64,000 bases of DNA from Armatimonadota bacterium (GTDB taxonomy: Bacteria; Sysuimicrobiota; Sysuimicrobiia; Sysuimicrobiales; Humicultoraceae): contig JAVKHP010000001.1 in assembly GCA_031459855.1 (NCBI GenBank), positions 1 to 64,000 of the forward strand, read 5' to 3'. Under the pieces are notes generated by a model. It made no database searches, was not told where the DNA came from, and saw only the letters and a list, made by a program, of their open reading frames with translations. How positions within the stretch are numbered: the stretch's first letter is position 1; each line of letters starts with the position of its first letter. Position numbers and translations under genes: made by a program. Below are positions 1 through 64,000 of this stretch, piece after piece.

Positions 1-441
<441 letters not shown>

Positions 442-511
442 CGCGTCCGGCTCCTCTCGCGGTGTCTCCTTTCCAAGGACAAGAGCCGCCTGCGGCGGCC
501 CTGCTTCCTGG

Positions 512-584
512 AGCCCACGACCGGACTCGAACCGGTGACCTTGTCCTTACCAAGGACACGCTCTGCCGCCTGAGCTACGTGGGC
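512..584 (-). tRNA. tRNA-Thr (GGT)
   Basis: Reading the minus strand, the acceptor GCCCACG pairs with CGTGGGC, the D-stem GCTC pairs with GAGC, and the anticodon loop TTGGTAA gives anticodon GGT. The T-arm is CCGG-TTCGAGT-CCGG. No CCA is encoded after the discriminator base. It lies just upstream of tuf. Confidence 0.95.
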
Positions 585-668
585 TCAACTCCCCGGAGCA
601 TTATAGCAGAGGGGGGGTGACCGTCAACGCGCGCAGGACGGCCGCGCACGCCGTCGAATTCGGCGAGC

Positions 669-737
669 ATGGACGTCATCTTCTGGCTGCTGTTCGGGCT
701 GATCGTCTACTTCCTGTTCGTGCGCCCGCCCGGCTGA
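669..737 (+). CDS. Possible 22-residue single-pass membrane peptide
   Basis: A short ATG-TGA frame between tRNA-Thr and the end of the histidine kinase gene encodes about 18 consecutive hydrophobic or aromatic residues followed by VRPPG, which would form one transmembrane helix. A weak GGCGAG precedes the ATG. It overlaps no better gene, and small hydrophobic peptides of this form are real in many bacteria. The ribosome site is poor, the length is minimal and there is no family to compare, so it may be a chance frame. Confidence 0.25.
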   Translation: MDVIFWLLFGLIVYFLFVRPPG

Positions 738-753
738 GCGGCGCCCCGCGCGG

Positions 754-3090
754 TCAGCGGCTGCCGGCGGGCACGGCCGCCGCGGGGAGGCGCAGCACGA
801 AGGTGCTGCCCTGCCCCGGGGTGCTCTCCGCCAGCACGACCGTGCCCCCCATCTGCTCGGCCAGCTTCCGCGAGATGTACAGGCCGAGCCCGCTCCCGCC
901 GGGCGCGCGCGTCAGTCCCCGCTCGAGCTGGCCAAAGCGCGTGAACAGACGGTCGCGGTGCTCGGGGGCGATCCCCACGCCGGTGTCGCGCACGGCGGTG
1001 ACCACGGTGTCCTCCTCCACCGCGTGGGTGATCTCGATACCCCCCCGCACGGTGTGGCGGATTGCGTTGCCGACCAGGTTCACCAGGATCTGCAGGGCAC
1101 GCTCGGGGTCCATCCGGACCGGCGGCAGGTCTGCGGGCGGCACGTAGGTCAGCGCCAGCCCCTTGCGCTCGGCGTCGGCGCGCAGCATGTCGACGGCCTG
1201 CTGCACCACGAGCCGCAGGTCGCCCGGCTCGACCCGCAGCGTCATCGCCCCCTGGTCCAGGCGCGCGGCGTCCAGGAACTCGTTGACCATGCGGATCAGG
1301 CGGACCGTAGACGCCAGGGCATCCTCCAGCGGCGCACGCACCGCCTCGGGCGGGTCGGCCTCCAGGGCCACCTCCAGATTCCCTTTCATTACCGTCAGCG
1401 GCGTGCGCAGCTCGTGCGAGGCGATGTGGAGGAAGTCTTCGCGGGCGCGCTCCATCTCCAGCTCGTGACGGATATCCCGTAGCAGCACCACGGCGCCCTG
1501 CACCCGCCCGTCGTCGCGCAGCGGCGTCGCCGTGACGGCCACGGGCAGGGGCGGCGAGGTTGCCAGCTGCAGGCGGACGCTCTGCGCCGGCTGGCCGCCC
1601 AACGCCCGGCGCACGGGGTGCGCCGCCGGAGCCAGCGGGGCCCCGTCGAGCTGCCGCAGGGGGAGCGCGTCCAGGATGGGGGCGCCGCGCAGCGCCTCGC
1701 GCGTGCGGCCGCTCAGGGCGGCCGCGGCGGGATTGCACAACTGGATGCGCCCGGCCGCGTCGGTGCACACCAGACCCTCAGCCATGTGGGCGAGCACGGT
1801 CTCCAGCTGCCGGGCCGCCTCTTCCACCTTGCCGCGCCCGCGGAGGTTGCGCGTGGCCAGGAAGTACGCCAGGCCGGCCATTAGCACCAGCCCCACCAGG
1901 CTCGGAACGCCGGCCATGGCCGCCTGCCCCATGGCGGGGAGACCGTCGCGGGCGGCCAGGAGCACCTCGGCCACCACGGCGACCACCGGCGGGCCGACCG
2001 GCACGATGATCGCGCGCGGCAGGTGCGTCCAGGCCAGCGCGAGGATGGGCAGGAACACGAGGAAGAAGTAGGGGCTGCGGGCGCCGCCCGTCAGCCAGGC
2101 GAACGCGGTGGTCAACACGCTGTAGATTGTCGTGGCAAAGACCGTGCGCCCGATGCCGCCTGCGGCCGGCACGACGTGGAACCACGCGGCCGTGAACAGG
2201 CTGCTGGCCACCATCACGGCACTCAGCCAGACGCGACGCGCGGGCTCGTCGGCCAGCAGGGCGAGGAGCCCGACCAGCAGGGTGAACGCCCACGCGACGC
2301 CCTCGGTCGCAAACTCGAACGCCGTGACGCTGGAACTCTGGCCGCGGCGCTGCCAGATGCGCTCCCGTTGCAGGTCCACGAGCCACGGCTCCGTGGCCAG
2401 GCCAAGGCCGAGCATGCCGTAGGTCACCACGCCGACCCAGCGGCCGATCGTCCCTGACCCTGCGGCCAGCGCGAGGACAGGCAGGGCGGCCGCCACCTGC
2501 GCGCCCGGGCGCAGGCGGGGCGCCCAGGCCGCCACGACGATGAGCACGGCCGCCAGGCCCATGGCGACGGCCAGGTGCGGCAGCAGGCCGGTCACCCAGG
2601 CGCCCCGCGGCCAGCCGAGCACCCCGGACGCGGCCAGCCCCAACGCGGCAAATGTCAGGGCGGTGACCAGCCCCACGCCCTGCAGCGCGGAGACCGGCCC
2701 GACCCGTGGCTGGCCGTGCCACCGGCGCGCCGCGTCCACGACCACGCCGACCGCGAACGCCGCGGACAGCGCGGCTCCCATCCAGACACGCGTCTGGGCC
2801 GCGCGCGCGGCGCCGGCCACGAACGGCAGCGCGCTGATGGCCGCCAGCGCCACCGCCAGGGGATGGTCGCGCCGCGCCTTCACCGCGTAGGCCACGAGCC
2901 CGCAGACGCCCGAGGCCAGGAAGAGTACCGTGAGGCGCGACAGCTCCAGCTTGAGCTGTCGGAGCCCCTCGGGCACGGGCGGGCCAGCGAACACGTGCGG
3001 GTAGGCGAGCGAGAGACACCCCACGACCAGCGACAGGGCGTTGGCCACGAGCAACAGGACCGACGGCTGCGGCGATGGGCGGTGCTGCAC
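754..3090 (-). CDS. Membrane-bound PAS sensor histidine kinase
   Basis: A 778-residue sensor kinase. Residues 10-415 are rich in hydrophobic spans (about a dozen) with no recognisable extracellular ligand domain, so sensing is probably within the membrane. A PAS domain follows (about 425-540, with GRIQLCNPAAAALSG), then HisKA with phospho-acceptor His559 in SHELRTP, and an ATPase domain with N-box NLVGNAIRH (about 671-679), DTGVGIA (702-708) and GGSGLGLY (731-738). It should autophosphorylate His559 and signal to a response regulator. The start is a GTG at 3090 with GGAGG 10 nt upstream. It is divergent from the receiver-GGDEF gene at 3498, the most obvious candidate partner, although the pairing is inference. 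Confidence 0.9.
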   Translation of the reverse strand: MQHRPSPQPSVLLLVANALSLVVGCLSLAYPHVFAGPPVPEGLRQLKLELSRLTVLFLASGVCGLVAYAVKARRDHPLAVALAAISALPFVAGAARAAQTRVWMGAALSAAFAVGVVVDAARRWHGQPRVGPVSALQGVGLVTALTFAALGLAASGVLGWPRGAWVTGLLPHLAVAMGLAAVLIVVAAWAPRLRPGAQVAAALPVLALAAGSGTIGRWVGVVTYGMLGLGLATEPWLVDLQRERIWQRRGQSSSVTAFEFATEGVAWAFTLLVGLLALLADEPARRVWLSAVMVASSLFTAAWFHVVPAAGGIGRTVFATTIYSVLTTAFAWLTGGARSPYFFLVFLPILALAWTHLPRAIIVPVGPPVVAVVAEVLLAARDGLPAMGQAAMAGVPSLVGLVLMAGLAYFLATRNLRGRGKVEEAARQLETVLAHMAEGLVCTDAAGRIQLCNPAAAALSGRTREALRGAPILDALPLRQLDGAPLAPAAHPVRRALGGQPAQSVRLQLATSPPLPVAVTATPLRDDGRVQGAVVLLRDIRHELEMERAREDFLHIASHELRTPLTVMKGNLEVALEADPPEAVRAPLEDALASTVRLIRMVNEFLDAARLDQGAMTLRVEPGDLRLVVQQAVDMLRADAERKGLALTYVPPADLPPVRMDPERALQILVNLVGNAIRHTVRGGIEITHAVEEDTVVTAVRDTGVGIAPEHRDRLFTRFGQLERGLTRAPGGSGLGLYISRKLAEQMGGTVVLAESTPGQGSTFVLRLPAAAVPAGSR

Positions 3091-3497
3091 GATCGTCGGG
3101 CCTCCGCGGGCGAAATGTTCGGCGAAGCTCCCGGCACCTTACATACCCACTTCCGGCGAGCAGAAGACGTCCGGCGCCGCGCAGCCGATCGGCACCGCAG
3201 CCGACGCGGTGGCGCGCGGTGGCACCGCCCCATGCCGGGCCATGGGGTTCGTCCGCTGCACCAGCACTATCTCGCGCTCTGCCCGTCGCCCTGTGGCGCG
3301 CGGGCGCACCGGGCCACGGCACCCACGGCTCCCTGGGCCGGAGGGAAGCGTGTCGACGGCCACGTCGCGCCACGCGTGGTGCGATACGGCTCCCGGGTCG
3401 GAGGAGAGCGTTTCACGGCCGGCGAAAGCCGCGGCAGAGGTAGCCCATCGGGTGGCGTATCCCACCCTGCGGGCGAGGCCAACGAGGTGAGGGCCGC
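3091..3497. other. Divergent intergenic region with a structured leader candidate
   Basis: These 407 bp separate the histidine kinase (left) from the receiver-GGDEF gene (right) and hold no convincing gene. On the plus strand, just before the AGGTGA ribosome site of the right-hand gene, two hairpins can be drawn: CGGC-GAAA-GCCG (3420-3431) and GGGTGG-CGTATC-CCACCC (3450-3467). The GNRA-capped first hairpin recalls the layout of c-di-GMP-I leaders, but the conserved core of that riboswitch is not present as I know it. On the minus strand TATGTA (3140-3145) is a possible -10 for the kinase gene. Confidence 0.35.
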
Positions 3498-4517
3498 GTG
3501 GCCGCAACGGGCGGGAGCAAGCTGGACATGGGCGGCCGGCCCCCCCGGATCCTGATCGTCGACGACGAGCCAGGAATCCTGGAGCTGCTGCGCCGGCGGT
3601 TGGAAGCGCTGGGGTGCCAGGTTGCCGTCCTCCCGGGCGGGAGCCAGGTGGTGGCCTACGCCCGCGAGCACGCGCCCGATCTCGTCCTCCTGGACGTGAT
3701 GATGCCCGACCTCGACGGGTTCGCGGTGTGCCAACAGCTGAAGGCCGACCCCAAGACCCGCGACATCCCGGTGGTGCTCATGACCGCGCGCACCGAGACC
3801 GATAGCCGGGTGCGCGGTCTCGAGCTCGGCGCGCACGACTACGTCGGAAAACCCTTCGAGACGGCGGAGCTGATCGCCCGGGTGCGCGCAGCGCTGCGGG
3901 TGAAGCGGCTTCAGGACGAGCTGAAGGAGGCCAACGCGCGGCTGGCACGCCTGGCCACCAGCGACCCGCTCACGGACCTGCCGAACCGGCGCACGTTCGA
4001 CGAGCAGATCTTCGCGGAGATGGAACGGGCCCGCCGCTCGGGACAGACCGTCTCGGTGATCATGCTGGACCTGGATCGGTTCAAGCAGATCAACGACGTC
4101 TACGGCCACCAGGTCGGGGACGACGTCCTGCGCCACGTGGCGCGGGTGCTGGCCCAGCGTCGGCGCATCTCAGACCTCGTGGCCCGCTACGGCGGCGAGG
4201 AGTTCGTGTGGGTGCTCCCCGGCGCCAGAGACAGGGACGCAGTGGAGCTCGCCGAGTGGGTCAGGCGCGCGGTCGCCGACCTCGGGGTCGAGACGCCCCA
4301 GGGTCCACTGCAGGTGACGATCAGCGCAGGGGTGACCACGTACGACCCGGCCGAGCACGGGCCGCTTGGGGCGACCACCGTGCTGGAGGCCGCCGATGCG
4401 GCGCTGCGGGAGGCCAAGGCCAGCGGGCGCAACCGGGTGATCTTCCGGGCCATCGGGCCGGACGCAGAAGACGCCGGGATGATGCACGACACCGTCGCCC
4501 AGGAGCGGCCGTGGTGA
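3498..4517 (+). CDS. Receiver-GGDEF response regulator (diguanylate cyclase, PleD-like)
   Basis: A 339-residue, two-domain protein. The receiver domain (about 17-133) has the acidic pair DDE (22-24), phospho-acceptor Asp66 in LLDVMMP and Lys118 in GKPF. A short helical linker leads to the GGDEF domain (about 150-315) with active-site GGEEF at 232-236. RxxD (Arg223-Asp226) five residues before it matches an intact c-di-GMP inhibitory I-site. It should synthesise cyclic di-GMP from two GTP when phosphorylated. The GTG start at 3498 is favoured by AGGTGA 7 nt upstream; an in-frame ATG at 3528 is the alternative. The divergent neighbour at 754-3090 is a likely kinase partner (inference). Confidence 0.95.
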   Translation: MAATGGSKLDMGGRPPRILIVDDEPGILELLRRRLEALGCQVAVLPGGSQVVAYAREHAPDLVLLDVMMPDLDGFAVCQQLKADPKTRDIPVVLMTARTETDSRVRGLELGAHDYVGKPFETAELIARVRAALRVKRLQDELKEANARLARLATSDPLTDLPNRRTFDEQIFAEMERARRSGQTVSVIMLDLDRFKQINDVYGHQVGDDVLRHVARVLAQRRRISDLVARYGGEEFVWVLPGARDRDAVELAEWVRRAVADLGVETPQGPLQVTISAGVTTYDPAEHGPLGATTVLEAADAALREAKASGRNRVIFRAIGPDAEDAGMMHDTVAQERPW

Positions 4518-4602
4518 GCGGCGGGGTAACGGTGCGACCTACCGTGGAGTGCGCTGCGGCTGCAACGTGCGCCCGCCCGCACGCATAAGGTAGAATACGG
4601 TC

Positions 4603-4690
4603 GGGCAGGTGGCGAAACCGGCAACCGCGGGGGCCTTAAAAGCCTCTGCCCGCCATGGGCTTGTGGGTTCGAATCCCACCCTGCCCACCA
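4603..4690 (+). tRNA. tRNA-Leu (TAA)
   Basis: An 88-nt class II tRNA. The acceptor GGGCAGG pairs with CCTGCCC, the anticodon loop CTTAAAA gives TAA, there is a long variable arm (CTCTGCCCGCCATGGGC region), the T-loop is TTCGAAT and the CCA is encoded at 4688-4690. TAGAAT at 4591-4596 lies 6 nt before the tRNA and is a good -10 candidate. Confidence 0.95.
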
Positions 4691-4849
4691 CCTCGCTGGT
4701 GTGTACCCGGACAAGCCTGACGTGTCGGTGGAGGCGGCGGCCTCGTCAACGACTTGTCGATGACCTCGTAGCCAACCCTACGTGTGGGCGAACCGGCGCT
4801 GGCCTGCTCGTTGAGCAACGCGCTGGAAAAACAGGTCCTACGTGTAGTG

Positions 4850-4924
4850 TGGAGGCGGCGGCCGGATTCGAACCGGCGTATGGGGGTTTTGCAGACCCCT
4901 GCCTTGCCTCTTGGCTACGCCGCC
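4850..4924 (-). tRNA. tRNA-Cys (GCA)
   Basis: On the minus strand the acceptor GGCGGCG pairs with CGCCGCC, the anticodon stem GGGGT/ACCCC encloses CTGCAAA (anticodon GCA), the T-loop is TTCGAAT and the CCA is encoded. It is 10 bp downstream of tRNA-Gly on the same strand, so the two are probably co-transcribed. Confidence 0.95.
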
Positions 4925-4934
4925 TCGACATCGC

Positions 4935-5009
4935 TGGAGCGGGAGATGGGACTTGAACCCACGGCCTTCTCCTTGGCAAGGAGACGCTCTACCTCTGAGC
5001 TACTCCCGC
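4935..5009 (-). tRNA. tRNA-Gly (GCC)
   Basis: On the minus strand the acceptor GCGGGAG pairs with CTCCCGC, the D-stem is GCTC/GAGC, the anticodon loop contains GCC within TCTCC-TTGCCAA-GGAGA, the T-loop is TTCAAGT and the CCA is encoded. It is the first of a Gly-Cys tRNA pair. Confidence 0.95.
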
Positions 5010-5232
5010 CCGCGCCAGGCTACGTTCGATTATAGTCGGGACGCCCCGGCAAGTCCAGAATCACGGCCTGCCTCGCCTGCCCCGCACACGCGCGCAGCGA
5101 GGCCCACGCTCTTCCCACGCTGCGCGTTCATGCACTGTCGCCGAGCCAGCACCGGAACCTGCACCAATGACCTGACCGCGCCCGCGCTCCCCTCCGGCCG
5201 CGCGTCCGTGCACTGTGCCCGTCTGCCAGAGG

Positions 5233-6054
5233 TCACCCGCCCGTACGGGCGAGCAGGTCGAGCACCGCCTCCTCCAGCGAGGCCGGCGCGCCCCTGCGCG
5301 CGGCATACCCGGCCACCAGCGCAGCGGGCGGGGCACAGGCCAGCACGCGCCCACGGTCCAGCACGGCGACGACGTCACACAGGCGGCCGGCGTCCTCGAC
5401 GTGGTGCGTGGCCACGATCACCGTGCGACCTCGCGCGGCCCGCAGGCCGGCCAGCAGGCGACGGAGGTCGGTGGCGGCCTGGAGGTCGAGACCGGCCGTG
5501 GGCTCGTCCAGCAGCAGGAGCGCCGGATCGTGGATGAGCGCGCGGGCAATGGCCAGACGCTGCCGCATGCCGGTGCTGTACGACCCCACGAGATCGTCGG
5601 CGCGGGCCGTCAGCCCCACCAGGGCCAGCAGGGCGTCCGCGCGCTCGCGGGCCTCCTGCGGGGGGAGGTCGTGCAGCGCCGCCGCGTACAGGAGGTTCTC
5701 GCGGCCGGTCAGACGCCAGTAGACGCTGCGCTCGCCGCCCAGAACGACCCCCAGCTGGCCGCGCACCGCGTCGGGACGACGCACGGCGTCGATCCCCAGC
5801 ACACAGACCTCCCCGGCCGTGGGCACCAGCAGCGTGCCCACGATGCGCAGCAACGTGGTCTTGCCCGCGCCGTTGGGCCCCAGCACGCCCAGGACCATCC
5901 CAGGGGGCACGTCCAGCGTCACCTGATCGAGGGCCACCACCGCAGCGGCGCCGCGACGGGGTGCGCGAAACCGATGGGTCACCTCGCGCAGGCGCACCGC
6001 GGGCGCCGGCGGTGCGGGCGGCGACACCGCCGGGGCGGTGGCGGTCTCGCTCAC
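5233..6054 (-). CDS. ABC transporter ATP-binding protein (ABC-2 type)
   Basis: A 273-residue ATPase subunit of an ABC transporter, probably an exporter of the ABC-2 (daunorubicin/NatA-like) class. It has Walker A GPNGAGKTT (about 59-67), signature YSTGMRQR, Walker B LLLLDEPTAGLD and the H-loop THH. After a Pro/Ala-rich start (residues 5-20) the domain is standard. The GTG at 6054 overlaps the uvrC stop by four bases (GTGA), which fixes the start and implies translational coupling. No membrane subunit follows: the next 220 bp hold no gene and then come tRNAs. The partner permease must be elsewhere, or the protein has another role. Its presence behind the uvr genes is unexplained. Confidence 0.9.
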   Translation of the reverse strand: MSETATAPAVSPPAPPAPAVRLREVTHRFRAPRRGAAAVVALDQVTLDVPPGMVLGVLGPNGAGKTTLLRIVGTLLVPTAGEVCVLGIDAVRRPDAVRGQLGVVLGGERSVYWRLTGRENLLYAAALHDLPPQEARERADALLALVGLTARADDLVGSYSTGMRQRLAIARALIHDPALLLLDEPTAGLDLQAATDLRRLLAGLRAARGRTVIVATHHVEDAGRLCDVVAVLDRGRVLACAPPAALVAGYAARRGAPASLEEAVLDLLARTGG

Positions 6055-8057
6055 CGGCGATCCGGCGCGGACGTGGCCGGCGGCGGGGACGCGGGCGCCG
6101 CATGCCCGACGGGATCCGCGCCGGCAGCGGGCACGGCGCGGGGATCGGGGTGCTGGGCCAGATAGGCTGCCACGCGCGCGGCGAGTCGCGGCCCCAGGAC
6201 CTCGGCCAGCGCCTCGGGGGAGGCCGCGCGCACGCCCCGCACGGAGCCAAAGCGCCGGATCAGCTCGCGCTTGCGCCGCTCGCCGATCCCCGGGATGTCG
6301 TCGAGCACCGAGAAGACGATGCGCCGCTCGCGCAACCGGCGGCCCGCGGTGTTGGCGAACCGGTGGGCCTCGTCGCGCACCCGCTGGACGAGCTGCAACG
6401 CCGCCGCCTCCCGCGGCAGCCGCAGCGGCTCGGCGCGATCGGCCAGGTAGAGGAGTTCCTCCTCCTTGGCGAGCCCCACCGCGGGCGCGGCCACGTTGTA
6501 CTCGAAGAGCACCTCGCGGGCCGCCGCCAGCTGGCCCCGGCCGCCGTCCACGAGGATCAGGTCGGGCAGCACCGACCACCGCGCCCTCACCGGCTCGCCA
6601 CGGTCCAGCGCCTCCTGCTCCTGGCGGGCGCGCGCGAAGCGGCGGCGCAACATCTCCTGCAGCATGGCGTGGTCGTCGTGGGTCTGCGGCCCCCGCATGC
6701 GGAAGAGCCGGTAGTCGGCCTTGCGCGGCCGGCCGCCCTCGAAGACCACCAGCGAGCCCACCGCTTCGCCGGCCTGGAAGTGGCTGACGTCGTAGGCCTC
6801 GATGCGAAACGGCGGGGCCTCCAGGCCCAGGGCCTCCTGCAGCTCCACCACGCCTACGCCCGCCGGCCCGACCTCGCGGGCCCGGGCCTGGGCCAGGTAG
6901 AGGGCGGCGTTCTCGCGGGCCAGGTCCACCAGGCGGCGCTTCTCGCCGCGCTGGGGCACGGCGACCTCGACCGGGCCGCCCCGCCGTTGCGCCAGCCACG
7001 CGGCCAGCACCCCTGCGTCGGGCAGCGGCACGTCCACCAGGAGCTCGCGCGGCGTATCGGGGAGGTCCGCATAGTGCCGGGCCAGCACCTGGGAGAGCAC
7101 CTCGCCGGCCGCGAGCCCGCGGGTGCCGGTGAGCATCAGGTGGTGCTCGTCGCGGATACGCCCGGCGCGGATCGTGAAGATCACCACGCAGGCCACGTCG
7201 CCCGACTGCGCCACGGCGGCGACATCACGGTCCTCCAGCGCAGCGCTGGCCATCCGCTGGCGCTCGGCGATGGCCTCCAGCGCCTGCAGCTGGTCGCGCA
7301 ACTGCGCCGCGCGCTCGAACTCCAGCGCCTCGGCCGCTGCCTGCATCTCCGCCCGGAGGGCGTCCACCAGGGCGGCCTGGCGCCCTTCCAGGAAGGCGAC
7401 GGCCTGACGGACCTGCTCCTGGTAGGCCGCCGCCGTGGCTCCCCAGGCCACACATGGCGCCGAGCACAGGCCCATGTCGTAGTCCAGGCACGGCCGCGGC
7501 AGGTCACCGGTGATCTCCAGCGCGCAGGTGCGCAGCTTGAAGAGCTTGCGGATGGTGCGAATCGTGCGGCCGACGAGCTTCGGCTCGTGGTACGGGTAGG
7601 GGCCGAAGTACCGGGCCCCGTCGCGCACGACCTTGCGGGTCATGACGATGCGGGGATAGGGCTCGTGGGTGATCTTCACGTACGGGTAGGCCTTGTCGTC
7701 GGCCATGCGGACGTTGAACGGCGGCTGGTGCTGCTTGATGAGGTTGGTCTCGAGGATCAGCGCCTCCACCTCGTTGGCCGTCACGATGGTGTCGACGCGG
7801 GCGATGCGCGGGACCAGCAGCCGCAGGCGGGGGTTGGACTGGGCCGCCGGCGCCTGGAAGTACTGGCGGACGCGGGCGCGCAGCGAGGCGGCCTTGCCGA
7901 CGTACAGCACCCGGCCGGCGCCGTCCTTGAAGAGGTAGACCCCGGGGCGTGCGGGGAGCAGGCGCAGGGTGGCGCGCAGGTCGTCTCCCGCCCGCTCTGT
8001 CGCCTGCGGACCGCTGGCGTCACCGGCGCGCGCGCCTGGAAGCGTGGCCCGCCCCAC
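6051..8057 (-). CDS. uvrC: Excinuclease ABC subunit C
   Basis: UvrC makes the 3' and 5' incisions in nucleotide-excision repair. The 668 residues include the N-terminal GIY-YIG nuclease (RPGVYLFKD... LYVGKA, about 35-60), a four-cysteine cluster (TCALEI, PCLDYD, GLCSAPC, about 180-205) typical of the Fe-S-binding UvrC insert, a UVR motif (EALEFERAAQLRDQ) that contacts UvrB, an RNase H-like C-terminal nuclease (YDVSHFQ, ILVDGG) and a terminal HhH region (DDIPGIGERRKREL). The last 30 residues are a Pro/Ala-rich tail. It lies 12 bp after uvrA and overlaps the ABC ATPase start by 4 bp. Confidence 0.98.
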   Translation of the reverse strand: MGRATLPGARAGDASGPQATERAGDDLRATLRLLPARPGVYLFKDGAGRVLYVGKAASLRARVRQYFQAPAAQSNPRLRLLVPRIARVDTIVTANEVEALILETNLIKQHQPPFNVRMADDKAYPYVKITHEPYPRIVMTRKVVRDGARYFGPYPYHEPKLVGRTIRTIRKLFKLRTCALEITGDLPRPCLDYDMGLCSAPCVAWGATAAAYQEQVRQAVAFLEGRQAALVDALRAEMQAAAEALEFERAAQLRDQLQALEAIAERQRMASAALEDRDVAAVAQSGDVACVVIFTIRAGRIRDEHHLMLTGTRGLAAGEVLSQVLARHYADLPDTPRELLVDVPLPDAGVLAAWLAQRRGGPVEVAVPQRGEKRRLVDLARENAALYLAQARAREVGPAGVGVVELQEALGLEAPPFRIEAYDVSHFQAGEAVGSLVVFEGGRPRKADYRLFRMRGPQTHDDHAMLQEMLRRRFARARQEQEALDRGEPVRARWSVLPDLILVDGGRGQLAAAREVLFEYNVAAPAVGLAKEEELLYLADRAEPLRLPREAAALQLVQRVRDEAHRFANTAGRRLRERRIVFSVLDDIPGIGERRKRELIRRFGSVRGVRAASPEALAEVLGPRLAARVAAYLAQHPDPRAVPAAGADPVGHAAPASPPPATSAPDRR

Positions 8058-8069
8058 GACCGCGCGCTC

Positions 8070-11000
<2,931 letters not shown>

Positions 11001-11011
11001 GGCGTCCCCGT

Positions 11012-13141
11012 CTACCCCCGCCGCCGGCCCCGCCCGGGACCGCGTCCCCGCCCACGCGCCCCGGCCCGCCCGCCCGCGCCGGCGAAGAACGGCTCGCCCA
11101 GGCCCTTGCGCAGCTCGGTGATCTGGTCGCGCAACACGGCGGCCTTCTCGAACTGCAGCTCGGCGGCGGCCTGGCGCATGGCCCGCTCCAGGGCCGCGAT
11201 CGTCTGCTCGAGTTCGGCCGGCGACAGCATCAGCAGCCGCGCCACCTCCCACGGCACCTTGGCCCGCTGGGTCTCGGCCAGGCGGATCAGCTCTTCGGCG
11301 GTCAGGAGCTCCGCCGACGGCTGGTAGGTGGCCAGGTCCTCGGCCACCTGCTCGACGTCGATCATGTCGCGGATGGGCTTGACGACCGTCGCCGGCGTGA
11401 TGCCGTGCTCGGCGTTGTAGCGCAGCTGGATCTCCCGGCGGCGGTTGGTCTCGGCGATGGCGCGGCGCATCGAGTCGGTGACCTCGTCAGCGTAGAGGAT
11501 GACCCGGCCGGCGACGTTGCGGGCGGCGCGTCCCATGGTCTGGATCAGCGCGGTCTCCGAGCGCAGGTACCCCTCGCGGTCCGCGTCCAGGATCGCCACC
11601 AGCGACACCTCGGGCAGGTCCAGCCCCTCCCGCAGCAGGTTGATGCCGACGATGACGTCGTAGGTGCCCAGCCGCAGGTCCTTGAGGATCTGCACCCGCT
11701 GGAGGGTGTCGATCTCGGCGTGCAGGTAGTGGACCTTGACGCCCAGTTCCTGCAGGTAGGCCGTGAGGTCTTCGGCCATGCGCTTGGTGAGGGTCGTCAC
11801 CAGGGTGCGCTCGCCCCGCGCCACCTGGGCCTTGATCTCCGCCAGCAGGTCGTCCACCTGGCCACGGGCCGGACGGACCTCTACGTACGGGTCGACGAGC
11901 CCGGTGGGCCGCACGATCTGCTCGACCACCCGGGCGCTCACCTCGAGCTCGAACGGCCCGGGGGTCGCCGAGACGAAGATCGCCTGGGGGATCAGCCGCT
12001 CGAACTCGTCCCACGACAGCGGCCGGTTGTCGTAGGCCGACGGCAGCCGGAACCCGAACTCCACCAGGTTGCGCTTGCGCGAGCGATCGCCCTCCAGCAT
12101 CCCCTTGACCTGGGGGATCGTCACGTGGCTCTCGTCGACCACGAGCAGGAAGTCCCGCGGGAAGTAGTCGAGCAGGCAGCCCGGGCGCTCGCCCGGTGCC
12201 CGCCCGTCCAGGTGCCGGGAGTAGTTCTCGATGCCCGGACACGTCCCGGTCTCGCGCAAAAGCTCCATGTCGTAGCGCGTGCGGAACTCCAGGCGCTGCG
12301 CCTCCAGCAGCCGGCCCTGGCTGCGGAACCACGCGAGGCGCTCCTGCAGTTCCGCCTCGATGGAGGCCAGGGCCCGCGCCAGCCGCTCCTCCGTCGTCAC
12401 CCAGTGCCGGGCCGGCCAGATCGCCACGGCCTCCTTGCTCTCGAGCACCTCGCCGGTGAGCGGGTCGAGTTCGAGGATCCGCTCCACCTCGTCCCCGAAC
12501 AGATCGATGCGAACGGCGCGTTCCTCGTAGGCGGGGAAGACCTCGATGACATCGCCCCGCACCCGGAACCGGCCGCGGGCGAAGTCGATGTCGTTGCGCT
12601 CGTACTGGATGTCCACCAGCCGCCGCAGGAGCTCCTCGCGGGTGCGGCGCTCGCCGCGGCGCACCAGCAGCATGACTTCCTTGTAGTCCTCCGGGCGGCC
12701 CAGGCCGTAGATGCACGACACCGAGGCTACCACGATCACGTCCCGCCGCTCCATCAGCGCCTTGGTGGCGGCGTGCCGCAGGCGGTCGATCTCGTCGTTG
12801 ATCGACGCGTCCTTGGCGATGTAGAGGTCGGTCTGGGGCACGTAGGCCTCGGGCTGGTAGTAGTCGTAGTACGACACGAAGTACCGCACCGCGTTGTGGG
12901 GGAAGAACTGGCGGAACTCGCTGTAGAGCTGCGCGGCCAGGGTCTTGTTGTGGGCCAGGACCAGGGTGGGGCGCTGGAGCTGCTCGATCACCCGGGCCAC
13001 GGTGTAGGTCTTGCCGCTGCCCGTGACCCCCAGCAGCGTCGTGTAGCGGTGGCCGGCCCGGACGCTCTCCACCAGCTCGGCGATCGCCCGCGGCTGGTCA
13101 CCGCGCGGGGGCAGATCGGTCTCCATCGTGAAGGCGGACAT
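11012..13141 (-). CDS. uvrB: Excinuclease ABC subunit B
   Basis: UvrB is the DNA helicase-like damage verifier that recruits UvrC. The 709 residues show Walker A GVTGSGKT (about 38-45), the beta-hairpin region YDYYQPEAY, helicase motifs including [13 protein letters not shown] and GRAARN, and a C-terminal UVR motif ([12 protein letters not shown]) that pairs with UvrC. The protein ends in an unusual Arg/Gly-rich tail of about 25 residues, which is beyond the normal UvrB end. The ATG at 13141 lacks a Shine-Dalgarno sequence, and a TATACT box lies only 7 nt upstream, so translation may be leaderless from an internal promoter as well as coupled to coaE. Confidence 0.98.
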
Positions 13142-13147
13142 ACTTTC

Positions 13148-13153
13148 AGTATA
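13148..13153 (-). promoter_or_regulatory. uvrB: Possible -10 box of an internal uvrB promoter
   Basis: On the minus strand TATACT lies 7 nt before the uvrB ATG, inside the imperfect palindrome ATACT-GAA-AGTAT. Transcription would start at or next to the start codon, giving a leaderless mRNA. No good -35 hexamer is visible at 17 nt, so this is only a candidate. Confidence 0.35.
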
Positions 13154-13807
13154 TCAGGGGGCGGGCGGGTTCCCCCGGGCATCGCGGCGGCCTTGCTGCC
13201 CCGCCTCACCCTGCCAGCGGCGCCAGAGCGCCTCCACCTGCCGACGGGTCTCCTCCGGCGTCCCGCTGTTGTCGATGACCCAGGTGGCCTCCGCCAGCTT
13301 CTCTCGCAGCGGTCGCTGGGCGGCGATCCGCGCCCTGGCCTCCTCCCGGGTGAGCCCGTCCCGCGCCATCAGGCGCGCCTCCTGCGCGGCCTCGTCCAGC
13401 CAGACGACCACGATCCCGTCGAACGGATACAGGTCGGCGGGGGCGGTGTCGAGCAGCAGCGGGATCACCAGGACGATGACGCCGTCTGGGTGGGCCGCCG
13501 CCGCGGCGGCCAGCGCCTCGGCCATGCGCTGGCGCACGTGGGGGTGGACGATCCGGTTCAGCGTCGCGCGGGCCTGGGGGTCGCCGAAGACCCTGGCCGC
13601 CAGCGCCGCCCGGTCCAGGGTGCCGTCGGGACGGACCACTGCGGGCCCGAACGCCGCGACCACCTCGCGGTAGGCCGGGGCGCCGGGCGCGACCACCTCC
13701 CGGGCCAGCGCGTCCGCGTCGATGACGTGCGCGCCCAGGTCCCGCAGCATGCGGGCCACGAGGGTCTTGCCGCTGGCGATGCCCCCCGTCAGGCCGATCA
13801 CCTTCAC
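13154..13807 (-). CDS. coaE: Dephospho-CoA kinase
   Basis: CoaE phosphorylates the ribose 3'-hydroxyl of dephospho-CoA, the last step of coenzyme A synthesis. The 217 residues from the GTG at 13807 begin VKVIGLTGGIASGKT (P-loop), followed by DADALAREVV, the core HPHVRQRM and a substrate-facing LVIPLLLDTA segment, all characteristic of the family. The longer open frame upstream is overlap with polA and has no CoaE similarity. It lies 46 bp after polA and 12 bp before uvrB on the same strand, in a cluster where polA-coaE neighbourhood is common in bacteria. Confidence 0.95.
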   Translation of the reverse strand: MKVIGLTGGIASGKTLVARMLRDLGAHVIDADALAREVVAPGAPAYREVVAAFGPAVVRPDGTLDRAALAARVFGDPQARATLNRIVHPHVRQRMAEALAAAAAAHPDGVIVLVIPLLLDTAPADLYPFDGIVVVWLDEAAQEARLMARDGLTREEARARIAAQRPLREKLAEATWVIDNSGTPEETRRQVEALWRRWQGEAGQQGRRDARGNPPAP

Positions 13808-13853
13808 GCGTCGACTCCGGTCGCGTCGGCTCGCCCGCCGTCCTCGCGCCCCG

Positions 13854-16481
13854 TTACGGCACGGGCCGCATCTCGGCCCAGTTGGGTCCGACCTTCGCCT
13901 CGGCCACCAGCGGCACCCGGAGCGGGTACGCACGCTCCATGCGCGCCACCACCTCGCGCGCCACGCGCGCTTCGGCGCCCTGGGGCACCTCGAAGAGCAG
14001 CTCGTCGTGGATCTGGAGCGTCATCCGCACCCCGGGGTGCGCCGGCAGCACCTCGCGGGCGATGGCCAGCATGGCGAGCTTGATGATGTCGGCGCTGGAG
14101 CCCTGGATCGGCGTGTTGATGGCGGTGCGCTCCGCCGCCTCGCGCACCTGGCGGTTCCGGCTCAGGAGGTCGGGCAGGTAGCGCCGCCGGTTGAGCACGG
14201 TGGTTACGAAGCCGTCGCGCCGGGCCTGCTCGACGACCTCCTGCATGTACCGGCGGACGCCGGGGAACCGGGCGTAGTACCGCTCGATGACGGCACGCGC
14301 CTGCGCGCGGTCGATCCCCAGCTGTGGGGCCAGGCCGTGCTCGCTCATGCCGTAGGCGACGCCGAAGACGATGGTCTTGGCCCGGCGGCGCAGCTCGGGG
14401 GTGACGGCCGCGCGCGCCACCCCGAACACCTCGGCGGCGACGACCGCATGCACGTCGTCGCCCCGGGCGAACGCGTCGACGAGCCCGGGGTCGCCGGTGA
14501 TGTGGGCCAGCACGCGCAGATCGATCTGGGAGTAGTCGACGCTGAGCAGCACCATCCCCGGGGGCGCCACGATCGCCCGCCGGATCTTCCGGCCCTCCTC
14601 GGTGCGGATGGGCAGGTTCTGGAGGTTGGGCGACTCGGTGATGACCCGCCCGGTCGCGGCCAGGGTCTGGTTGAACGTGGTGTGCACGCGCCCGGTGCGC
14701 GGATCGGCCAGACGTGGCAGCACGTCCACGTAGGTGGACTTGAGCTTGGCCAGCTCGCGGTGCTCCAGGATCTTCGCCACCACCTCGTGCCGGGATGCCA
14801 GCGCCTCCAGCACCTCGGCGTCGGTGGAGTAGCCGGTCTTGGTGCGCTTGAGCGGGGGCAGCTGCAGCTTCTCGAACAGCACGAAGGCGAGCTGGCGGGG
14901 GGAGCCGAGGTTGAACTCGGTGCCCACCAGGTGGTAGATCTCCTGTTCCAGCGCCTGCAGGCGGCCGGCGAGCTCGTCGCCAAGCGCCGCCAGGTAGGGC
15001 AGGTCCACGGCGACGCCGTGGCGTTCCATCTCGGCCAGCACCGCCGCCAGCGGGAGCTCGACGTCCGCGAACAGCCGGTCCACCTCCCGCTCGCGCAGGC
15101 GCGGTTCGAGGATCTCGCGCAACCGCAGGAGGGCCGCCGCGGCGAGACCGGCCCAGGCGCCGTCGGGGGCATGGCGCGACGCCGGTCGGTCCTCGTCCAG
15201 GTCCAGGCCCAGGAAGTCCCGGGCCGCGGTCGCCAGGGTGTGCGTCCGTTTGTTGGGGTTCAGCAGATACGACGCGATGCTGACGTCGAAGTCGAACCCC
15301 CCGGGACGCACGCCGCGGGCGGTGAGGGTGAGCAGGTCGCTCTTCAGATCGGCGCTCACCTTGCGGATCGCCGGATCCTCCAGGACCGCGGCGATCGCGG
15401 GCGGTAGGCGGTCGTCGTGCACCGGCGCCCAGGCTGCGCCGGCCGCCGAGGCCAGGCCGACCGCGCGCAACGGGGCCACGAGGGGATGGCCGTCGCCGCG
15501 AGCGAAGGCGACGCCGATGCACGCCGCGCCCCGGGCCAGGCGCGCGAGATCGTCGCCGCCGACCGCCGGCGCGACGGTGGGAGCAGCCGACGGGCGGGCA
15601 GCGGGGTCGGGCTGCGCGCGCATGCGCTCCAGGAACACCCGGAACTCCAGCTCCGTGAACAGGGCCTCCACGGCGTCACGATCGGGGGGGCGGGTGCGCA
15701 ACGCCTCCCAGTCGACGGTGAGCGGCACGTCGGTGCGAAGCGTCGCCAGCGCTTTGCTCTGCCTGATCTGGTCGGCCGCCTGGGCGAGGGCCGCGCGCAG
15801 CCTGGGCGGGACCTCCTCCAGGCGGGCGAGGAGTTGCTCTACGGTGCCAAACTGCGCCACGAGGGACGCTGCGGTCTTCTCGCCGACCCCGGGGACGCCA
15901 GGGATGTTGTCGCTGGGATCGCCGCGCAGGCTCTTGTAGTCTGGCAGCAACGCGGGGGCGAACCCGAAGCGCGCGCGCACCCGGGCCTCGTCGTACACGA
16001 CGGTCTCGGTGACCCCCCGGCTGGTCACCATCACGCGGATCCGGGGACCGACCACCTGGAGCGTGTCCAGGTCGCCGCTCACGATCAGGACCTCGAGGCC
16101 ATCGGCGGCCGCGCGGCGCGCCAGCGTCGCGATGACGTCGTCGGCCTCGTACCCCGGGACCTCCACGATGGGAATCCGCAGCGCCTCCAGCACCCGCTTG
16201 GCCAGGGCCACCTGCGGCCGCAGGTCGTCGGGCATCGCCTCGCGGTGGGCCTTGTAGGCCTCGTACTGCGCGTGCCGGAACGTCGGCTCCGGCCGGTCGA
16301 AGGCCGCGGCGATGAAGTCGGGACGCTCTTCCTCCAGCACCTTCAACACCATGGCCGTCAGGCCGTAGACCGCGTTGGTGGGCCGCCCCGACGAGGTCGT
16401 CAGGTAGGGCAGCGCGTAGAACGCCCGGTAGATCAAGCCGTTGGTGTCGAGGAGGACCAGCGTTCCGCTCACGGGCGCCAC
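13854..16481 (-). CDS. polA: DNA polymerase I
   Basis: PolA fills repair gaps and removes RNA primers. The 875 residues contain an intact 5'-3' exonuclease (LLDTNGLIYRAFY, DRPEPTFRH, YEADDVIATL, SGDLDTLQ, GDPSDNIPGV, about 1-290), a middle 3'-5' exonuclease-like domain (about 300-470) and a family A polymerase (TGRVITESPNLQNLPIR, motif A DYSQIDLRVLAH, O-helix RRRAKTIVFGVAYG, motif C IHDELLFEV). In the middle domain the first metal-binding Asp-x-Glu is not recognisable, so proofreading is probably lost, as in Taq polymerase. The GTG at 16481 is taken as start; a GTG four codons later is equally possible. It heads the repair operon. Confidence 0.97.
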   Translation of the reverse strand: MAPVSGTLVLLDTNGLIYRAFYALPYLTTSSGRPTNAVYGLTAMVLKVLEEERPDFIAAAFDRPEPTFRHAQYEAYKAHREAMPDDLRPQVALAKRVLEALRIPIVEVPGYEADDVIATLARRAAADGLEVLIVSGDLDTLQVVGPRIRVMVTSRGVTETVVYDEARVRARFGFAPALLPDYKSLRGDPSDNIPGVPGVGEKTAASLVAQFGTVEQLLARLEEVPPRLRAALAQAADQIRQSKALATLRTDVPLTVDWEALRTRPPDRDAVEALFTELEFRVFLERMRAQPDPAARPSAAPTVAPAVGGDDLARLARGAACIGVAFARGDGHPLVAPLRAVGLASAAGAAWAPVHDDRLPPAIAAVLEDPAIRKVSADLKSDLLTLTARGVRPGGFDFDVSIASYLLNPNKRTHTLATAARDFLGLDLDEDRPASRHAPDGAWAGLAAAALLRLREILEPRLREREVDRLFADVELPLAAVLAEMERHGVAVDLPYLAALGDELAGRLQALEQEIYHLVGTEFNLGSPRQLAFVLFEKLQLPPLKRTKTGYSTDAEVLEALASRHEVVAKILEHRELAKLKSTYVDVLPRLADPRTGRVHTTFNQTLAATGRVITESPNLQNLPIRTEEGRKIRRAIVAPPGMVLLSVDYSQIDLRVLAHITGDPGLVDAFARGDDVHAVVAAEVFGVARAAVTPELRRRAKTIVFGVAYGMSEHGLAPQLGIDRAQARAVIERYYARFPGVRRYMQEVVEQARRDGFVTTVLNRRRYLPDLLSRNRQVREAAERTAINTPIQGSSADIIKLAMLAIAREVLPAHPGVRMTLQIHDELLFEVPQGAEARVAREVVARMERAYPLRVPLVAEAKVGPNWAEMRPVP

Positions 16482-16546
16482 CCGCGGCAGGCATCGTCGG
16501 ACCGCACGTCAGGTTGCGGAGGCTTAGGCCGCAGGTCCACGACAGG

Positions 16547-16635
16547 TGGTGCCGGGGGCGGGATTCGAACCCGCAAGGGGCCTATGCCCCACTTGATTTT
16601 GAGTCAAGCGCGTCAGCCAGTTCCGCCACCCCGGC
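16547..16635 (-). tRNA. tRNA-Leu (CAA)
   Basis: An 89-nt class II tRNA on the minus strand. The acceptor GCCGGGG pairs with CCCCGGC, the anticodon stem CTTGA/TCAAG encloses CTCAAAA (anticodon CAA), there is a long variable arm (GGGGCATAGGCCCC), the T-loop is TTCGAAT and the CCA is encoded at 16547-16549. It is the second Leu tRNA in the window. Confidence 0.95.
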
Positions 16636-16746
16636 CAGGCCCATGGTAGCATTCGGCGTTGGGACGGTTCAACCGGCCAGGGCAGGCGGCGAACCCGGGC
16701 CACCATGCGTCGGCGCTTCGAACCCCGCGCGGTCATGGGCGCGCGG

Positions 16747-17994
16747 CTACTGAGCGCGCAACCAGTCCGGGGCACCGTGCGTCGGCGCTCTGGACCCCGC
16801 GGGCTGTGCCCCGTCGAGGATCCCCAGGTAGTGCCCGAAGAACCACCGCCGTACCCTGGGCCGCGCCAGCCACCGGACCGCCGGCCCAAGCGCCCGCCGG
16901 GGCAGCGCGAGCAGCAGGAGGTTGCCGAGCAGCAGGACCCGGTAGCGCCATCGTGCGGTGGCAAGGAACGCCCGGTAGGCGTCCTGGGCTCGGGCTTCGG
17001 TGAGCCGGCCATCGAGCACCTCGCGGAGCAGCGTGCCGCACCGCAGGCCGGCCAGCACCGCCGTGCGGATCCCTTCGCCCGACAGCGGCAGGCAGTGGCC
17101 CGCCGCATCGCCCACCACGAACACGTCCGCGGCGACGCCCGCGGTCCATCCCGTGGCGAGGTAGCCGCCGTGCAGGTCGCCGGGCGTCACCCCGAACCGG
17201 CCCATGAACCGCCGGAGGACGGGGAGCAGCTTCGTGCGGCCACGGTAGGAGAGGACGCCAAAGCGTGTCCGGTCCCCCGCCGGGAATGCCCACGCGTAGC
17301 CGTCGGGGAGGTCCGGGAGGAAGTGGAAGTGCAATCCGGCGTCCACCGGCCGGGGGACCTCCGACTCGATCCCGAAAGCCACGTAGCGCGGCCGGCTGGG
17401 GCCTGCCAGGGCCGCGCGGGGGCCGGTCGCGTCCACCAGGAACCGGGCCTCGACCACGCCGTCTGATGTCAGTACCCGCCGGCCGTCGCGTCCGCGCACC
17501 CTGGCCAGGCGAAACGCCGCCCCACACCCCGCAGCCGCCTGGTGGCAAAAACGGCGATAGTCGAAGGTGCAGAAGGGTTCGGGTAGCGGCCAGCGGGCGT
17601 CACCGTCGGGGGTGTGCAGCACGAGCGCATCGTGCACCTGCGCGATGGCTGCCTCGGCGCCCATCAGGCGCACGACGCGCACGGGCGCGGCGCACGCCGA
17701 GGTCACGCCCTCCCCGATCCGCTGCGGGTCCAGCAGCAGGATCCTGTGGGCAGGTCGCGTGCGGTCGGACCTTCCTGCGGCTGCAGACGGCCCAGCCGAC
17801 GTCGATCGCGTAGTTCCGCTGCGAGAGCCGGGCCTCCCTGCGTCCGCGGACGGCCCTCCGGGCGGGCGCACCCCCAGGTCGGCTGGAGGGCCGCCAGCCG
17901 GCGCTCCGGCCAGCGCGCGGGCCACCGCCAGCCCGGCGAACGACGCGCCCGCGATGACGACGTCCCAAACGCCGCCGGTGGACCCGTCGTCCAT
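16747..17994 (-). CDS. FAD-dependent oxidoreductase, geranylgeranyl-reductase-like
   Basis: A 415-residue flavoprotein of the FAD-binding monooxygenase/geranylgeranyl reductase type, likely reducing isoprenoid or similar lipid chains (inference). It has an N-terminal dinucleotide fold VVIAGASFAGLAVA (12-25), the ATG motif DATGPRAAL and the FAD-ribityl motif VFVVGDAAGHCLPLSGEGI. A Gly/Pro/Ser/Arg-rich stretch of about 50 residues (about 31-82) is inserted between the first helix and the second strand (RILLLD, about 84-89), where relatives have only a few residues. The ATG at 17994 follows the DUF881 stop by 5 bp. It is last in the dnaE-TlpA-DUF881 run. Substrate is unknown. Confidence 0.8.
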   Translation of the reverse strand: MDDGSTGGVWDVVIAGASFAGLAVARALAGAPAGGPPADLGVRPPGGPSADAGRPGSRSGTTRSTSAGPSAAAGRSDRTRPAHRILLLDPQRIGEGVTSACAAPVRVVRLMGAEAAIAQVHDALVLHTPDGDARWPLPEPFCTFDYRRFCHQAAAGCGAAFRLARVRGRDGRRVLTSDGVVEARFLVDATGPRAALAGPSRPRYVAFGIESEVPRPVDAGLHFHFLPDLPDGYAWAFPAGDRTRFGVLSYRGRTKLLPVLRRFMGRFGVTPGDLHGGYLATGWTAGVAADVFVVGDAAGHCLPLSGEGIRTAVLAGLRCGTLLREVLDGRLTEARAQDAYRAFLATARWRYRVLLLGNLLLLALPRRALGPAVRWLARPRVRRWFFGHYLGILDGAQPAGSRAPTHGAPDWLRAQ

Positions 17995-17999
17995 CACTA

Positions 18000-18725
18000 T
18001 CACTCGACCGGCCGCGCGTGCTCGAACTTCACGCCGCCCCGATGGGCGGGGACGGTCAGGGTCCCGTGGCGCGTGATGCTGATCGACAGTCCCAGGGCCC
18101 GCAGGCCCTCCACCACGCCGCCCCGGATCGTAAGCGCACCGTCCAGCGTGGCCGGATCCCCCAGCGCCACGATGGTGAACGGTGCGACCAGCCGCTGGAG
18201 ATCGACCACGATCGTGCCCCCCACCTGGCCGAACCCGGTGGTCGCCACCACGCGCTGGCCGTTCACCGCCACCGCCTCTGCCCCGGCGGCCCACAACTCG
18301 TTGACGATGGCCACCAGGTCGTGGTAGGTGACCACCACGGGCGCCCCGGCGGTCTTCTGTGGGGCGTCCTGGACCACGACCACCACACCGGGCCCCTGCA
18401 TCGCGCGCAGCCCGGCCTGCACCCGCAGGTGCTCCAGCTCTTTGCTCATGGCCGCGGCCAGCGTCTTCCCCTCGGCCGCGGTGCGCTCGTACTGGGCCAG
18501 CTGCTGCGCGAGTTCCGCGACCCGGCGCTCGAGCGCCGCGCGGGCGGCGCGCTCCTGCTGGAGCAGCGTCGCCATAGCGTAGATGTTGCGCGTGGGCACC
18601 TCCGGCTGGGCGCTGAGCAGGCGCCCGGCCCGAAACTGCACGACGAAGAGGAAGCCCAGCCCCAGCAGCACGACAGCGGCCACCAGCTGGAGGCCCGCGA
18701 CCCTGGCCCGGGCGCGGCCTCTCAC
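18000..18725 (-). CDS. DUF881 family membrane-anchored protein
   Basis: 241 residues from the GTG at 18725, which overlaps the TlpA-like gene stop by four bases (GTGA). An N-terminal transmembrane helix (VAGLQLVAAVVLLGLGFLF) is followed by a coiled coil (EERRVAELAQQLAQYE-like heptads, about 50-95) and the DUF881 core: GPGVVVVVQD, DLVAIVNELWAAGAEAVAVNG, TIVVDLQRL and the ending with GLRALGLSISI. The topology matches YlxW/YlxX-type proteins of Gram-positives that sit near division genes. Function is not established. The long open frame upstream is overlap with the neighbour, not part of the protein. Confidence 0.85.
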   Translation of the reverse strand: MRGRARARVAGLQLVAAVVLLGLGFLFVVQFRAGRLLSAQPEVPTRNIYAMATLLQQERAARAALERRVAELAQQLAQYERTAAEGKTLAAAMSKELEHLRVQAGLRAMQGPGVVVVVQDAPQKTAGAPVVVTYHDLVAIVNELWAAGAEAVAVNGQRVVATTGFGQVGGTIVVDLQRLVAPFTIVALGDPATLDGALTIRGGVVEGLRALGLSISITRHGTLTVPAHRGGVKFEHARPVE

Positions 18726-19405
18726 GGCGCGCTCCGGCGGGCCGCCTCGATGCGGGCCTGCAGGCGGGCCCGGCCTTCTGCCCCCACGAAGACGCCCACG
18801 TGGCGGCCAGCCAGCCGGCCCCACGGGTCGACGAAGACCGTCGTGGGGATCCCGGTGACGCGGTAGGCGTCCGCCACGCGGTTGTCGCGATCGATCGCCG
18901 CAGGGTAGGTCAGCCCGTGCCTGCGGAGGAACTGTCGCGCGTCCTCGTCGCGGTCCTGGATGGCGATCCCCAGCAGCACGACGCCCCGGCCCTCCATCGC
19001 CTCCCAGGTCCGCTGCAGGTCGGCGGCCTCCAGCTCGCACGGCTTGCACCACGAGGCGAAGAAGTTGAGCACCACCACCTGGCCGCGGAACTCCTGCAGG
19101 GCGATCGTCCCGGGGTCTCGCAGCGACGGGAGCACGAACGCCGGCGCGGGGGCGCGCATCGCGGCCGTCTCCTGGGGGAACGTGGGCGGCACCGGGACGC
19201 TGCGGGTGCCGGCGAGATACGCACCACCCGCAGCGATCCCCACCAGCAGCGCGGCCAGGCGCCAGGGAAACGTCGCCGTCCGTCCGGACAGCCGCGTGCC
19301 TGCCGGCTGCGCGTCCGTCCCAGCGTGCGCGGCGATCACCTCCGGGGGCGCAGGGGCCGCCCCGTGATCCCCGGACGCACCGAGGGCGGCGGGCGGGTCA
19401 GCCAT
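18722..19405 (-). CDS. TlpA/ResA-like membrane-anchored thioredoxin
   Basis: A 227-residue thioredoxin-fold protein that would reduce or exchange disulfides outside the inner membrane, for example in cytochrome c maturation. After a polar N-terminus there is one transmembrane helix (about 49-66), then the AhpC/TSA-type domain with active site Cys120-Lys-Pro-Cys123 in FFASWCKPCELEA, and the cis-proline segment GIPTTVFVDPWG. The ATG at 19405 lies inside the 3' end of dnaE (8-bp overlap). No c-type cytochrome gene is nearby, so its substrate is unknown. Confidence 0.9.
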   Translation of the reverse strand: MADPPAALGASGDHGAAPAPPEVIAAHAGTDAQPAGTRLSGRTATFPWRLAALLVGIAAGGAYLAGTRSVPVPPTFPQETAAMRAPAPAFVLPSLRDPGTIALQEFRGQVVVLNFFASWCKPCELEAADLQRTWEAMEGRGVVLLGIAIQDRDEDARQFLRRHGLTYPAAIDRDNRVADAYRVTGIPTTVFVDPWGRLAGRHVGVFVGAEGRARLQARIEAARRSAP

Positions 19406-22400
19406 GGTCGGCTGGCAGCCAGCGGGCCGTCTGGGGGCCCAGCAACGCCTCGACGGCCTCGATCACCCGCGTCCCGGGCGCCACGCCCAGTGCGCCCGCC
19501 TGCATGCGCACCTCGCGGCCCGCGGCGCGCACGGTGAGCAGGACGCGCCGGTCGCCGGCGTGCCGCTGGAGCACCGCCCGCAGCCGGTGCAGGCCGGCCT
19601 CGCCATGACGATCCGCGTCCACGACGACGTGCAGCACCTCGGCCCCGCCGTTGGCCGCTCCGGCCCCGGGCGCGTCGTCCAGGGGCAGCACGGCCTCGGC
19701 CAGCACCTTCACCTGCTGCTCGGCCACGTCCACCCGGCCGCGCACGATCACGACGGCGTCGCGCTTGAGCACGAGGTGCGCCGCCTCGTAGGTCTTGGGG
19801 AAGACGATGACCTCCACGCTGCCCGTGAGGTCTTCCAGCGTCAGAAACGCCATGGCGGCACCTGCCCGGGTGGTGGTCCGCTTCAGCGCGGTGATCAGGC
19901 CGCCTATGACCACCTCGCTGCGGTCGCGCAGCTCTGCCAGCTGGTCGATCGTCGCCGTGATCCGCGCGGCCAGGCGCTCGCGGACCGCCGCCAGCGGGTG
20001 GCCGGAGACGTAGAGGCCGAGCATGTCCTTCTCCATGGCCAGCAGCTCGGCACGCGAGAACTCCTCCACTGCCGCCGGCGGGGCCTCGGCGTCGTCCGAC
20101 CCGCCGGCGTCGCCGAACAGCCCGGTCTGGGCCGCCGCGCGCGCCCGGGCCAGGCGCTGGCCGGCGCTGAGGACGCCGTCCAGATCCTGCAACAGCGCCG
20201 CCCGGGGTCGGCCCAGGGAGTCGAAGGCGCCGGCCTTGATCAGGCTCTCGAGCACGCGCTTGTTCACCACCCGGGTGTCGACCCGCGCGACCAGGTCCGC
20301 CAGCGACCGGAACGGCCCGCCGGCTGCCCGTGCCCGCAGGATCTCCTCCACCGCACCCTGGCCGACGTGCTTCACGGCCGCGAGCCCGAACCGGATGGTC
20401 TCGCCTACCACGGTGAACGTGTCCGCCGACGCGTTGACGTCGGGCGGCAGCACCGGGATCCCCATGCGCTGGCACTCCGCCACCGCGCCGGCCACCTTCG
20501 CCATCCAGTCCTGCCCCTGCGCCTCAACGCTGAGGACCGCCGCCATGTACTCGGCGGGGTAGTGCGCCTTCAGGTAGGCGGTCTGGTAGGCGATCAGGCC
20601 GTAGCAGGCCGCGTGGGCGCGGTTGAACCCGTAGCGGGCGAAGGGTTCGAACTGCTCCCAGATCTGCTCGGCCACCTTGCGGGGTACCCCCTGCTGGCGG
20701 CAGCCGGCCAGGAACTTCTCGCGCTGCGCCTCCAGCCGGTCCTTGATCTTCTTGCGGATGGCGTAACAGAGGACGTCGGCCTCGGCCAGCGTGAAGCCGG
20801 CCACGGCCTGGCAGACGGCCATGACGTCCTCCTGGTAGACCATCACCCCGTAGGTGTCTGCCAGCACGGGCTCCAGGAGCGGGTGCAGGTACGTGATGGG
20901 CTCGGCCCCGTGCTTGCGGCGGATGTAGGCCGGGATGTTGGCCATGGGGCCCGGCCGGAACAGCGCCACCATGGCGAAGATGTCCTCGATGCGGGTCGGC
21001 TTGAGCTCCTTCAGGTAGCGCGTCATGCCGGCGCCCTCCAGCTGGAAGATGCCGACCGTGTCGCCCCGGGACAGGAGCTCGAACGTCGCGCGGTCGTCCA
21101 GCGGGATGCGCTTGAGGTCGATGGCGACCCCGCGGGTCTGCCGGATGATCTCCAGGGCGCGGTGCAGGATCGTCAGGTACGACAGGCCCAGGAAGTCCAT
21201 CTTCAGCAGCCCGATCTTCTCCACGGCGTCCATGTCGTACTGGGTCATCACCAGGTCGCCGCGGGTAGCGCGCTGCAGCGGGACCAGCTCGATGAGGGGG
21301 TCGCGGGAGATGATGACGCCGGCGGCGTGGGTGCTGGCGTGCCGGGCGACACCCTCCAGCCGGCGCGCGAGCTCCAGCAGCCGCCGGACCTGGGGGGACT
21401 CGTCGGCGGCACGGCGCAGCTCGGGGTCCGCCCGCTCGGCCTCGTCGATGGTGGCGTTGAACGGGATGAGCTTGGCGATCCGGTCCACGTCGCCGTAGGG
21501 CAGCCCCAGCACCCGCCCGACGTCGCGCACGGCCTGGCGCGCGCCCATGGTGCCGAAGGTGATGATCTGGGCCACGTGATCGGCACCGTACTTGTCGATC
21601 ACGTAGCGAATCACCTCGTCGCGCCGGCTGTCCATGAAGTCGACGTCGATGTCGGGCATCGTGTAGCGCTCCAGGTTCAGGAAGCGCTCGAAGGGCAGCC
21701 GGTAGGCCAGCGGATCCACGTCGGTGACGCCCAGGGTGTAGAGGACCAGACTGCCGGCCGCCGAGCCCCGGACGGTGGTGAGGATGCCGCGGCGCCGTGC
21801 GAACGTCACGAAGTCCCACACGATGAGGAAGTAGGGCGCGTACCCCATCTGGGCGATGACGCGGAGCTCCTCGTCCAGGCGTGCCTGGACCTGCGGCTGC
21901 GGCCGCCCGTAGAGCCGCCGCAGCCCCTCCTCGCACAGCCGGCGCAGGTACGAATCGGGCGTCTCACCCGCGGGCACGGGGAAGTGGGGGAGCTTGGGCC
22001 GGCCCAGCTCCAGCTCCAGGTGCACCCGCTCGGCGATCTCCACCGTCGTCCGCAGCGCGTCGGGCAGCTCGGCGAACCGGTGGGCCATCTCCGCCGGGCT
22101 CTTGAGGTAGAACTCCGGCACCGCCCCCATGCGCGGCTTGTCGGTCGCCTCCAGGGTCACGTTCATCTGGATGCACATCAGGGCGTCCTGAGCGTCGGCC
22201 TCGTCGCGCCGCACGTAGTGCACGTCGTTGGTCGCCACCAGGCGCAGCCCCAGCTCGGCGGCCAGCCGCCGCATCCCCTGGATGTTCACCCGCTGCTCGG
22301 GGAGCCCGTGGTCCTGCACTTCCAGGAAGAAGCGGTCGGGGCCGAAGATGTCGCGGTAGGTCGCGGCGATCTCGCGGGCCGCGCGGTAGTCGTCGCGCAC

Positions 22401-22859
22401 CAGCGCCCGGGTCACCTCGCCCTGCAGACACCCCGACAGGGCCACCAGCCCCTGGTGGTGGCGGGCCAGCAACTCGCGATCGATCCGGGGCTTGTAGTAG
22501 AACCCGTCGAGGTGCGCGTGGGTCGTCAACCGCAGCAGGTTCCGGTAGCCCTGCAGGTCCGTGGCCAGCAGCACCAGGTGCGAGGGCGTGGCGTCGAGCT
22601 TGGGGTCGCGGTCGGTGTGCCGGCGCGGCGCGACGTAGGCCTCGACGCCGATGATGGGCTTCAGCCCGTGCTGGCGCGCCTGCAGGTAGAACTCGACGAC
22701 CCCGTACATCGCGCCGTGATCGGTGATGGCCACGGCGGGCATGCCCATCGCGGCCGCCGCCTTGACCAGCGGCTCGATCCGCGCAGCACCGTCGAGCAGG
22801 GAGTACTCGGTGTGGAGGTGGCAGTGCACGAAGACGTCGGCCATGGGCTCACCGGGCAT
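19398..22859 (-). CDS. dnaE: DNA polymerase III alpha subunit, DnaE type
   Basis: The replicative DNA polymerase catalytic subunit, 1153 residues. The N-terminal PHP domain (VHCHLHTEYSLLDG, AITDHGAMYG) retains His-x-His and Asp-His metal ligands. The polymerase core has GSAAGSLVLY and the catalytic PDIDVDFMDSRRDEV. A tandem HhH region and an OB domain (VVIGGLITALKRTTT) follow, then a short C-terminal domain. The ATG at 22859 lacks a ribosome site, while ATG 22844 has GGTGAG 4 nt before it, so the protein may start five codons later. It is followed by tlpA-like with an 8-bp overlap and preceded by the degenerate methyltransferase gene by 18 bp. Confidence 0.97.
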   Translation of the reverse strand: MPGEPMADVFVHCHLHTEYSLLDGAARIEPLVKAAAAMGMPAVAITDHGAMYGVVEFYLQARQHGLKPIIGVEAYVAPRRHTDRDPKLDATPSHLVLLATDLQGYRNLLRLTTHAHLDGFYYKPRIDRELLARHHQGLVALSGCLQGEVTRALVRDDYRAAREIAATYRDIFGPDRFFLEVQDHGLPEQRVNIQGMRRLAAELGLRLVATNDVHYVRRDEADAQDALMCIQMNVTLEATDKPRMGAVPEFYLKSPAEMAHRFAELPDALRTTVEIAERVHLELELGRPKLPHFPVPAGETPDSYLRRLCEEGLRRLYGRPQPQVQARLDEELRVIAQMGYAPYFLIVWDFVTFARRRGILTTVRGSAAGSLVLYTLGVTDVDPLAYRLPFERFLNLERYTMPDIDVDFMDSRRDEVIRYVIDKYGADHVAQIITFGTMGARQAVRDVGRVLGLPYGDVDRIAKLIPFNATIDEAERADPELRRAADESPQVRRLLELARRLEGVARHASTHAAGVIISRDPLIELVPLQRATRGDLVMTQYDMDAVEKIGLLKMDFLGLSYLTILHRALEIIRQTRGVAIDLKRIPLDDRATFELLSRGDTVGIFQLEGAGMTRYLKELKPTRIEDIFAMVALFRPGPMANIPAYIRRKHGAEPITYLHPLLEPVLADTYGVMVYQEDVMAVCQAVAGFTLAEADVLCYAIRKKIKDRLEAQREKFLAGCRQQGVPRKVAEQIWEQFEPFARYGFNRAHAACYGLIAYQTAYLKAHYPAEYMAAVLSVEAQGQDWMAKVAGAVAECQRMGIPVLPPDVNASADTFTVVGETIRFGLAAVKHVGQGAVEEILRARAAGGPFRSLADLVARVDTRVVNKRVLESLIKAGAFDSLGRPRAALLQDLDGVLSAGQRLARARAAAQTGLFGDAGGSDDAEAPPAAVEEFSRAELLAMEKDMLGLYVSGHPLAAVRERLAARITATIDQLAELRDRSEVVIGGLITALKRTTTRAGAAMAFLTLEDLTGSVEVIVFPKTYEAAHLVLKRDAVVIVRGRVDVAEQQVKVLAEAVLPLDDAPGAGAANGGAEVLHVVVDADRHGEAGLHRLRAVLQRHAGDRRVLLTVRAAGREVRMQAGALGVAPGTRVIEAVEALLGPQTARWLPADHG

Positions 22860-22877
22860 TGTAGCACAGGCGCGGGC

Positions 22878-24392
22878 TCACCCGCCGTCCGCACGGCGCA
22901 GCCCGACCACCACGTGCACGTGGCTGGTGTGCGGCAACAGATCGACCGGGCAGACGCGCTCCACCCGGTACCCGGCGCGCTGCCAGGCGTGCAGGTCGCG
23001 GGCGCAGGCTGCCAGCGACCGCGCCACGCTCACCACGCGCGGGATCCCGCAGCCGGCCACGGCTTCCACCACCGCGGGCTCCAGCCCCTGCCCCCGGCTC
23101 TCCACCAGCGCGACCTGCGGCCGCCGCCTGCGGGCGGCGCGCGCCAGGTACGCGCGCGGCGTGCGCGGCACGAAGACGGCGTTGGGCACACCGTTGGCTG
23201 CGGCCGCCGCACGGTGGTCGTCCAGCAGCCGCCGGCGCGCCACCAGCCCGGTGGCCACCTGCGCGCGCCCCGCCAGGGCCAGCACCGCGAGCGGCGTGGT
23301 CGCGTGCAGGTCGACGACGGCGTCGTGCGCGTCGGGGGCGGCCAGGCGCAGGATCGCCTCGAGCAGCAGCGGCAGGGCGCTCGGGTTGGGCGGCAGGTCG
23401 CTGTCGGGCCGCAGGCGGATCCGGTAGCCGGCGATCTCGTCCTCGACGTAGGCGCGCCCCCACAGCAACCGCACACGCGGGCCGAGCAGCTCCAGCGTCG
23501 GCGCCGGCTGGACCGTGTGCAGGATGCCGACGAGGCCTGGCACGCGGTCGATGAGCGCGTGCACCAGCGCCGTGGGATCGGGCAGGGCGCGGGCGGTGGA
23601 GAGCACCAGCAGGGCCTCGCCCGTGGCGTGCGCCGCCAGTCCCACCACTCCGCGCACGAGCCCGTGCCCCGTGCTGCGGTCGTAGGGCGGCCAGCCCAGG
23701 GCCCGCACGGCGCGCCGCACGGCATGGAGGATCGCTTCGTTGGCGGGGTGCTGCACCGGGCAGGCGGCGACGTCCACGACGCGGGCGCCCCCGGTGACGT
23801 AGAACCCGACGACGGCGCGGCCCTCGCGGGCGCCGACGGTGGCGCGCAGCACGTTGCGATAGGCCCAGACCTCGCCTCCGACGGTCTCGGCCACCAGGTC
23901 GCGCCGTACGCCGACGTGCTCCTTCAGGAAGTCACGCACCAGCCGGGTCTTGAGGCGGCGCTGCGCGTCGGGCACCAGGTGCTGCCACTGACAGCCCCCG
24001 CACCGCCCGAAGTGCGGGCAACGCGCCGGGGTGACGTCGGCCGACTTGCGCACCAGCGCGACCAGGCGGCCCTCTGCCCGGCGGCCGCCCCGGGTGACCT
24101 CGACGACCGCGTCCTCGCCGGGGATGCCGAAGGGCACGGACAGCGTGGCCAGGCCGACGCGGGCGAGCGCGGCGCCGTCGGTGGCCAGGCCCGTGAACCG
24201 CACCGTGAGGCGCTCGCCGGTCCGCGGTACCACGGGCTGCCGCGACGGTCGGGGACGCACCGCGCCTCCGATAGGTCCGACAGGCGGCCGCGCCCGCGGC
24301 CCGGCACCCGGCGCGGGCACAGCGTCCCGCCGTTGCCGGCCGGACGGCCCGCCCGACGCACCTGCAGGGGGAAGCGCGCCGCGCGTCCTCAC
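22878..24392 (-). CDS. TrmA/RlmD-like protein with degenerate methyltransferase site
   Basis: 504 residues with the architecture of RlmD/TrmA 23S rRNA or tRNA uridine-5 methyltransferases. It has a TRAM domain (about 60-118), the [4Fe-4S] ligands ([10 protein letters not shown] plus a later Cys in AACPVQHP), and the family C-terminus [11 protein letters not shown]. The catalytic half is altered: the SAM motif D-YCG-G is DLHATTP, the DPPR motif is ESRG, and the nucleophile motif SCNP-T is SVARSL without the cysteine. RNA methylation by the known mechanism is therefore unlikely, yet the frame is intact and the Fe-S domain preserved. The GTG at 24392 overlaps the gatB stop by four bases. Confidence 0.8.
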
Positions 24393-25852
24393 GCCCGTCC
24401 TAACCGCTCGCGGAGCAGCCGGTGGACGACCTCGGGATTGGCCCGCCCCTGCGTGGCGCGCATCACCTGCCCGATCAGGAACGTCAGCGCCTTGTCCTTC
24501 CCCGCGCGGACGTCGGCCACCGGCCCGGGATGCTCAGCCAGCACGCGGTCGATCACCGCGCGCAGGGTGGCGTCGTCGCTGATCTGGCGCAGCCCCCTGG
24601 CCTCCACGATCGCGACCGGATCGCGGTCGTGCGCCAGCATCTCCACCAGCACCTCTTTGGCCATCCGGCCGCTGAGGTGTCCCTGCTCGATGAGGCGCAG
24701 CAACGCAGCCAGCCGCTCGGCGGACAGCGGCACCTGCTCGAGCTCCAGGCCGTGCTCGTTCAGGTAGCCGGCCACCTCGCCCAGCAGCCAGTTGGCCACG
24801 GTCTTGGGCGCGGGGTAGCGGGCCACGGTCTGCTCGAACAGGTCGGCGGTGGCCGGCGTCGCGGTGAGCAGGTCAGCGTCGTACGGCGAGAGCCCGTAGG
24901 CGGCCACGAAGCGCGCACGCCGGGCGGCGGGCAGTTCCGGGAGCGAGGCGCGGATCGCCGCCAGCCAGGCCTCGTCCACGACGATGGGAACCAGGTCGGG
25001 CTCTGGGAAGTACCGGTAGTCCTGCGCTTCCTCCTTGGTGCGGGATGCGAAGGTGACCTCGCGCCGCTCGTCCCAGTGGCGTGTCTCCTGCACCACCTCG
25101 CCGCCCTGCTCCAGCACGGCCCGCTGGCGCGCCACCTCGAACGCCAGGGCGCGCTCAACCGCCCGCAGCGAGTTCATGTTCTTGACCTCGGTGCGGGTGC
25201 CCCACGCGCTGCCCGGGCGCCGCAGCGAGACGTTGGCATCGCAGCGCAGGGTGCCCTCCTCCATGCGCCCCGTGCTGATGCGGGCGAACTGCAGCAGCCG
25301 CCGCAGGGCCACGAGGAAGTCGCGCGCCTCGGCGGGCGAGCGCAGGTCGGGTTCGGTCACGATCTCCATCAGCGGCACACCCGAGCGGTTGTAGTCGATC
25401 AGACTGCCCCGGGCAGGATCGTCGGGGTGCACCAGGCGCCCGGTGTCCTCCTCCAGGTGCACCCGCCGGATGCGCACGGTACGCACGCCGCCCTCGGTCT
25501 GGAGCTCCAGGTGCCCGTCGGTGGCCAGCGGCGGATGGTCGGCGTACTGGTACTGGGAGATCTGGTAGTTCTTCGGGAGGTCGGGGTAGAAGTAGTTCTT
25601 CCGGTGGAACCGGCTGTGGGGGCTGATCCGGCAGCCCAGGGCCAGCGCGGTCCGCAGGCCCAGCTCGACAGCGGCCCGGTTGACGACAGGCAACGCGCCC
25701 GGCAGGCCCAGGCACACGGGACACGTCAGCGTGTTGGGCGGCGCCCCGAAGCTGACGGCGCACCCGCAGAACATCTTGGATGCTGTCAGCAGCTGGACGT
25801 GGATCTCCAGCCCGATCACGGTCTCGTAGGCGACGGCGACGTCGCGGGCCAC
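24389..25852 (-). CDS. gatB: Asp/Glu-tRNA amidotransferase subunit B
   Basis: GatB activates the acyl group of misacylated Glu-tRNA(Gln) or Asp-tRNA(Asn) with ATP in the GatCAB complex. The 487 residues carry [13 protein letters not shown], the zinc cysteines (CGC, CPVCLG), [30 protein letters not shown], the kinase-fold TEVKNMNSL and DYRYFPEPD, and a C-terminal YqeY-like helical tail. The start is a GTG at 25852, 8 bp after the gatA stop; the longer frame upstream overlaps gatA. It is middle gene of gatC-gatA-gatB. Confidence 0.97.
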
Positions 25853-25860
25853 GGACGCCC

Positions 25861-27316
<1,456 letters not shown>

Positions 27317-27324
<8 letters not shown>

Positions 27325-27619
27325 CGTCCGCCGCTGCCTCCAGGACCCGCGGCACGACGAAGAACCCGTCGGCGTGCGCCGGCGCCGCGGCCAGCACCTC
27401 CTCGCGCGCCAGCGACGGCCGCACCACGTCGGCCCGGAAGACGTTGACCATCGGCACCACGTGCGTCGTGGGCGGTACGTCGGTCAGGTCCAGGGCGTTG
27501 AGGCGCGCGATGTACTCCAGGATGCGGCCCAGCTGCTCGACGAACCGCTGGCGCTCCTCCTCCGTCAGGGCCAGCCGGGCCAGGTGGGCCACGTGGGCGA
27601 CCGTCTCACGATCGATCAT
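27317..27619 (-). CDS. gatC: Asp/Glu-tRNA amidotransferase subunit C
   Basis: GatC is the small stabilising subunit of GatCAB, 100 residues, with the usual [16 protein letters not shown] start, [11 protein letters not shown] helix and the [13 protein letters not shown] and FFVVPRVLE tail. It is the first gene of the gatCAB run, starting at the ATG at 27619. TACCAT just upstream could be part of a promoter but no clear -35 is visible. Confidence 0.95.
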
Positions 27620-27670
27620 GGGACCTCGGGGCGCCGCGCATCGCCCTCATGGTAGCACGACGAACGCACG

Positions 27671-27699
27671 GGTGCCGGGGCCGTCGCGGCCCCGGCACC
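27671..27699 (-). terminator. GC-rich hairpin terminator of the peptide transporter operon
   Basis: A perfect 12-bp stem GGTGCCGGGGCC/GGCCCCGGCACC with loop GTCGC lies 21 bp after the OppF stop and before gatC. There is no run of T, which is common for terminators in high-GC genomes. Confidence 0.7.
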
Positions 27700-27720
27700 C
27701 GAGACGCGGCGCGGCACCGG

Positions 27721-28749
27721 CTACGCCGTCGGCGCCTTGACGACGGCCGCCTTGCTGCGCTGGTGGCGGAACGGCAGCACCTCGCACGCCACGTAGTGGC
27801 CGCCACCGACGTCCACCAGCTCCTGCTCGTTGACCTTGCACGACTCCCGGGCGTACAGGCACCGGGTGTGGAACCGGCAGCCCCGCGGCGGGTTGACGGG
27901 GCTGGGCACGTCGCCGGGCAGGATGATCCGCTCGCGCCGGATCGTCGGATCCGGGATCGGCACGGCCGACAGCAGCGCCTCGGTGTAGGGGTGCTGGGGG
28001 TTGGCGAACAGCTCGTCGGCGTCGGCGATCTCGACGATCTTGCCCAGGTACATCACCGCGATGCGGTCGCTGATGTGCTTGACCACCGAGAGGTCGTGGG
28101 CGATGAACAGGTAGGTGAGGCCGAACTCCTTCTGCAGTTCCTGCAGCAGGTTGAGGACCTGGGCCTGGATGGAGACGTCCAGCGCCGAGACGGGCTCGTC
28201 GCAGATGATGAGCTTGGGGTTCACGGCCAGGGCCCGGGCGATGCCGATGCGCTGCCGCTGTCCGCCTGAGAACTCGTGCGGGTAGCGGTTGGCGTGGTAG
28301 GGCGAGAGCCCCACCACCTCCAGCAGCTCCTGCACGCGCCGCACCTTCTCCTTGCCCCGGGCCAGGTTGTGGATCTCCAGGGGCTCGCCGATGATGTCGC
28401 CCACCGTCATGCGGGGATTCAGCGACGAGTACGGGTCCTGGAAGATGATCTGCATGTTGCGCCGCATCCGCCGCAGCTCTTCCTTGTTCAGGGCCAGGAC
28501 GTTCTGGCCCTCGAAGCGCACCTCGCCGGATGTGGGCTCCATCAGGCGCAGGATCACCCGGCCGGTGGTGGTCTTACCGCACCCCGACTCGCCCACCAGC
28601 CCCAGGGTCTCGCCGCGTCGGATCGAGAACGAGACGCCGTCCACGGCCTTGACGGCGCCCACCTGCCGCTGGAAGATGAACCCCTTGGTGATGGGGAAGT
28701 GCTTGACGAGGTTCTTGACCTCGAGGATGACGTCGCCGTTGGTCGCCAC
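27721..28749 (-). CDS. oppF: Oligopeptide/dipeptide ABC transporter ATPase (OppF/DppF)
   Basis: A 342-residue ATPase energising peptide import. It has Walker [10 protein letters not shown], a Q-loop in [11 protein letters not shown], signature FSGGQRQR, Walker [11 protein letters not shown], an H-loop AHDL and the Cys-containing oligopeptide C-terminal domain ([14 protein letters not shown]) that can bind an Fe-S cluster or metal. The GTG at 28749 has AGGAGG 7 nt upstream, and the longer frame upstream is discarded. It lies 11 bp after oppD and is last in the operon, followed by a hairpin terminator. Confidence 0.95.
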
Positions 28750-28760
28750 GACCGGTCCTC

Positions 28761-29798
28761 CTACACGCCGCGGGTCGAGACCGCCAGCCCGGCCTGGGCC
28801 GCCGCGCGCTTGTCTTCCTCGCTGGCGTGCTCCGAGTAGAGGTAGCACTTGGCGGTGTGGTCCGGGCCGACGGGGTAGTCGGGGGGGTTCTCCTGCACGC
28901 AGATCTCCATGGCGAAGGGACAGCGCGGGGCGAACGCGCAGCCCGGCGGCAGGTCGATGAGCGACGGCGGCTGCCCTTCGATGGGGATCAGGCGCTCACG
29001 CCGCTCGTAGAGCTTGGGCACCGAGTGCAGCAGGCCCCACGTGTAGGGGTGCTTGGGGTCCCGGAAGATCCGCCGCACGTCGGCGTGCTCCACCGGCTTG
29101 CCGGCGTACATCACCACCACGTCGTCGCACATCTCGGCCACGACACCCAGGTTGTGGGTGATCATGATGACCGCCATGTGGAACTCCTGCTGGAGTTCCC
29201 GGATCAGGTCGAGGATCTGCGCCTGGATCGTCACGTCCAGGGCGGTGGTGGGCTCGTCGGCGATCAGGATCGACGGGTTGCACGACAGCGCCATGGCGAT
29301 CATCACCCGCTGGCGCATGCCGCCCGAGAACTGGTGCGGGTAGTCCTTGACGCGCTCCCGGGCCAGGGGGATCTTCACCCGCTCCAGCATCTCGATGGCC
29401 CGCTCCCAGGCCGCGCGCCGGTCGAGCTTCTGGTGCAGCATGACCGCCTCGGCGATCTGCTCGCCGATGGTCAGCACCGGGTTGAGCGAGGTCATCGGCT
29501 CCTGGAAGATCATGGCGATGCGGTTGCCCCGGATGCGGCGCATCTCCTCGTCGGTGAGCTTGAGGAGGTCGCGCCCCTCGAACCAGATCTCGCCCTCCAC
29601 GATCTTCCCGGGCGGCGTGGGGATGAGCCGCATGATGGACAGCGCGTGGACGCTCTTGCCGCACCCGGACTCGCCCACGATGCCCAGCGTCTCGCCCTTG
29701 TGGAGGTCGTAGGAGAGACCGTCCACCGCCCGCACCACGCCCTCGTCGGTGTAGAAGTACGTCTTCAGATTGCGCACCGACAGCAACGGCTCTGCCAC
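28761..29798 (-). CDS. oppD: Oligopeptide/dipeptide ABC transporter ATPase (OppD/DppD)
   Basis: A 345-residue ATPase, partner of OppF. It has Walker [19 protein letters not shown], signature FSGGMRQR, Walker [12 protein letters not shown]-loop THNL, and the C-terminal domain [14 protein letters not shown]. The GTG at 29798 follows GAGGTGAGGCGC. The two ATPases would serve the permeases at 31953-33861 and perhaps also the ATPase-less permeases at 37876-39986. A 310-bp stretch separates it from the binding-protein gene upstream (29799-30109), with no gene seen there. Confidence 0.95.
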
Positions 29799-30109
29799 GC
29801 GCCTCACCTCGTCGCGGTCGTCACTGGACGACACGATTCTCCGCGCCGCGGGGGAATCCTCCGGGCGCCCGACCCCCACTGCCCGCGGTCCCAGGGCCCC
29901 GGGCGGCACGACGCCCGCACCGGCCCGCCGCCGACCCGGCGGCGCACCAGTCTGCCCGCGGGCTCACCGGCCCACCCGCAAGCTCGCGGCCCGCAGGTGT
30001 CGCCAGCCCCGTCGTCAGCCTGCCGGGACCGCGTCGCGCCCCGCGGCGGCACCGGGAGGGACGGCGCCACGGGGCGAGGCGGCGGGCGGCCGCCCCGCCC
30101 GGGCCACCA
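29799..30109. other. GC-rich spacer inside the peptide transporter operon
   Basis: These 311 bp between the binding protein (30110-31786) and OppD hold no supportable gene on either strand. It is extremely C/G-rich with scattered inverted GC runs. It could hold an attenuating hairpin that makes the binding protein more abundant than the ATPases, as is usual in such operons, but I cannot point to one clear structure. Confidence 0.5.
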
Positions 30110-31786
30110 TCAGTAGTTCCACTCGTGCGCATTCCAGTTGATGTAGAAACCGCCCAGCCCCACCGGCTTGACGTTCTTGAGGGCCTTGATGGCCGTGGTG
30201 AGCTGCAGCCGGAAGTAGAACGGCAGCGACGGGAGCTCCTCGGCGTAGATCTCCTGCTGGCGCCGCAGCAGCTCGTTGCGCTTGGCCTCGTCCAGCTCCT
30301 GGTTGATCTGCTCGCAGAGCCGGTCCACCTCGGGATGCCGGAACCCGGCGCGGTTGAACCCCTCCCAGTTGTTGGCCGGGCTGGGGATCATGCTGCTGTG
30401 GAAGTAGGCGAAGCACAGCGTCTCGGGCGTGAACAGGGTGGCCCACTCGGCCAGGTGGGGCCACTGCCGCCGGACCACGACGCGGCCGAAGAAGACCGAC
30501 GCCGGGACGTTGTCGATGCGGATCTCGATGCCCCCCTGCTTGAGCTGCTCCTTGATGATCTGCTGCCCCTGCTCGCGGGGCGCGTTCCCGGCCGTGGTCA
30601 TGAAGGTCATCTCGAACCGCCGGCCCGCCCGGTCGCGCAGGATCCCGTCCGGCCCCATGGTGAACCCGGCCTCGGTGAGCAGCGCGCGGGCCCGCGCCGG
30701 GTCGTAGGCGTACTTCTTGATAGAAGGGTGGGCGCCCGGGTGGCGCGGCGGCAGCCAGCTGTGGGCCACGGGCTGGCGGCCGTGGAACAGTGCCCGCACG
30801 ATCGCCTCCCGGTCGATGGCGTGGGCGATGGCCTGCCGCACCCGCTTGTCCTTCAGCCACTCGTTGTCCAGGTTGAACTCGATCCGCTCCCACACCAGCG
30901 CTTCGGTGTAGTGGGTGGCGACGTTGGGGTTGCGCCGCTCGATGTCCACCATCTGCTCGATGCCGAAGTTGTTGATCTCGGTGGCATCCACCGTCCCCGC
31001 GATCTGGTTCGCGGTGAGCACCACGGAGTCCAGGATGAACCGGAAGGTCAGGGTCTTGATCTTCGGCCGCTCCCCTGCCCATCCGTCGTAGGCCTCCAGG
31101 GTGATGTGGCTACCCGCCACCCACTCCTTCAACCTGTAGGGCCCGTTGCCCACGGGGGCCCGGAAGAACGGATCGGCCTTGAGCCTGGAGGGGTCGCGCA
31201 GGTAGGGGCCCTCCAGCCGGTGGCGGGGCAGCATGTACTCCTCCCCGTAGGGCGTGCCGTTGGCGAAGGGCCACAGCTCGTTCCACTGGACCACCAGCGT
31301 GTACGGGTTGTTGGGATCGGGTACCAGGATGTTGTCGATCTTCCGCAAGATATCCCGCCGCAGGGTCGGCGTCTGCGGGTTCCGGAGCATGCCGTAGCTG
31401 AAACGGGCATCCAGCGCCGTCACCGGCTTGCCGTCGTGCCAGGTGAACCCCTTGCGGAGCTTCCAGGTCACCCGCATCTTCTTGTTGGGCAGCAGCACCC
31501 AGTCGCCGTCCTTGAGGGTGGGCAGTTTCTCCACCAGGACCGGGACCCGCACCCACTTCTCGTTGAACGGCGCGAAGTACGCGAAGAGCGAGTTGTGGAT
31601 CACCCCCGCCGCGGCCATGGTCGAAAAGGGCCCCAGGAGGTCGGGCTCCTGGGCCATGCCGATCACCACGGTGTCGCGGCGCCCCTGGGCTGCGCCGACT
31701 CCCGGCCACAGCCCCAGCGCCAGCGCCACGACCACCAGGACCAGCACGCCGCCTCGTACCGTCGCGCGCATCGGTGTCCGTCCCAT
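30110..31786 (-). CDS. Peptide ABC transporter substrate-binding protein (SBP_bac_5), copy 1
   Basis: 558 residues of the DppA/OppA family (solute-binding family 5). The N-terminal signal peptide (hydrophobic 13-27, then GVGAAQG) has no lipobox cysteine, so the mature protein should be free in a periplasm. The family landmarks are WKLRKGFTWHDGKPVTA, FILDS, NNEWLKDKRVRQAIAHAIDRE, WLPPRHPG and YDPARARALLTEAGF. The ATG at 31786 has GAGGGAG 8 nt upstream; an ATG at 31771 is a poorer choice. It is a close paralogue of the protein at 33910-35574 (shared endings TYINWN-/FYINWN-), the two flanking the permease pair. Ligand is unknown. Confidence 0.93.
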   Translation of the reverse strand: MGRTPMRATVRGGVLVLVVVALALGLWPGVGAAQGRRDTVVIGMAQEPDLLGPFSTMAAAGVIHNSLFAYFAPFNEKWVRVPVLVEKLPTLKDGDWVLLPNKKMRVTWKLRKGFTWHDGKPVTALDARFSYGMLRNPQTPTLRRDILRKIDNILVPDPNNPYTLVVQWNELWPFANGTPYGEEYMLPRHRLEGPYLRDPSRLKADPFFRAPVGNGPYRLKEWVAGSHITLEAYDGWAGERPKIKTLTFRFILDSVVLTANQIAGTVDATEINNFGIEQMVDIERRNPNVATHYTEALVWERIEFNLDNEWLKDKRVRQAIAHAIDREAIVRALFHGRQPVAHSWLPPRHPGAHPSIKKYAYDPARARALLTEAGFTMGPDGILRDRAGRRFEMTFMTTAGNAPREQGQQIIKEQLKQGGIEIRIDNVPASVFFGRVVVRRQWPHLAEWATLFTPETLCFAYFHSSMIPSPANNWEGFNRAGFRHPEVDRLCEQINQELDEAKRNELLRRQQEIYAEELPSLPFYFRLQLTTAIKALKNVKPVGLGGFYINWNAHEWNY

Positions 31787-31810
31787 GCTCGGTCTCCCTC
31801 CCACGCAGGG

Positions 31811-31884
31811 TATCGTCTGTCCTTCGTATCGTCTGTCACCATATCGTTGTCCGCCGTATTGTCTGTCCGCCGTCACGTCTGCCC
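31811..31884. repeat. Tandem 15-16 bp repeats between oppC and binding protein copy 1
   Basis: On the plus strand the unit TATCGTCTGTCC recurs at 31811, 31827, 31842 (one base deleted) and 31857 (TATTGTCTGTCC), with a weaker fifth unit at 31873 (TCACGTCTGCCC), separated by NNCG-type spacers. The period of about 15.5 bp and location within the 166-bp gap upstream of the binding-protein start suggest an operator array or a slippage-prone leader. Confidence 0.8.
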
Positions 31885-31952
31885 GTCGTGGCCCCCGCCA
31901 CCACCGGCCGCCGGGGGCCGCGGCGCTCCCGGCGATCGCCCAGGTCGGCCGT

Positions 31953-32876
31953 TCACGTCCTGAGGCGCGGGTCGAGCGCGTCGCGCAGCCCGTCACCCAG
32001 GAAGTTGAACGAGAGCACGGTGATGAAGATGAACACGCCCGGGAAGACCGCCAGCCACGAGGCCTTCAGCAAGTACTCCTGGGACCGCTGGAGCATGTTC
32101 CCCCACGAGGGGGTGGGCGGCTGGATCCCCAGCCCCAGGTACGACAGCCCCGACTCGGCGAGGATGGCGTTCCCCACAGTGAGGGTGGCCGCGACGATGA
32201 CCGGCGCCAGGGCGTTGGGGATCAGGTGCCGGAGGATGATGCGCGCCTCCGAGGCGCCCATGGCCCGCCCGGCCTCGACGAAGTCCTGCCCCTTGAGGGA
32301 CAGGATCTGGCCCCGCACCAGCCGCGCCACGGTGGTCCACCCGAAGGCCGTGAAGATCAACACGATGCGGCCCACGCCCCCGCCGGGCAGCAGCGCGGCC
32401 AGGATCAGGTAGAGCGGCAGCAGCGGCACCGCGATGAGGACGTCGACCAGCCGCATCAGCACACTGTCGAGCCAGCCGCCGTAGAACCCGGCCAGCGCGC
32501 CCACCACGGCCCCCACGACCGAGATGGCCACCGCCGTCACGTAGCCCACCACCAGCGAGACGCGCCCGGCGAACATGATGCGCGTGAGCACGTCGCGGCC
32601 GAGCTCGTCGGTGCCGAACGGGTTGCCCAGACGCGGCGGCATCCAGCGCTCGGAGAGGTTGATGCGGTCGAAGGGATGCGGCGCGAGCCAGGGGGCCAGG
32701 AGGGCCATGAGCGTCAGGGCCAGGGCCACGGTGCCGCCGATCAACGCCAGCCGGTGGCGCAGGAACCGTCGCCAGACGACCTGCCAGTAGGACTGGCCCA
32801 CCGCTACGCCGGCGGCCTCCCGGCGCCGGCGCTCGAGCTCGAGGGCGAGTTCCTGCGGGGTCCCCGTCCGGGCCAT
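31953..32876 (-). CDS. oppC: Peptide ABC transporter permease (OppC/DppC)
   Basis: A 307-residue inner-membrane permease. It has an N-terminal OppC-type segment (FLRHRLALIGG TM1), DELGRDVLTRIMFAGRVSL at the start of the binding-protein-dependent transport domain, six or so transmembrane helices, and the EAA loop EAGRAMGASEARIILRHLIPN that docks to the ATPase. It ends FLGDGLRDALDPRLRT, as usual for OppC. It lies 19 bp after oppB. Confidence 0.95.
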   Translation of the reverse strand: MARTGTPQELALELERRRREAAGVAVGQSYWQVVWRRFLRHRLALIGGTVALALTLMALLAPWLAPHPFDRINLSERWMPPRLGNPFGTDELGRDVLTRIMFAGRVSLVVGYVTAVAISVVGAVVGALAGFYGGWLDSVLMRLVDVLIAVPLLPLYLILAALLPGGGVGRIVLIFTAFGWTTVARLVRGQILSLKGQDFVEAGRAMGASEARIILRHLIPNALAPVIVAATLTVGNAILAESGLSYLGLGIQPPTPSWGNMLQRSQEYLLKASWLAVFPGVFIFITVLSFNFLGDGLRDALDPRLRT

Positions 32877-32895
32877 CGCACGCCTCCTGGGCCGC

Positions 32896-33861
32896 TCAGT
32901 CGTAGCGGATCCGGGGGTCCGCCATCGCGTACGCCACGTCGGCCAGCAGGTTGAACACCACCGTCATCAGCGCCGCGAACAGCAGCACGGCCATCGCCAC
33001 GTTGTAGTCGTGTCCCAGCACGGCCTGGAACAGCAGCAGGCCCATGCCTGGCCACGAGAAGACGGTCTCGGTCAGCACGGCGCCGTTGAGGGTGCCGGGG
33101 ATCGAGAGCGCCACCAGGGTGATGATGGGGATCAGGGCGTTGCGCAGGGCGTGGCGCCGGATGACGAGCCGCTCGGGGCTGCCCTTGGCGCGGGCCGTGC
33201 GGATGTAGTCCTGCCGCACCACCTCGAGCATGCTGCTGCGCATGTACCGGGCCCAGACGGCCGTGTTGAACGTGGCCAGCACCACCACCGGCAGGACCAG
33301 GTGCCACAGCCGGTCGACGAACGCCGGCCAGCCCGGGGGCACGCCCGGGGTGAGCATGCCCCCGGCCGGCAGGATCGGCCACCAGACCGCGAAGATCAGG
33401 ATGAAGACGATCCCCTGCCAGAAGACCGGCACGGAGTGACCGGCGAAGGCCAGGACGGTCACCACGTAGTCGGCCACCGAGTACTGGTGGAGCGCCGAGT
33501 AGATGCCGGCCAGGATCCCGACGACGAAGGCCACCACCAGCGCCGCGCCCACCAGCCAGAGCGTGTTGCGCAGGCGCTCGCCCAGGATCGCGACCACCGG
33601 CGTCCCGTAGGTACGCGAGTAGCCCAGGTCGCCCCGCAGGGTCGAGCGCAGCCACTTGACGTAGCGGACGTAGACCGGGTCGTCGAGCCCGTAGTACTGG
33701 CGCAGGGCCTTGACGTCCTCCGGGCGGATCTCGGGGTTGCTGGCGGCGATCAGCTCCACCGGGTCGCCCGGCGTGGCCACCAGCAGGGTGAACACGAGGA
33801 TCGACAGCCCGACCAGGATGATCAGGCCGTGCACCAGGCGGCGGAGCAGGAAGCGCTGCAT
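32896..33861 (-). CDS. oppB: Peptide ABC transporter permease (OppB/DppB)
   Basis: A 321-residue permease with the OppB start (FLLRRLVHGLIILVGLSILVF), GDLGYSRTYGTPV, six transmembrane helices and the EAA loop YIRTARAKGSPERLVIRRHALRNAL. The C-terminus DPRIRYD is typical. It lies between binding protein copy 2 and oppC, and together these form the channel served by oppD and oppF downstream. Confidence 0.95.
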   Translation of the reverse strand: MQRFLLRRLVHGLIILVGLSILVFTLLVATPGDPVELIAASNPEIRPEDVKALRQYYGLDDPVYVRYVKWLRSTLRGDLGYSRTYGTPVVAILGERLRNTLWLVGAALVVAFVVGILAGIYSALHQYSVADYVVTVLAFAGHSVPVFWQGIVFILIFAVWWPILPAGGMLTPGVPPGWPAFVDRLWHLVLPVVVLATFNTAVWARYMRSSMLEVVRQDYIRTARAKGSPERLVIRRHALRNALIPIITLVALSIPGTLNGAVLTETVFSWPGMGLLLFQAVLGHDYNVAMAVLLFAALMTVVFNLLADVAYAMADPRIRYD

Positions 33862-33909
33862 GGGGCGATCGCCTGGGGCGGGGCGGGGGCGCCCGCCCCG
33901 CCCCCTAGG

Positions 33910-35574
33910 CTACTGCGACCACACCCAGTCCTTCGAGTTCCAGTTGATGTACGTCCCCGACAGCCCCGTCGGCTTGATCGGCGACAACCGTGCGTGGGCG
34001 GTGTTCAGTGCCAGGCGGAAGTACAGCGGAATCGACGGCAGTTCGTCGACCCAGATCTCCTGCTGGCGCTTCAGCAGCTGCACCCGCTTGGCCGCGTCGA
34101 TCTCGGTGTTGATCTGCTCCAGTAACCGGTCGTTCTCGGCGTTGCGCCACCCCGGGTAGTTCTGCCCCTCCCAGTTGTTCTGGGCGCTGGGGATCTGGCT
34201 GGAGTGCCAGAGGGTGTAGCCAGTGGTGATGGGCTGCTGGAGCCAGGCGTACATCACCATGTGCGGGAACTGCCGGCGCGCCGTCACCTGGCCGAACAGC
34301 ACGCTGGCCGGACGGTTGTCGATGCGCAGGTCGATGCCCACCGCCCGGAGCTGCTCCTTGAGGATCTGCTGGATCTGCTCCCGCACGGCGTTGCCAGCGG
34401 TGGTCATGATGCTCATCTCGACGCGCTGCCCGCGGCTGTCGCGGAGGATCCCGTCGGGCCCCGGCGTGAAGCCCGCCTCGGCCAGCAGCTGGCGCGCCCG
34501 GGCGGGGTCATAGGCGTACTTCCTGACGGCGGCGTTGTAGCCCTCGTGCCGTTCGGGCAGCCACGTGTGGGCCACCGGCTGCTTGCCGTAGAAGAGCTTC
34601 TGGCTCAGCTCCTCCCGGTTGATGGCGTGGGCCAGGGCCTGCCGCACACGCTTGTCCTTCAGCCACTCGTTGTCGAGGTTGAGGTCGATGTGCTCCCAGA
34701 TGAGGGCCGGCGTGTAGTAGGTCTTCTGCTGGGGGTTGCGCCGTTCGATCTCCAGCATCTGCTCCAGGGAGAAGTTGTTGGTCTCGGTGACATCCACCTG
34801 GTTGGCAATGACGTTGGCCTGGAGCACGGTGGAGTCGAGGATGAACCGCCAGACCTGGCGCCGGATCTTGGGCGGGCCCTCCGGGTACTTGTCGTAGGCC
34901 TCGAGGGTGATGTGGCTGCCCGGCACCCATTCGACGAACTTGTACGGCCCGTTGCCGATGGGCGCCCGGGCCATCCGGTTGTTCCGCAGGCTGGCGGGGT
35001 CGCGCAGGTAATCCCGTTCCATCACGTGCCGCGGGTAGATCAGGCTGGCGCCGATGGGGTTGACGTTGGCGAACGGGTAGCGCTCGTTCCACTGCACCAC
35101 CACGGTGTACGGGTCGGGGGCCAGCACGTTGTCGATCTTGCGCAGCACGAACCGGGACACCGTGGGCGTCCGCGGGTTGCGCAGCATCAGGTAGGTCCAC
35201 GAGACGTCCAGGGCGGTGTAGGGCCTGCCGTCGTGCCAGGTGAAGCCCCGCTTGAGCTTGAACGTCACCTTCATCTTGTTCCCGGGCAGCAGCTGCCAGT
35301 CGCCGTCCTTGAGGGTGGGGATCTTCTGGACGGTGCCCGGGATCAGCTCCCACTTGTCGTTGTACCCCACCATGTCGGTGAACACCGAGTTGGTCACGGC
35401 CCGACCTGCGGCCATGGACCAGAAGTCCATGATGAGCCCGTCGGGTTCCTGGGCCATGCCGATCACGACGGTATCACGTCGTGGCTGCGCGCCCGCGCCA
35501 GGCACGCCCAGCCCGAGCGCCAGGGCCACCACGGCCACCAGCGCCAGGGCACGGGGCAGTCGACTTCTCGTCAT
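33910..35574 (-). CDS. Peptide ABC transporter substrate-binding protein (SBP_bac_5), copy 2
   Basis: 554 residues, first transporter gene of the operon. A signal peptide (LALVAVVALALGLGVPGAGA) without lipobox cysteine indicates a soluble periplasmic protein. Family segments FKLKRGFTWHDGRPYTALD, NGPYKFVEWVPGSHITLEAYD, NEWLKDKRVRQALAHAINRE and YDPARARQLLAEAGF are present. The ATG at 35574 follows GAGGAGAGGGACA. It closely resembles copy 1 along its whole length, pointing to a tandem duplication with the permeases in between. Different peptide preferences would be the simplest reason to keep both (inference). Confidence 0.93.
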   Translation of the reverse strand: MTRSRLPRALALVAVVALALGLGVPGAGAQPRRDTVVIGMAQEPDGLIMDFWSMAAGRAVTNSVFTDMVGYNDKWELIPGTVQKIPTLKDGDWQLLPGNKMKVTFKLKRGFTWHDGRPYTALDVSWTYLMLRNPRTPTVSRFVLRKIDNVLAPDPYTVVVQWNERYPFANVNPIGASLIYPRHVMERDYLRDPASLRNNRMARAPIGNGPYKFVEWVPGSHITLEAYDKYPEGPPKIRRQVWRFILDSTVLQANVIANQVDVTETNNFSLEQMLEIERRNPQQKTYYTPALIWEHIDLNLDNEWLKDKRVRQALAHAINREELSQKLFYGKQPVAHTWLPERHEGYNAAVRKYAYDPARARQLLAEAGFTPGPDGILRDSRGQRVEMSIMTTAGNAVREQIQQILKEQLRAVGIDLRIDNRPASVLFGQVTARRQFPHMVMYAWLQQPITTGYTLWHSSQIPSAQNNWEGQNYPGWRNAENDRLLEQINTEIDAAKRVQLLKRQQEIWVDELPSIPLYFRLALNTAHARLSPIKPTGLSGTYINWNSKDWVWSQ

Positions 35575-35670
35575 TGTCCCTCTCCTCCTCGTGAGTACCG
35601 CGGCGAGTACCGCGGTGTGCGTTGGGGATCCCACTCGCTTCGTCGCGATGCCGGGCTCACGCCCCTCGTG

Positions 35671-36096
35671 TTAGTGCAAGCCGCGCAACAGCACCTCGAG
35701 CGGATCGTCGTCCAGCAGCCGGCCCTCCCGCCCGGCGGGCCGCTCGACCCGCGGCGGGCCCACGGCGATCTCCTCGTCCGCCACCGAAACACGGCGCACC
35801 GCCACAGGTGCACGGCCCCCAGCTCGTGGCGCCTCGGCCGCGCCGGCGGACGGGCCAGGGGCCTGACCCACCTTGCGCGCCTCCAGGAACCGCTCGACGT
35901 CGTCGAGCCTGATGCGGTAGACTTTCCCGATTCGTGATGCCGGCAGCATTCCCGTGCGGATGTACCGGTAGACTGTCAGCCGGTTGAGCTGCAGGTACCT
36001 GGCGACTTCCTCGACCGTCAGCATGCGGTCCCCGGCGAGATGCCCGGACGCCCTCGCGGCCGGGCGTCCGCGTGTGCCTTTGGTGGTTCCTGCCAT
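35671..36096 (-). CDS. Excisionase-family helix-turn-helix DNA-binding protein
   Basis: 141 residues from the ATG at 36096, preceded by GAGAGG. Residues about 24-75 form a MerR-like winged HTH of the excisionase type (MLTVEEVARYLQLNRLTVYRYIRTG... LPASRIGKVYRIRLDDVERFLEA). The remaining 65 residues are Pro/Ala/Arg-rich and charged with no known domain. It is 96 bp upstream of the peptide transporter operon on the same strand and may be its regulator. Despite the domain name, nothing phage-like surrounds it. A direct repeat of GCATAC at 36121-36136 lies just upstream and could be its own operator. Confidence 0.85.
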   Translation of the reverse strand: MAGTTKGTRGRPAARASGHLAGDRMLTVEEVARYLQLNRLTVYRYIRTGMLPASRIGKVYRIRLDDVERFLEARKVGQAPGPSAGAAEAPRAGGRAPVAVRRVSVADEEIAVGPPRVERPAGREGRLLDDDPLEVLLRGLH

Positions 36097-36418
36097 GGCC
36101 TCTCGCCTCTGTATAGCAAGGCATACTATTGCATACTCAACACCACACGACAATCCCCTCTCCGAGGGCGTCGCCGGCCCACCCGGCGGTGCTTCGGAGG
36201 TGATCACGGATGCCGCACCCCCATGGTGGTGGCGCCGCAACCCTCACGAAAGGCACCTCAGCCGCCAGCGAGGTACAAGCTCCTGTGGCCCTCCAGCTCG
36301 GGCGCGCGCACCGCCTGCATTGCAGGCATGGTCAACCACGAGGGGCACCGTCTGGTCCCGGGTACGCACAACGAGTTGACGAAAGTTGATTGCGTGCGGG
36401 GACCTCGCCGGACGGGGA
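36097..36418. other. Intergenic region upstream of the HTH gene
   Basis: These 322 bp separate the glycosyltransferase stop (36419) from the HTH start (36096). No gene is supported. The part next to the HTH gene is A/T-richer than its surroundings and holds TATACA-like and TATGC sequences that probably form its promoter. A small palindrome GCCTGCATTGCAGGC lies near 36310. Confidence 0.5.
36121..36136. promoter_or_regulatory. Direct repeat GCATAC, possible operator of the HTH gene
   Basis: GCATAC occurs at 36121-36126 and 36131-36136, exactly one helical turn apart, 25-40 bp before the HTH start and overlapping the likely promoter. Same-face repeats of this kind suit excisionase-type proteins, which bind DNA cooperatively. 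Binding is not demonstrated. Confidence 0.4.
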
Positions 36419-37792
36419 CTATCGACACGCCCGCAAACGGCGGAACGTGAAGACGCGGAACTCCTGCACACGATGGCCCTTCAGCGTTACCACCACCGGG
36501 GACGTCTCCGTGATCCCGTCGAGACACCGCTCCAGGCTGAACCGATCCGGGGCGTAGGTGACGACCACCCCTGGGCGCCCCACATAGGCATCCACCGGGG
36601 GCCAGATCGAGCCGGGGATCGCATCCGGCAGCAAGAGGGCTGGGAACCTCTCACGGGTGTGGTACGCCAGCTGGGCGGCGACCTGGTAGCGGTCGGCCAC
36701 CACGACCGCGCGTTCGCCCAGCGTGGCAGCCTCAGCCGCAACCCGCTTCCCGACCTCCTTCCAGCCGTAGAACTCCCGCGCGCCGGGCACCGGAGGGCCC
36801 CACGGCAGCAGCACCACCGCGGCGAACGCTGCCAGCATTGTCGCGTTCGCCAGGACCAGGCCCGTCACCCAGGGGCGCCAGAGTGCCGCCAGGGCCACCG
36901 CGAGCCCGAGGTATGCCGGGCCCATCCAGTGGCCGCGCGCTGCGCCAAACGGCGCCACGAGCAGCGGGGCGACCGCCGCCGGGAGCGCCGTCCAGAACAG
37001 GAACGCCCACCGCCGATCGGCCCGTCTGGCCCAGGCGGCCCACAAGGCCCACGCGAAGGCTGGCAGCATGAACAGCACCAGGGGCAGGTGCTGGGTCAGC
37101 AGGCGCCAGTAGGCGCCCGTACCGGGTGGTGCCCCGATCTCCCTTCGGTAGTGGACGAGGAAACGCACCGCCGCCCAGTCGTGGGCGATGTTCCAGGCGA
37201 CCACGGGACTCAGCGCCAGCGCGGCCACGGCGGCCGCGAGGTACGGTCCGCGGCGGCGCAACCAGGCGCGGTCGGCGGCGAGCAGGTAGGCCAGCACCCC
37301 GGCGCCCAGCGTCACGGCATAGAGCTTGCTGAGCATCGCCACGCCCATCGCCACGCCGGCCCCACCCCACCATCGGCGGCGGCCCGCCAGCGCCCCCCAC
37401 ACCAGCCGCAGGGCGACGGTCCACGCCAGGTACATGGGCGCGTCGGGGGTCATCATCAGACCGGCCGCGCCCAGCACGGGCGCCACCTGGAACAGGACCA
37501 CCGCCCGCAGGCCGGCGCGCGCGCCGAACAGGTCGCGGGCCAACAGGTACAGCGCCCCGGTGGTCGCCAGGCCCAGTGCCAGGGCGGGCAGCCGGAGCCA
37601 CACCTCCGCGTCCCCCAGCGGCCGGACTATGGCCAGCAGCCACGCCACGAGCGGCGGGTGGTCCACGTAGCTCCAAGCGAGCCGTCTGGCCCACAGCCAG
37701 TAGTACGCCTCGTCGTGGAGCAGCGGCAGGCGAGCCGCGAGCACCGCCCGCAAGGCCGTCATGCCCACCACGAGCGCCACCACCCCGGCCAT
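36419..37792 (-). CDS. GT39/ArnT-like membrane glycosyltransferase
   Basis: A 457-residue integral membrane glycosyltransferase of the PMT_2 (GT39/GT83) type, which moves a sugar from a polyprenyl-phosphate donor to lipid or protein outside the membrane. The catalytic first loop has Asp-Glu (about 27-28) in LLHDEAYYW and the VDHPPLVAW motif. About ten hydrophobic helices follow, and a soluble C-terminal domain of about 90 residues. The ATG at 37792 gives a normal N-terminus; a GTG at 37873, two bases after the preceding stop, would add 27 residues. It follows the second permease pair, an unusual neighbour for peptide transport genes. Confidence 0.85.
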   Translation of the reverse strand: MAGVVALVVGMTALRAVLAARLPLLHDEAYYWLWARRLAWSYVDHPPLVAWLLAIVRPLGDAEVWLRLPALALGLATTGALYLLARDLFGARAGLRAVVLFQVAPVLGAAGLMMTPDAPMYLAWTVALRLVWGALAGRRRWWGGAGVAMGVAMLSKLYAVTLGAGVLAYLLAADRAWLRRRGPYLAAAVAALALSPVVAWNIAHDWAAVRFLVHYRREIGAPPGTGAYWRLLTQHLPLVLFMLPAFAWALWAAWARRADRRWAFLFWTALPAAVAPLLVAPFGAARGHWMGPAYLGLAVALAALWRPWVTGLVLANATMLAAFAAVVLLPWGPPVPGAREFYGWKEVGKRVAAEAATLGERAVVVADRYQVAAQLAYHTRERFPALLLPDAIPGSIWPPVDAYVGRPGVVVTYAPDRFSLERCLDGITETSPVVVTLKGHRVQEFRVFTFRRLRACR

Positions 37793-37875
37793 CGTCCCGG
37801 CGGGGAGGGGCCCCTGCGCCGGGGCGCGCCCGGGCTGGAGCCTCTGGGCCACGGCGCGGGCCGTTCCCGGCACCG

Positions 37876-39003
37876 CTAGCCCGTCCGCATGCGCGGGTCC
37901 AGGGCGTCGCGCAACCCGTCGCCGAACAGGTTGAACGCCACCACGGCGGCGATGATGAACACCCCAGGGAAGAGCAACCAGGGGGACAGCATCAACGTGG
38001 GCAGGTTCGACGCGGCCGTGAGCAGGTTCCCCCACGACGCGCACGGCTCGCGCACGCCGAACCCGAAGAACGACAGGGCCGACTCGCCGAGGATCGCCCC
38101 GGGGATGCCCAGCGTGGCCACCACGATGACCAGGGACGCGGTGTTGGGCAGGATGTGGCGGACGATGATGGGCAGGTCGTTCATGCCCGCGGCCTTGGCG
38201 GCCAGGACGTACTCCTGGGCCTTGAGCGCCAGCACCATGCCCCGAATCAGGCGCGAGAAGCCGGCCCAGCCCAGGAACGCCAGAATGACCGTGATGAGGT
38301 AGAACCGGGTAGTGCACCCCACGTGGGTGGGCAGCACCGCCGAGAGGGCCAGCAGCAGGTAGAAGCCCGGAAAGGCCATGATGATCTCGGCGGCCCGCAT
38401 CATGAGGTTGTCGACCCGCCCGCCGTAGTAGCCGGCGATGCCGCCGTAGAGCATGCCGATGGGAATGGTGATGGCGGCGGCCAGCACGCCGATGGACATG
38501 GAGATGCGCGACCCGTACATGATCCGGCTGAACTGGTCGCGGCCCGACTGGTCGGTGCCCATGAGGAAGATCCGCGCCGGCGGATCCACCCCGAACAGGT
38601 GCCACGACGACGGGATGAGGCCGAACAGCCGGTAGGGCTCGCCCCGGACCAGGAACCGCACGTAGTACCGGCGGCTGGGGTCGGCCACGTACGTCCGCAG
38701 CCCGGGATCCTGCAGGGTGGTCAGGTGCACGAAGGGCCGCAGGCTCCACCCCCGGGCGTCCCGGAACGCGGGCACCGTCGGCGGGTGGAAGAAGCGTTCC
38801 CGATCGCTGAAGTCCAGACCGTACGGCGCGATGAACTCGGCCAGCAGCACGATGGTGTAGAGGACCGCCAGCACCGCGCCCCCGACCAGCGCCATGCGGT
38901 GCCGGCGCAGCTGCCGCCATGCCAGCTGCGCCGGCGTGCGCACCACCGCCGGGGGGGCCGCCGCCCGCGGCCGCCGCGCCGGTCGTCCCAGGTCGTGCGC
39001 CAT
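37876..39003 (-). CDS. Peptide ABC transporter permease, OppC type with long periplasmic loop
   Basis: A 375-residue permease of the OppC family. After TM1 there is a long extracytoplasmic segment of about 100 residues (about 60-150) before GTDQSGRDQFSRIMYG opens the transport domain; standard OppC proteins have a much shorter one. The EAA loop is LAAKAAGMNDLPIIVRHILPN and the end is DGLRDALDPRMRTG. The ATG at 39003 has GAGG close upstream; the ATG at 39024 overlaps the previous stop as ATGA and is the alternative. It pairs with the OppB-type gene at 39021. No ATPase gene follows. Confidence 0.9.
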   Translation of the reverse strand: MAHDLGRPARRPRAAAPPAVVRTPAQLAWRQLRRHRMALVGGAVLAVLYTIVLLAEFIAPYGLDFSDRERFFHPPTVPAFRDARGWSLRPFVHLTTLQDPGLRTYVADPSRRYYVRFLVRGEPYRLFGLIPSSWHLFGVDPPARIFLMGTDQSGRDQFSRIMYGSRISMSIGVLAAAITIPIGMLYGGIAGYYGGRVDNLMMRAAEIIMAFPGFYLLLALSAVLPTHVGCTTRFYLITVILAFLGWAGFSRLIRGMVLALKAQEYVLAAKAAGMNDLPIIVRHILPNTASLVIVVATLGIPGAILGESALSFFGFGVREPCASWGNLLTAASNLPTLMLSPWLLFPGVFIIAAVVAFNLFGDGLRDALDPRMRTG

Positions 39004-39020
39004 CGTCGTCCTCGCGCGCC

Positions 39021-39986
39021 TCATTCGTATCTGATGCGCGGGTCGCTGTAGGCCAGCAGGACGTCGGCGATCAGGTTGCCGACGACCAGCATCACCGACC
39101 CGATGACCAGCGACGCCATGACCACGTACAGGTCCTTCTGGAGCACCGCCTCGACGATCAGCTTGCCCAGGCCGGGCCAGCCGATGACGTTCTCCAGGAT
39201 CGCCGAGCCGCCCAGCAGGCCGCCCAGCTCGAAACCGAAGATCGTGATGAGGGGGTTGATGGCGTTGCGCACCGCGTGCTTGCTGAGCACGACGGGCTCG
39301 GGCAGGCCCTTGGCGCGGGCCGTGCGCACGTAGTCCTGGCGCAGCACCTCCAGCAGGTTGGCGCGCATCTGCCGCATGAGGCCCGCCACCGAGAACACTC
39401 CCAGCACCAGCACCGGCACCACCATGTGGTGGGCGACGTCCAGCACCTTCTGCCACCACGCCAGCTCGTCGAAGGCGATGCTGGTCATCCCGCCGATGGG
39501 GAGCCACCCGGTCCTGAACGCCCAGTAGAGCAGGAACAGCCCCGAGAAGAACGTGGGCGTGGAGATGCCCACGTACGCGGCGAACGACAGGGCGTTGTCC
39601 GACCAGCTGTACTGCCGCCGCGCCGCGTGGATCCCCAGCGGAATGGCGATCGCCCAGGCCACGGCCAGGGCCACGACGTTGAGCAGCAGGGTGTTGAACA
39701 GCCGCGAGCCGATCAGCCACATCACGGGCACGTGGTAGGCGAACGAGTAGCCGAAGTCCAGGCGCACCGCGTTCCACAGCCACTTGAGGTACTGCACGTG
39801 CAGGGGCTGGTCGAGGCCGAAGTTGCGGCGCATCTGCTCCACGGTCTGGGGGCTCACGATGGGGTTCAGGCGCATCTCGGCCAGGAAGTCGCCCGGGGAG
39901 AGCTGGATGATGACGAACGACACCAGCGTGATCCCCAGCAGCATGGGGATCATCTGGAGGAGGCGTCGGAGGATGTGCCGGAGCAT
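39021..39986 (-). CDS. Peptide ABC transporter permease, OppB type (second cluster)
   Basis: A 321-residue permease beginning MLRHILRRLLQMIPMLLGIT, with DFGYSFAYHVPV, six transmembrane helices and the EAA loop YVRTARAKGLPEPVVLSKHAVRNAI. It ends DPRIRYE. It forms the channel pair with the OppC-type protein that follows (overlapping or 17 bp apart) and lies 66 bp after binding protein 3. Confidence 0.93.
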   Translation of the reverse strand: MLRHILRRLLQMIPMLLGITLVSFVIIQLSPGDFLAEMRLNPIVSPQTVEQMRRNFGLDQPLHVQYLKWLWNAVRLDFGYSFAYHVPVMWLIGSRLFNTLLLNVVALAVAWAIAIPLGIHAARRQYSWSDNALSFAAYVGISTPTFFSGLFLLYWAFRTGWLPIGGMTSIAFDELAWWQKVLDVAHHMVVPVLVLGVFSVAGLMRQMRANLLEVLRQDYVRTARAKGLPEPVVLSKHAVRNAINPLITIFGFELGGLLGGSAILENVIGWPGLGKLIVEAVLQKDLYVVMASLVIGSVMLVVGNLIADVLLAYSDPRIRYE

Positions 39987-40052
39987 CCCGTCCAGGCGCT
40001 GGCCTACGCCGGCTGCCGCCGGAGCCCGGGACCGCGCGAGCGGCGCCCGCGC

Positions 40053-41795
40053 CTAGCGGTACGGGGTCCGGTAGTAGATCGTCTCGATGTCATAGAACGC
40101 CAGCGGGCCGGGGCTGAAGTTGCCCAGGGTGTTGCGGAACGCCGGCTGGGTGAGCGGGGCGGCGGTGTAGATCACCGGCACGTACTCCGCCACGATCTCC
40201 TGCCAGCGGAAGTAGAGCTGCCGGCGCTTCTGCTGGTCGACGGTGGTGGCCGCCTGGTCGAAGAGGCGGTCGATCTCGGCCTCCCAGTCGGTGGCCGGCC
40301 GTTCCTGCTTGGGCCACCACATGTGCAGCGAGCCGCTGGACTTCCAGACGTTCTGCCCGTTGTGGGGGTCGAGGGTGCCGGTCAACCCCAGGATCATCGC
40401 CTCCCAGGCGAACGTGCCCGTGAGCTTGCCCACCAGGGTGTTGAACGCCTCGGGGGCGAAGACGACGCGCATGCCCAGCTTGGCCAGGTCCTGCCGGATG
40501 AGGTTGCCAATCGCCTCGCGGTCGGCGTTGCCAGCGTTGGTGGCGATGGTGAACTCGACGACGTTCCCCTGACTGTCGCGCAGCAGGCCGTCAGGCCCCC
40601 GGGCGAACCCGGCCTCGCGCAGGAGCGCCTCGGCCCGGGCCAGATCGTACGGGTACTTGCGCACGTTGGGGTTGAAGAAGAACGTGTTGGCGGGGCTCAC
40701 CGGCCCGAACTGCGGCGTGGCCCGGCCCGCGTAGACCTGCCGCACGATCGCGTCCCGGTCGATGGCGTGGCTGACCGCCTGGCGGAACCGGACGTTCTGG
40801 AACCAGGCCAGCTTGGGCGGCCGTACCCCGGCGGGGTTCTGGTTGAACATCAGGAACTCGGTGCCAAACGCCGGGGGCCCGTCGAAGATGGTGAAGTTGT
40901 GCTGCTGCTGCATCGCCCGGAACTCGGCGTACTCCCGGGGCCGGGCGCCGTAGACGTCGGTCTCACGGGCCAGGAACTTCAGCCGGGCGGCATCCACGTT
41001 GGGCACGATCTCGATCACGAGCCGCGCCAGGTAGGGCAGGCGCTGCCCGCGCTTGTCCACCTTCCAGTACTTGTCGTTGCGCAGGTAGACGATGCGCTGC
41101 CCGGGCGTGTAGCTCTGCATCACGAAGGGCCCGTTGCCGATCAGCTCGCGCGGCGGCGTGTTGATGCCCCAGGCCCGGTTGAACTCCGCGGCGCCAGCCC
41201 GCAGCACGCCTTCCAGCCGGTGCTTGGGGAGCGGCGCGATGCCGCCCACCGTGCGCAGGAACGGCCCGAAGGGCTGGTGGGTGCGGAACTCCACAGTGTA
41301 GTCGTCGACCTTCCGGTACTGGATCCGCCTGCCGGCGATGGTGAGCACGTCAAGGTAGCTGGACTGTACCCCCGGGGTGAAGATCGCATCCAGCGTGAAG
41401 ATCACGTCGTCGGCCGTCACGGGCCGTCCGTCGAACCACTGCACCCCCCGGCGGAGCCTGAACGTCCACGTGCGGCCGTCGGGGCTCGTGGTCCACGACT
41501 CGGCCAGATTGGGCTCGACCTCGGTGGTGATCCGGTTCGTCTCGGTCAGGCTCTCGAACAGGTAGCCCAGCGGCACGGTGGACGAGGTCTCCTGGGCGAC
41601 GACGAGGTTGAACGTCCGGGGGTCGGAGATCGACGTGACCACGAACGTCCCCCCGGCCCGGCCGATGTCGGGCGCCTCCACCACCTTGGGTGCGGTGAGC
41701 CCGGGCGCAGCACCGCTCCGGGCCGCAGCGGGCGTCAGGACCACGGTGGCTGCGACCAGCATCACGAGGAACCGTCTGGATGCCATGAGACGCAC
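40053..41795 (-). CDS. Peptide ABC transporter substrate-binding protein (SBP_bac_5), copy 3
   Basis: 580 residues, more distant from copies 1 and 2 than they are from each other. The signal peptide (LVMLVAATVVLTPAAARSGAAPG) lacks a lipobox cysteine. Family features include WTFRLRRGVQWFDGRPVTADDV, NGPFVMQSYTPGQRIVYLRNDKYW, RFRQAVSHAIDRDAIV and YDLARAEALLREAGF. The GTG at 41795 is chosen because GGAGG ends 4 nt before it; ATG 41786 is alternative. It heads a cluster of binding protein, two permeases and a glycosyltransferase but no ATPases. Confidence 0.92.
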   Translation of the reverse strand: MRLMASRRFLVMLVAATVVLTPAAARSGAAPGLTAPKVVEAPDIGRAGGTFVVTSISDPRTFNLVVAQETSSTVPLGYLFESLTETNRITTEVEPNLAESWTTSPDGRTWTFRLRRGVQWFDGRPVTADDVIFTLDAIFTPGVQSSYLDVLTIAGRRIQYRKVDDYTVEFRTHQPFGPFLRTVGGIAPLPKHRLEGVLRAGAAEFNRAWGINTPPRELIGNGPFVMQSYTPGQRIVYLRNDKYWKVDKRGQRLPYLARLVIEIVPNVDAARLKFLARETDVYGARPREYAEFRAMQQQHNFTIFDGPPAFGTEFLMFNQNPAGVRPPKLAWFQNVRFRQAVSHAIDRDAIVRQVYAGRATPQFGPVSPANTFFFNPNVRKYPYDLARAEALLREAGFARGPDGLLRDSQGNVVEFTIATNAGNADREAIGNLIRQDLAKLGMRVVFAPEAFNTLVGKLTGTFAWEAMILGLTGTLDPHNGQNVWKSSGSLHMWWPKQERPATDWEAEIDRLFDQAATTVDQQKRRQLYFRWQEIVAEYVPVIYTAAPLTQPAFRNTLGNFSPGPLAFYDIETIYYRTPYR

Positions 41796-42139
41796 GCTCC
41801 CTCCCTTTCGTCGGCGGCACCGCGCGGATACCGGCGCGGGCCACCCGACGACGCGCGCTCCCGGCCCCGCCCGGCGGATCCGCAGCCTCCGGCCGCCGAG
41901 GCGCGGGCATCGGTACGGTGATCGCACCCCCAGCATACCAGGATCGGCTCCCGGCGGTGCCAGCAACGCGGTTCCGCCCGTCAGGAGTTGGCCATCTCCT
42001 GTCGTGCTTCCACGCTCGTTTCCCGACGCCCCCAGGACGCCCTGCGGCACGCCTCGTTCGGTCGGCGGGCTCGAGCGGCCCTCGCCCGTGCCGAGGCACG
42101 ACGTCCACAAGAGACTGCAGGCGCAGCTGCACGCCTGGT
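41796..42139. other. Intergenic region between pcrA and binding protein 3
   Basis: These 344 bp have no supportable gene. On the minus strand TGGTATGCT (TATGCT at 41932-41937 with TGG before it) could be an extended -10 for the binding-protein cluster, about 135 nt upstream of its start. A 13-mer CGGGCTCGAGCGG near 42065 recurs in the 3' end of pcrA (near 42148). Confidence 0.4.
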
Positions 42140-45100
42140 TCAGTCGACGGGCTCGAGCGGCGCGTAGGCCAGGGCCAGCCGCTTCACGGCGCCGGCGAAG
42201 CGGACGGTGACGATCGCGCCCGCGCCCTCGCCTTCCACCTCGAGCACCTGCCCCTCGCCGAACTTCGCGTGCCGCACACGCGCGCCGACCGCAGGGATGG
42301 CCGTCGCGGCGCGGGGCCCTGCCGCCGGCACGGCCGCGGGCTCCCCGGGCCCTCCACCCCACCGCTCCCGGGGAGGCGCCGCCACCACCAGCGCCGCGGG
42401 AACCTCGTCGAGGAAGCGCGACGGGATGGCCAGGTGCGTGGCGCCGAAGACCGTGCGGGTGCGGGCGTGGGTGAGGACGAGCCGACGCTTGGCCCGCGTG
42501 AACCCCACGTAGCACAGGCGCCGTTCTTCGTCCAGGCCCCCCTCCTCCTCCATCGCCCGGGCGTGCGGACAGAGGCCTTCCTCCAGGCCGGCGATGAAGA
42601 CCACGGGGAACTCCAAGCCCTTGGCGCTGTGCAGGGTCATCAGCGTCAGCCGGTCGAGGTCGTCGCGGTAGGTGTCCACGTCGGCCACCAACGCCAGGTG
42701 CTGGAGGAACGCGGCCAGGTCGATCTCGCCCGTGGCCTGCTCCACCTCCTGCGCCACGGTGACCAGCTCGCGCAGGTTCTCCAGCCGTGAGAACGCCTCG
42801 TCGGTGCCTTCGGCTTCCAGCATCGCCTGATAGCCGGTGAGCGCGATCGCCCGGGCGATCACCTGGCTGGCCGGCAGCCGGGCCGCCAGGTCACGGAGCT
42901 CGGCGATCAGCCGGGCGAAGGCCTCCAGCGCCCGGGCGGCTGGCCGGGGGACCTCCGCCAGCGCCTCGGGCCGCTCCGCCGCTTCCAGCACCGTGCACCC
43001 GGCGGCCTGCGCGTAGGCGACGAAACGCTGCAGCGACGTCTCCCCGACCCCGCGCCTGGGCGTGGCCAGGGCCCGCCGCAGGCTCGACAGGTCGTTGGGG
43101 TTGACGACCAGGCGCAGGTACGCCAGCAGGTCCTTGACCTCCCGGCGCTCGTAGAACCGCACGCCGCCCACGACCTGGTAGGGGAGGCCAGCCCGCAGGC
43201 ACGCCTCCTCCAGCAGCCGCGACTGGGCGTTGGTGCGGTAGAGCACCGCCACGTCGCGCAGCCGGCCCCCGGCCGCGAGGTGCGCCCGGACCTCGTCGAC
43301 GATGAACTGCGCCTCGTCGGCCCCGTCGGCGGCCTCGTAGACCGTCACCGGCACGCCGTCCTCGTTGGCGGTCCAGAGGTCCTTGGGGTGGCGGTGCGGG
43401 TTGTGCTGGATCACGCCGTGGGCGGCGGCCAGGATCGTCTTGGTGGAGCGGTAGTTCTGGGTGAGGGTGACCACGGTGGCGTCGGGGTAGTCGTGCTCGA
43501 ACTCCAGGATGTTGCGCACGTCGGCGCCGCGCCACCGGTAAATCGAGTTGTGGACCAGGACGCCGCCGGCGACGTAGCTGCGCAGGTCCGGGACCTCCAG
43601 GTCGAACACCAGACCCGTGTAGTGCGCGATGCCGCGCTCGACCACCTCGTCTTCGACCACCCGTCCGTCGCGCACCACGCACAGCCGCATGCCAGGATGC
43701 ACGTGCCCCAGCGGCATGACCAGATGCACCGGCGACGTCGACCGGGCTGTGGCATCCTGACGCACCGCGGCCACGCGGGCGCGCACCACAGGCTCCCCCT
43801 CCACCAGCGCGGCCAGACGGCGCGCCATCTGCCAGCCGGCATCGTAGTCGCGGCGCGCCGTTTCTACGCGCCAGACCGCGGCGCGGCTCTCCCGCGTCGG
43901 GTAGGCGCGGGCCACCCGAGCGCGCAGCGCCTCGCCGCTCGTGACCAGCTGAATCCGGTGATCGGACCACGCCCGATGACGGTAGCGACGGCCATCGCCG
44001 AACATGGTGAAGTAGACCAGCCGGCGGGCTGTCTGCCCGCGGACCACCGCGCCGGCGCGCAGGTGCGGATACTCGGGGCACATGGCCAGGTCGGCCAGCA
44101 GCCGATGCGCACGCGCTTCGGTCGCGATCTCGCGGAAGATCCGGTCCACGTGCGCCTGCTGGAGACGCATGCGCCGCCCACGGACGTGGAACACCGTGGT
44201 CGGGATCCCGTAGGTGAACGCGTACAGTTGCTCCAGACAGGCAGCCTCGGCGTCGTCGCGCGCGGTGGCCAGAATCCACAGCCGGTCGGCCACCATGCCG
44301 TTCAGCCGCAGGCCTGGCCCGTTGCCCACCACCCCGGCCGACCGGCTGCGCACACCCCTGCTGCGCCCGACCCGGAATCCCACGCCCCGTCGGTGCATCA
44401 GGTAGACATAGTGCATGTCGGGTTGTGGCACGACACGCGCGAAGACCAGGTGGTTCGGGGTCGCGGTGAGGCTGTGGCCGCCACGGGTCCGCACCGTGAC
44501 GACCGGGCCGGTGTAGGGCTGCCGGCGTACCGCTGCCACGGCCTGCGCCGCCAGCCGACCGCTGCCGCACGCCGCCCATACGGGCGTCCCCGGCGTGAGC
44601 GTCTCGATGGCCTGCGGTCCATTGGGGCCGTCGATCAGCGTCCCGAGTGGCAGACACTGGTCGTCATCGCCCACCACCGTGACGTTGCGCCAGCGGCCGG
44701 CCAGCGCGCGCACCAGCAGGTACTGAGCGTGGTTGGTGTCCTGGTACTCGTCGACCAGCACGTGGAGGAAGCGCTCCTGGTAGCGGGCCAGGACGTCGGG
44801 GTGCGTCTCGAACAGCCGCAGGACCTCGCACAGCAGGTCGTCGAAGTCCAGGGCCCCCTCCTCGCGCAGCCGCGCTTCGTACGCCCGCCAGGCCCGCGCG
44901 GCCGCCTCCTCCAGGTAGGTCCGCGCGCGGGCGGCGAAGCGGTCGGGGTCCAGCGCGTCGTCCTTGGCCCGGCCGATGATGGCGTGGAGCACCTGCGGCG
45001 GGTAGCGGCGCTCGTCCAGTCCGAGCGCCTCCATGGCCTGCCGCAGCACCCGGCGCTGCTCCTCCTCGTCGTAGATCGTAAACGTCGGGGGAATGCCGAT

Positions 45101-45406
45101 CGCCGCGCCGTCCTGGCGCAGGATGCGGCTGCAGATGGCGTGGAAGGTGCCGATCCACATCGGCCGCGCGACCGCGCCGCCCAGCAGCAGCTCCAGGCGC
45201 TGGCGCATCTCGGCCGCCGCCTTGTTGGTGAAGGTGACGGCCAGGATTCGCGCCGGTGGCACGTCCCGGGCGCGGATCAGGTACGCGATGCGGTAGGTCA
45301 GCACGCGGGTCTTCCCCGACCCGGCACCGGCGAGCACGAGCAGCGGCCCCCCGGGGTGGGTAACCGCCCGCCGTTGTTCGGGGTTCAGGTCGGCCAGCAG
45401 GTCCAT
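42140..45406 (-). CDS. pcrA: PcrA/UvrD DNA helicase precursor with an intein
   Basis: A superfamily 1A 3'-5' helicase used in repair and removal of stalled complexes. The 1088-residue precursor has Walker A GAGSGKT (27-33), TFTNKAAAEM, GTFHAICSRILR, Walker B VDEYQD (218-223), then motif III split after GDDDQ (246-250). The sequence resumes SIYRWRGAD at 621, followed by LTQNYRST, LMTLHSAKGLEF, YVGFTRAK and the C-terminal Tudor-like KFGEGQVLEVEGEG tail of PcrA. Removing residues 251-620 leaves a normal 718-residue helicase, so splicing is needed for function. It starts at the ATG at 45406. It is downstream of guaA (95-bp gap) on the same strand. Confidence 0.95.
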   Translation of the reverse strand: MDLLADLNPEQRRAVTHPGGPLLVLAGAGSGKTRVLTYRIAYLIRARDVPPARILAVTFTNKAAAEMRQRLELLLGGAVARPMWIGTFHAICSRILRQDGAAIGIPPTFTIYDEEEQRRVLRQAMEALGLDERRYPPQVLHAIIGRAKDDALDPDRFAARARTYLEEAAARAWRAYEARLREEGALDFDDLLCEVLRLFETHPDVLARYQERFLHVLVDEYQDTNHAQYLLVRALAGRWRNVTVVGDDDQCLPLGTLIDGPNGPQAIETLTPGTPVWAACGSGRLAAQAVAAVRRQPYTGPVVTVRTRGGHSLTATPNHLVFARVVPQPDMHYVYLMHRRGVGFRVGRSRGVRSRSAGVVGNGPGLRLNGMVADRLWILATARDDAEAACLEQLYAFTYGIPTTVFHVRGRRMRLQQAHVDRIFREIATEARAHRLLADLAMCPEYPHLRAGAVVRGQTARRLVYFTMFGDGRRYRHRAWSDHRIQLVTSGEALRARVARAYPTRESRAAVWRVETARRDYDAGWQMARRLAALVEGEPVVRARVAAVRQDATARSTSPVHLVMPLGHVHPGMRLCVVRDGRVVEDEVVERGIAHYTGLVFDLEVPDLRSYVAGGVLVHNSIYRWRGADVRNILEFEHDYPDATVVTLTQNYRSTKTILAAAHGVIQHNPHRHPKDLWTANEDGVPVTVYEAADGADEAQFIVDEVRAHLAAGGRLRDVAVLYRTNAQSRLLEEACLRAGLPYQVVGGVRFYERREVKDLLAYLRLVVNPNDLSSLRRALATPRRGVGETSLQRFVAYAQAAGCTVLEAAERPEALAEVPRPAARALEAFARLIAELRDLAARLPASQVIARAIALTGYQAMLEAEGTDEAFSRLENLRELVTVAQEVEQATGEIDLAAFLQHLALVADVDTYRDDLDRLTLMTLHSAKGLEFPVVFIAGLEEGLCPHARAMEEEGGLDEERRLCYVGFTRAKRRLVLTHARTRTVFGATHLAIPSRFLDEVPAALVVAAPPRERWGGGPGEPAAVPAAGPRAATAIPAVGARVRHAKFGEGQVLEVEGEGAGAIVTVRFAGAVKRLALAYAPLEPVD
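43547..44656 (-). mobile_element. Intein inside the PcrA helicase (370 residues)
   Basis: Residues 251-620 of the precursor. The first residue is Cys (CLPLGTLID, block A), block B is GHSLTATPNHLVF with the Thr-x-x-His pair, and the C-terminal block F/G is TGLVFDLEVPDLRSYVAGGVLVHN (shown in pieces: GLVFDLEV then VAGGVLVHN) ending His-Asn, followed by Ser as the first downstream residue. All residues for class 1 protein splicing are present. The site, between GDDDQ and SIYRW of motif III near the ATP-binding centre, is a classic place for inteins. The middle (about 330-550) has no LAGLIDADG or HNH motif; it holds HYVYLM, FRVGRS and YGIPTTVF. Confidence 0.93.
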
Positions 45407-45500
45407 GGTCCGCCGTTCACTATATCGGTCGGCGGGCCGACGTGCCAGGGACGCCCGGGCCTGCAGGCGGTGGGGCGCGGGGAGACCGCCGCCCGCCGGC

Positions 45501-47081
45501 TCACTCCCACTCGATCGTCGCCGGCGGCTTGCTGGTGAGGTCGTAGACGACCCGGGTGATGCCCGGCACCTCGCGGGTGATGCGGCTGGCGATGGCCTCC
45601 AGGACCTCGTCGGGTAATCGCGCCCAGTCGGCGGTCATGCCGTCCTCGCTGGTGACCGCGCGCACCACCACCACCTGCCCGTAGGTGCGCGCGTCGCCCA
45701 TCACGCCGACCGTGTGCACCGGCAGCAGCACGCCGAAGGCCTGCCACAGCTGTCCGGTCAGGCCGGCCTCGCGCAGCTCGTCGAGGATGATGGCGTCGGC
45801 CTCGCGCACCAGCGCCAGCTTCTCGGCCGTCACCTCGCCCAGGACGCGGATGGCGAGCCCGGGGCCGGGGAAGGGATGCCGCATGACCATCCGGTCGGGC
45901 AGCCCCAGCTGCCGGGCCACCTCGCGCACCTCGTCCTTGAAGAGGTCGCGGAACGGCTCCACGAGCCGGAAGGCCATGCGCTCGGGCAACCCGCCCACGT
46001 TGTGGTGGGTCTTGATGCGCGCTGCGGTGCGCGTGCCGCTCTCGATCACGTCGGGGTAGAGCGTGCCCTGCACGAGGAAGTCGATCCGTCCCAGGCGTGC
46101 GGCCTGCTCCTCGAACACCCGCACGAACTCTTCCCCGATGATGCGGCGCTTCTCCTCGGGGTCCACCACGCCCCGCAGGCGTGTCAGGAACCGGTCGCGG
46201 GCGTCCACGTGGACCAGCGGGATCTGGAAGGTGTCGCGGAACGTGGCCAGGACCTGCTCGGCCTCGCCCTTGCGCAGCAGGCCGTGGTCCACGAAGACGC
46301 AGGTGAGCTGGTCCCCGATGGCGCGATGCACCAGCGCTGCAGCGGTCGCCGAGTCCACGCCGCCCGACAGGGCGCACAGCGCGCGACCGTCGCCCACCTG
46401 CGCGCGGACGGCGCTCACCGCCCGCTCCACGAACGACGCCATGGTCCAGGTGGGCTCGCACCGGCAGACCCCGTAGAGGAAGTTGCGCAGCACCTCGACG
46501 CCCCAGGGCGTGTGGGACACCTCAGGGTGGAACTGCAGGCCGTAGAGGCGCCGGGCGCGATCCGCCATGGCCGCGATGGGGCTGCGGTCGGTGTGGGCCA
46601 GCACCACGAACCCCGGCGGCAGGGCCACGACCGAGTCGCCATGGCTCATCCAGCAGATCAGACGCGGTTCCAGTCCCACGAAGAGATCGGTCCCGTCGTC
46701 CACGAACAGGCGCGTCCGGCCGTACTCGCGCTGGTCGGCCGCCGCGGTGCGCCCCCCGAGCAGGTGAGCCATCAGCTGCATGCCGTAGCAGATGCCCAGG
46801 ATCGGGATGCCGGCGCCGAAGAGCGCCGGGTCCACCCGCGGCGCGCCGGGCGCGTAGACGCTGGCCGGCCCGCCGGAGAGCACGATGCCCTGCGGCCGGT
46901 AGGCCAGCAGCTGGGCGATCGGCGTGTCGTAGGGCAGGATCAGGCTGTAGACGCGGGCTTCGCGGATGCGGCGCGCGATGAGCTGCGCGTACTGCGCGCC
47001 GAAGTCCAGGACGATGACCGGCCGCTCCTGGGCCGCCGACGCCGGCAACGGCTGGGCCTGCGCGGCGGCCTGGACCGTCAC
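45501..47081 (-). CDS. guaA: GMP synthase (glutamine-hydrolysing)
   Basis: GuaA converts XMP to GMP with glutamine and ATP. The 526 residues have a class I glutamine amidotransferase ([20 protein letters not shown], nucleophile in GICYGMQ, HPEVSHT), an ATP-pyrophosphatase domain with [14 protein letters not shown] and [11 protein letters not shown], and the dimerisation domain ending KPPATIEWE. The GTG at 47081 overlaps the guaB3 stop by four bases (GTGA), supporting this start; a short Ala/Gln-rich leader of about 18 residues precedes the domain. It is third in hpt-guaB3-guaA. Confidence 0.97.
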
Positions 47082-48304
47082 CGCGCGCGTCCCTGCCCGA
47101 CCTGCTGGTTGAACTGCGCCGCCTTGCCCTCGACCCCCAGCTGCGGCGCCAGCACCAGCTCCACGCGGTGCATCTCGCGGATCGTGGCCGCCCCACACAT
47201 GCCCATGGCGGTCCGCAGGGCCTCGGCCAGGTTGTGCGACCCGTCGTCGGTGGCCGCCGGGCCCAGCAGGATCTGCCGCAGGGTCCCCGTGGTGCCTACC
47301 CGGATGCGCGTGCCGCGCGGCAGCGCTGCGTGCGGGGTCGCCATGCCCCAGTGGAAGCCGCGGCCGGGCGCCTCCGCGGCGCGCGCCAGCGCCGAGCCCA
47401 GCATGACCGCGTCGGCGCCGCAGGCGATGGCCTTGACCACGTCGCCCCCGGTGGCGATGCCGCCGTCGGCCACCACGGGCACGTAGCGGCCGGTCCTGGC
47501 CAGGTAGGCGTCGCGCGCCGCGGCGACGTCGCAGATCGCCGTGGCCTGCGGCACCCCGATGCCGAGCACGCGCCGGCTGGTGCAGGCCGCGCCCGGCCCG
47601 ACGCCCACGAAGACGGCCGCCGCGCCCGCTTCCATGAGGCCCAGGGCCGCCTCGTACGACACGCAGTTGCCCGCCAGCACCGGCACGCCGAGCGCGTCAG
47701 CCAGCCGGCGCAGCGAGAGCGCCCGTCCCCGCGTGGACCGGTGGGCCTCGGTGATCACGGTGGACTGGACCAGGACGAGGTCGGCCCCCGCCTGCTGCGC
47801 GATCGGCGCGAGGCGCGCGGCCGCCGCGGGCGTCACGGACACCGCGCAGACCGCGCCGGTCGCCTTGATGGCGCGCACGCGCGCAACCACCAGCTCGTCG
47901 CGGATCGGTGCCTGGTACAGGCGCTGCAGCAGCGCGACGACCTCGTCCGACGCTGCCGCGGCCACGGCAGCCAGCGGCTCGGCGGGATCCGCATAGCGGG
48001 TCTGCAGCCCTTCCAGGTTCAGCACCGCGAGACCGCCCAGCCGCCACATCGCCTCGGCCATCCCGACGTCGACCACGCTGTCCATCGCCGCGGCGAGGAA
48101 CGGCAGGCGGAAGACATGCGGTCCGAGCTGCCAGGAGGTGTCGACATCCTCGGGGTCGAGGGTCGACGCCGCGGGGACCAGCGCCACGTCCTCCAGGCTG
48201 TAGGTCCGCCGGACCATGCGGCCCCGGCCCAGCCACTCGCCCCCGCCGGCGGGATCCGCCACGCTCGCTGCCGGTGCGTCGATGCGCGTCGCCATCTCCT
48301 TCAC
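47078..48304 (-). CDS. GuaB3-family IMP dehydrogenase-like protein
   Basis: 408 residues of the IMPDH/GMP reductase barrel without CBS domains, matching the GuaB3 group of Actinobacteria and Cyanobacteria. Features are [22 protein letters not shown], the catalytic loop [18 protein letters not shown] with the active cysteine, [23 protein letters not shown] and the terminal [17 protein letters not shown]. Placed between hpt and guaA with a four-base overlap to guaA, it probably supplies XMP from IMP. Whether a canonical guaB also exists in the genome is not visible. GTG 48304 is used; ATG 48295 is alternative. Confidence 0.88.
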
Positions 48305-48305
48305 C

Positions 48306-48860
48306 TCACGCGGTGGGACTCCCGTACAGTTCGGGCTTGAGCACGCCGATGTAGCGCAGGTTGCGGTAGCGGCCGGCGAAGTCCAGGCCGTAGCCCACGA
48401 CGAACCGGTCGGGGATCACGAAGCCGGCAAAGTCGATGGGCACCTCACGCCGCCGGCGCGGCTTCTTGTCCAGCAGCGCGCAGACCCGCAGCGACGCGGG
48501 GTAGCGCGCCTTGAGGGTCTCCAGGAGGTAGTCCATGGTGAGCCCGGTGTCGATGATGTCGTCGACGATGAGCACGTGCCGGCCCTCGATGGACTGGTCG
48601 AGGTCTTTGAGGATGCGCACGATCCCGCTCGATTCGGTGCCGGCGCCGTAGGAGGCCGTCGCCATGAAGTCGACCTGGCAGGGGATGGTGATCGCACGCA
48701 GGAGATCCGCCAGGAACACGAAGGCCCCCGTCAGGATGCCGACCAACAGGGGCTCTTTGGTGTCGTACTCGGCCGAGATCTGCCGCCCGAGCTCCCGGAT
48801 TCGGTCCAGGAGGACCTCCTCCGGGATCAGCACTTCTTCCACGTCGTCTGCCAGGCCCAC
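48306..48860 (-). CDS. hpt: Hypoxanthine phosphoribosyltransferase
   Basis: A 184-residue salvage enzyme converting hypoxanthine or guanine plus PRPP to IMP or GMP. It has the loop LLVGILTGAFVFLADLLR, the PRPP-binding motif HVLIVDDIIDTGLT, KKPRRR and FVVGYGLDFAGRYRNL. The GTG at 48860 is preceded by GAGGAG. It is the first gene of the purine operon and has a strong promoter at 48893-48922. It ends one base before guaB3. Confidence 0.96.
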   Translation of the reverse strand: MGLADDVEEVLIPEEVLLDRIRELGRQISAEYDTKEPLLVGILTGAFVFLADLLRAITIPCQVDFMATASYGAGTESSGIVRILKDLDQSIEGRHVLIVDDIIDTGLTMDYLLETLKARYPASLRVCALLDKKPRRRREVPIDFAGFVIPDRFVVGYGLDFAGRYRNLRYIGVLKPELYGSPTA

Positions 48861-48892
48861 CAGGTCGGGCTCCTCGAGAGGGGATTGGCGCC

Positions 48893-48922
48893 ATTATAGA
48901 CGTCGGACCTCGCCGACGTCAA
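48893..48922 (-). promoter_or_regulatory. Near-consensus sigma-70-type promoter of hpt-guaB3-guaA with palindrome
   Basis: On the minus strand TTGACG (48917-48922), an 18-bp spacer and TATAAT (48893-48898) form a strong promoter 33 bp before hpt. The palindrome GACGTCGG-N6-CCGACGTC (48899-48920) fills the spacer and part of the -35, an ideal place for a repressor. Confidence 0.8.
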
Positions 48923-48960
48923 ACGTCCTGCGTACCAGATCTGGTGGCAACTAGGGCCCG

Positions 48961-48996
48961 CATGTCTAGATATGGCCACATGTCCAGATACGGGCA
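48961..48996. repeat. 18-bp tandem repeat downstream of pyrE
   Basis: CATGTCTAGATATGGCCA (48961-48978) is followed directly by CATGTCCAGATACGGGCA (48979-48996), 14 of 18 bases identical. The region also folds imperfectly on itself (GCCCG before, CGGGC after), so it may serve as the pyr operon terminator. Confidence 0.65.
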
Positions 48997-49034
48997 CGAT
49001 ATGACCAGCCCGCCATGGCCGCAGCCACCCGCCG

Positions 49035-49673
49035 TCATCCCGAGATACCCGCCCGCGCCCCGGGCGCTTGCCCGTCGGGCACGGCCTCGGATACCACCCG
49101 GCTTCCGGGTTTGTCCAGTGGCACCCCTTGCTGGCACAGCGGACACCGGTCGGGCGGGAAGATGGGCAGGTCGAGGGTCACCAGGGCGACGAGGGGCACA
49201 TCCAGCGCCACGGCGCCGCGGCTGCGGTCCACGATGGCCACCGCACCCACCACGTGACCGCCGCCGTTGCGGACCAGCGCAGCGACCTCTGCCAGCGACC
49301 CCCCGGTGGTCACCACGTCTTCCACCAGGAGCACACGCTCGCCGGGCCGCAGGGCGAAGCCCCGGCGCAGGCGCATGCGGCCGTCCACGCGCTCGGTGAA
49401 AAGGCCGCGGACACCCAGGGCGCGCGCCACCTCGTGCACGACGATGACCGCCCCCAGCGCAGGGCCGACCGCGACCTCCGGCGCGAGATGGCGCACCCGC
49501 GCCGCCAGCGCGCGGCCGATCGCCGCAGCCTCTGTGGGATGCTGGAGGATCAGGGCGTTCTGGACGTAGACGGGGCTGTGGTTCCCCGACGTCAGGAGGA
49601 AGTGTCCCTCGCGGACGGCCCCGTGCCGCCGCAGGCGCCCAAGCCATCGGGCGGTCGCGCTGCTCGTGGTCAT
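49035..49673 (-). CDS. pyrE: Orotate phosphoribosyltransferase
   Basis: PyrE joins orotate and PRPP to give OMP. The 212 residues have HFLLTSGNHSPVYVQ, GPALGAVIVVHEVAR, the PRPP motif VLLVEDVVTTGGSL and a C-terminal CPLC...PLDKPGSR extension typical of the Thermus-like PyrE type. It starts with the ATG at 49673, 34 bp after pyrF. It is third in pyrD-pyrF-pyrE. Confidence 0.96.
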   Translation of the reverse strand: MTTSSATARWLGRLRRHGAVREGHFLLTSGNHSPVYVQNALILQHPTEAAAIGRALAARVRHLAPEVAVGPALGAVIVVHEVARALGVRGLFTERVDGRMRLRRGFALRPGERVLLVEDVVTTGGSLAEVAALVRNGGGHVVGAVAIVDRSRGAVALDVPLVALVTLDLPIFPPDRCPLCQQGVPLDKPGSRVVSEAVPDGQAPGARAGISG

Positions 49674-49707
49674 CGCGCTTCCAGCCACCACGCGTGCCTC
49701 GCAGCCA

Positions 49708-50484
49708 TCATCCGGAAGACGCACCCTCGATCCCAGCGGCGACATAGGACGGTGGCGCCCCGTCCTCGCGCGTCGCGCCGTCGACGCCGGTGCGGCGCGC
49801 GCGCCGTTCCCATGCCGCAGTGATCTCGTGCTGGATCGCGCGCGCGGCGGCCAGAGGGTCGCTCGCAGCCGCGATCGGCCGCCCCACCACCAGGAAGTCG
49901 CTGCCGGCGCGCACGGCGGCCTGCGGCGTGGCCACGCGCACCTGGTCGCCGGCGTCGACGCCGGCTGGCCGGATGCCCGGTGTGAGTACCAGGAACTGCG
50001 CGCCGCACGCGCGCTTGACCGCGCGGACCTCACCGGCGGCCGCGGTGACGCCGTGCAGGCCCGCGGCCAGCGCGGTGCGCGCCGCGCGCACCACTCCCCC
50101 GCGGCCCGGCGCGCTCGTCAGCCGGGTCACGCCCAGCACCCGCAGGCGGGCGCTGCGCCGCGCGGCCCTGGCGGCCGCTTCCAGGGCGCGCGGTCCGGCC
50201 GCACAGTGCACGGTGAGCAGCGCCACGCCCAGGTCCGCAGCCGCTGCGACGGCGCCTTCCATGGTCTGCGGGATGTCGTGAAACTTGAGGTCCAGGAAGA
50301 CCACCCCGCCCGCCGCATGCACCATGCGCACCGCCTCGGGCCCGGCGGCCGTGAACAGGACCGCGCCGACCTTGAACCACTGCACCGCCGGCCGCAGGCG
50401 GTCGAGCAGCCGGGCCGCCCCGTCCAGCGAGGGCACGTCGAGCGCGACGACCAGCGGGGGCGGTGTGGCCATGATCCCCGTCAT
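49708..50484 (-). CDS. pyrF: Orotidine 5'-phosphate decarboxylase
   Basis: PyrF decarboxylates OMP to UMP. The 258 residues have VVALDVPS, WFKVGAVLFTAAG, the catalytic DLKFHDIPQT, LTVHCAAGP, LTPGIRPAG and the phosphate-binding FLVVGRPIAAASDP. About 30 C-terminal residues go beyond the usual end. The ATG at 50484 overlaps the pyrD stop as ATGA; an ATG at 50472 with GGGG upstream is also possible. Confidence 0.95.
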   Translation of the reverse strand: MTGIMATPPPLVVALDVPSLDGAARLLDRLRPAVQWFKVGAVLFTAAGPEAVRMVHAAGGVVFLDLKFHDIPQTMEGAVAAAADLGVALLTVHCAAGPRALEAAARAARRSARLRVLGVTRLTSAPGRGGVVRAARTALAAGLHGVTAAAGEVRAVKRACGAQFLVLTPGIRPAGVDAGDQVRVATPQAAVRAGSDFLVVGRPIAAASDPLAAARAIQHEITAAWERRARRTGVDGATREDGAPPSYVAAGIEGASSG

Positions 50485-51635
50485 CGGGCCCACGTCCCGG
50501 GCGACGCGTCGACCGCGACGCCCGACAACCCTGCCGGCGGCGTCGATAAGGCCGCACGAACCGCGGACCTGCCAGCGGCGACCGTGTCCTGGTTGCTCCG
50601 ATCGTGGCGGTCCGCGTCGGACACGGTGAGCGGGGCAGCAGGGCTGGCGTCCGGGAACTCCAGTTGGCCCACCAGGTCGCTCACGCGTCCAACACCCTGC
50701 TCGACCAGGAACTGTGCGAGGCCCAGGGTGATCGTCTCCGCCGCGCGGGGATGCGCGAAGAGCCCGGAGGCCACGGCCACGGCGTGCGCGCCGCACAGCA
50801 GGAACTCGACCGCGTCCTCGGCGGTCTGGATTCCGCCCATGCCGATGATGGGCACCCGCACGCGCCGCGCGACGTCCCACACCATGCGCAGGGCCACGGG
50901 CTTGATCGCCGGGCCCGACAGCCCGCCCAGACCCGCGGCCAGGCGCGGGCGTCGGGTGCGCGCGTCGACCGCCAGGCCCTGGAGCGTGTTGATCAGCGAC
51001 AGCGCATCAGCGCCCGCGTCGACCGCCGCCCGGGCGATGGCGACGATGTCGGTGACGTTGGGGCTGAGTTTCACGAAGAGCGGCCGCCGGGTGGCGCGGC
51101 GCACCGCGGCCACCAGCGCATACGTACGCTGCGGATCGGTGCCAAACCACAGCCCGTCGACCACGTTGGGACACGAGACGTTGACCTCGACGGCGGCGAC
51201 GCCCTCTTCGGCGTCGAGTGTGGCCGCCGCCTCGGCAAACTCTTCAACGGCATGCCCGACGATGCTGACGATGATCGGGCGGCCGAGCGCGCGCAGGAAC
51301 GGCAGGTCGCGGGCGATGAAGGCCGCCAGGCCGGGGTTCTTCAGGCCGACGGCGTTCAGCCAGCCGGCGGCGGTCTCGACGACCGTGGGTTCCGGATACC
51401 CCGGCCGGGGCTCGAGGCTCACCGACTTGGTGATGATGCCGCCGAACGCCCGCAGATCGTAGACGGCCTGCACCTGCCGGCCGAACTCCAGGGGCCCTGG
51501 GGCGGCCAGGACCGGGGTGGGGAAGGTGATCCCGGCGAGCGTGACCTGCAGGGCCGGGGTCGCACGCCCCTCTCGACACGCAACGGCCGTCGCCAGAGTC
51601 CCTGCTCCGGCGGCGGCCGCCACATCGCGCTCCAT
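50481..51635 (-). CDS. pyrD: Dihydroorotate dehydrogenase, class 1
   Basis: PyrD oxidises dihydroorotate to orotate with FMN. The 384 residues have GIITKSVSLEPRPG, NAVGLKNPG, the catalytic cysteine in EVNVSCPNV (class 1, cytosolic), KLSPNVTDI, GGLSGPAIKPVALR and the FMN-phosphate loop GMGGIQTAEDAVEFL. About 65 extra residues follow the domain with no known motif. No PyrK gene is adjacent, so class 1A or 1B cannot be decided. The ATG at 51635 has AGGAGGG 5 nt upstream. It is first gene of the pyr operon. Confidence 0.95.
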   Translation of the reverse strand: MERDVAAAAGAGTLATAVACREGRATPALQVTLAGITFPTPVLAAPGPLEFGRQVQAVYDLRAFGGIITKSVSLEPRPGYPEPTVVETAAGWLNAVGLKNPGLAAFIARDLPFLRALGRPIIVSIVGHAVEEFAEAAATLDAEEGVAAVEVNVSCPNVVDGLWFGTDPQRTYALVAAVRRATRRPLFVKLSPNVTDIVAIARAAVDAGADALSLINTLQGLAVDARTRRPRLAAGLGGLSGPAIKPVALRMVWDVARRVRVPIIGMGGIQTAEDAVEFLLCGAHAVAVASGLFAHPRAAETITLGLAQFLVEQGVGRVSDLVGQLEFPDASPAAPLTVSDADRHDRSNQDTVAAGRSAVRAALSTPPAGLSGVAVDASPGTWAR

Positions 51636-51822
51636 GTGCCCTCCTTTCCGGCCTCACCGGACCGGACTTAAAGGTGGCTTCAGCTTATTGTAGGGCGTCG
51701 CGGCGGGTCTCGCAAGCGGTCGAACATGTCCGAAACAGCCCAACCAGTCCGCGGCGATCGTTGGAGACCGGGCCCCGCCCCAGCCCGGTTGGGGCCTGAG
51801 TCGCGCACTTCCTCATGGCCCG

Positions 51823-52107
51823 TCAGCGCCGGCCCCGGCGCACGATGCTCCACGTCCCGTTCTGGTACTTCACCAGGTCGCCGACGTTCACGGTCACCCA
51901 GAACTCGTAGGGCACGCCGTACTCCACCTGGTTGATCACGATGAGGTAGGGCGAGGTCTCGGTGAGGCGCGTCATCTTCTCGTCGACCCAACCGATCACC
52001 TGCGGTTGCTGGGCCGTGCCCTGGTCGTCCGATCCGGTGCGGTCGCCACAACTGGGCAGGATCTGCGCGACAGCCATCAGCGTCACGATGGCCAGGACCT
52101 TGTGCAT
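51823..52107 (-). CDS. Small putative lipoprotein
   Basis: 94 residues with a signal peptide ending in the lipobox-like LPSC (Cys20), so it is probably lipid-anchored. The rest is polar and Gln/Val-rich with about 50 residues of likely beta structure (YLIVINQVEYGVPYEFWVTVNVGDLVKYQNGTWSIV). I do not recognise a family. GGCGGTGATG precedes the start region. It stands alone between the pyr operon and the SLH porin gene. Confidence 0.7.
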   Translation of the reverse strand: MHKVLAIVTLMAVAQILPSCGDRTGSDDQGTAQQPQVIGWVDEKMTRLTETSPYLIVINQVEYGVPYEFWVTVNVGDLVKYQNGTWSIVRRGRR

Positions 52108-52306
52108 GAACCGTCATCACCGCCTTCCACGCGATACCAACACGCTCCATTGTACACGGTCTCGAACCGTCGGGCGATGCGCGTCCCAGCCGACCCCGGC
52201 CGGTCGGCGAACGCGGACTCAGCGGGTTCACGGGCTTGCTCGCGACGCGCGCACGACGGCGTGGCGGGGCGGTTGTGCCGGCGTCTGCACAGGACGCCCA
52301 ACAGAT

Positions 52307-52338
52307 GAACCCCCGGAGGCGTCCGCCTCCGGGGGTTC
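52307..52338 (-). terminator. Hairpin terminator after the SLH porin gene
   Basis: A perfect 14-bp stem GAACCCCCGGAGGC/GCCTCCGGGGGTTC with loop GTCC begins 26 bp after the porin stop. There is no clear T-run. Confidence 0.75.
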
Positions 52339-52364
52339 GGTCGTGTGGAGCTGCCGGTCTGGGA

Positions 52365-54101
52365 CTACCAGGAGTACAGCAGCTCGGCCCGGTAGAAGTT
52401 GAGGTAGTCGCCGTTCGGCGTATTCGCGAGGGCTGCCGGCGACACATTGGCCCGGTAGTAGTTCAGCGTCAGCGTCGTGTTGGGCGACATCGTGTGCTCG
52501 AGCCGCAGCCACCACTCGTAGTAGTTGCCGGTGGTAGTGCAGGCGGGGTCGGCGCACAACACCGTACCGCCCTCGTAGAGGACCCGGGCCACCGTGCGCG
52601 GCGTGATGGTCAGGTTCAGGCGGGCGAGCCAGCCCCGCATGTTCCAGGCGAACGCCTGCCCGACGATGGTCGTCGCGTAGGTGTGGGACGGGAAGCAGCC
52701 GCCGCCAGCCGCGTAGCTGCCACCCGGTGCAATCAGAGCTGCAGCACACGCATCCGGAAGGGGGCCGTACTGGTGATACTGGAAGTCCAGCGTTGGGCTC
52801 CAGGTGGCGATCCCCGCAATCTGCGCCAGGTTCAAGTTGCCACCCACGCGCCAGGCGCTTGCCGACCCCCAGTCGGGGCCGCCAGCGTTTGGCCGGCCGT
52901 TCCACGAGGCGTAGTTGCCGTAGACCGACAGGCCAGGGAACAGCGTGCCGCTGGCCATGAACTCCCAGCCCCGGCCGCCGAAGTTCCCAGGGTTGACGGG
53001 GTTGATGGCCTGGTTGTAGTAGCTCCCCGCGAGTGTCCAACCAGGGAGCAGCTGGCTGCTGGAGACGGTCAGGATCTGGTTGTCGCGCACAGTCGCGGAG
53101 TTGGCCCCGCCTGCGACTGGCGTCGCGATGGGCGCCTTCTCGACGAAGAGGGCAGCGGTCACGTTCAGGGGACCCAGCGCCCAATCCGAACGCAGGCCAT
53201 CGCTGGTGCCAGGAATGCCCGCATTGGCGCCAGGGAGGCTGTAGGGCACGTCAGGCCCGAGAGCCCCGGTCTGGTGACGAGCCTGGAACCCCGCGAAGCC
53301 CACGGCGTTCTGCGGGTCGTAGAGCAGGCCGGTCCCGTACGGGCCAAGACCGTTCAGGGTATAGTGCTGCCGGCCAGCCCGCCACAGGGTAGCGCCCCAA
53401 GTGTTGCGGATGTCGATGTAGGCGCGGTCGAACGACACGTTGCCGAAGAAGGTGTGCAGGCCGAACCGCGTGTCGTAGGACCCACCCACGCCGGCGTTGT
53501 TCGCCGTCCACAGCCGGACCACGGCCTCGGTGTTCGGGCCGCCGCGTCCGCTGAACTGAATACGGAAGCGCAGCCGGCCGTCGGACGTCGCGGACTCGGA
53601 CACGTTATACCGGAACCGCATGTCACCGGAGATCCGGGTGTTGTCGAGCCGCGCCCGCAGGGCTGCCAGCTCTTCCTCGACCGCGGTCACCCGCACGCCC
53701 AAGGCCGCCAGTTCCGCCCGGAACTCAGCCACCAGGCGCTGGACCGTGGCGAGCTTTGCGGTCAGCCGCTTGTCGAGCGCGGTAAGCGCTGCCGACTGCG
53801 CAGCCTGGGCCTTGGCGAGATCGCCCTGGCGCACCAGGTCGGGCGGCAGCGGCGGGATCTTGATGGCCTCGATGCGCGCCAGCAGGCGCGCCACGACCAT
53901 GGCCATCTCGTAACGGGTCATGGCCCGGTCGCCCCGGAACGCCCCATCGGGATAGCCCTCGATAAGGCCCTTCGCCGCCAGTTCCGCGATCGCGTCGTAC
54001 GCCCAGTGATCGGTGGGCACGTCCGCGAACGGCTGCGCGAAGGCGGGTGCGACCAGCGTGAGCGTCAGTGTCGCTGCGAGTGCCACAGCTAACTGCTTCA
54101 T
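52365..54101 (-). CDS. S-layer-homology domain outer-membrane porin
   Basis: 578 residues. A signal peptide (LTLTLVAPAFA, cut near residue 22) is followed by one SLH domain (PFADVPTDHWAYDAIAELA... GYPDGAFRGDRAMTRYEMA, about 24-75), a coiled coil (about 95-160) and a beta-barrel rich in alternating aromatic strands, ending LLYSW. This is the SLH-porin type of diderm Terrabacteria (Deinococcus-Thermus SlpA, cyanobacterial Som): the SLH domain tethers the barrel to cell-wall polymers. The ATG at 54101 has GGGGGAAC upstream, and the longer upstream frame is discarded. It is a marker that the organism has an outer membrane. Confidence 0.93.
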   Translation of the reverse strand: MKQLAVALAATLTLTLVAPAFAQPFADVPTDHWAYDAIAELAAKGLIEGYPDGAFRGDRAMTRYEMAMVVARLLARIEAIKIPPLPPDLVRQGDLAKAQAAQSAALTALDKRLTAKLATVQRLVAEFRAELAALGVRVTAVEEELAALRARLDNTRISGDMRFRYNVSESATSDGRLRFRIQFSGRGGPNTEAVVRLWTANNAGVGGSYDTRFGLHTFFGNVSFDRAYIDIRNTWGATLWRAGRQHYTLNGLGPYGTGLLYDPQNAVGFAGFQARHQTGALGPDVPYSLPGANAGIPGTSDGLRSDWALGPLNVTAALFVEKAPIATPVAGGANSATVRDNQILTVSSSQLLPGWTLAGSYYNQAINPVNPGNFGGRGWEFMASGTLFPGLSVYGNYASWNGRPNAGGPDWGSASAWRVGGNLNLAQIAGIATWSPTLDFQYHQYGPLPDACAAALIAPGGSYAAGGGCFPSHTYATTIVGQAFAWNMRGWLARLNLTITPRTVARVLYEGGTVLCADPACTTTGNYYEWWLRLEHTMSPNTTLTLNYYRANVSPAALANTPNGDYLNFYRAELLYSW

Positions 54102-54824
54102 CGTTGGTCCGTTCCCCCTTTGCGGGTGGTGTGGGCGTCGCGGGATGCCGGCGCAGGGGAACGAGTGTGCGTGTTTCCTCTTCCTCCGCGGCCTAGCCCG
54201 CTTCGCCCGTGTCCCGCCACCGGCGCGCCCTCCCTGACCGTCACACCCCTCCTTTCCGGGCGGGCGCCGCACGGCCTCTGCGGCCGCGGCGGCGGTGACA
54301 GCGCGATGAATCCTCAGTGCTCGTTACGACTGGCCGCCCCGGGTGCGGGAGTCTGCCCGGGGAGAACGTACGGCGTCACGACACTCGACGCCATACGTAC
54401 GATAGCATCCCGCCCCCTCATGCACAAGGCTCCGGCATCGGGCGGCCTGGACGTTCCCAATCGGGTACTTCCCTTCGACGGGGACGGCCAGACTCCTCTT
54501 CGGACAGCCCGGGCGGGCTGCCCAGGCGGGCTCCCCGGGCGGGCTGCCTGTCCAGGGCAGGCTACCTGTTCCAGACCGATCGGACCAGCGCCGGGACGTG
54601 GGCCGTCCCATGCGCTCCCTCAGCCATCCCCGGCGACGCCCCACGGAGTCGAGGGAAGAGTGCCGGCGGCCGTACCGAGTTCCCTTATAGTGGCGCTGCC
54701 TGAAGCCGGCGGTGCCTCACGGAACCCAGGGAGGAACGCCTGGACTGTCCCCGAATACGTCCTCCCCGTGGCGCGGCGTTCTCCACATTCGTATCCAGGG
54801 TAACGTACCTAGGGTGACCGTGCG
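54102..54824. other. Long intergenic region with a strong hairpin
   Basis: These 723 bp separate the porin (left, minus) from the ICMT-like gene (right, plus). The hairpin at 54366-54398 (12-bp stem ACGTATGGCGTC/GACGCCGTACGT on the minus strand, loop of 9 nt, one G-U pair) could lie in a long porin leader. TTATAGT near 54685 is a possible -10 for the right-hand gene. The region 54510-54560 has short CGGGCTGCC repeats. I support no gene here. Confidence 0.45.
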
Positions 54825-55502
54825 ATGACGATCCGCAAGATCTGGCGCGCCGTGGTGCAGGCGGTCCCGGTCGTGCTCGCTTCTCCGGCGCTAGTACTCA
54901 CGATCCAGGGCTACATGTTCCTGCCGGTCGGCCTGTTCGTGGCCATCTACGCGCCGTGGACGCCGTTCGTGTGGTTTCCGCAGACCCGGTGGCTCGTCAC
55001 CCACACGATCTGGATGCCCCGGGAGACGCGGGTGCTGCTCTTCTACGCGGGGCTGGCGCTGATCGCGGTGGGGCTCGTGGTCTTCCTGGGGTCGTACGCC
55101 TACTTCTACAGTGTCCGGGGGCGCATGGGGCTGGTGACGTCGGGACCGTACGCCGTGGTCCGCCACCCGCAGTACCTGGGCATCTTCCTGGGGCTGGCAG
55201 GTTTCTCGCTGGTGGGGGTGCGGCCGATCTCAGTCATCGCGTTCCTGACCGCCCTGTGCACCTACCTCGCGCTGATGATCCACGAGGAGAGCGAGAACGA
55301 GCGCCGCTTCGGCGCGGACTACCGGGCCTACAGGGAGCGCGTGCCGTTCCTGATTCCCTTGGTGCCCCGGGCGGTGACCAGACCGTTCACACCCCTGTTC
55401 GCGATGCCACGGCCGGCGCAGTATGCGGGCCTAGCGGTGCTCTACGTGGCGCTGGTCGCCGGCGCGGTGGCCTGGCTGCGCGACCGGGCGTTTCCAACAT
55501 AG
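54825..55502 (+). CDS. Isoprenylcysteine/phospholipid methyltransferase-like membrane protein
   Basis: A 225-residue integral membrane protein of the ICMT/PEMT superfamily, which uses SAM to methylate membrane-bound substrates. Five or so transmembrane helices are visible. The diagnostic C-terminal segment is GPYAVVRHPQYLGIFLG, then HEESENERRFGADYRAYRERVP, the SAM-binding arrangement of the family. AGGGTGA lies 8 nt before the ATG at 54825. It is the only plus-strand gene of this half of the window. Substrate is unknown. Confidence 0.88.
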   Translation: MTIRKIWRAVVQAVPVVLASPALVLTIQGYMFLPVGLFVAIYAPWTPFVWFPQTRWLVTHTIWMPRETRVLLFYAGLALIAVGLVVFLGSYAYFYSVRGRMGLVTSGPYAVVRHPQYLGIFLGLAGFSLVGVRPISVIAFLTALCTYLALMIHEESENERRFGADYRAYRERVPFLIPLVPRAVTRPFTPLFAMPRPAQYAGLAVLYVALVAGAVAWLRDRAFPT

Positions 55503-55656
55503 GAGCCATAGAAGCGCGGACGTGCGCCACATCGCGGCGGCGGACAGCGCGGGCGTCACCCACCGGCGGCAGCACCTCGCGCAGCACCGCCTCCAGGGTC
55601 CCCAGCTGGCAGAGGACAGCGCAAACGTCGCCCACTGGCACCGGCCAACCAGCCGG

Positions 55657-56208
55657 TCAGAGCACTGCCTCCACGGACACGACCAGGTCGGGCAGCGCCT
55701 CGGGAGCCAGCCGGTCGCCGGGGCGGTGGCGCGTCACCTCGCGGTAGCCGTCGGGAGCAGGTGCGCGGTACTGCTCGACCGCGTGCGCCTGGAGATCGAC
55801 GATCCACACCTCGGGTACGCCCGCGCGAGCGTACAGCGGGAGCTTGACCCCACGGTCGTAGCGGCCGGTCGCGTCGGCCACTTCGATGAGCAGCAGGACG
55901 TCTGACGGCTCCGGGTGGCGGGCAGCGTAGGAGCCAGGGCGCAGCACGGTCAGGTCGGGCTGGGGCTCGGAGTACCGGTCCAGGCGCACCGGGTTCTGGA
56001 CACTCACCAGCGCCCGATCCCCGACGGCTCTGGCGAGGAGCATGGTCAGCCGCGTGACGACGTCCGCATGCCGGCTGCCGATGGGCGTCATCTCGACGAT
56101 CTCGCCCTCGATCAGCTCCACCCGATCGTCTTCCGAGAGGATGCCGGCCAGCGCCATGCGCTCGTACTCGTCGACCGTGAAGCGGCGCCTCTTCACCTGC
56201 ACCGACAT
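55657..56208 (-). CDS. Uma2-family (DUF820) putative endonuclease
   Basis: 183 residues of the restriction-endonuclease-like Uma2 family. RFTVDEYERM and DDRVELIEGEIVEM lead into the PD-(D/E)xK core: Asp in QPDLTVLRP, Glu in LLLIEVA, Lys in GVKLPLYARAGVPEVWIVDL. The family is abundant in Cyanobacteria and Chloroflexi and its role is unknown. The ATG at 56208 (AAGG 6 nt upstream) is preferred over one at 56238. It stands alone with GC-rich spacers either side. Confidence 0.88.
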   Translation of the reverse strand: MSVQVKRRRFTVDEYERMALAGILSEDDRVELIEGEIVEMTPIGSRHADVVTRLTMLLARAVGDRALVSVQNPVRLDRYSEPQPDLTVLRPGSYAARHPEPSDVLLLIEVADATGRYDRGVKLPLYARAGVPEVWIVDLQAHAVEQYRAPAPDGYREVTRHRPGDRLAPEALPDLVVSVEAVL

Positions 56209-56386
56209 CTGGGCCTTCTCCCTTTCATCCATCGGCATGCGCGGTCACTTCGTGCAGATGGCGGCGCGCATGCTCTCCTCCGCCCGACCGTGACGCCCTG
56301 GCGTCCGGCACCGCGAGGTAGGTGCCGCCGTCGCCTGGCTGCTCGAACGGCGTGCCCGTGACCCCGCGACCCATGGACCCTCCGGC

Positions 56387-57724
56387 TCAGCGCGCGGGCG
56401 GTCGGCTGAAGGCGTAGAGGTGCTCGTCGTTGTTGATCAAGACCTCCACCAGCCCGTCGCCGTCGATGTCTTCGGCTGTGATCCCCATGTAGGCCATGCG
56501 GCCGCCGGGCTGCTGCTCCCACTTGGGCGCGCCGGTGCGGCCGGCGAGCAGGTAGACCGCCCCGCTGTGGCTGCCCGCGAAGACCTCGAGCTGACCATCG
56601 CGGTCGAAGTCGGCCACGATCACCGAGCCGCTGATGTGCCCCCGGCGCTGGAACTGCCAGACGACGCGCCCCGCGGGCGACAGCGCGATCACCCACCCGT
56701 TCTGGACGCCGAAGACGACCTCTTTGGTCCCGTCGCGATCGAGGTCGGCGACGGCCAGCCCGTTGTACGCGGTCACGGGCCCGGGCGTGCGGTACGTCCA
56801 GCGCAGCCGGCCCTGGGGCGTCAGCGAGTGCACCGCGCCGTTCCAGTCGGCGGCGTAGATCTCGACCTCGCCGTTGCCGTCGGCGTCGTCGACGGAGACG
56901 CCGTAGATCGAGCCGCCGGTGTTGTAGACCCACCGGAGGCGGCCTTCGCCGTCGAGGGCGGTGATCTGGCCGTTGCCGTGGTTGCCGAGGACGATCTCAC
57001 GCTTGCCGTCGCGGTCGAGGTCGACCACCGCGGCGGCGTTCATGTCGGCGCTGCCGCCCATGGGGAAGGTCCAGCGCGGCCGGCCGGTGGCGGCGTCGAG
57101 CGCGTAGACCGTGCCCTGGGTGTCGGCGAAGATCACGCTGTATCTCCCTGTACCGTCGAGGTCGGCGACGGCCGGGCTGGCGTAACTCGTGTAGGCCCGC
57201 ACCGGGAAGGTCCAGACGGCCTGCCCGCGGCTGTTGAGGCGGAAGAACGTCGAGTTGCCGCCCGCCTGGTAGGGTGCGAAGAAGACCTCGGGCCGGCGGT
57301 CGCCGTCGACGTCGAGCACCGCCGGCTGCATCAGGATGAGGCCGCGGATATCGTAGACGGAGAAGTCCCACCGGCGCCGCGGAAACGGCGGCTCCAGGGC
57401 GACGATGCGCACCCCCTCGCCGTAGACGAGCTCGACCCGGCCGTCGCCGTCGAGGTCGGCCGCCGCGGGCGGCGAGACCGATGCGGGCGAGGCCGTGGTC
57501 TCGAAGGGCAACCGCCACGCCACGTGGGGCGCGGTCAACCCGCCGGGCTTGGGTGTGAAGTTCAGCCGCTGGAGGTTCCCGCCGCCCAACCACCAGAGCG
57601 CCGCTGCGGGCGCCGGCGCCTGGGCCCCCACCTGCGCGGCGGCAAGGACACACCCCACGACGACGAGGAGCAACACCCCAAGGCGTCGCAGCGCGGGGTC
57701 GGCAACGCGTGCACGGTCGGTCAT
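56387..57724 (-). CDS. Secreted FG-GAP/VCBS-repeat beta-propeller protein
   Basis: 445 residues. A signal peptide (VLLLVVVGCVLAAAQVGAQA) is followed by eight repeats with Asp-rich calcium loops of the form DLDGDGRVE (DVDGDRRPE, DLDGTGRYS, DLDRDGKRE, DADGNGEVE, DLDRDGTKE, DFDRDGQLE and DIDGDGLVE), which fold as a seven- or eight-bladed propeller. Between these are PQQ-like lines such as VYALDAATGRPRW. It is exported, with no enzymatic residues known. It starts with the ATG at 57724, preceded by GAGAGG. Confidence 0.85.
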   Translation of the reverse strand: MTDRARVADPALRRLGVLLLVVVGCVLAAAQVGAQAPAPAAALWWLGGGNLQRLNFTPKPGGLTAPHVAWRLPFETTASPASVSPPAAADLDGDGRVELVYGEGVRIVALEPPFPRRRWDFSVYDIRGLILMQPAVLDVDGDRRPEVFFAPYQAGGNSTFFRLNSRGQAVWTFPVRAYTSYASPAVADLDGTGRYSVIFADTQGTVYALDAATGRPRWTFPMGGSADMNAAAVVDLDRDGKREIVLGNHGNGQITALDGEGRLRWVYNTGGSIYGVSVDDADGNGEVEIYAADWNGAVHSLTPQGRLRWTYRTPGPVTAYNGLAVADLDRDGTKEVVFGVQNGWVIALSPAGRVVWQFQRRGHISGSVIVADFDRDGQLEVFAGSHSGAVYLLAGRTGAPKWEQQPGGRMAYMGITAEDIDGDGLVEVLINNDEHLYAFSRPPAR

Positions 57725-57884
57725 GCTGTCGCCTCTCCACGAGCCTGTCGGCCGGATCGCTGTCACACAGAGCCGCACCCAGTGTACCGCACCCGCGGCG
57801 GGTCTCCTACCCGCTCGCCGGCAGACGCAGACTGCCCGCACGGGCACGCGCCGGTGCCGCGCTGCGGGCCAACGCCATTACCCC

Positions 57885-58415
57885 CTACGCTCGTCCATCT
57901 CCGTGCCCGGCGCCCGGGACCTGCGCCAGTGCCGCTTCAGCCAGCAGGACGGCCACGTAGTCGTCGTAGGGCTCGGGTGGGGTCTGAAGGCTGCGAGGGA
58001 GCAGCCGGCGCCAGCCGCGCGGCGGATGCTCGTCGAAGTAGCGGGCGCGCGCACGCAGCGTCGTGCCCGCCTCGTCGACGAGGCGGTGGGGCACCCGGAG
58101 CACGCCCGCGAGGGCGCGCACCACGTCGGCCGCCCCGGTGCGGTCGCCGACGACCACCTCGGTGACAGCATGGCGGTCGATCCAGTCGCGCACGAGGGCG
58201 ACCAGGTCGCCCGTGGCCACCACGGCCCTGGCCAGCACCCGGCCCGGGGCGCAGACGGCAACGCCGCACTTCTGGCGGCCAGGGTCGATGGCCAGCACCA
58301 CGCGGGCGGCAGCCTCAGGCACCGCAGGCCGTCCGTCCACGGCGACAGCGGGCGCGCGGGGCAGGGCCCGCGACGGGCTGCTGGTGAACCTCGGTAGCCG
58401 GCCGCGTCCAGCCAT
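57885..58415 (-). CDS. YqgF/RuvX-like RNase H-fold protein
   Basis: 176 residues. After a 35-residue basic/Pro-rich leader, the core VLAIDPGRQKCGVAVC, VTEVVVGDRTGA, HRLVDEAGTTLRARARYF and PYDDYVAVLLAE gives acidic residues at the RNase H-fold positions, as in the YqgF Holliday-junction-resolvase-like family. The canonical pre-16S rRNA nuclease is shorter and more conserved, so this is a divergent relative. It is 57 bp after the TonB gene. Function unknown. Confidence 0.75.
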   Translation of the reverse strand: MAGRGRLPRFTSSPSRALPRAPAVAVDGRPAVPEAAARVVLAIDPGRQKCGVAVCAPGRVLARAVVATGDLVALVRDWIDRHAVTEVVVGDRTGAADVVRALAGVLRVPHRLVDEAGTTLRARARYFDEHPPRGWRRLLPRSLQTPPEPYDDYVAVLLAEAALAQVPGAGHGDGRA

Positions 58416-58472
58416 GGTGACAGCAGGCGCGCGGAGCAGGCGGTCTGGGCGCGGGCAACGCGCCGCGGCGGC

Positions 58473-59600
58473 TCACGGGCCGACGAACAGCACCCAGAGC
58501 AGCACCACGCTGTCGATCGCCACGCCGTCGCGGCGCGCGGGCAGGAACCGCCAGGCGCGCGCCGCGTCGAGCGCGGCGGCGTCGAGGGCCGCGTGGCCCG
58601 ACGACACGGCGACGGCCGCGGCGCCGACGGTGCCGTCGGCGCGCACGACGAGCCGCAGCCGCACGCGCGCGTCGGCGGCCAGAGCGCGCGCCGAAGCAAC
58701 GACACCGGGGGGGTCGACGACGATGCGGTAGGGCCCGGGATGGCGCGGGGGCGTGAGGTCGACCGGCACGGGTGGCGTGACCACGGGCGTGCGCGGCACG
58801 CCTGCAGATGATGGCGATGCCGGGAGGGGCTCAGGCGAACGACCGGCCGCCTGCCCGTCCGATGGCGCTCGGTGGTCGGACGTCGGCGACGGGCTCGTTG
58901 CCGATGTAGCCGCGTCGCCCGCCGACGCAGACCCGGCGCCGGAAGCATCCCCCCCACCAGAGGCAGATCCCCCATCAGAGGCAGACCCTACACCCGACGG
59001 TGCTTCGCTGGGCCCCGTCGGCGCATCGGACGCCCGCCCCACGGGTGGGGCCGGTGCGCCTTGCGCCCCCGGCGGCGCCGCCTCGGCCCCGCCCAGCGGA
59101 CGCGCAACGGCGGATGGTGCGGGGCCTTGCGTGACCAGGTTGCGGGCATCAGGCTCCGACGACCGCAGCGCAGCGGGCCGTTGCGGCGCAGGGCGGGCCG
59201 GCGGCCGTGCGCGGTGCGCGTCTGGAGCCACGGAGCCCGCGGCAGACTGTCGCCTGGTCAGCGGGTCCGGCTGGCGCGCGTGCGGTGCATCGGAACGGGG
59301 TAGGACCGAAGACCGGTACCGGACTGCTGCGGGACCAGGAAAGGGGATCGTGGCTGCGTCCACACCGCTGATGCCGGCTTCCTCGGCGTCCGTCGGACCA
59401 GCGCCAGGCACTGCGATGCCTCCCGGGGCGGGGCGGGCTGCGCTCGTCCCCGGCCCGGTGGTCGCGCGACCTGGCGCCGGCGGCACGCCCGGGCGCGCAC
59501 CGACGACCGCAGCCGCCACGGCCCCCAGGGCCGCGACCAGCAGGAGCGCCAGCAGCTGCGGCCGCCGCAGCGTCATCGGGCGCAACAAGGATCCACGCAC
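58473..59600 (-). CDS. TonB-family energy transducer
   Basis: About 375 residues. An N-terminal transmembrane anchor (LLALLLVAALGAVAAAVVGA) is followed by a 230-residue Pro/Ala/Ser/Gly-rich periplasm-spanning region and a C-terminal TonB domain (VRLRLVVRADGTVGAAAVAVSSGHAALDAAALDAARAWRF). It should couple inner-membrane proton motive force to the BtuB-like receptor of this cluster. No ExbB or ExbD genes are nearby. The start is either the GTG at 59600 or the ATG at 59576, neither with a good ribosome site. Confidence 0.85.
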   Translation of the reverse strand: MRGSLLRPMTLRRPQLLALLLVAALGAVAAAVVGARPGVPPAPGRATTGPGTSAARPAPGGIAVPGAGPTDAEEAGISGVDAATIPFPGPAAVRYRSSVLPRSDAPHARQPDPLTRRQSAAGSVAPDAHRARPPARPAPQRPAALRSSEPDARNLVTQGPAPSAVARPLGGAEAAPPGAQGAPAPPVGRASDAPTGPSEAPSGVGSASDGGSASGGGDASGAGSASAGDAATSATSPSPTSDHRAPSDGQAAGRSPEPLPASPSSAGVPRTPVVTPPVPVDLTPPRHPGPYRIVVDPPGVVASARALAADARVRLRLVVRADGTVGAAAVAVSSGHAALDAAALDAARAWRFLPARRDGVAIDSVVLLWVLFVGP

Positions 59601-59659
59601 CGTAGCCGCACCTGCAGCCGCCTCGACGTCGCCCGCCTGCCGCGGCCGAGCCCGCGCAC

Positions 59660-60187
59660 TCAGACCCGGCCGGGCTGCGTGCGGCCCTGGGCCGCCGCCA
59701 GCCCCCGCGCCAGCAGCGCGTAGCCGCCAAACAGCAGCAGCGCGTAGGCGGCGTCACCGAGCAGGGTGTTCCGGAAGAACGGGATCGCCGCCACGTACGC
59801 CGCCACGAGCCCGGCCGCCGTGCGCGGGTAGAGCCCGCCCAGCGCCCACACGCCGAAGTTGGTGACGACGAAGAACAGCAGCGACCCCGCCAACGTCGCG
59901 GCCGCCACGCGCATTGGCGTGATGCGCCCGGCCAGGCGCGTGCCGATCCACACGATCAGCGCGAACGCCCCGTAGACGACCGGCAGCAGGGCGTGGAGGC
60001 CCAGCACCAGGTCGCTCGCGAGCATGGCGGCCAGCGGCACGAGGAGCGCCAGCCGCCGGTCGGCCAGGTGCGCACCGCCGAAGAGCGCCATGGCGGCGAT
60101 GGGCGTCACGTTGGGCGGGTGGGGCAGCAGCCGGGTCGCCGCCGCGGCCCCGATCAGCCCCGCGATCACGATCCACCGGGTCTGCAT
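59660..60187 (-). CDS. DUF6580-family putative membrane transport protein
   Basis: 175 residues with about six transmembrane helices. The N-terminus RLLPHPPNVTPIAAMALFGGAH and the later FVVTNFGVWAL and PFFRNTLLGDAAYALLLFGGYALL are typical of the DUF6580 putative transporters. The ATG at 60187 has a very strong AGGAGGAGG 6 nt upstream, and an open frame continues 5' into a PP-loop remnant. It lies behind a B12 riboswitch and BtuB-like receptor and upstream of tonB, so it may be the inner-membrane step of B12 or precursor uptake, much as the solitary S-component BtuM is (inference). Confidence 0.75.
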   Translation of the reverse strand: MQTRWIVIAGLIGAAAATRLLPHPPNVTPIAAMALFGGAHLADRRLALLVPLAAMLASDLVLGLHALLPVVYGAFALIVWIGTRLAGRITPMRVAAATLAGSLLFFVVTNFGVWALGGLYPRTAAGLVAAYVAAIPFFRNTLLGDAAYALLLFGGYALLARGLAAAQGRTQPGRV

Positions 60188-60286
60188 GCGTTTCCTCCTC
60201 CTCTCGGGGTCCTTTCGCAGTTCGACCAGCGCCAGGACCGAGTCCTTGCCGCCGCTCCAGGAGAGGACGACCAGCGTCCTGGCCAT
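60188..60286 (-). pseudogene. Truncated start of a PP-loop (ATP pyrophosphatase) gene
   Basis: The ATG at 60286 overlaps the receptor stop (TGATG) and encodes about 33 residues including VLSWSGGKDSVLALVELRKD, the diagnostic P-loop of Dph6-like ATP pyrophosphatases that are often found beside btuB genes. It then runs in frame into the DUF6580 gene without the rest of the PP-loop domain. Either the gene was deleted down to its start or the product is a fusion leader. Confidence 0.65.
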
Positions 60287-62124
60287 CAGAACCGCGTCCC
60301 GTACGAGACGAACACGGTGCGGCCGGGCGCCGGAAAGCCGTGCACCGGCTCGTAGGCCACGTCCAGCAGGTTGTCCACTCCCACCTGCCAGGTGCCGGCG
60401 GGCGTGGTGACGGTGTACCGCAGCCCGAGCACCGTGTAGGCCGGCAGCACGACAGGCGTTGCCGGGAACGTGGAGAAGTCGAGGTCGGCTCGCGCGTCTG
60501 CATAGACCGCCAGCAGGCTCAGCGTCGCGTCAGGCCGGACCGTCCAGTGCAGTGTGGCGGCGGCGCTCCAGGCCGGGACGCGGATCAGCGGCGCGCCGGT
60601 CGCGTCGCGGCCGTTGGTGGCGGTGACGTGGGCCCGCACCGCGAGCCCTGGCGCCAGCCGGCCCTCGAGCTCGGCGGAGGCGCCCGTGATCGACGCGCGG
60701 TCGACGTTGACGGGCGGGCAGCCAGACCGGATCAGATCGGTGGCCGCCGTGGCCCAGGCCACGACCCGCCCTACGAGCTGCGGCGCGAGCGTGCGCTCCA
60801 CGCCGACGTCGGCCGCCCAGGCCCGCTCGGGGACCAGCGCCGGATTGCTGCACCCCGGGAAGAAGAGCAGCAGGAACGACGGCCCGCGAAACGTGCGGCC
60901 CACCGCGGCCCGCAGCGTGGTGCGGTCGTCCAGCTGCCGCACCAGCCCCAGGCGGGGGTTGAGCTGGCTGCCGTAGACGCTGTGGAGATCGAACCGGAGG
61001 CCGGTCGACAGCAGGGTCGCCGGGCCCAGGGCCCGGTCGCTTGCGACGTAGAGGGCACCCACCCAGGCGTCCTGCAGGAGCGTGCTGGAGCCAAACGGCG
61101 AGCTGGACCGCATGTCCACCGCATGGCGCTGGACTTCCCAGCCGGCGGTGAGCACGTGGGCGGGCGTGCGCGACCACACCGCCTGCCCCTCGAGGCCGAG
61201 GGCGGTCGCGCGCGTGCGCGTGGTCAGCGCGAAGGCCGCGTCGGTGAACGTGATGTCGTCGACCAGCCCCCACGCCCGCAGCGTGCGCGCGGCCGACCCG
61301 TCGAGGCGCCAGCGCGCATCGACCACGGTGCGGCCCGTCAGCTGCCGGGCCAGCGGCGAGGGGAACGCCGTGGACCCTGGGACGCCCTGGTCGGCCGCGA
61401 AGTGCGACAGGCCCAGCGAGAACGTGCGCCCCGCGTCGAGGTCGAAGGTGAGCCGCCCGGCCAGCGTCGAGCCGGCGTAGTCGCTGTTGGCCCGGAAGCC
61501 CTGGCTGCGGTCGTGCACCGCGTCCAGCCGCAGGCTGGCGCGCTCCCGCCGCCAGCCGACGGCGAGCGTCGCGTGCGCAGTGCCCTGGGTCCCGACGCCA
61601 GCGCGCGCCGCGGTGCCCGGGGCGCGCCGCGTGACGATGTTCACCACACCGCCGAGCGCGCCGCTCCCGTAGATGGCGGAGAACGGCCCGCGCAGCACCT
61701 CGATGCGCTCGACGAGGTCGATGGGGATCGTCTGGAGCTGGGCCAGACCCTGCGCGGGGCTGTTGAGGGGTACCCCGTCCAGCAGCACCAGGGTATGCGC
61801 GGACGCGGTGCCGCGGATACTGATCTCCTGCAGCGCCCCGGGGCCACCGAAGCCCCGCACGTAGACCTCGGGCAGGTAGGCCAGCGCCTCGCCCACGGTG
61901 CGCACCCCCAGGCGCGCCAGCTCGGCGGCGGTCACCACCGACACGCTCGCCGGGGTGGCGCTGCGGGGCTGCGGGCGCCGGCCGGGCACGACGACGTCGG
62001 GTAGCTCGAACACCGGGGGTTCCTGCGCGGCGCCCGTCGAGATGGCGAAGAGCGGGAGCGTCAAGACAGTCATCAAAACGAGCACGGCGGCCCCACGGGC
62101 CGCCACGCGACGAGCGAGGATCAC
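60286..62124 (-). CDS. btuB: BtuB-like TonB-dependent outer-membrane receptor
   Basis: A 612-residue receptor for vitamin B12 or related corrinoids. A signal peptide is followed by a TonB box region (about 38-47), the plug domain (SVVTAAELARLGVRTVGEALAYLPEV, ISIRGTASAHTLVLLDGVPLN, VERIEVLRGPFSAIYGSGALGGVVNI, about 60-165) and a 22-strand type barrel ending in YGTRF. The GTG at 62124 follows GGAGGTGGGCAGGAC. A cobalamin riboswitch lies 47 bp upstream, which identifies the substrate class. Its stop overlaps the next ATG by one base. Confidence 0.95.
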   Translation of the reverse strand: MILARRVAARGAAVLVLMTVLTLPLFAISTGAAQEPPVFELPDVVVPGRRPQPRSATPASVSVVTAAELARLGVRTVGEALAYLPEVYVRGFGGPGALQEISIRGTASAHTLVLLDGVPLNSPAQGLAQLQTIPIDLVERIEVLRGPFSAIYGSGALGGVVNIVTRRAPGTAARAGVGTQGTAHATLAVGWRRERASLRLDAVHDRSQGFRANSDYAGSTLAGRLTFDLDAGRTFSLGLSHFAADQGVPGSTAFPSPLARQLTGRTVVDARWRLDGSAARTLRAWGLVDDITFTDAAFALTTRTRATALGLEGQAVWSRTPAHVLTAGWEVQRHAVDMRSSSPFGSSTLLQDAWVGALYVASDRALGPATLLSTGLRFDLHSVYGSQLNPRLGLVRQLDDRTTLRAAVGRTFRGPSFLLLFFPGCSNPALVPERAWAADVGVERTLAPQLVGRVVAWATAATDLIRSGCPPVNVDRASITGASAELEGRLAPGLAVRAHVTATNGRDATGAPLIRVPAWSAAATLHWTVRPDATLSLLAVYADARADLDFSTFPATPVVLPAYTVLGLRYTVTTPAGTWQVGVDNLLDVAYEPVHGFPAPGRTVFVSYGTRF

Positions 62125-62170
62125 GTCCTGCCCACCTCCTCTGCCTCGAAGGCGTGCGGCATCGGCGCAG

Positions 62171-62333
62171 GCAGGTCTTCTGGCTTCGGATCATCGCCCG
62201 CAGCCGGCCTTCCCGGGATGCCTCCCAGTGGCCAGCACACCGATGGCTGCCGGGCTCTCCGTCACAGCGGCGGGACCGCGCCGGACTCTCCCCAGCGGGG
62301 GATCACCGGACTTCCCTATTCTGACGGGGCCAT
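62171..62333 (-). promoter_or_regulatory. Cobalamin riboswitch upstream of btuB
   Basis: Reading the minus strand, the conserved blocks occur in order: GGGAAGTCCGGTG, GCGGTCCCGCCGCTGTGACGG, GCCACTG, GGGAAGGCC, GATGATCC and the B12 box AAGCCAGAAGACCTGCC (62170-62186). CCTGCC of the box can pair with GGCAGG just before the btuB start, so B12 binding could block translation (inference). Confidence 0.95.
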
Positions 62334-62507
62334 CGTGCACGGCCCCGTCCACCTGCGCCGCCTCGTCTGGAGTTGTCGCCTGGCCTATTCGCGCCGCCCG
62401 TCCCGACTCCTGCTGCGCCCACGCTGGCGGCCAAGGCCCCAGCGCCACCTGGCGCGGCGGCACGCGTGCGACGGTGGCGCCCGTCGCCTGCACAGACGCG
62501 CCAGCGG

Positions 62508-63416
62508 TCAGGGCCGCAGCGCAAAGCCCACGACGAGCGGCATCTCGGTGGTCACGTCGCGCCGGACGACCACGTCGACCCGCACCTCGCCGCCGCGCCG
62601 CAGGATCTCGGTGACGGCCCGGCGGTGCTCGTCGACGTCCACCTGCGTCGGGGGCGGATCGGTGATGCGGGCAAACGGCGGCGACAGCAGCCGCGACGCG
62701 GCCCCCTCGGTCACCCGGTCCACCAGGGCGAGGAGTTCGAGCCCCACCCGCTCCCGTCCGAGTCGCGCGTCGATCACCCCGCTGCCCAGGCGGGTGCCGG
62801 CCCGGTAGGCCAGGACGCGATCGTGGCGCATGACGAAGACGCGCAGCGCCTCACCCCGCAGCGTGTTCTCGGCGGCGACGATGCGCACGATGGTCTCGCC
62901 GCGGCGGCTGGCCACCAGGCGGGCGATCGCCTCCCAGGTGACGTTGGGCGGGTCGAGGATCAGCACCGCGCCGCTCACCAGATCGGGCGCGATCCCCTTG
63001 GCCACCGCCAGGTCCACGGCGCGCAGGCGCATGGCGTCCAGCCGCGCCTGGATCTCTTCCAGGGGCCGCCGGCCGTCGATGACGTCCCGCAGCACCTCCT
63101 GGGCGCGCAGGTACGCGATGTCGCCCTGCTTGATCTGCTCGAGCCGGGCTTCGGCCTGCCGGATCTGCTCGCGCAGCTCGTTCAGGTGGAACAGGCCGGT
63201 GCGCGCGTCGCTGGACGCCAGCAGGATCGCCACGACGGTCACGACGGTGGTGAGCACGCCGGTCGCCACGGTGATGAGCTGGGCGGTGTGGCGGGGCCGC
63301 AGGCCGAACAGGCTGAGCCGGCGCCGGCCCGTGGCGCGGCCCACGGCGTTGCCGACGTAGGCGATGACGCCGCCGGCGACGATCAGGATGGGGAGCAGGA
63401 TCAGCCCGAACTCCAC
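62508..63416 (-). CDS. DUF3084 domain protein
   Basis: 302 residues. Two N-terminal transmembrane helices (VEFGLILLPILIVAGGVIAYVG and LITVATGVLTTVVTVVAILLA), a helical coiled segment (LNELREQIRQAEARLEQIK) and a soluble C-terminal region with ETIVRIVAAENTLRGEAL and VRVDVVVRRDVTT, as in DUF3084 proteins of Cyanobacteria and Deinococcus. Function is unknown; a membrane-associated structural role is likely. The GTG at 63416 has GGAGG 4 nt upstream. Confidence 0.85.
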   Translation of the reverse strand: MEFGLILLPILIVAGGVIAYVGNAVGRATGRRRLSLFGLRPRHTAQLITVATGVLTTVVTVVAILLASSDARTGLFHLNELREQIRQAEARLEQIKQGDIAYLRAQEVLRDVIDGRRPLEEIQARLDAMRLRAVDLAVAKGIAPDLVSGAVLILDPPNVTWEAIARLVASRRGETIVRIVAAENTLRGEALRVFVMRHDRVLAYRAGTRLGSGVIDARLGRERVGLELLALVDRVTEGAASRLLSPPFARITDPPPTQVDVDEHRRAVTEILRRGGEVRVDVVVRRDVTTEMPLVVGFALRP

Positions 63417-63462
63417 AGGTCCTCCCCGTACTGTCGCCAGACGCCGTCGCGCACCCGCACGC

Positions 63463-64000
63463 TCACGGTCGCCGTGGGGCACCGGACGGTGCGCCGGCGC
63501 AGGGCGCCGGGCCGTCCTTCCGCAAGAGGAACAGCGTTCCCTCCCGGCCGACGGCCCGCACGCGCGGGGGCAGCCCGCTGGCGAACCACGCGCGATAGAC
63601 GCCCTCGGGCACGACGAGGAACAGCCGGGGATGGCGGCACAGGGCCTGCGCCAGGTCGTGGCGCGTGGCCAGGAACTGCACGGGCCGGCCGGCATAGTAG
63701 ACGAGCGAGGGCGCCGTGCGCATCTGGACGGCGGCGAGCCCGTCGCCCGGGTGCATCAGGACGCGCAGGCGCGCCGCCAGGCGAGGGATCGGGCGGTGCT
63801 GCTCGACCGCCGGCAGCGTGCCGTGCACGATGACGGGCACCGCCACCACCAGCGTGAGCAGCAGCGCGCCGAGCGCGGCCTGTCGGCGCCCCGCCGCGGC
63901 CAGGGCCGCCGCGCCGAGCGGGCCGGCCGCGAGCACCCCCAGGGCGGGCGTGAGTGCTGCGCGCAGGGCCGCGGTCTCGGTCGGGTACTGTCGGAGCCCG
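63463..64000 (-). CDS. C-terminal part of a membrane glycosyltransferase (GT39-like)
   Basis: 179 codons open to the right edge, so the start is outside the window. It has hydrophobic helices (about 30-70 of the part seen), then a soluble domain: HGTLPAVEQHRPIPRLA, TAPSLVYYAGRPVQFLA and VVPEGVYRAWFA, which match the C-terminal domains of ArnT/PMT-like glycosyltransferases. It is similar in plan to the gene at 36419 but not close in sequence. It lies 46 bp upstream of the DUF3084 gene on the same strand. Assignment rests on the tail only. Confidence 0.65.
   Translation of the reverse strand, partial: GLRQYPTETAALRAALTPALGVLAAGPLGAAALAAAGRRQAALGALLLTLVVAVPVIVHGTLPAVEQHRPIPRLAARLRVLMHPGDGLAAVQMRTAPSLVYYAGRPVQFLATRHDLAQALCRHPRLFLVVPEGVYRAWFASGLPPRVRAVGREGTLFLLRKDGPAPCAGAPSGAPRRP

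Follow-up and report, generated by a model that had tools for sequence, protein, structure and literature searches.

The window analyzed here, a stretch of 64,000 nucleotides, carries a pcrA/uvrD gene whose helicase frame is interrupted within motif III by a long in-frame insertion. This raises the question of what kind of element the insertion is, and what the large segment at its center, on which the initial annotation was silent, contributes to it.

Splicing anatomy of the pcrA insertion

The gene (42140..45406, on the minus strand like the other features of the locus given below) encodes a precursor of 1,088 aa, the helicase halves of which matched the PcrA profile TIGR01073 (1e-256, NCBIfam profile search), together with matches to the UvrD-helicase, UvrD_C, and PcrA tudor domains. 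Translation of the region delimited an N-extein (44657..45406) that comprises the helicase up to the GDDDQ of motif III and ends in VTVVGDDDQ, an insertion of 370 aa running from CLPLGT to GGVLVHN without an internal stop (43547..44656), and a C-extein (42143..43546) in which the frame resumes as SIYRWRGADVRN and extends from SIYRWRGADV to the end of PcrA, including the tudor domain. The first residue of the C-extein is a Ser (43544..43546), the predicted second splicing nucleophile. The initial annotation had described an interruption of 370 residues lying between GDDDQ and SIYRW at 43547-44656, starting with Cys, ending with His-Asn, and followed by Ser, and had predicted a spliced product of 718 residues; the translation reproduces this description to the residue, and the length agrees with 1088-370 = 718 aa.

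The further proposal of an intein inserted in motif III of PcrA/UvrD was borne out by class-1 residues, by Hint profile and fold matches, and by the empty sites of relatives. Cys1, a block B reading T66-P67-N68-H69, H369-N370, and the Ser at +1 are present here and kept in the relatives. The N-terminal half of the Hint domain (residues 1-76, 44429..44656), which holds Cys1 and the TPNH of block B, matched the NCBIfam intein N-terminal splicing model TIGR01445 at 27.3 bits (cut-off 24.5), and the C-terminal half (residues 311-370, 43547..43726), ending in His369-Asn370, matched the C-terminal splicing model TIGR01443 at 17.6 bits (cut-off 15.6). The Pfam Intein_splicing profile aligned with residues 330-370 (1.8e-7) at 31.5 bits, below its cut-off of 35.8, and reached 2.9e-16 in a relative and 59.4 bits in the relative at locus L019. 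Both Hint halves were modeled by AlphaFold with a pLDDT of ~90, and when the model of the entire intein was compared with the PDB (Foldseek), the top matches consisted only of inteins and Hint domains, including those of the Hedgehog type, a result that reflects Hint/intein structures and is uninformative on the central insert. The initial annotation had named two observations that would speak against an intein, namely the absence of a Hint-domain profile match and the occurrence of the same 370 residues in helicases known to be unspliced; both NCBIfam models pass their cut-offs, and no such occurrence was found. On this anatomy, the insertion is a class-1-type cis-intein in motif III, predicted to be capable of splicing.

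Reading the same residues as an insertion domain that stays in the helicase unspliced draws on the fact that splicing is deduced here from sequence anatomy, and we regard it as barely credible, given that Cys1, a TPNH-type block B, the terminal HN, and Ser or Cys at +1 are conserved in relatives, that a Hint fold is predicted for both halves, and that an unspliced insert would break motif III beside the ATP site of the helicase. In the splicing route that we propose for the intein, the two Hint halves (residues 1-76 and 311-370) would together excise the 370 aa autocatalytically via Cys1, the block-B TxxH, His369-Asn370, and Ser+1, joining GDDDQ to SIYRW and yielding a normal 718-aa helicase. 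Because splicing would restore PcrA, which is essential in Bacillus, where its loss is lethal (PMC7385302), the intein would be lost only by exact removal.

The GC content of the intein does not differ from that of the pcrA gene, no mobile elements were seen adjoining it, an Rfam search around the gene returned no match, and a search of plasmid sequences with most of pcrA as query gave only short matches, to pcrA of other genera. Antisense open reading frames over pcrA (e.g., 43280-45538 on the plus strand) were rejected as GC-rich artefacts because PcrA explains the locus. Just upstream of pcrA, an open reading frame at 45501-47198 of the window (minus strand) reads by eye as GMP synthase (guaA). 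A second intein of the same genome (G000:C1:950578-951501, minus strand, locus L124) lies in the P-loop of the replicative helicase DnaB, with the junctions GK/C...HN/T, and is of an already known kind.

A GIY-YIG-like module in the central insert

The Hint halves are separated by an insert of ~230 aa (residues ~77-310) that holds two modules. The first (residues 80-163, 44168..44419) reads HYVYLMHRRGVGFRVG...R...LRLN...DRLWIL...EAACLEQLYAFTYGIPTTVF, and its alignment across 33 inteins, from helicase and methylase hosts alike, revealed that Y85, L86, M87, R95, G97, W127, E142, Y149, and P152 are invariant (33/33), that residue 94 is always aromatic (W/Y/F, 33/33), and that R117 is present in 32/33. 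The codons of Y85, G97, R117, and E142 lie at 44402-44404, 44366-44368, 44306-44308, and 44231-44233, respectively. These residues sit as expected for a GIY-YIG active site, with the Tyr on strand 1 and the aromatic-x-hydrophobic-Gly on strand 2, and the model places R117 in the first helix and E142 in the helix that follows strand 3, again the expected placing. The AF2 model of the insert (pLDDT 84.8, pTM 0.81, from the alignment of 33 sequences) gives the order b82-89, b93-100, a113-120 (bearing R117), b125-132, a135-149 (bearing E142), and a167-177, and this b-b-a-b-a-a succession is the GIY-YIG order of elements. The literal GIY and YIG tripeptides are absent, their places being taken by xVY...(W/Y/F)R(V/I)G, so that GIY is without its first G, and W or F frequently replaces the Y of YIG; the SLX and T5orf172 control sequences likewise depart from the literal motifs, reading YVYIL...YTG and YIYIL...KIG.

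Structure and profile comparisons point in the same direction with different weight. In BFVD, a library of viral structures, the insert first matched three apparent inteins of like design within phage proteins, two of these proteins being annotated solely as helicase or adenine methyltransferase. Of the next 47 matches, ~11 are named GIY-YIG, T5orf172, NUMOD3, or homing endonuclease, with the enrichment in GIY-YIG at E 0.03-0.6 and the matches outside inteins individually weak (E 0.03-0.8). Aligned with hhalign against a combined UvrC+SLX+T5orf172 profile, the module scored 20.9 (P 0.0037) with the motifs in register (YVYLM opposite YVYI, RVG opposite YIG, and E142 opposite the family Glu), compared with a best score of 17.4 among 37 PcrA windows from an unrelated alignment that served as null; the position of the conserved Arg varies between alignments (R105 or R117). 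Against the T5orf172, SLX, and UvrC profiles singly, the register was partly right at P 0.003-0.08, and these comparisons therefore have supporting value only. No Pfam or NCBIfam profile detected the module, the insert gave no convincing Pfam match in any of the 33 relatives, and neither a sequence-profile search nor a Foldseek search of the insert against the PDB gave a match (for Foldseek, a significant one). Matches to Phage-tail_3, YwpF, and DUF families were dismissed as chance, being single, weak, and inconsistent between relatives. Weighing these lines together, we hold with good confidence that module 1 belongs to the GIY-YIG superfamily, and we name it GIY-YIG-like because it had neither a significant solved-structure match nor a sequence-profile match.

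All conserved residues of the nuclease module are present in the intein of the window. The identity of the module to relatives is 0.68-0.79 as against 0.50-0.61 for the N-terminal Hint half, and between this intein and that of the related genome G010 the module shows dN 0.12/dS 1.55, whereas the N-terminal Hint half shows dN 0.41/dS 1.73, a contrast in dN/dS which suggests that the function of the module has been kept.

The module is followed by a two-helix linker (residues 164-200, 44057..44167), delimited by conservation and the AF2 model, with a conserved YPH near its end, and then by a second module (residues 201-290, 43787..44056) with a predicted b-b-a-b-b-a order. Module 2 is present in the helicase inteins and absent from the methylase inteins. 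In modular homing endonucleases the DNA-binding part comes after the nuclease (PMC3943268, PMC10448857), and module 2 may bind DNA, as we conjecture from where it lies relative to the nuclease and from a faint resemblance to the MotA DNA-binding domain (E ~1, Foldseek PDB), a match on which we do not rely.

Combining the two halves of the analysis, a cis-intein with an embedded GIY-YIG-like homing endonuclease in motif III of PcrA is the best explanation of the locus, one that we consider likely. The endonuclease, of an as yet unnamed GIY-YIG-like type with Y85, the aromatic residue 94, G97, R117, and E142 as putative active residues, would cut the conserved motif III codons of intein-free pcrA, module 2 of the helicase inteins would recognize the DNA around these codons, and recombination repair of the cut would copy the intein into the empty allele.

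Relatives, decay states, and probable movement

Among 43 genomes surveyed in the phylum of the window, a homologous intein occupies the identical pcrA site in six, the window's included, and in 27 genomes, some of them from the genera of carriers, the match runs through the site without a break over 122/122 aa. The comparison with intein-free PcrA that the initial annotation had proposed thus returned continuous empty sites in relatives, reading GDDDQ-[S/A]-IY where checked. Many empty relatives have Ala at +1, with which the intein could not splice; the carriers seen have Ser throughout, or Cys in several Clostridia. Two named relatives (L013, L015) are labelled ANGP1, a name now placed under Candidatus Sysuimicrobiota.

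Pattern scans recovered the same cis-intein, at 33-42% identity over its full length, at the same site in PcrA of Clostridia, including Marinisporobacter, Petromonas, and Clostridium thermopalmarium; carriers amount to 7 of 391 genomes in the class of C. thermopalmarium. We also observed Cys at +1 in seven of ten clostridial carriers (L027-L032 and L019 among the loci) and Ser in 25 of 27 intein-free Clostridia (L156-L185), so the +1 residue of the extein may have changed together with the intein. In phages, UvrD-like helicases carry the intein at motif III (L020, L034, L035, L036, L039), and ParB/N6-adenine methylases carry it at ...WxHEP/C in many phages, including prophages of Streptococcus suis. 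The helicase at L036 (IMGVR_UViG_3300009514_000001) has GIY-YIG-like inteins at both motif II and motif III, and its P-loop threonine is preceded by the end of a third intein. A plasmid of Providencia rettgeri (NZ_CP077319.1, ~18.3-20.5 kb; L021 1753-3861, plus strand) encodes a 702-aa ParB/N6-methylase with this intein, in a stretch where the gene table of PLSDB has no entry.

The relatives include several reduced states. In a clostridial PcrA intein (L032, G143:C12:51027-51746) the nuclease module is deleted entirely, with module 2 and Hint retained, the intein of G007 is without 23 residues of module 2, and a mini-intein without any nuclease occupies the phage methylase site at L085. Presence and divergence also vary among close relatives. 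Within genus g13, the exteins of G019 and G020 are 91% identical and their inteins 67%, with G021 empty; within genus g7, G009 is empty yet groups with the intein-bearing G010 as its sister. For Streptococcus phages, 70 records contained the methylase extein DNA and 15 the intein. Between Javan599 and Javan575 the intein is 98.7% identical and its flanks 95.1% and 91.6%, and phiNJ3 has an intact empty site with flanks ~95% identical to Javan599. A mismatch of intein and host divergence in both directions is expected of a horizontally moving element, and horizontal movement, presumably by homing, is supported by this pattern and by the distribution of the intein. Apart from the within-genus mismatches, the bacterial intein tree follows the host tree at the family level, and old residence with loss therefore also appears to play a part; most of the divergence in bacterial hosts is compatible with vertical residence of this kind.

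Two other readings of the central insert have to be weighed against these data. The intein could be an ordinary one whose insert is a highly diverged LAGLIDADG or HNH endonuclease, with a fortuitous likeness to GIY-YIG nucleases: the endonucleases of inteins are mainly of the LAGLIDADG type (PMC5050341, PMC8966425), and the b-b-a-b-b-a of module 2, which reads FTMFGDGR, resembles part of a LAGLIDADG half. We consider this quite improbable, for searches of nine whole inteins and 33 inserts, with E values allowed up to 10, gave no match to either type of profile, no LAGLIDADG structure appeared for the insert among the PDB matches listed, the methylase inteins appear to move without any second module, and Y85, G97, and E142 (33/33) and R117 (32/33) are conserved in a b-b-a-b-a-a topology. 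Less improbable, and still unlikely, is a module of GIY-YIG descent that is no longer a nuclease here, in an intein kept vertically or as a regulatory splicing switch of PcrA. The losses of pieces in kin (23 residues of module 2 in G007, the whole nuclease module in G143/L032) and the family-level agreement of intein and host trees fit such retirement, but the conserved residues of the intein of the window are intact, the module is more constrained than the N-terminal Hint half, and the within-genus presence and absence, together with the 91%/67% mismatch of g13, favor movement.

Relation to known inteins and GIY-YIG nucleases

In textbook accounts, the endonucleases associated with inteins are of the LAGLIDADG or, rarely, the HNH type. 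The class-1 inteins PI-SceI, PI-PfuI, and Tli VMA, which matched the fold of the entire pcrA intein best in the PDB, share with it an endonuclease insert in Hint, the splicing residues, and a conserved active-site motif as insertion site; unlike their LAGLIDADG inserts, that of pcrA has neither the LAGLIDADG motif nor a match to its profile, and has GIY-YIG-like residues and topology instead. With T5orf172, including that of ICP1 (PMC10448857), SLX, UvrC, and the phage homing endonuclease I-TevI, the module has in common the Tyr on strand 1, the aromatic-x-(I/V)-G on strand 2, the Arg in helix 1, the Glu after strand 3, and a nuclease followed by a possible DNA-binding part, but it differs from these branches in the absence of a profile match, in its own YLM, RVG, W127, and YGIP, and in its location inside a Hint domain. 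Among inteins of UvrD/Rep/PcrA helicases (PMC5874633) the host family is the same, whereas the reviewed sites are in the P-loop and the present one is in motif III.

An association of inteins with GIY-YIG genes has precedents of another form. Dassa et al. reportedly described, in 2009, fractured genes in which a GIY-YIG gene of its own separates the two parts of a split intein. In the AceL NrdHF split intein (PMC7891396), the GIY-YIG gene is likewise free-standing between the halves, whereas the pcrA intein is continuous and has its GIY-YIG-like module encoded in frame. A survey of the superfamily in 2006 did not find GIY-YIG nucleases in inteins (PMC1564403), and the HNH case is attributed to Dalgaard 1997, as cited in PMC5050341 and PMC8966425. 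Among the open full-text papers examined, we found no report of a GIY-YIG nuclease embedded in a cis-intein, and the novelty of the embedded module is accordingly provisional.

Extending the argument beyond the window, we think it probable, with less assurance than for the pcrA locus itself, that bacteria and phages share a widespread, unrecognized class of cis-inteins built with an integral GIY-YIG endonuclease domain, a third type of endonuclease captured by Hint; for this class a decay series and empty sites exist. The hosts in this class are PcrA/UvrD at motif III, phage UvrD at motif II, and phage ParB/N6-adenine methylases. If this is true, Hint domains captured the GIY-YIG fold too, in two unrelated host genes and in at least two bacterial phyla as well as phages; the full, decayed, and empty states would together serve the study of the homing cycle, the modules would be a source of small single-chain candidate site-specific nucleases for testing, and the class would account for a domain that has gone unannotated in helicases and methylases whose names reflect host function alone. 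One phage methylase (L065, IMGVR_UViG_3300028048_003164) was seen to carry two inteins, one of them GIY-YIG-like and the second, further on, with the LAGLIDADG-like motif GYMAGDG.
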